From a virus: a DNA stretch of 20,632 nt. The DNA lies in IMG/VR virus record IMGVR_UViG_3300027852_000196, positions 1 to 20,632 of that record. One strand, 5' to 3'. The notes below the pieces were generated by a model. That model saw only the letters and a list, made by a program, of their open reading frames with translations, was not told where the DNA came from and did not search any database. The translations under genes were made by a program, and so were the position numbers. Shown here piece after piece: positions 1-20,632 of the stretch. Position 1 is the first letter of the stretch. Every line of letters starts with the position of its first letter.

Positions 1-62
1 TTACCTGTCTGTTTAGCTAAGAGGTCTGTCTGTTTATTTAATAGATCGAATGCCATTTTCAT
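1..62 (-). CDS. Partial gene downstream of large terminase (N-terminus only)
   Basis: An ATG at 62-60 opens a frame that runs off the left edge after 20 codons (MKMAFDLLNKQTDLLAKQTG). It starts 4 bp after the terminase stop. The Shine-Dalgarno is weak (AGGATT, about 8 nt upstream). In tailed phages the gene after terL is often the portal, but these 20 residues are too few to recognise; the repeated KQT and heptad-like leucines suggest only a helix. The call rests on position and an open frame. Confidence 0.5.
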   Translation of the reverse strand, partial: MKMAFDLLNKQTDLLAKQTG

Positions 63-66
63 GTGA

Positions 67-1890
67 TCAGAATCCTTCGTTGTCATAACGGTTGAAGATG
101 CTTTGTGTTTTAGCTTGCTCTGTACATTTTTCTGTAACTGTTCTTGTTTCTGTTTTTTCACTACTATCTCCTTTGGGGATATGTTGTTGATGCCAAGACT
201 TTCCTTCGGCTAAGATCTCTATCCTTTCTGATGGAGCAATCATGTCAACCTGTATAGCTATACCAAACGCTATTACCATGTCATCATGACAGCCTCTTTT
301 AGCACCAACTCTATTACCTGATGATGATCTTACAAATGTAAGGAGTTCACCGACTAATCTTTGGCTATTAATTGCACCTGCTTGGTCTATCAACCATTCC
401 TTAATGCCAGATATTAACGCATTCTTTGATGAAGTATTAGTTCTCCATCCTTTCTTGTAAGTCACTCCACCATTAACTACATCATACTTTGGAGCCATGA
501 ATAGATTGCCTATATCGTAATCAACTATCTTATCAAACGTTGATAGCCCTGGCCCTGTAGTTTCGATTGCTACCCATGGAGCTTCATATGTTTCATCGTC
601 TCCATGTGAATAGATATTATATATCACCTTGATTATTGATGCCATTAGTATTTCGTCTAACCTAGAGTAGTAAGTTGCTGCAACAGACTTAAGTTGTCTA
701 TCGTATACTATTACACAAGCAAAATCACCACCCTCAACACCTTCAACTATATCAGCGGATATGACATAGTCATGATCAACGTTTGGCTTCATATATACTA
801 CCAAGAGGTTTTCATTTTCCGGTCTCTCTCCAACCTCTTCGTATGAGAAGTCGCTACATGATAAGATGTAATAAGTTACCGGTTTGTCTTCTAATTGTCT
901 TAAGGTCATGATATAGTCAAAAGCTACACCATCGAATACTGAACTTCCTGAACCAAGATAACCAATATTAACTTCTTGTTCCATCTCTTCTTTACTATAT
1001 CTAAGCTCTTCTTTTTCATACCACGGTGACTTAAGTTTTTCTTCTGGTTTCCATTTATCACCAAGCACACCTTTAGACGCTTCATTAGGTGGAGGCCAAA
1101 CACAATATAAACCCTTAGATTTTACAGGATGTAAAACCCACAACAAAGTAGTCCTGTCTGTCTTACCATTAGTTACAACATCATAATATTTATTATCTAC
1201 ACCACATGGTGTTCCTATCGCTATCCTACATAATGTAGCACCAGCACCTGATGTCCATGCTGCGATATCAGTATCTTTCCATTTAGAAAACTCATCATAG
1301 AAGACACCTTTATACCTACCACCAGTAGAGAATTGTGCATTATTGGATTCACCTGATAGAACTGACCCGGTTTGAGGGTTAATTAGTTTAAGTTTACTAT
1401 CATGTAACCTTGTATTATACCCTTCAGGAGCAATCCATTTAGGTAGCTTTTGGATTACATATCTAAGCTTAGGAAATAATGTGGATAGATCACCTCTACT
1501 ATCAACGAAGACCTCTTTCCTTGATCCTAAAAGGAAATCATTACCTGGCTCTGGGCTCAGCCAGAACCATAGCAGTGTGAGACAGATTATCCAAGTGGCG
1601 CCCATATCTCTCGATTTTTCCCATACAACGTCTTTACCATTTCTTATACTCTCTACTAGATTAAGTATAGCGTTATCTTGGAAAGGATATGTTGCAAATG
1701 GAAGGTGTGCCATAGAAGCAGTAGGTCTTGGATCATACGTGAAAAAGAATGCGTTGAAAGCGAATATGACATCTTCATGAAATAGTCTTTTTAATGATTC
1801 CTTATAGATAGGATCTTCCATGGCTTTCTTCAACATCTTGTTACGCCACAGGAGGTTTTCTCTGGGATCTTTTAAATATTTTATATCCAC
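67..1890 (-). CDS. terL: Terminase large subunit (packaging ATPase/nuclease)
   Basis: This is the motor that drives DNA into the prohead and cuts it. The 607 aa fit the family. The N-terminal ATPase has a deviant Walker A at about 92-100 (KSRDMGATW, basic and G-A-T rather than GKT, as usual for TerL) and Walker B at 196-201 (VFYDEF). The C-terminal RNase H-like nuclease shows its three acidic positions: D380 in SADIVEG, E443 in AIETTG, and D536/D537 in CHDDMV. The start is GTG (1890-1888) behind a strong AGGAGG; no better ATG lies upstream. The small terminase ends 8 bp upstream, so the two are co-transcribed. The Lys/Glu/Thr-rich tail after about 570 is probably disordered. Confidence 0.95.
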   Translation of the reverse strand: MDIKYLKDPRENLLWRNKMLKKAMEDPIYKESLKRLFHEDVIFAFNAFFFTYDPRPTASMAHLPFATYPFQDNAILNLVESIRNGKDVVWEKSRDMGATWIICLTLLWFWLSPEPGNDFLLGSRKEVFVDSRGDLSTLFPKLRYVIQKLPKWIAPEGYNTRLHDSKLKLINPQTGSVLSGESNNAQFSTGGRYKGVFYDEFSKWKDTDIAAWTSGAGATLCRIAIGTPCGVDNKYYDVVTNGKTDRTTLLWVLHPVKSKGLYCVWPPPNEASKGVLGDKWKPEEKLKSPWYEKEELRYSKEEMEQEVNIGYLGSGSSVFDGVAFDYIMTLRQLEDKPVTYYILSCSDFSYEEVGERPENENLLVVYMKPNVDHDYVISADIVEGVEGGDFACVIVYDRQLKSVAATYYSRLDEILMASIIKVIYNIYSHGDDETYEAPWVAIETTGPGLSTFDKIVDYDIGNLFMAPKYDVVNGGVTYKKGWRTNTSSKNALISGIKEWLIDQAGAINSQRLVGELLTFVRSSSGNRVGAKRGCHDDMVIAFGIAIQVDMIAPSERIEILAEGKSWHQQHIPKGDSSEKTETRTVTEKCTEQAKTQSIFNRYDNEGF

Positions 1891-1898
1891 ACTACCTC

Positions 1899-2561
1899 CT
1901 ATTCTTCATCTGCGTTAATCATTCCCATAACATTTTCTATCAACTCATTATTAGACATTTCCTCTACTTGCTTATGGGCGTGTAAGTGTAAGAATTTCTT
2001 AGGTTCTTCAGTGTTCTGTTTTGAATAACCACCTCTATCTAATATCTCTAAGGCTATCTTAGTACTTGACTTCTCATCCTCTGTTGTCCTCATAGTGTTG
2101 AGTAACAAATCGAAAGCTTCAGCACATGAGTTAACTATAGCCTGTTTAATATCTATAACACTTGCGTCTACCATCTGATCTAGGGTAGCCTTGTACTCTT
2201 GAAAGTCTTCTCTCTTGAGCAGATTAGCTATGTATGTCCTTGATCTCTTAAACTTGATACCTAGTTGACGATTAGATGTGTTCTCCGTTGTAGTTACCAT
2301 ATATCGAGCTATAGCCTTCTGTGCTCCATCAAGTGGCTTAAGCTGAGGCTTTTCTTCTTCCTCTTCCTCGACCTTTGGGTTAAACTCTTCCCTGTATTTC
2401 TCAACCAACTCATTGAAGTCTTCCCGTTTACGCAGGTGACCTATAGTATTATGGTGCTTCTTGAAACGTTTCCCAACTTCTTTATGCGTCAGCCAGTTAG
2501 GTGTCTTAGCTATATGCCTGGCAATTGCTTGCTGTTCATGATTGAGTGGTCGAAGGGCCAT
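1899..2561 (-). CDS. terS: Putative terminase small subunit, two tandem HTH-like repeats
   Basis: The call rests on position directly before terL, plus DNA-binding character. The protein has two homologous N-terminal repeats of about 55 aa, each with the pattern L-(N/D)-x2-Q-x-AIAR-(H/Y)-(I/M) ... (V/L)G-x-(R/K)-FK ... LLKREDF (the first copy has LRKREDF). They are separated by a Glu/Pro/Lys linker (VEEEEEEKPQ). Each looks like a helix-turn-helix that could read pac/cos DNA. The C-terminal helices would oligomerise and contact TerL. The frame opens upstream at 2597, but the ATG at 2561 follows AAAGGA at good spacing, while the upstream one has no ribosome site. That gives 220 aa and a 26-bp overlap with the phospholipase-like gene. 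The terS function is inferred. Confidence 0.75.
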   Translation of the reverse strand: MALRPLNHEQQAIARHIAKTPNWLTHKEVGKRFKKHHNTIGHLRKREDFNELVEKYREEFNPKVEEEEEEKPQLKPLDGAQKAIARYMVTTTENTSNRQLGIKFKRSRTYIANLLKREDFQEYKATLDQMVDASVIDIKQAIVNSCAEAFDLLLNTMRTTEDEKSSTKIALEILDRGGYSKQNTEEPKKFLHLHAHKQVEEMSNNELIENVMGMINADEE

Positions 2562-2952
2562 TGTCTTTTCCTTTCCAGAAAGACCTCCTGCCACCATACT
2601 TCACTGCTAGGTAGAATTTATGGGCCATCTGTTTTCTTATCCAGTTGATCAATTGAAATTTAGAAGGGTTTTTTTTAATGGTTGTTAACATGTTATTATA
2701 AAATATACTATCGGAGTATTTTTTATCTTCACTGGTTTTTCCGAAGGCGTACATCCAATCATGTATCGCGCATGATTCACGCATACATAGACCCATGAAA
2801 CGGTCAGGAACAAATATATCACCTAGCTTACCTGGGCCACAGCCCCCCTTACCTATAACATCTACAATCTGTTGCTTCGTTGCATGAGCGTAGCTGCATG
2901 GTTGGTCACCGTATATATCTGGAGTATATAGGTAATTGTATTCGGTATTCAT
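2536..2952 (-). CDS. Phospholipase A2-like protein
   Basis: The 138 aa contain the two hallmarks of the PLA2 fold: a glycine-rich calcium-loop candidate at about 36-41 (GGCGPG) and the catalytic C-x2-H-D-x2-Y motif (CAIHDWMY, about 61-68), with a following acidic helix (SEDKKYSD) that could supply the third residue. The family hydrolyses the sn-2 ester of phospholipids. No signal peptide is visible. The C-terminus is basic and aromatic (KFYLAVKYGGRRSFWKGK), plausibly membrane-facing. The start follows AAGGAG. It sits just upstream of the terminase genes, so expression with packaging genes is likely. A virion-borne or lysis-phase lipase is inference; the fold call is moderately firm. Confidence 0.65.
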   Translation of the reverse strand: MNTEYNYLYTPDIYGDQPCSYAHATKQQIVDVIGKGGCGPGKLGDIFVPDRFMGLCMRESCAIHDWMYAFGKTSEDKKYSDSIFYNNMLTTIKKNPSKFQLINWIRKQMAHKFYLAVKYGGRRSFWKGKDNGPSTTQS

Positions 2953-2954
2953 AA

Positions 2955-3317
2955 TTACTCCTTAAATGGAAATAGAAGATCGACAATAAAATCCTTAATC
3001 TTACATAATGTAGATCTATTATTATATGCTACAGCGTTGTATATAGTATCCTCTGTCCAGTCGTCAAGGTCTTCCAGCGTTGCTCCGTTATCCAAGAGAT
3101 AAGTCATTGAAGTTGTTACCTCTGATAGAAGCTTATGTTGATGATATTGCATGAATACGATATCAGCTCTTTCTATAGCTATTCTCTCTGCTTTCTCTTC
3201 AGGTGAAATCTTACCATAATAAAAAACACCTCTCATCTCAGCCCTATCTACCGCTCTGTTAAAATCGTCGTAATCTATAATAGCCATGCTTCTAGCTACT
3301 AATTCTTCATTGGTCAT
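2955..3317 (-). CDS. Hypothetical protein, 120 aa
   Basis: Not recognised. The frame is open to 3377, but the ATG at 3317 follows AAAGGG at good spacing and starts MTNEELVARSMAIIDYDDF, so it is preferred. The product is acidic and mostly helical (EEKAERIAIERADIVFMQY), with an acidic patch (LEDLDDWTED) and a hydrophobic C-terminus (IKDFIVDLLFPFKE). There are no cysteines in motifs and no transmembrane segment. It overlaps the stop of the upstream Cys-rich gene by 11 bp and ends 2 bp before the PLA2-like gene, so it is an operon member. Confidence 0.7.
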   Translation of the reverse strand: MTNEELVARSMAIIDYDDFNRAVDRAEMRGVFYYGKISPEEKAERIAIERADIVFMQYHQHKLLSEVTTSMTYLLDNGATLEDLDDWTEDTIYNAVAYNNRSTLCKIKDFIVDLLFPFKE

Positions 3318-3528
3318 AGTGTACCCTTTCATTACTGTATTTCTTCTGCTCCCATTTGTTACAGGACAATCCAGCACCAGGTTTGAATTTATGGTAATCC
3401 AGCCAGCGTTGATGGGCTAAACAGTATACACATCCTGGTGCATCATCATCTTCCTCTCTTTCTTTAAAAGTGTAGTACTGGCATGTGGAACAGTGTTTAG
3501 TTAATGATGCAAACTTAATTGCTGGCAT
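3307..3528 (-). CDS. Small Cys-rich, probably zinc-binding protein
   Basis: The 73 aa include C13-x2-C16, C33-x2-C36 and C56, plus H12 and H39: two CxxC knuckles separated by an acidic loop (EREEDDDAPG). This is consistent with a small zinc-ribbon fold of a type common in phages. It starts with ATG behind AGGAGG, 9 bp after the nrdJ stop. Function unknown; a DNA- or protein-binding accessory role is a guess. Confidence 0.75.
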   Translation of the reverse strand: MPAIKFASLTKHCSTCQYYTFKEREEDDDAPGCVYCLAHQRWLDYHKFKPGAGLSCNKWEQKKYSNERVHYDQ

Positions 3529-3537
3529 TACATCCTC

Positions 3538-5436
3538 CTACCCACATAGTGAAAACCCGCAAGCGATACAATGCTTACAGCCCTCTGAATGATCTAGCGT
3601 TCCACCGCATTCCGGGCAATCTCCAATAGGTTTAACCGTAGCATGTTTAGCTAAGATATTTCCTATAGCATCAGGTATTGATTTAATTAACCCATTTGGA
3701 GTTAGGGTTGGGTCACCACTAGCTATACCACTTAGTTGGTCAATAATCCTTTCAACAGGAACGCCGCTTTTTAAGCATAAGCTAATTAATCTACCTGTAG
3801 TCTCACTGAATGCTCTAATACTATCACCAGACTTTCCAACAGTCACGAAGACATCATATAGTGAGTTATTATATTCAGTTACTGTTACATATAGAGTTCC
3901 CTGATTTAATTTAATCTTATAGGTCTTACCCTCTAACCAATCTGGTCTACCGCCCGTTCTTATATTTACGCTCGGTTCTGGCTTTACCGTATCTAACGCC
4001 TGTACATCTCTACAACCATCCCTATATATTGTAATACCTTTACAGTCTAACTCCCATGCTTTTCTGTACGCAGCTTTTACATCGTCTACAGTAGCACTAT
4101 TGGGCATGTTAATTGTCTTGGATATTGAACTATCTACATACTTTTGGAATGCTGCTTGTATTTCTATATGTCTTTCCCATGGGATCTCGTGAGCTGTTTT
4201 GAATACGTCTGAAGGTATATCTGGGTCGTAATATTTATTCTGGTAAGTATAAACATCCTTACCATCAGCAGTCTTCTTAGTATAGTTAATTGCAAATATA
4301 GGTTCAATACCACTCGAGCAATCAGCTATCATACTAATGGATCCTGTTGGTGCTACTGTGGTTTTTGATTCAAGAACTGTATCTCCACTAGCATGAATAC
4401 TATTCATACTTAACATATTTGCAATGTCTCCAGCAATAGCAACGGCCTCATATGAATCATAAGAGACTTTCATCTGGATCAACATATCAGCGAACCCCAT
4501 AACCCCTAACCCAATCCGCTTACTCTCCAATGTAGCTTCTTTGATTTCAGGTAATGGGAATCTTGTATGATTCAATACTTCTTTGAGATAGTTAGTTCCT
4601 ACAAAAATTAAGTTTATAAGTTTAGCCTCATCAAGCTTACCATTAGCAACGCAGTGAGCAAGGTTGATAGAACCTAACACACATGACTCATATGGCAGTA
4701 GTGGTTGTTCTCCACATGCATTAGTTGCTGCAAATAACTTTAACCCTTTTTCTTCTCTACCCTCATTAATAGTATCTATGAAGATTATCCCAGGGTCACC
4801 AGTCTTATGTGCCTGTGTGGCTATCGCATCAAATAACTTGTTTTCTGATTCATATCCTAAAAGAACTCTCTCCATAAAATCATTGGTAACTGAAACGGAT
4901 ATATTAAAGTTTTGAAGTTTCTTGCCGTCAGATTTACAATGGATAAAGTCTTCAATATCTGGATGTCCAACATTAAGGATACCCATACTAGCCGCACGTC
5001 TTCTACCTCCCGCCTTAATCTGGTTAGATGCCTCATCGAATACATGCATAAAAGATACTGGCCCAGATGCCACTCCGTTAGTCCCAAGTACCTTTGAATT
5101 GTTACCTCTTAATGGTGAGAAGTCTATACCTATTCCACCACCATATTTAAATACTATGGCACATTGCTTTATTGTTTCAAATATATCTACCAAGTCATCC
5201 TTTATAGGTAAGACATGACATGCTGCAAGATACGGCGTATCAGTACCTATGTTCATTAAGACCGGAGACGATGGTAGGAAGTCAAGGTTAGCAATGGCTT
5301 GTCTGGTCTCATCCTTAAAGTCATCGTCCACTATAGAGACAAGTCTACCGACAAGGCCATCGAAATCCTCACCTTCTTGGTAGTACCTTGACTGTAGTAG
5401 TTTTTCTGCGTTATCTGTTAGTCCTTGTTTTTTCAA
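3538..5436 (-). CDS. nrdJ: Class II (B12-dependent) ribonucleotide reductase
   Basis: Makes deoxynucleotides from ribonucleotides with adenosylcobalamin as radical source, so it works with or without oxygen. The active-site motif is N239-A-C241-G-E243, with the redox partner C252 eleven residues on (spacing as in the family) and its mate C73 in AACHV. The phosphate-loop motif APTGSIS is at about 362-368. The C-terminus ends in a four-cysteine ribbon (CPECGG ... CKHCIACG) that would reload the active-site disulfide. At 632 aa it is compact; an N-terminal ATP-cone is absent, so dATP overall regulation may be missing. The start is TTG (5436-5434) behind AGGAAA: an in-frame stop lies just upstream, and the family-typical LTDNAEKLL begins at residue 6, which supports it. 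Confidence 0.95.
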   Translation of the reverse strand: MKKQGLTDNAEKLLQSRYYQEGEDFDGLVGRLVSIVDDDFKDETRQAIANLDFLPSSPVLMNIGTDTPYLAACHVLPIKDDLVDIFETIKQCAIVFKYGGGIGIDFSPLRGNNSKVLGTNGVASGPVSFMHVFDEASNQIKAGGRRRAASMGILNVGHPDIEDFIHCKSDGKKLQNFNISVSVTNDFMERVLLGYESENKLFDAIATQAHKTGDPGIIFIDTINEGREEKGLKLFAATNACGEQPLLPYESCVLGSINLAHCVANGKLDEAKLINLIFVGTNYLKEVLNHTRFPLPEIKEATLESKRIGLGVMGFADMLIQMKVSYDSYEAVAIAGDIANMLSMNSIHASGDTVLESKTTVAPTGSISMIADCSSGIEPIFAINYTKKTADGKDVYTYQNKYYDPDIPSDVFKTAHEIPWERHIEIQAAFQKYVDSSISKTINMPNSATVDDVKAAYRKAWELDCKGITIYRDGCRDVQALDTVKPEPSVNIRTGGRPDWLEGKTYKIKLNQGTLYVTVTEYNNSLYDVFVTVGKSGDSIRAFSETTGRLISLCLKSGVPVERIIDQLSGIASGDPTLTPNGLIKSIPDAIGNILAKHATVKPIGDCPECGGTLDHSEGCKHCIACGFSLCG

Positions 5437-5466
5437 TTTAGAATATTTCCTATTTTTTTTTAATTA

Positions 5467-5495
5467 ATCGAATAGTATTTAGATAAATTTGTCAA
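5467..5495 (-). promoter_or_regulatory. Candidate promoter for nrdJ
   Basis: The minus strand has a perfect TTGACA (5495-5490) followed 17 bp later by TTCGAT (5472-5467), a weak -10. It lies in the roughly 67-bp AT-rich gap between the HNH gene and nrdJ, one of the few true gaps in this arm. The good -35 and the location support it; the poor -10 keeps confidence modest. Confidence 0.45.
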
Positions 5496-5503
5496 GACTT
5501 ATT

Positions 5504-6022
5504 TCAATTAAAAGATTTTATATCATCCAAAACGCAATGAGGTCTCTTATCAGCTTCTATTAGAGCATCTTTAACTCTACAAGCTCCTTCAAAAGCTTTA
5601 TAACTGCCGTGATATTTTTGTTTACCTCCATAACTTGTATGCTGAACATCCCACATTCCTTTGGATTTATTAAAAGTAACACCTGATTTTCCGGATGTGT
5701 TATCACTTTTTTCCTGAGAATTACAGTGGTGTCCTATTTCCATTAAGTTATCAATTCGATTATCATCCCGAACATGATTGATATGATGGATTTCATTTTC
5801 TGGAAAATATCCTTGAGTATAAAACCATGCAAGTCTATGTGTAAGGTAAGATTTACCGTTAGCTCTGATTTGTCGATAACCAGACACCTTATTCAAACTC
5901 CCAGCAAGCGCACCAGTTTTTACATTTTTTGCTACATCCTTTAACCAATAAAAGTTACCAGTATCGGGATCGTACCTCAGAATTTCTTTTAATTCTTCCT
6001 GTGTTAATCGTGTCAGGCTCAT
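5504..6022 (-). CDS. HNH homing-type endonuclease with AP2-like C-terminus
   Basis: A 172-aa free-standing endonuclease of the phage HNH family. The N-terminal module is LTQEELKEILRYDPDTGNF, then the HNH core at about 67-105: HRLAWFYTQGYFPENEIHHI with N-H following, and the terminal H-x-CNSQEK. After it comes an AP2-like DNA-binding segment (SGKSGVTFNKSKGMWDV, then GGKQKYHGSYKAFEGA). Such genes nick or cut intronless targets and spread into neighbours; sitting directly beside nrdJ is a common arrangement. It starts 4 bp inside the upstream M15-like gene (ATGA overlap). The nrdJ promoter overlaps its downstream side. Short N-terminal modules resembling this one recur at 16291-17837. Confidence 0.9.
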   Translation of the reverse strand: MSLTRLTQEELKEILRYDPDTGNFYWLKDVAKNVKTGALAGSLNKVSGYRQIRANGKSYLTHRLAWFYTQGYFPENEIHHINHVRDDNRIDNLMEIGHHCNSQEKSDNTSGKSGVTFNKSKGMWDVQHTSYGGKQKYHGSYKAFEGACRVKDALIEADKRPHCVLDDIKSFN

Positions 6023-6414
6023 TTGTCTTCCTTTTTAAAAGCATAGACCCTAGCTCTATGTTTTTGTTTACGAATGGTGTCTGGGTGTACTTGTATATGG
6101 AAATGCTTACCTAAACCAACATCATGATAAATACATACCTGTATATACTTCCTTCTTGGGTCATAAATAAAAGCTTCATTAATAAGAGTAGCCACACGTT
6201 CTGGGTCATCGAATATCCAGCTTCTTACATCAACCGCACGTAAAGGTACTACCCCATGTAGGTCATCCGCATGCATCTTCTTTCTTGATGACTCAGTCAT
6301 AGTCACCTCTATACCAGAGTCTAACATGAACTGGATGACTTCCATCAGTATTGGGTGAGTCTCAACTGCAAATCCCTTTAAGACTTCTTCGTCTTTAAAA
6401 CTAATCTTTAACAT
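6019..6414 (-). CDS. M15-like (D-Ala-D-Ala carboxypeptidase-type) metallopeptidase domain
   Basis: 131 aa. The zinc signature of the M15/hedgehog-type fold is visible: MHADDLHGVVPLRAVDVRSW matches S/M-x-H-x2-x-G-x-A-x-D, with a His and Asp ligand, and HFHIQVHP near residue 110 supplies the H-x-H. Enzymes of this fold cleave peptidoglycan stem peptides, so an endolysin or virion muralytic role is possible. There is no signal peptide and no cell-wall-binding domain. Phage genomes also carry catalytically uncertain versions used for other purposes. The start follows GAGGAG. It sits between small unknown genes and the HNH gene rather than in a visible lysis cassette. Confidence 0.65.
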   Translation of the reverse strand: MLKISFKDEEVLKGFAVETHPILMEVIQFMLDSGIEVTMTESSRKKMHADDLHGVVPLRAVDVRSWIFDDPERVATLINEAFIYDPRRKYIQVCIYHDVGLGKHFHIQVHPDTIRKQKHRARVYAFKKEDK

Positions 6415-6420
6415 TAGCAG

Positions 6421-6576
6421 CTACTCCTCTTCACTGTTTTCTCTATCTGCTTCCCTCATTGCATCTGAGTAAAATGACATTACTGCTTTTTGTATTATTT
6501 CCTTAGACCTCCTATCAGTTTCCATAGCTGCATCTGAAAGCTTTTCTTTCCTAAAGAATTTAAAGATATTAAACAT
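6421..6576 (-). CDS. Small hypothetical protein, 51 aa
   Basis: The frame begins MFNIFKFFRKEKLSDAAMET and ends in an acidic tail (READRENSEEE). The ATG at 6576 is preceded by GAGGAA; the upstream gene stops 2 bp before it. The aromatic-basic N-terminus may be an amphipathic membrane-associating helix. The call rests on tight spacing and the ribosome site. Function unknown. Confidence 0.65.
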   Translation of the reverse strand: MFNIFKFFRKEKLSDAAMETDRRSKEIIQKAVMSFYSDAMREADRENSEEE

Positions 6577-6578
6577 TA

Positions 6579-6758
6579 TTATTCCTCACTGTCAGCGAAC
6601 TCTTGTTCCTCGAAGTTCTCTTTAGATACCATCTTCACGTGTCCACATGATTTACATTTGATAAGGTAACATCTCTTCTTAAGGAAAGTATCTGGATCAT
6701 AAAGCATATAACCCATATCCACAACTATCTGTCTGGCGTCTTCTCTAATTTTTTCCAA
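6579..6758 (-). CDS. Small Cys-knuckle protein, 59 aa, TTG start
   Basis: The frame has no early ATG. TTG at 6758-6756 follows GGAGGAAGACTT, a full-strength Shine-Dalgarno at good spacing, giving MEKIREDARQIVVDMGYMLY. Cysteines C30, C35 and C38 (with H40: CKSCGH) suggest half a zinc site or a redox knuckle; the tail is acidic. It overlaps the upstream gene by 34 bp. Function unknown. Confidence 0.6.
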   Translation of the reverse strand: MEKIREDARQIVVDMGYMLYDPDTFLKKRCYLIKCKSCGHVKMVSKENFEEQEFADSEE

Positions 6759-6892
6759 AAGTCTTCCTCCTCGTTATTAACTCCAATATCAAAGACATCT
6801 TTAAAAAATGTATCTATAACCTCATTTAATGTCATAGCTCTGTAATCATCATTATCTTCAAGTGATACCGTTTTTATCTTATCGTCTTTCAT
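6725..6892 (-). CDS. Small acidic hypothetical protein, 55 aa
   Basis: The ATG at 6892 follows GAGGTG. The product starts MKDDKIKTVSLEDNDDYRAM and is strongly acidic, with VNNEEEDFWKKLEK near the end. Its 3' end contains the ribosome site and TTG start of the next gene, which implies translational coupling. No recognisable domain. Confidence 0.6.
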   Translation of the reverse strand: MKDDKIKTVSLEDNDDYRAMTLNEVIDTFFKDVFDIGVNNEEEDFWKKLEKTPDR

Positions 6893-6903
6893 ATTACACC
6901 TCA

Positions 6904-7071
6904 TTATATTGAATCTCTTCCACCACCAGCGAAAGCTTTAGCGTCCAGGGCATCGTATAGGTCATCATATCTACCTATAATAACATTATCTTCTGGGTTT
7001 ATATTAGATGTTTGAACTATCCAGTCTGGCGAATCTTGGTCTCTGTCTTTGTGTATTACTATTCTTTTCAT
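6904..7071 (-). CDS. Small hypothetical protein, 55 aa
   Basis: The frame is open to 7125, but the ATG at 7071 follows AGGAAA at 5-6 nt and starts MKRIVIHKDRDQDSPDWIVQ, so the shorter form is preferred. The sequence alternates a short beta strand with an acidic helix (RYDDLYDALDAKAFAGG). It overlaps the tail of the preceding gene by 68 bp, unusually long for this window. Function unknown. Confidence 0.6.
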   Translation of the reverse strand: MKRIVIHKDRDQDSPDWIVQTSNINPEDNVIIGRYDDLYDALDAKAFAGGGRDSI

Positions 7072-7318
7072 TGTATTTTCCTGATTTAGGATTATCTCTA
7101 TACAGTAGTAGTTCTGCCTCACCATTATTATGTACCATGATCTCTACATAATCATAATCAAAGTAACCATTAGTACAAACCATATATCTTATAGCCCTGT
7201 ATTGCTTCGTCTTCCGTCTAGTAAAAATATGGCTAGTGATTTTACAAGCCGCTACCATCTCTTTAACTTCTTGCTTACTAAAAACCATTGTATCATATAA
7301 TATATATTCCCTAAGCAT
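7004..7318 (-). CDS. Hypothetical protein, 104 aa; paralog of the frameshifted gene upstream
   Basis: The frame is open to 7438, but the ATG at 7318 sits behind a strong AAGGAGATACA and begins MLREYILYDTMVFSKQEVKE. The middle has RRKTKQYRAIRYMVCTNGYF followed by DYDYVEIMVHNNG. The same RR ... FDYDY-x-EI-x-(M/V)-x-NNG pattern is encoded in the preceding gene, so the two are tandem duplicates. The last ~25 residues are basic and low complexity and overlap the next gene by 68 bp, so this tail may be an acquired read-through. Function unknown. Confidence 0.65.
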   Translation of the reverse strand: MLREYILYDTMVFSKQEVKEMVAACKITSHIFTRRKTKQYRAIRYMVCTNGYFDYDYVEIMVHNNGEAELLLYRDNPKSGKYNEKNSNTQRQRPRFARLDSSNI

Positions 7319-7398
7319 TGTATCTCCTTTCATGCTCTTTATATAGGGATAACCCTGCTCCACCATTATTATACATAGTAATCTCTGCATAATCGTAA

Positions 7399-7629
7399 TC
7401 AAAAAACCTGCTGACTTAACATAACTTGAGTAGACCATTTCTCAACCCTTCGGTAGTGAGTATTGTAATGGAACACTTCTCCATTATTTATAGCATAGAC
7501 CAACCAAAACGATTTTCTATAATAGATATTATCTAATTTATTTCTAACACAGTAATTTGTTAACTTCTCCATCTCAAGCTTTCTACATACTGGAATATCT
7601 TTTAAAGAATCTGTTGTTACGGATTCCAT
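7399..7629 (-). pseudogene. Frameshifted tandem paralog of the 7004-7318 gene
   Basis: The ATG at 7629 follows AAGGAGATATA, and the frame gives 76 aa ending ...QQVF-stop. The stop comes straight after a run of six T (7406-7401 on the minus strand). If one T is skipped, the frame continues FDYDYAEITMYNNGGAGLSL (plus ten residues) to a TAG at 7313-7311 that overlaps the ATG of the next gene. That continuation matches the next gene's FDYDYVEIMVHNNGEAELLL. So either this copy is broken by a one-base insertion, or the T-run is a frameshift site, or it is a sequencing error. The intact product would be about 105 aa, like its neighbour. Confidence 0.6.
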
Positions 7630-7665
7630 TATATCTCCTTATATAAAATTTGGACGCAACTCGGT

Positions 7666-8223
7666 CATATAGACTATACGTGGTACCCCTACAGGGCAGC
7701 CACTACAGACTTGGATATATTTAAACATTAAGTAAATACACTTAATAACTTATAGGTTATCACTCCTACACTTTACACTCAGCAATATTGTTCAACCATG
7801 TCTTTATCGATGACCTTAATTAATTTCGGGAAGGTAAAGAACCGAAGGTAGCTGAGGCCATCTTCACTCAACACTTGAATACCACGATATAACCACTATT
7901 TATCCAGGGAGTGAAGCTGAATTCCACTCAACTGACATCCGTCTATTAAAGATGGACATGGTGTATGATTTGTTCTATATAAGCTTTACTATTCCAAACG
8001 CACAGCCTTTCGGTGTGTCCTTCTTTACCCTGTCTGTTATGAAAAGGATGACGCAGAGTATATTAAAATCCTATATCGCTTTTTTATTCGAGAGAACTCA
8101 GGGAAAAGTAAGCGCTGTAAAAACCTTAAAAAAAGAAGTATTCCTTCCCTATACACTTGTCCAAGCTGAGACCTTTTTTTAACACACTTATCTCCGCAAT
8201 CGTATAGTATACATACTTAAGAT
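7666..8223 (-). ncRNA. Candidate large structured non-coding RNA (ROOL/GOLLD-like)
   Basis: A stretch of about 590 nt between 8230 and 7640 holds no minus-strand gene, unlike the rest of this arm. Read on the minus strand it folds. The ends pair: 8208-8201 (ACTATACG) with 7680-7673 (CGTATAGT), extended across one mismatch by six more pairs (8215-8210 with 7671-7666). Inside are a perfect 10-bp helix (8182-8173 with 8135-8126), an 8-bp helix (7962-7955 ACCATGTC with 7802-7795), an 8-bp helix (7916-7909 CTTCACTC with 7869-7862), a GAAA-tetraloop hairpin (8017-8001), a hairpin at 7702-7681, a 7-bp hairpin (7746-7740 with 7733-7727) and several 5-6 bp helices. Size, phage setting and lack of coding match the ROOL class (about 550-600 nt) described from phages and prophages. 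Class membership is inference; a novel class is equally possible. Confidence 0.6.
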
Positions 8224-8229
8224 GAATAA

Positions 8230-8235
8230 ATTATA
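8230..8235 (-). promoter_or_regulatory. TATAAT -10 box for the structured RNA
   Basis: A perfect TATAAT on the minus strand overlaps the stop codon of the upstream gene and predicts a start near 8223, just outside the terminal helix that begins at 8215. No convincing TTGACA lies 16-18 bp upstream, so a phage-specific or activated promoter, or chance in AT-rich DNA, remains possible. Confidence 0.4.
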
Positions 8236-8662
8236 TACCGGCAATCTTTCTTTTCCTATTTTCCCTCCTTAATCTTCTCCTCCTTTTTTTATGTTTAGTA
8301 AAATCTTCCTGTGTCATTGGATAAGGAACAACTCGTTTCCATCTATTATCCCTCACTCTAGTATCTTCATCGAGTAAGGCTACTAAATCATCTTCAGCAC
8401 ATGGTGGATGTGTCTTAAGGTGAGCATCTCTTGCGTTGAAAATATCGCTTGTAGTTATCTCTCTACGGGTTATACCTTTTGTAGAGTAAAACCTTTTTCT
8501 CCTGTGAAGCACCCTATCATAAAGAAGCTCTGTAGCTGACTCACCTGTTTCGGTCATCTCAATCCACATCATATTTGTTATTTCATCGAAGAAGGTTCTA
8601 TCAGACTTGGGGCTTACTTTTGATTGTTTCAGGAATGCCATGATCTCATTGTATCTTTCCAC
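8231..8662 (-). CDS. Hypothetical basic protein, 143 aa
   Basis: Not recognised. The start is GTG (8662-8660) behind GGAGGT, sharing one base with the stop of the phosphoesterase gene (TAGTG), so the two are translationally coupled. The first ~60 residues are helical (FFDEITNMMWIEMTETGESA). The C-terminus is extremely basic (HKKRRRRLRRENRKRK), fit for binding nucleic acid. It is the last gene before the candidate structured RNA, so an RNA-binding partner role is worth testing but is only inferred from position and charge. Confidence 0.75.
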   Translation of the reverse strand: MERYNEIMAFLKQSKVSPKSDRTFFDEITNMMWIEMTETGESATELLYDRVLHRRKRFYSTKGITRREITTSDIFNARDAHLKTHPPCAEDDLVALLDEDTRVRDNRWKRVVPYPMTQEDFTKHKKRRRRLRRENRKRKIAGI

Positions 8663-9459
8663 TAAACCTCCATGACTTTAATCTTAAACCTACCAGATGA
8701 TTGTGGAGTTATTGTAATCTCAAAGCCACCTAAAGTAGTGGGTGGAAAATTTGCTAGCTCTGAATAACTAGTCACGCCTTCTTGCATTGTCTTAAGAAAT
8801 GTTCCACACTCTATAATATATCTTTCCTTTGCTATGAAGTTGCGCTTCCCAGAAATACTAAATTGCGGATAAGCTCTAAAGACCTTTCCGTGTGAATGAC
8901 CAAAAAGAAATATGTCCGCATCGTAAGACTTGAGGTCTTTCTCATATCTAGTTAAACTTGCACCACCAGTTCTACCTCCACCTGCTCCGTGGTGTGCTCG
9001 TATACGAATAGTTCTACCAGCTGCACCACCCTTACTCAAGGCTAACTTATAATAACAAGAATAGCCAGCGTAAAGTATGTTCAGAGCCTTACAAATGCGC
9101 CTGATTGGATCAGTACCTGAGTGTTTTAGTATAGTTGCTTCGTGATTACCGGTTCCAAAACCTATAATCTTGTCTTTAATAGGGCTTAAGAGGTCACAAC
9201 CCATTTCAATTTGTTCATCTATAATAGCTGAAGACATTGTTTTGTCAATGCTCTTACTGTATCTTGGATCCTTAACTGTTACTGCATCCAAGAAATCACC
9301 ACCACCTATATAAAACAGGTTGTCGTCACGACAAGAAATAAAGGTCTTGAGTGCGTGTTCATCACATAAGGCGTTACCTATATGACAATCGTACAAAGGA
9401 CGCAGCCTGATAGTCTTAAATTTGCTGTAGTCTATTCTCTTGTAGATAACCTCCATCAT
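8662..9459 (-). CDS. Calcineurin-like metallophosphoesterase
   Basis: The 265 aa carry the metal ligands of the family in order: D24-x-H26 (YDCHIGN), GGD at about 54-56 (YIGGGDFLDA), GNHE at about 106-109, HHG at about 155, and GHSHG at about 187. This binuclear-metal fold hydrolyses phosphoesters; phage members act on nucleotides, nucleic acid ends or cyclic phosphates, and the substrate cannot be read here. A glycine-rich loop (HHGAGGGRTGGASL) follows the His ligand. The start is the ATG pair at 9459 behind AAGGAGG. It overlaps the upstream small gene by 44 bp and the downstream gene by 1 bp. Position after the nucleotide genes suggests nucleic acid metabolism. Confidence 0.88.
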   Translation of the reverse strand: MMEVIYKRIDYSKFKTIRLRPLYDCHIGNALCDEHALKTFISCRDDNLFYIGGGDFLDAVTVKDPRYSKSIDKTMSSAIIDEQIEMGCDLLSPIKDKIIGFGTGNHEATILKHSGTDPIRRICKALNILYAGYSCYYKLALSKGGAAGRTIRIRAHHGAGGGRTGGASLTRYEKDLKSYDADIFLFGHSHGKVFRAYPQFSISGKRNFIAKERYIIECGTFLKTMQEGVTSYSELANFPPTTLGGFEITITPQSSGRFKIKVMEV

Positions 9460-9709
9460 TAACCTCCTTAAGTCTTTCCAGTTTATACATCCCTTTAAAC
9501 GTATGTTTAGCTAATACTTTGATAACCTTTCCACGTTTAACTATAAGCTTTATGTCACCATCTTCATGCTTTAACATACAATCAATAGACATTCTATCTT
9601 TCATAGCTATCTCTAGGGATATACAGAGATTAGCCACACTTGGTGTTCTATATTCTCCATGGTAGAGCATGTAATCCTTGATATATTTAAACGTTTCGAC
9701 CTTTGTCAT
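9416..9709 (-). CDS. Hypothetical protein, 97 aa (paralog of 10015-10254)
   Basis: Residues about 24-75 align with the gene at 10015-10254: both have a helix with E-x-A-x-K followed by I/A-x-(C/I) strands, then G-(D/Y)-(I/L)-x-L-x-(V/F)-KRG-(K/E)-V. The shared block reads LEIAMKDRMSIDCMLKHEDG here and VEAAVKNKLTAEISFGSIDG there. The start ATG at 9709 has GGAG about 8 nt upstream and overlaps the MazG-like gene by 23 bp. Function unknown; it probably adopts a small alpha/beta fold. Confidence 0.7.
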   Translation of the reverse strand: MTKVETFKYIKDYMLYHGEYRTPSVANLCISLEIAMKDRMSIDCMLKHEDGDIKLIVKRGKVIKVLAKHTFKGMYKLERLKEVNDGGYLQENRLQQI

Positions 9710-10004
9710 GTTCCAGTCTCCATGAAGCTTCGATTAATATTAGGTAAACACGTAAGTCTCCGAACTTCTCTTTAATTAAAAGTAGATCTTCCTTTCTGTC
9801 ATACTCTATAATATCCATGACACCTACTAACTGTTTGATCGCAGCATCCCACGCACCTTGTTGTAGAGTTCTATTTTTAAGTCTACCCATCTCTTTAAAG
9901 GTGTGGAAAGGATCTAACCCTATCATATATTCTATACCCTTAGCCGATATTGTATCTCTTGTCTCCTGTAAAATATCGTCAATTGTTTCATCAAAGCTTT
10001 TCAT
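9687..10004 (-). CDS. MazG-like / nucleotide-modification-associated helical protein
   Basis: The 105 aa look all-helical: ILQETRDTISAKGIEYMIGL, then a helix with DPFHTFKEMGRL, an AAIKQLVGVMDII helix, and a closing (K)EKFGDLRVYLILIEASW. The (E/D)K-x2-D-(L/x)-x2-YL-x3-EA ending and the order of helices resemble the small phage family near MazG pyrophosphohydrolases that is found with nucleotide metabolism genes. The ATG at 10004 is preferred to the in-frame GTG at 10013 because AAGGTG lies 6 nt before it. Two paralogous small genes flank it. The assignment is by pattern only. Confidence 0.5.
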   Translation of the reverse strand: MKSFDETIDDILQETRDTISAKGIEYMIGLDPFHTFKEMGRLKNRTLQQGAWDAAIKQLVGVMDIIEYDRKEDLLLIKEKFGDLRVYLILIEASWRLEHDKGRNV

Positions 10005-10014
10005 ATTATACACC

Positions 10015-10254
10015 TTAACTGTATTTAATTTGATCTATATCCGAAGTAGTCATTGGTATAGACAATGTGTCTACGACTTCACCTCTTTTAAACGCTAAAC
10101 ATAGATAACCATCGATTGAACCGAAGCTTATTTCGGCTGTTAGTTTATTCTTGACCGCAGCTTCTACGGCTATGATAAACAAAGATAGTTCATCAGTCTC
10201 GTATTCGTGGTATCGATTTAACTCGCTCTGTACTATATCACTTACAATGCTCAT
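10015..10254 (-). CDS. Hypothetical protein, 79 aa (paralog of 9416-9709)
   Basis: Starts MSIVSDIVQSELNRYHEYET at an ATG behind AGGGG. The second half has the KRG-(E/K)-V motif shared with the gene at 9416-9709 (YLCLAFKRGEVVDTL against IKLIVKRGKVIKVL). The duplicates sit on both sides of the MazG-like gene, so the duplication either inserted around it or moved with it. Function unknown. Confidence 0.7.
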   Translation of the reverse strand: MSIVSDIVQSELNRYHEYETDELSLFIIAVEAAVKNKLTAEISFGSIDGYLCLAFKRGEVVDTLSIPMTTSDIDQIKYS

Positions 10255-10286
10255 ACATACCCCTATCTATTTAAACTTAACGCTTC

Positions 10287-10640
10287 TTAATATAAGTTGT
10301 TAGACATAATTTCAAAGAAATCATCCAGATCCATGCATACAACTGGTTTAGTTCTGTTCTTTCCCATGACCAGTAACCACATAGTGTCAGGCATTATGTT
10401 GCTCTTAGCCTGATCTATAAAGGATGGCATAGTCCATTTCTCACAGTTCTTACACTCAATGCTGAACGGGAACTTATCTCTAGCTTCACCTATTAGCTTA
10501 ACGTCTACGCCGGATTGTGACATCTCTCTTGACTCTATTAAACAGTCTTTGCCATGAGGTATCCCTGTTAGTTCAGAGATCTTCTTAGCTACTAACTGTT
10601 GGAGTTTACGTCCTTTTGCTTTAGCTGATGATGTTTTCAT
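10287..10640 (-). CDS. PD-(D/E)XK nuclease, Holliday-junction-resolvase-like
   Basis: The 117 aa have an N-terminal basic helix (KAKGRKLQQLVAKKISELTG), then SGVD46VKLIG and FSIE62CK64, which form the D ... E-x-K catalytic core, then a helix with Q (FIDQAKSN) and a strand (MWLLVMGKN). This is the compact arrangement of archaeal-type resolvases and phage nucleases, which cut branched DNA so that replication products can be resolved before packaging. It overlaps the thymidylate synthase stop by 4 bp (ATGA). The exact substrate is inferred. Confidence 0.7.
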   Translation of the reverse strand: MKTSSAKAKGRKLQQLVAKKISELTGIPHGKDCLIESREMSQSGVDVKLIGEARDKFPFSIECKNCEKWTMPSFIDQAKSNIMPDTMWLLVMGKNRTKPVVCMDLDDFFEIMSNNLY

Positions 10641-11311
10641 ATTCCGAAGATAGCCCCCTTTGGTAAGTTAAGTAACTGTTCAACAGCATCTGCCTGGTGA
10701 TCGTAAATATGTGCACCTGAGCTAGTGTAATACATACAGCCATCATCAAGTTCTGCTCCATAAGCTACGATATCTTTAATGACTGCCAGGGATGCTATAT
10801 TGGCTAAGTAAGCGTTAAAAATGTCGTTAGATCTAAAGGTTATATATCCGTTAAGTTTACCATTAACCACTTTAAGCTCCATTTCTCTTAAGCATGGTGG
10901 GTGATTAAGTTCTATATCGGATGGTCTTGCAACCTGAAATACTACTTGATTTGTATATGGATCTCTCTTTAATATTTTTATGGCTGTATCTATTTGGTTT
11001 GATAACCGCTCTCCATAAGAATATTCTTCGTTATCTTTCTTAGTATTAAATAGTAAATCATAGATGTAACCTTCCAGAAAATCATTATCAACAGGGTTAG
11101 GAACTGTACTTCCTTCTGGAATTGCATTAATCATATTATCGTGATTACTATCATAAGGAAAACATATTTTAATCATTGCCATATCTAGCTGCTTACGACA
11201 AGAACCTTCGAAGGAACCCCTGTCTATCCTATATATGTTACCTTCAGTCGCTATAGCTCTTAGGAGTTGGTTCCAAGAATCCGGGATATCTCTACATATT
11301 GCTGTAAACAT
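10637..11311 (-). CDS. thyA: Thymidylate synthase, C-terminally short
   Basis: Methylates dUMP to dTMP with methylene-tetrahydrofolate. Counting from the ATG at 11311, the catalytic motif HPPC140L, the phosphate site R160-S-N-D163, N171 (AYLANIAS) and H201-I-Y203 sit at a constant offset of six from E. coli ThyA C146, R166, D169, N177, H207 and Y209. Asn rather than Asp at 171 favours dUMP over dCMP, so dTMP synthesis rather than hydroxymethyl-dCMP. The protein stops at 224 aa, about 35 short of the E. coli enzyme, lacking the C-terminal lid segment; archaeal-type enzymes are also shorter. The frame is open to 11344, but AGGAGG at 7 nt picks 11311. The next gene overlaps by 4 bp. Confidence 0.88.
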   Translation of the reverse strand: MFTAICRDIPDSWNQLLRAIATEGNIYRIDRGSFEGSCRKQLDMAMIKICFPYDSNHDNMINAIPEGSTVPNPVDNDFLEGYIYDLLFNTKKDNEEYSYGERLSNQIDTAIKILKRDPYTNQVVFQVARPSDIELNHPPCLREMELKVVNGKLNGYITFRSNDIFNAYLANIASLAVIKDIVAYGAELDDGCMYYTSSGAHIYDHQADAVEQLLNLPKGAIFGI

Positions 11312-11325
11312 ATAACCTCCTATTA

Positions 11326-11343
11326 TGGCGGAGTTACCCGCCA
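11326..11343 (-). promoter_or_regulatory. Hairpin between the SSB-like gene and thyA
   Basis: A perfect 6-bp stem, TGGCGG-GTAACT-CCGCCA on the minus strand, lies after the SSB-like stop codon and directly before the thyA ribosome site. No U-tract follows, so it is not an ordinary terminator; mRNA processing, stability or pausing are possible. Confidence 0.5.
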
Positions 11344-11351
11344 AGTGTTTA

Positions 11352-11987
11352 TTAGAATGGTACTTCGTCTTCTTTTGGGGTTGGTGGAGTTACTTCCCGC
11401 TTGTCTTTTGATGGATCTTCATGACCATAAGCGGATGCCATCCTTTCGGTGCTGCTATTTCTGTCGTTCACCATCCATTCGTTCATCCATTCTGGGTCTG
11501 GGTCATCTATCATGATAATCCTAGGCTCTTCGCTAGGTTTAGCGGCTGTCATACCCTTCATAAGAGGTGTTATTCCTGCAACTTTTGCATATGTATCACC
11601 ACCTTCAAAGCTATCATGGATAATATTCAACATACAACTCTTACCTAGTATATTTTTCAAATCAAATCCATCTTTCTCTTCTTTAGTAAAAGGTCGTGAC
11701 CTCCATCCTTCTAGGTCTTTAGCTAGGTTAGCTTTCTTACCTAGAGACATTGAGTAATACCTCTTAGAAATTCTCCCTGGCCTAGTAACTTCCTTACCGG
11801 TTTCTTCGTCTTCATAGGTGTATGTTTCGTCTGGTAATTCCCATACAATCCTAATGTGACGGGATTCTTTATTATACTTTTCGGAAAAGTGAGTACCTAG
11901 ATCTATAATAGTGGTACATACCGCTCTATACACTGCTGCATCTAAAATACTACGCTCTCCAGCTTCTGACGTTGCAATTAAACTCAT
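11352..11987 (-). CDS. Single-stranded DNA-binding protein-like
   Basis: The 211 aa end in a disordered acidic tail closing on EDEVPF, the tip type (acidic residues, then hydrophobic-Pro-Phe) that bacterial and phage SSBs use to recruit partners. Before it are Pro/Lys/Asp-rich linkers (KREVTPPTPKEDEVPF). The body has beta-rich segments (HIRIVWELPDETYTYEDEE, RISKRYYSMSLG, CMLNIIHDSFEGGDTYAKVA) that fit an OB-fold. It lies between the RecB/Cas4-like nuclease and thyA, a usual place for a phage SSB. The start is ATG after AGGAGA. The family is recognised from tail and context more than from a catalytic motif. Confidence 0.65.
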   Translation of the reverse strand: MSLIATSEAGERSILDAAVYRAVCTTIIDLGTHFSEKYNKESRHIRIVWELPDETYTYEDEETGKEVTRPGRISKRYYSMSLGKKANLAKDLEGWRSRPFTKEEKDGFDLKNILGKSCMLNIIHDSFEGGDTYAKVAGITPLMKGMTAAKPSEEPRIIMIDDPDPEWMNEWMVNDRNSSTERMASAYGHEDPSKDKREVTPPTPKEDEVPF

Positions 11988-12006
11988 AGTTTTCTCCTGT
12001 TAAAAT

Positions 12007-12930
12007 TCATCTTACGATTAGTTTACCTGCTTTCCTATCCATCATTTTACAAGCTTCTTCAACTTCGCATAACGCACACTTCCTGCCATCCCAACTTTGT
12101 TCCGAAGTACAGATATTACTATAACCTGTTTCGAAAGCCTTGTCAACATCTCTCTCCAAGTAATTATAAAAAGTTTTCACCTCCTCGTTTCTTATCCTAG
12201 GTATATCTATCATCATGATATTATTATCAATACCATTATTCTTTGCCGAAAACGTCCCTCCATCTCTTACGAAAACTTGCAATTGCATCCTGGAAATCTT
12301 ATAGTTATTAGCTTCAAGCACCATCCTATAACAGTTTTGTTGTAGACTTACCCCGTGCAACTCCTTCCTGGCCATAGCCCTATTGATAGTTTTCTCGTTA
12401 TAGTTCTTAGTCTTAAGCTGACCTGTCTTTGTACCACTCTTATAATAAACTTCGTTGCCATTTTTATCTAGCGCCGGTATCCTTACTTTATTAACCGAGA
12501 TACCTAAGATCTTTTGCACATGATATGAACCAAAAAACTTATGATCTACTAGAATGTGATACCCCTTCTTGGTTTCGTCTGGCTCTACTAGATCTGCTGT
12601 ACCACTTATCCAGTCATCCTTAAGTTTCACTTCAGTTAGCGCTTTTTCAATTGGATATTTCTCAAGCTCTGCGTGAAGGATTGTGCCGAACGTAGACCAA
12701 ACGCTGCTGTTAATATTGATAGCGTAGTCGGTGGTAGCTTTTAAATAGATCTCTCTAGCACTATTTGCTGCCATAGATGGAGATACTCCCCTATATTTCC
12801 TAACCCCTGCTACGATATTAAGGTAAGACCTACTAGCGCATCGTTGGCTTGCTCTACACCCTCTATCTCTTAGGCATTGTTTGATAGGTATCCTTCCTCC
12901 GTCTGGGCATATAAACTCTGTCGCTGGCAT
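12007..12930 (-). CDS. RecB/Cas4-type PD-(D/E)XK exonuclease with Cys clusters
   Basis: 307 aa. The nuclease core has GTILHAELEK (His of motif I), ISGTADLV (metal-binding Asp), LVDHKFFGS (the D-x-K pair) and LQQNCYRMVL (the Q-x3-Y motif typical of RecB/AddB/Cas4). Cysteines occur near the N-terminus (C9, C19, C25, C31) and near the C-terminus (WDGRKCALCEVEEAC), the pattern of an iron-sulfur staple that ties the ends together in Cas4/AddB. It would resect DNA ends for recombination-dependent replication. A Lys/Asn/Thr-rich insertion (about 155-185) separates the D-x-K from the Q motif. The ATG shares one base with the stop of the 54-aa gene (TAATG). No CRISPR repeat is visible nearby, so cas4 is not claimed. 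Confidence 0.8.
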   Translation of the reverse strand: MPATEFICPDGGRIPIKQCLRDRGCRASQRCASRSYLNIVAGVRKYRGVSPSMAANSAREIYLKATTDYAININSSVWSTFGTILHAELEKYPIEKALTEVKLKDDWISGTADLVEPDETKKGYHILVDHKFFGSYHVQKILGISVNKVRIPALDKNGNEVYYKSGTKTGQLKTKNYNEKTINRAMARKELHGVSLQQNCYRMVLEANNYKISRMQLQVFVRDGGTFSAKNNGIDNNIMMIDIPRIRNEEVKTFYNYLERDVDKAFETGYSNICTSEQSWDGRKCALCEVEEACKMMDRKAGKLIVR

Positions 12931-13094
12931 TATACCCTCTCTATTAAAGAGTCAGCAGTTATTAAATATCCCGTGGAATCTAACTCGATATCGTCTACAC
13001 TGGATTGCTCGCCTTTAGAATTTAAATAAGTTACGATTAACTCTTTAACTTCTTTATGACTGATATGAATTACGGTACTAACTGTTCTTATCAT
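12930..13094 (-). CDS. Small hypothetical protein, 54 aa
   Basis: Fills the gap between dnaB and the RecB/Cas4-like gene. The ATG at 13094 is preceded by GGAGGATAAAC, and the stop shares a base with the next ATG (TAATG). It starts MIRTVSTVIHISHKEVKELI and has an acidic middle (SSVDDIELD). Length, ribosome site and exact fit in the gap make it convincing as a gene. Function unknown; the location suggests a replication accessory protein. Confidence 0.75.
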   Translation of the reverse strand: MIRTVSTVIHISHKEVKELIVTYLNSKGEQSSVDDIELDSTGYLITADSLIERV

Positions 13095-13096
13095 GT

Positions 13097-14380
13097 TTAT
13101 CCTCCATAAATAATAGGGTCTTGATCATATACCTTTTGGTATCTACCTTCAAAAGCCAAAGTTGAATGCCATAACTCACCATCCCGTGCTTTAAGACATG
13201 CAATCTCAAGTTCCATAGAACCTCTAGCCTCAGTGTGTAACATAAAACATATATCTGCATCAGCTTCCAAACTACCTGAATCTCTAAGACTACTTAACTT
13301 TGGCTTCGTATTATCTTTGTTCCTGCTTAATTGTGCAAGAGCTATAACTGGGACATTGTATTCCTTAGCCATAGACTTTAAGGCACTACTAATAACTCCA
13401 AGTTCAAGGTTTCTATTGCCCGTTTTTGCCTTAACATGCATCAGTTGTACATAATCTATAAAGATAGCTGATACTTTATTGCTCATTGTATATGATGCCA
13501 TGAAAGATTCAATATTCTCAAGGGATTTAAAGAATGGCTTATCTATAACAACAGCGCTTGACTCACTTACAATATTGAGGGCGTGGTTTAATTTATCCAT
13601 TTCGCTATCGTCTAAGTTGGCTTTCTTTAGACTGGTTAGACCTATTAATCCAGCACAAGCAAGTCTCCGCATCATTACAGCCTCAGAGCTCATCTCTAAA
13701 GAAAAGAATATACATTTACCGTCATAATTCCTTGAGATATGCTCAATCATATTCAAGGCTAAGGCTGTCTTACCTATTGATGGTCTAGCCGCTATTAATA
13801 TTAAAGTTTTAGGCTCAAGGCCATACAGCATACCATCTATAGTCTCTATCCCTGTTAAGCATCCTATTGTATGATTCTTAGTTGTCATCTTTCTTTGGAT
13901 CTCTGAGTAAACATTTTGAGCTACTGTAAGATTAGACTCAAGGACTCTATCCTTCCTGGCATCCAGAAGCCGAACCCGTTTCTTGATTAAAGTAAGTATG
14001 TCCGGTGTTTCTTTATTGGTCTGGCTAATCCATGCCTGGATCTCCATGCCTAGATCAGAAACCTTGCGCCTTACTGACATATCCCTTAATGATTGAGCAT
14101 GCTGTTTAATACCTGCTGAAGTTGCTACATTCTCGACAATTAAAGAGATCATTTCTATCGGTATAAACTGTGCTTTATTATGTTTTTCCAGAAATCCTTT
14201 AATAGATAGCATATCGTTACCAACTTCAAGGATTGCCTTGTAGATTTCTATATGCTCAGGTGCGTAAAAGTCTTCTGGCTCAATAATCTCTTTAACTTTC
14301 ACAAGGGCTTTGTCTCCAGCCAGCAATATGCCTCCTAATATAGCTTGCTCTATGTCATGTGAATAGACCTTGATTGTCAT
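13097..14380 (-). CDS. dnaB: Replicative DNA helicase, DnaB family
   Basis: Hexameric helicase that unwinds the phage fork. The 427 aa show the N-terminal helical domain (SHDIEQAILGGILLAGD), a linker, and a RecA-like motor with Walker A at 198-206 (ARPSIGKTA), the catalytic-glutamate strand at 225-230 (FFSLEM), Walker B at 305-314 (AIFIDYVQLM), AQLSRN at about 349-354 and the GSLEADAD arginine-finger region at about 369-376. No intein or insertion is seen. The ATG at 14380 follows AGGAAC. It sits immediately upstream of the 54-aa gene and a RecB-like nuclease and downstream of the putative loader, forming a replication cluster. Confidence 0.95.
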   Translation of the reverse strand: MTIKVYSHDIEQAILGGILLAGDKALVKVKEIIEPEDFYAPEHIEIYKAILEVGNDMLSIKGFLEKHNKAQFIPIEMISLIVENVATSAGIKQHAQSLRDMSVRRKVSDLGMEIQAWISQTNKETPDILTLIKKRVRLLDARKDRVLESNLTVAQNVYSEIQRKMTTKNHTIGCLTGIETIDGMLYGLEPKTLILIAARPSIGKTALALNMIEHISRNYDGKCIFFSLEMSSEAVMMRRLACAGLIGLTSLKKANLDDSEMDKLNHALNIVSESSAVVIDKPFFKSLENIESFMASYTMSNKVSAIFIDYVQLMHVKAKTGNRNLELGVISSALKSMAKEYNVPVIALAQLSRNKDNTKPKLSSLRDSGSLEADADICFMLHTEARGSMELEIACLKARDGELWHSTLAFEGRYQKVYDQDPIIYGG

Positions 14381-14392
14381 AATTGTTCCTTA

Positions 14393-14617
14393 CTATTTCT
14401 TCTTGGTTTTTGCCATATAAACAAGGTAATCAATAAGAAATGAATTAACATTGTCCCATTCTGTATCAATGTGCCCATATTTATTGCCGTCCAAGTCCTC
14501 CGTATGACGGGTTAAGCCATGTCCACTTGCTACATAGACGTATTTATATGTTTCCTGCGGTATCTCTAGAACCCCTGCGTCACATAAGATACTAAGGTCT
14601 TTATAAAAAGTGTTCAT
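14393..14617 (-). CDS. Small protein of the window's W-D-x-V family, 74 aa
   Basis: Ends with the pattern seen in several small genes here: a tyrosine/valine strand (YKYVYVASGHGLTRHTEDL), a Gly-Leu turn, a polar strand, then TEWDNVNSFLIDYLVYM, where W-(D/x)-x-V is followed by a hydrophobic helix. Related copies lie at 14849-15118, 15570-15803 and, more distantly, 16638-16922, 18226-18432 and 18922-19125. The family is not one I can name. It overlaps the next gene by 4 bp (ATGA). Confidence 0.7.
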   Translation of the reverse strand: MNTFYKDLSILCDAGVLEIPQETYKYVYVASGHGLTRHTEDLDGNKYGHIDTEWDNVNSFLIDYLVYMAKTKKK

Positions 14618-20451: not shown

Positions 20452-20483
20452 ATAGAGCCACGAGGTTGGACGTTCTCCACCTA

Positions 20484-20497
20484 ACCTAGGCCTAGGT
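20484..20497. repeat. 14-bp perfect palindrome ACCTAGGCCTAGGT
   Basis: A perfect self-complementary site in the control region, made of two CCTAGG units. Nearby, TCTAGATA is directly repeated 10 bp apart (20529 and 20539). Confidence 0.5.
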
Positions 20498-20580
20498 ATG
20501 GGCTAATATCAGGATAGGTTGGGATAAATCTAGATATTTCTAGATAGTTTTATTAATATCTTTATATAGATTGATATATA

Positions 20581-20632
20581 GTTAGACACACCTAACCAAG
20601 TTAGACATACCTAGCCAAGTTAGCCCCACCTA
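20581..20632. repeat. 19-bp tandem repeats running off the right edge
   Basis: GTTAGACACACCTAACCAA, then GTTAGACATACCTAGCCAA, then GTTAGCCCCACCTA at the end of the window. The first two units differ at two positions. They look like origin iterons or binding sites; the full array size is unknown because the window ends. Confidence 0.65.

Follow-up and report, generated by a model that had tools for sequence, protein, structure and literature searches.

To our knowledge, phages have only a few known classes of large structured RNA, whose functions are open. One of them, ROOL, is reported to form an RNA-only multimeric cage. ROOL RNA is about 570 nt long and, like GOLLD, has no known function; both often lie near tRNA islands (PMC12286853). 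Here we analyse a phage locus predicted to encode a folded RNA of 400-600 bases, with no tRNA gene found by ARAGORN in the window or in the relatives' loci. The window is the whole stretch of DNA that was analysed (20,632 nt, IMG/VR record IMGVR_UViG_3300027852_000196), and coordinates refer to it unless a contig is named.

The locus and its relatives

Positions 7630-8230 (601 nt) form the sole ORF-free gap of more than 180 nt on the window's minus strand, counting ORFs of at least 45 aa; the rest of that strand is densely filled with genes, much as the preliminary description had reported. The gap sits inside an operon-like series of minus-strand replication genes, on a phage contig whose other genes include a terminase, a DnaB helicase, a RusA-like resolvase and a ribonucleotide reductase with a TSCPD domain. 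A promoter scan of the region stayed at chance level, and no minus-strand terminator was detected there. The gap is flanked by the following genes:

8662-9459: metallophosphatase-like gene, preceding the 143-aa ORF
8231-8662, minus strand: upstream flanking ORF of 143 aa, with no Pfam or PHROG match
7399-7629, minus strand: downstream ORF of 76 aa, present in the window and L010 and absent from L009 and L001, where another gene takes the position behind the RNA

Only the N terminus of the upstream ORF is conserved; its C terminus differs in each relative and adjoins the RNA's 5′ segment, which is itself weakly conserved.

We traced relatives through the adjacent genes and obtained three contigs with the same gene order, L001, L009 and L010, each with an ORF-free stretch at the syntenic place (721, 676 and 682 nt, respectively). 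Identity to the window across the RNA region (alignment A4) is 87% for L010, 59% for L009 and 49% for L001; L002, from another sample, is identical to L001 across this region. The comparison set consists of four members representing three divergent lineages. No convincing conserved reading frame emerged across the relatives, a point on which the non-coding reading had been exposed: the longest sense stop-to-stop frames are 59 aa (window), 70 aa (L009) and at most 45 aa (L001 and L010), none is convincingly continued in L001, and the window's 76-aa antisense ORF is not intact in relatives. Members differ by the gain or loss of one complete hairpin (about 35 nt), which would shift any reading frame.

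Two conserved-block patterns searched against IMG/VR returned, beyond the known members, coding or chance matches only; one such pattern found no relative in one genome each of 84,980 species, and a BLAST search of 50,697 phage records with the region gave no match. Scans for metallophosphatase and DnaB led to more distant phages, in whose gaps no relative of the RNA lay, and the contig of a further DnaB relative, L058, stops before the locus. The RNA's known range, as far as searched, is so far one narrow phage clade.

Upstream of the entire minus-strand gene block, about 800 nt (19825-20632, minus strand) hold no convincing ORF, are conserved in L056 (87%), L055 (83%) and L060 (76%), and contain CTCTTATATAATGGTATA twice (20240-20223 and 20406-20389), TGTCTCA repeats and short inverted repeats; they likely represent early promoters or a replication origin. 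Genes of one HNH endonuclease family (window 5504-6022; L010 5513-5992 and 8677-9171; L001 1547-2038 and 5824-6270) occupy differing sites although the genomes are syntenic apart from them, a pattern to be expected if these are free-standing homing endonucleases. In IMGVR_UViG_3300027834_000002 (L059 and L060), the two ends of a 44,145-base contig each carry part of DnaB, and the genome is thus circular or circularly permuted, at about 44 kb.

Architecture and comparative tests of the fold

The proposed fold combines a long-range helix, P1, with helices P2-P10 and three covarying pseudoknots (PK1-PK3). Most of these elements are kept via compensatory changes, and hairpins are gained or lost as complete units around the conserved core. 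On the opposite strand, the many G-U pairs would turn into A-C mismatches, which identifies the structured strand as the coding strand. From 5′ to 3′ on the minus strand, the features are:

8127-8230, minus strand: 5′ segment upstream of P1, weakly conserved (alignment A4), with motif CUUGGACAA (8165-8157) common to L001
7674-8126, minus strand: structured RNA, a P1-closed core (8126-7754) plus 3′ hairpins P9 and P10 down to 7674, supported by synteny in four contigs and compensatory changes
8117-8126, minus strand: P1 5′ arm AGGUUUUUAC, pairing with 7763-7754, conserved in all members
8077-8114, minus strand: P2 hairpin CGCUU/AAGCG with inner GAG/CUC; GCCUU/AAGGU in L001
8072/8073, minus strand: P3 site, a hairpin UAUAAAAGU/ACUUUUAUA in relatives (UAUAAAAGC/GCUUUUAUG in L001), absent from the window
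8045-8072, minus strand: P4 hairpin AGGAU/AUCCU
8026-8060, minus strand: PK1, P4 loop UACUCUG (8060-8054) with CAGGGUA (8032-8026); UGCCUG/CAGGUA in L009, AUGCCUA/UAGGCAU in L001
8001-8017, minus strand: P5 hairpin CACACC-GAAA-GGCUGUG
7955-7962, minus strand: P6 5′ arm ACCAUGUC, pairing with 7802-7795 over 8 bp, fully changed in L009 and L001
7936-7954, minus strand: P6a hairpin CAUC/GAUG, abutting the P6 5′ arm in all members; CGUC/GACG in L009, CGCC/GGCG in L001
7909-7929, minus strand: P7 hairpin GAGUGGA/UUCACUC with loop AUUYAGC, 5 of 7 pairs doubly changed
7825-7846, minus strand: P8 hairpin UUCGG/CCGAA, with a compensatory U-A to C-G change in L010
7813-7835, minus strand: PK2, P8 loop ACCUU (7835-7831) with AAGGU (7817-7813); UACGC/GCGUA in L009, ACCU/AGGU in L001
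7795-7802, minus strand: P6 3′ arm GACAUGGU
7778-7783, minus strand: PK3 3′ arm GCUGAG, pairing with P7 loop UUCAGC (7921-7916); C-G becomes U-A in L009 and L001
7754-7763, minus strand: P1 3′ arm GUGAUAACCU, with a possible alternative local hairpin UGUAGG/CCUAUA
7727-7746, minus strand: P9 hairpin AUUAAGU/ACUUAAU; GUCAAGU/ACUUGGU in L009, CUCAGU/ACUGAG in L001
7674-7710, minus strand: P10 hairpin, arms 7710-7700/7683-7674, in all four members, its terminal part differing by tens of bases
7630-7673, minus strand: linker GACCGAGUUGCGUCCAAAUUUUAUAUAAGGAGAUAUA, conserved, reaching the Shine-Dalgarno of the next gene

P1 joins the two most conserved blocks of the region and itself shows little variation among members. 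Across members, P6 takes the forms CAUGUC/GACAUG, UAUCAC/GUGAUA and ACACUC/GAGUGU, and P7 also occurs as CGGAAAG/CUUUUCG and AAGGGGA/UUUCCUU, its loop AUUYAGC being linked through PK3 to a GCURAG lying outside P6. All four members have, by inspection, a GAAA-capped hairpin between PK1 and P6, the sequence of which is not alignable, and L010 has, in place of P9, a hairpin GAGUUA/UAACUC shifted by a few bases. The L001 RNA contains a second P1-like block, ACAGGTTTTCACAGCAACCTAATCTTTACCTGAACGG (L001 3638-3672), which may reflect duplication of a domain or offer the P1 3′ arm another partner.

The preliminary description had closed the whole stretch by pairing 8215-8201 with 7680-7666. Within the window these bases can indeed pair, but conservation is lacking for the 5′ arm (A4) and the 3′ arm belongs to P10; we rejected this terminal helix, the supported long-range closing helix being AGGUUUUUAC (8126-8117) with GUGAUAACCU (7763-7754). 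Other elements named there held: the GAAA-capped hairpin lies at 8017-8001, and both the 8-bp helix ACCAUGUC/GACAUGGU (7962-7955/7802-7795) and the hairpin UAUUAAGUG/UACUUAAUG (about 7747-7726) are present, with helices at the same places in relatives. Some long perfect helices seen in the window alone overlap supported pseudoknots. An 11-bp helix AGGGUAAAGAA/UUCUUUACCUU (8031-8021/7841-7831, one G-U) excludes PK1 and PK2; it is present in the window and L010, weaker in L009 (9 bp) and absent from L001.

The folding energy of the window is unremarkable (z -0.91), with 16 of 100 shuffled sequences folding as well, so the question had to be settled by comparison. Among the relatives, z was -3.28 for L001, -2.15 for L010 and -1.54 for L009; for an A/U-rich RNA with pseudoknots, single-sequence folding energy has little power as a test. 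MAFFT and RNAalifold, run on the full alignment, recovered P1, P8 and P10; slippage in the sequence alignment caused P2 to be mispaired and P6 and the pseudoknots to be overlooked. In the structure drawn by hand, 282 of 295 cells are paired and 30 of 76 pairs are doubly changed. This count was visual and made with every sequence in sight, on helices initially picked by eye; we therefore added tests with less freedom of choice.

Stems at corresponding alignment positions in the window, L009 and L001 were searched for automatically, giving 164 conserved triples, compared with 72.9 ± 15.9 (maximum 113) in 60 column-block shuffles. The eight best stems summed to 113.2 versus 104.8 ± 3.4 (shuffle maximum 113.4), indicating that the number of conserved stems stands out, more than any single stem. 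Stems in their expected windows, set against dinucleotide shuffles, gave Fisher P values of 0.0016 for the window, 0.0020 for L009 and 0.0015 for L001. A covariance model of the 174-nt P6 domain, built from the window and L010 only, scored 42.5 bits on L001 with structure and 23.3 bits by sequence alone; on a 711-nt stretch of L009, searched with filters off, its top match was correctly placed at 12.3 bits, as opposed to 2.7 bits at a wrong place by sequence alone. L001 and L009 were held out from this model as sequences, the choice of structure not being blind to them. In alignment A12, which was fitted with the model and is biased towards its own structure, pairing stands at 97% and 13 of 24 pairs are doubly changed; none of 500 shuffles scored as high, and slid structures gave 0-4.

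The closest pair of members offers a simpler comparison. Within the 174-nt central domain, the window and L010 differ at two positions, which are both partners of one P8 pair (U-A to C-G); the chance that two random changes hit partners among 24 pairs is 24/15051, or ~0.0016. Across the whole P1 core, the nine substitutions comprise six unpaired positions, the two of the P8 pair and one U-A to U-G in P1. Judged on these sequence comparisons, a conserved pseudoknotted fold on the coding strand is very probably established, and the large structured non-coding RNA proposed in the preliminary description is well supported by comparative evidence. Covariation in homologs, which is clearly positive, was weighted above both the lack of a model match and the window's folding energy, two outcomes that the preliminary description had listed as refuting its proposal.

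Mode of action

The best explanation overall, which we consider probable, is a maintained pseudoknotted non-coding RNA that would be released from the operon transcript and act in trans. The RNA would be co-transcribed with the replication genes from the minus strand and then be cut from, or accumulate out of, the operon transcript. Rather than being an mRNA leader, it may work as a folded RNA in its own right, whether as a scaffold or as an RNA-only particle after the pattern of ROOL and GOLLD. For the trans-acting mechanism taken by itself, our analysis puts the chances at about even. Whether the RNA forms its own RNA-only assembly, as a further phage cage type, or switches between PK1/PK2 and the long-range 11-bp helix is a more speculative matter, and we think either unlikely.

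The main rival of the trans-acting reading is a cis-acting leader, in which the structure would be the 5′ untranslated region of the downstream genes and would govern their translation or mRNA stability, perhaps through alternation of PK1/PK2 with the 11-bp helix. The structure stops just short of the Shine-Dalgarno in all four members, some 40 nt separating it from the end of P10 in each, and the linker is almost identical in the window, L010 and L009; mutually exclusive pairings exist in the window, and a weak match to potC, a family typed as cis-regulatory, falls on P8/PK2. However, the gene behind the RNA is the 76-aa ORF in the window and L010 and another in L009 and L001, Shine-Dalgarno accessibility is patternless (0.78, 0.55, 0.33 and 0.43), the 11-bp helix is weaker in L009 and absent from L001, and the RNA is large for such a role. 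We hold a leader to be rather unlikely. A spacer without functional RNA, in which A/U-rich DNA forms helices by chance, would agree with the window's folding energy, but the compensatory changes, the model's scores on held-out members, the gain or loss of hairpins as units and the automatic stem search against shuffles all speak against it and make it very unlikely.

Comparison with known RNA families

No Rfam family, including OLE, HEARO, group I and II introns, RNase P and tmRNA, reached its cut-off, and permissive Rfam scans of the window, L001, L009 and L010 gave weak matches only. The ROOL model (RF03087; gathering score 99.1 bits) had no match at E ≤ 10 in the records of the window, L001, L009 and L010, and as a positive control it scored 130.4 bits on the L. 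salivarius megaplasmid pMP118. The GOLLD model (RF02032; gathering score 150 bits) likewise had no match at E ≤ 10 in these four records, the above-cut-off positive control being for ROOL only. Where the RNA had been introduced as 'ROOL/GOLLD-like or new', the models thus do not bear out membership of either family, and a new class is the option left standing. A divergent ROOL or GOLLD member below the detection of the Rfam models would share the size, phage setting, pseudoknots and variable hairpins seen here, but given the empty searches alongside a working ROOL control, and no tRNA genes nearby, we judge it highly improbable. Least credible is a decayed or atypical ribozyme, for instance a group I intron, for which the size is within range and homing-type HNH genes are scattered across these genomes, but which had no Rfam intron match at E ≤ 5 and would lie between genes, with no split gene found.

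With compensatory changes over hundreds of nucleotides and no reading frame, the RNA is 'ornate' in the general sense of the term. The open-access papers searched describe no other phage RNA of this type. The RNA apparently represents a class of large ornate phage RNA that is new, has a narrow distribution and belongs to no tested family. An independent class with its own fold, in phages of ~44 kb and with no tRNA genes nearby, would suggest repeated evolution of such RNAs, and would help to separate general traits (size, pseudoknots, variable hairpins and a fixed core) from the peculiarities of ROOL and GOLLD. The RNA can be synthesized, making its folding and oligomer formation directly testable.

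Among the described systems, potC (RF01751) resembles one part of the RNA: the hairpin with loop UUCUUUACCUU is similar to the potC hairpin, and the match in the window covers all 70 model positions (7804-7867, on P8/PK2) at 26.1 bits, with a cut-off of 44 bits. This match was not seen in L001, L009 or L010 and spans one part of a much larger RNA. OLE (RF01071) is also a large structured RNA, of about 600 nt (PMC12054373), but has no Rfam match to the RNA described here at E ≤ 5. GOLLD is likewise a large phage RNA with conserved and variable parts (PMC12286853); it is often longer than 800 nt, whereas the present RNA is shorter than most GOLLD RNAs and has no tRNA genes nearby. Unlike ROOL, the RNA does not lie near tRNA genes and, as far as searched, belongs to a narrow clade; with ROOL it shares a phage or mobile-element setting, a complex fold and several pseudoknots (PMC12286853).
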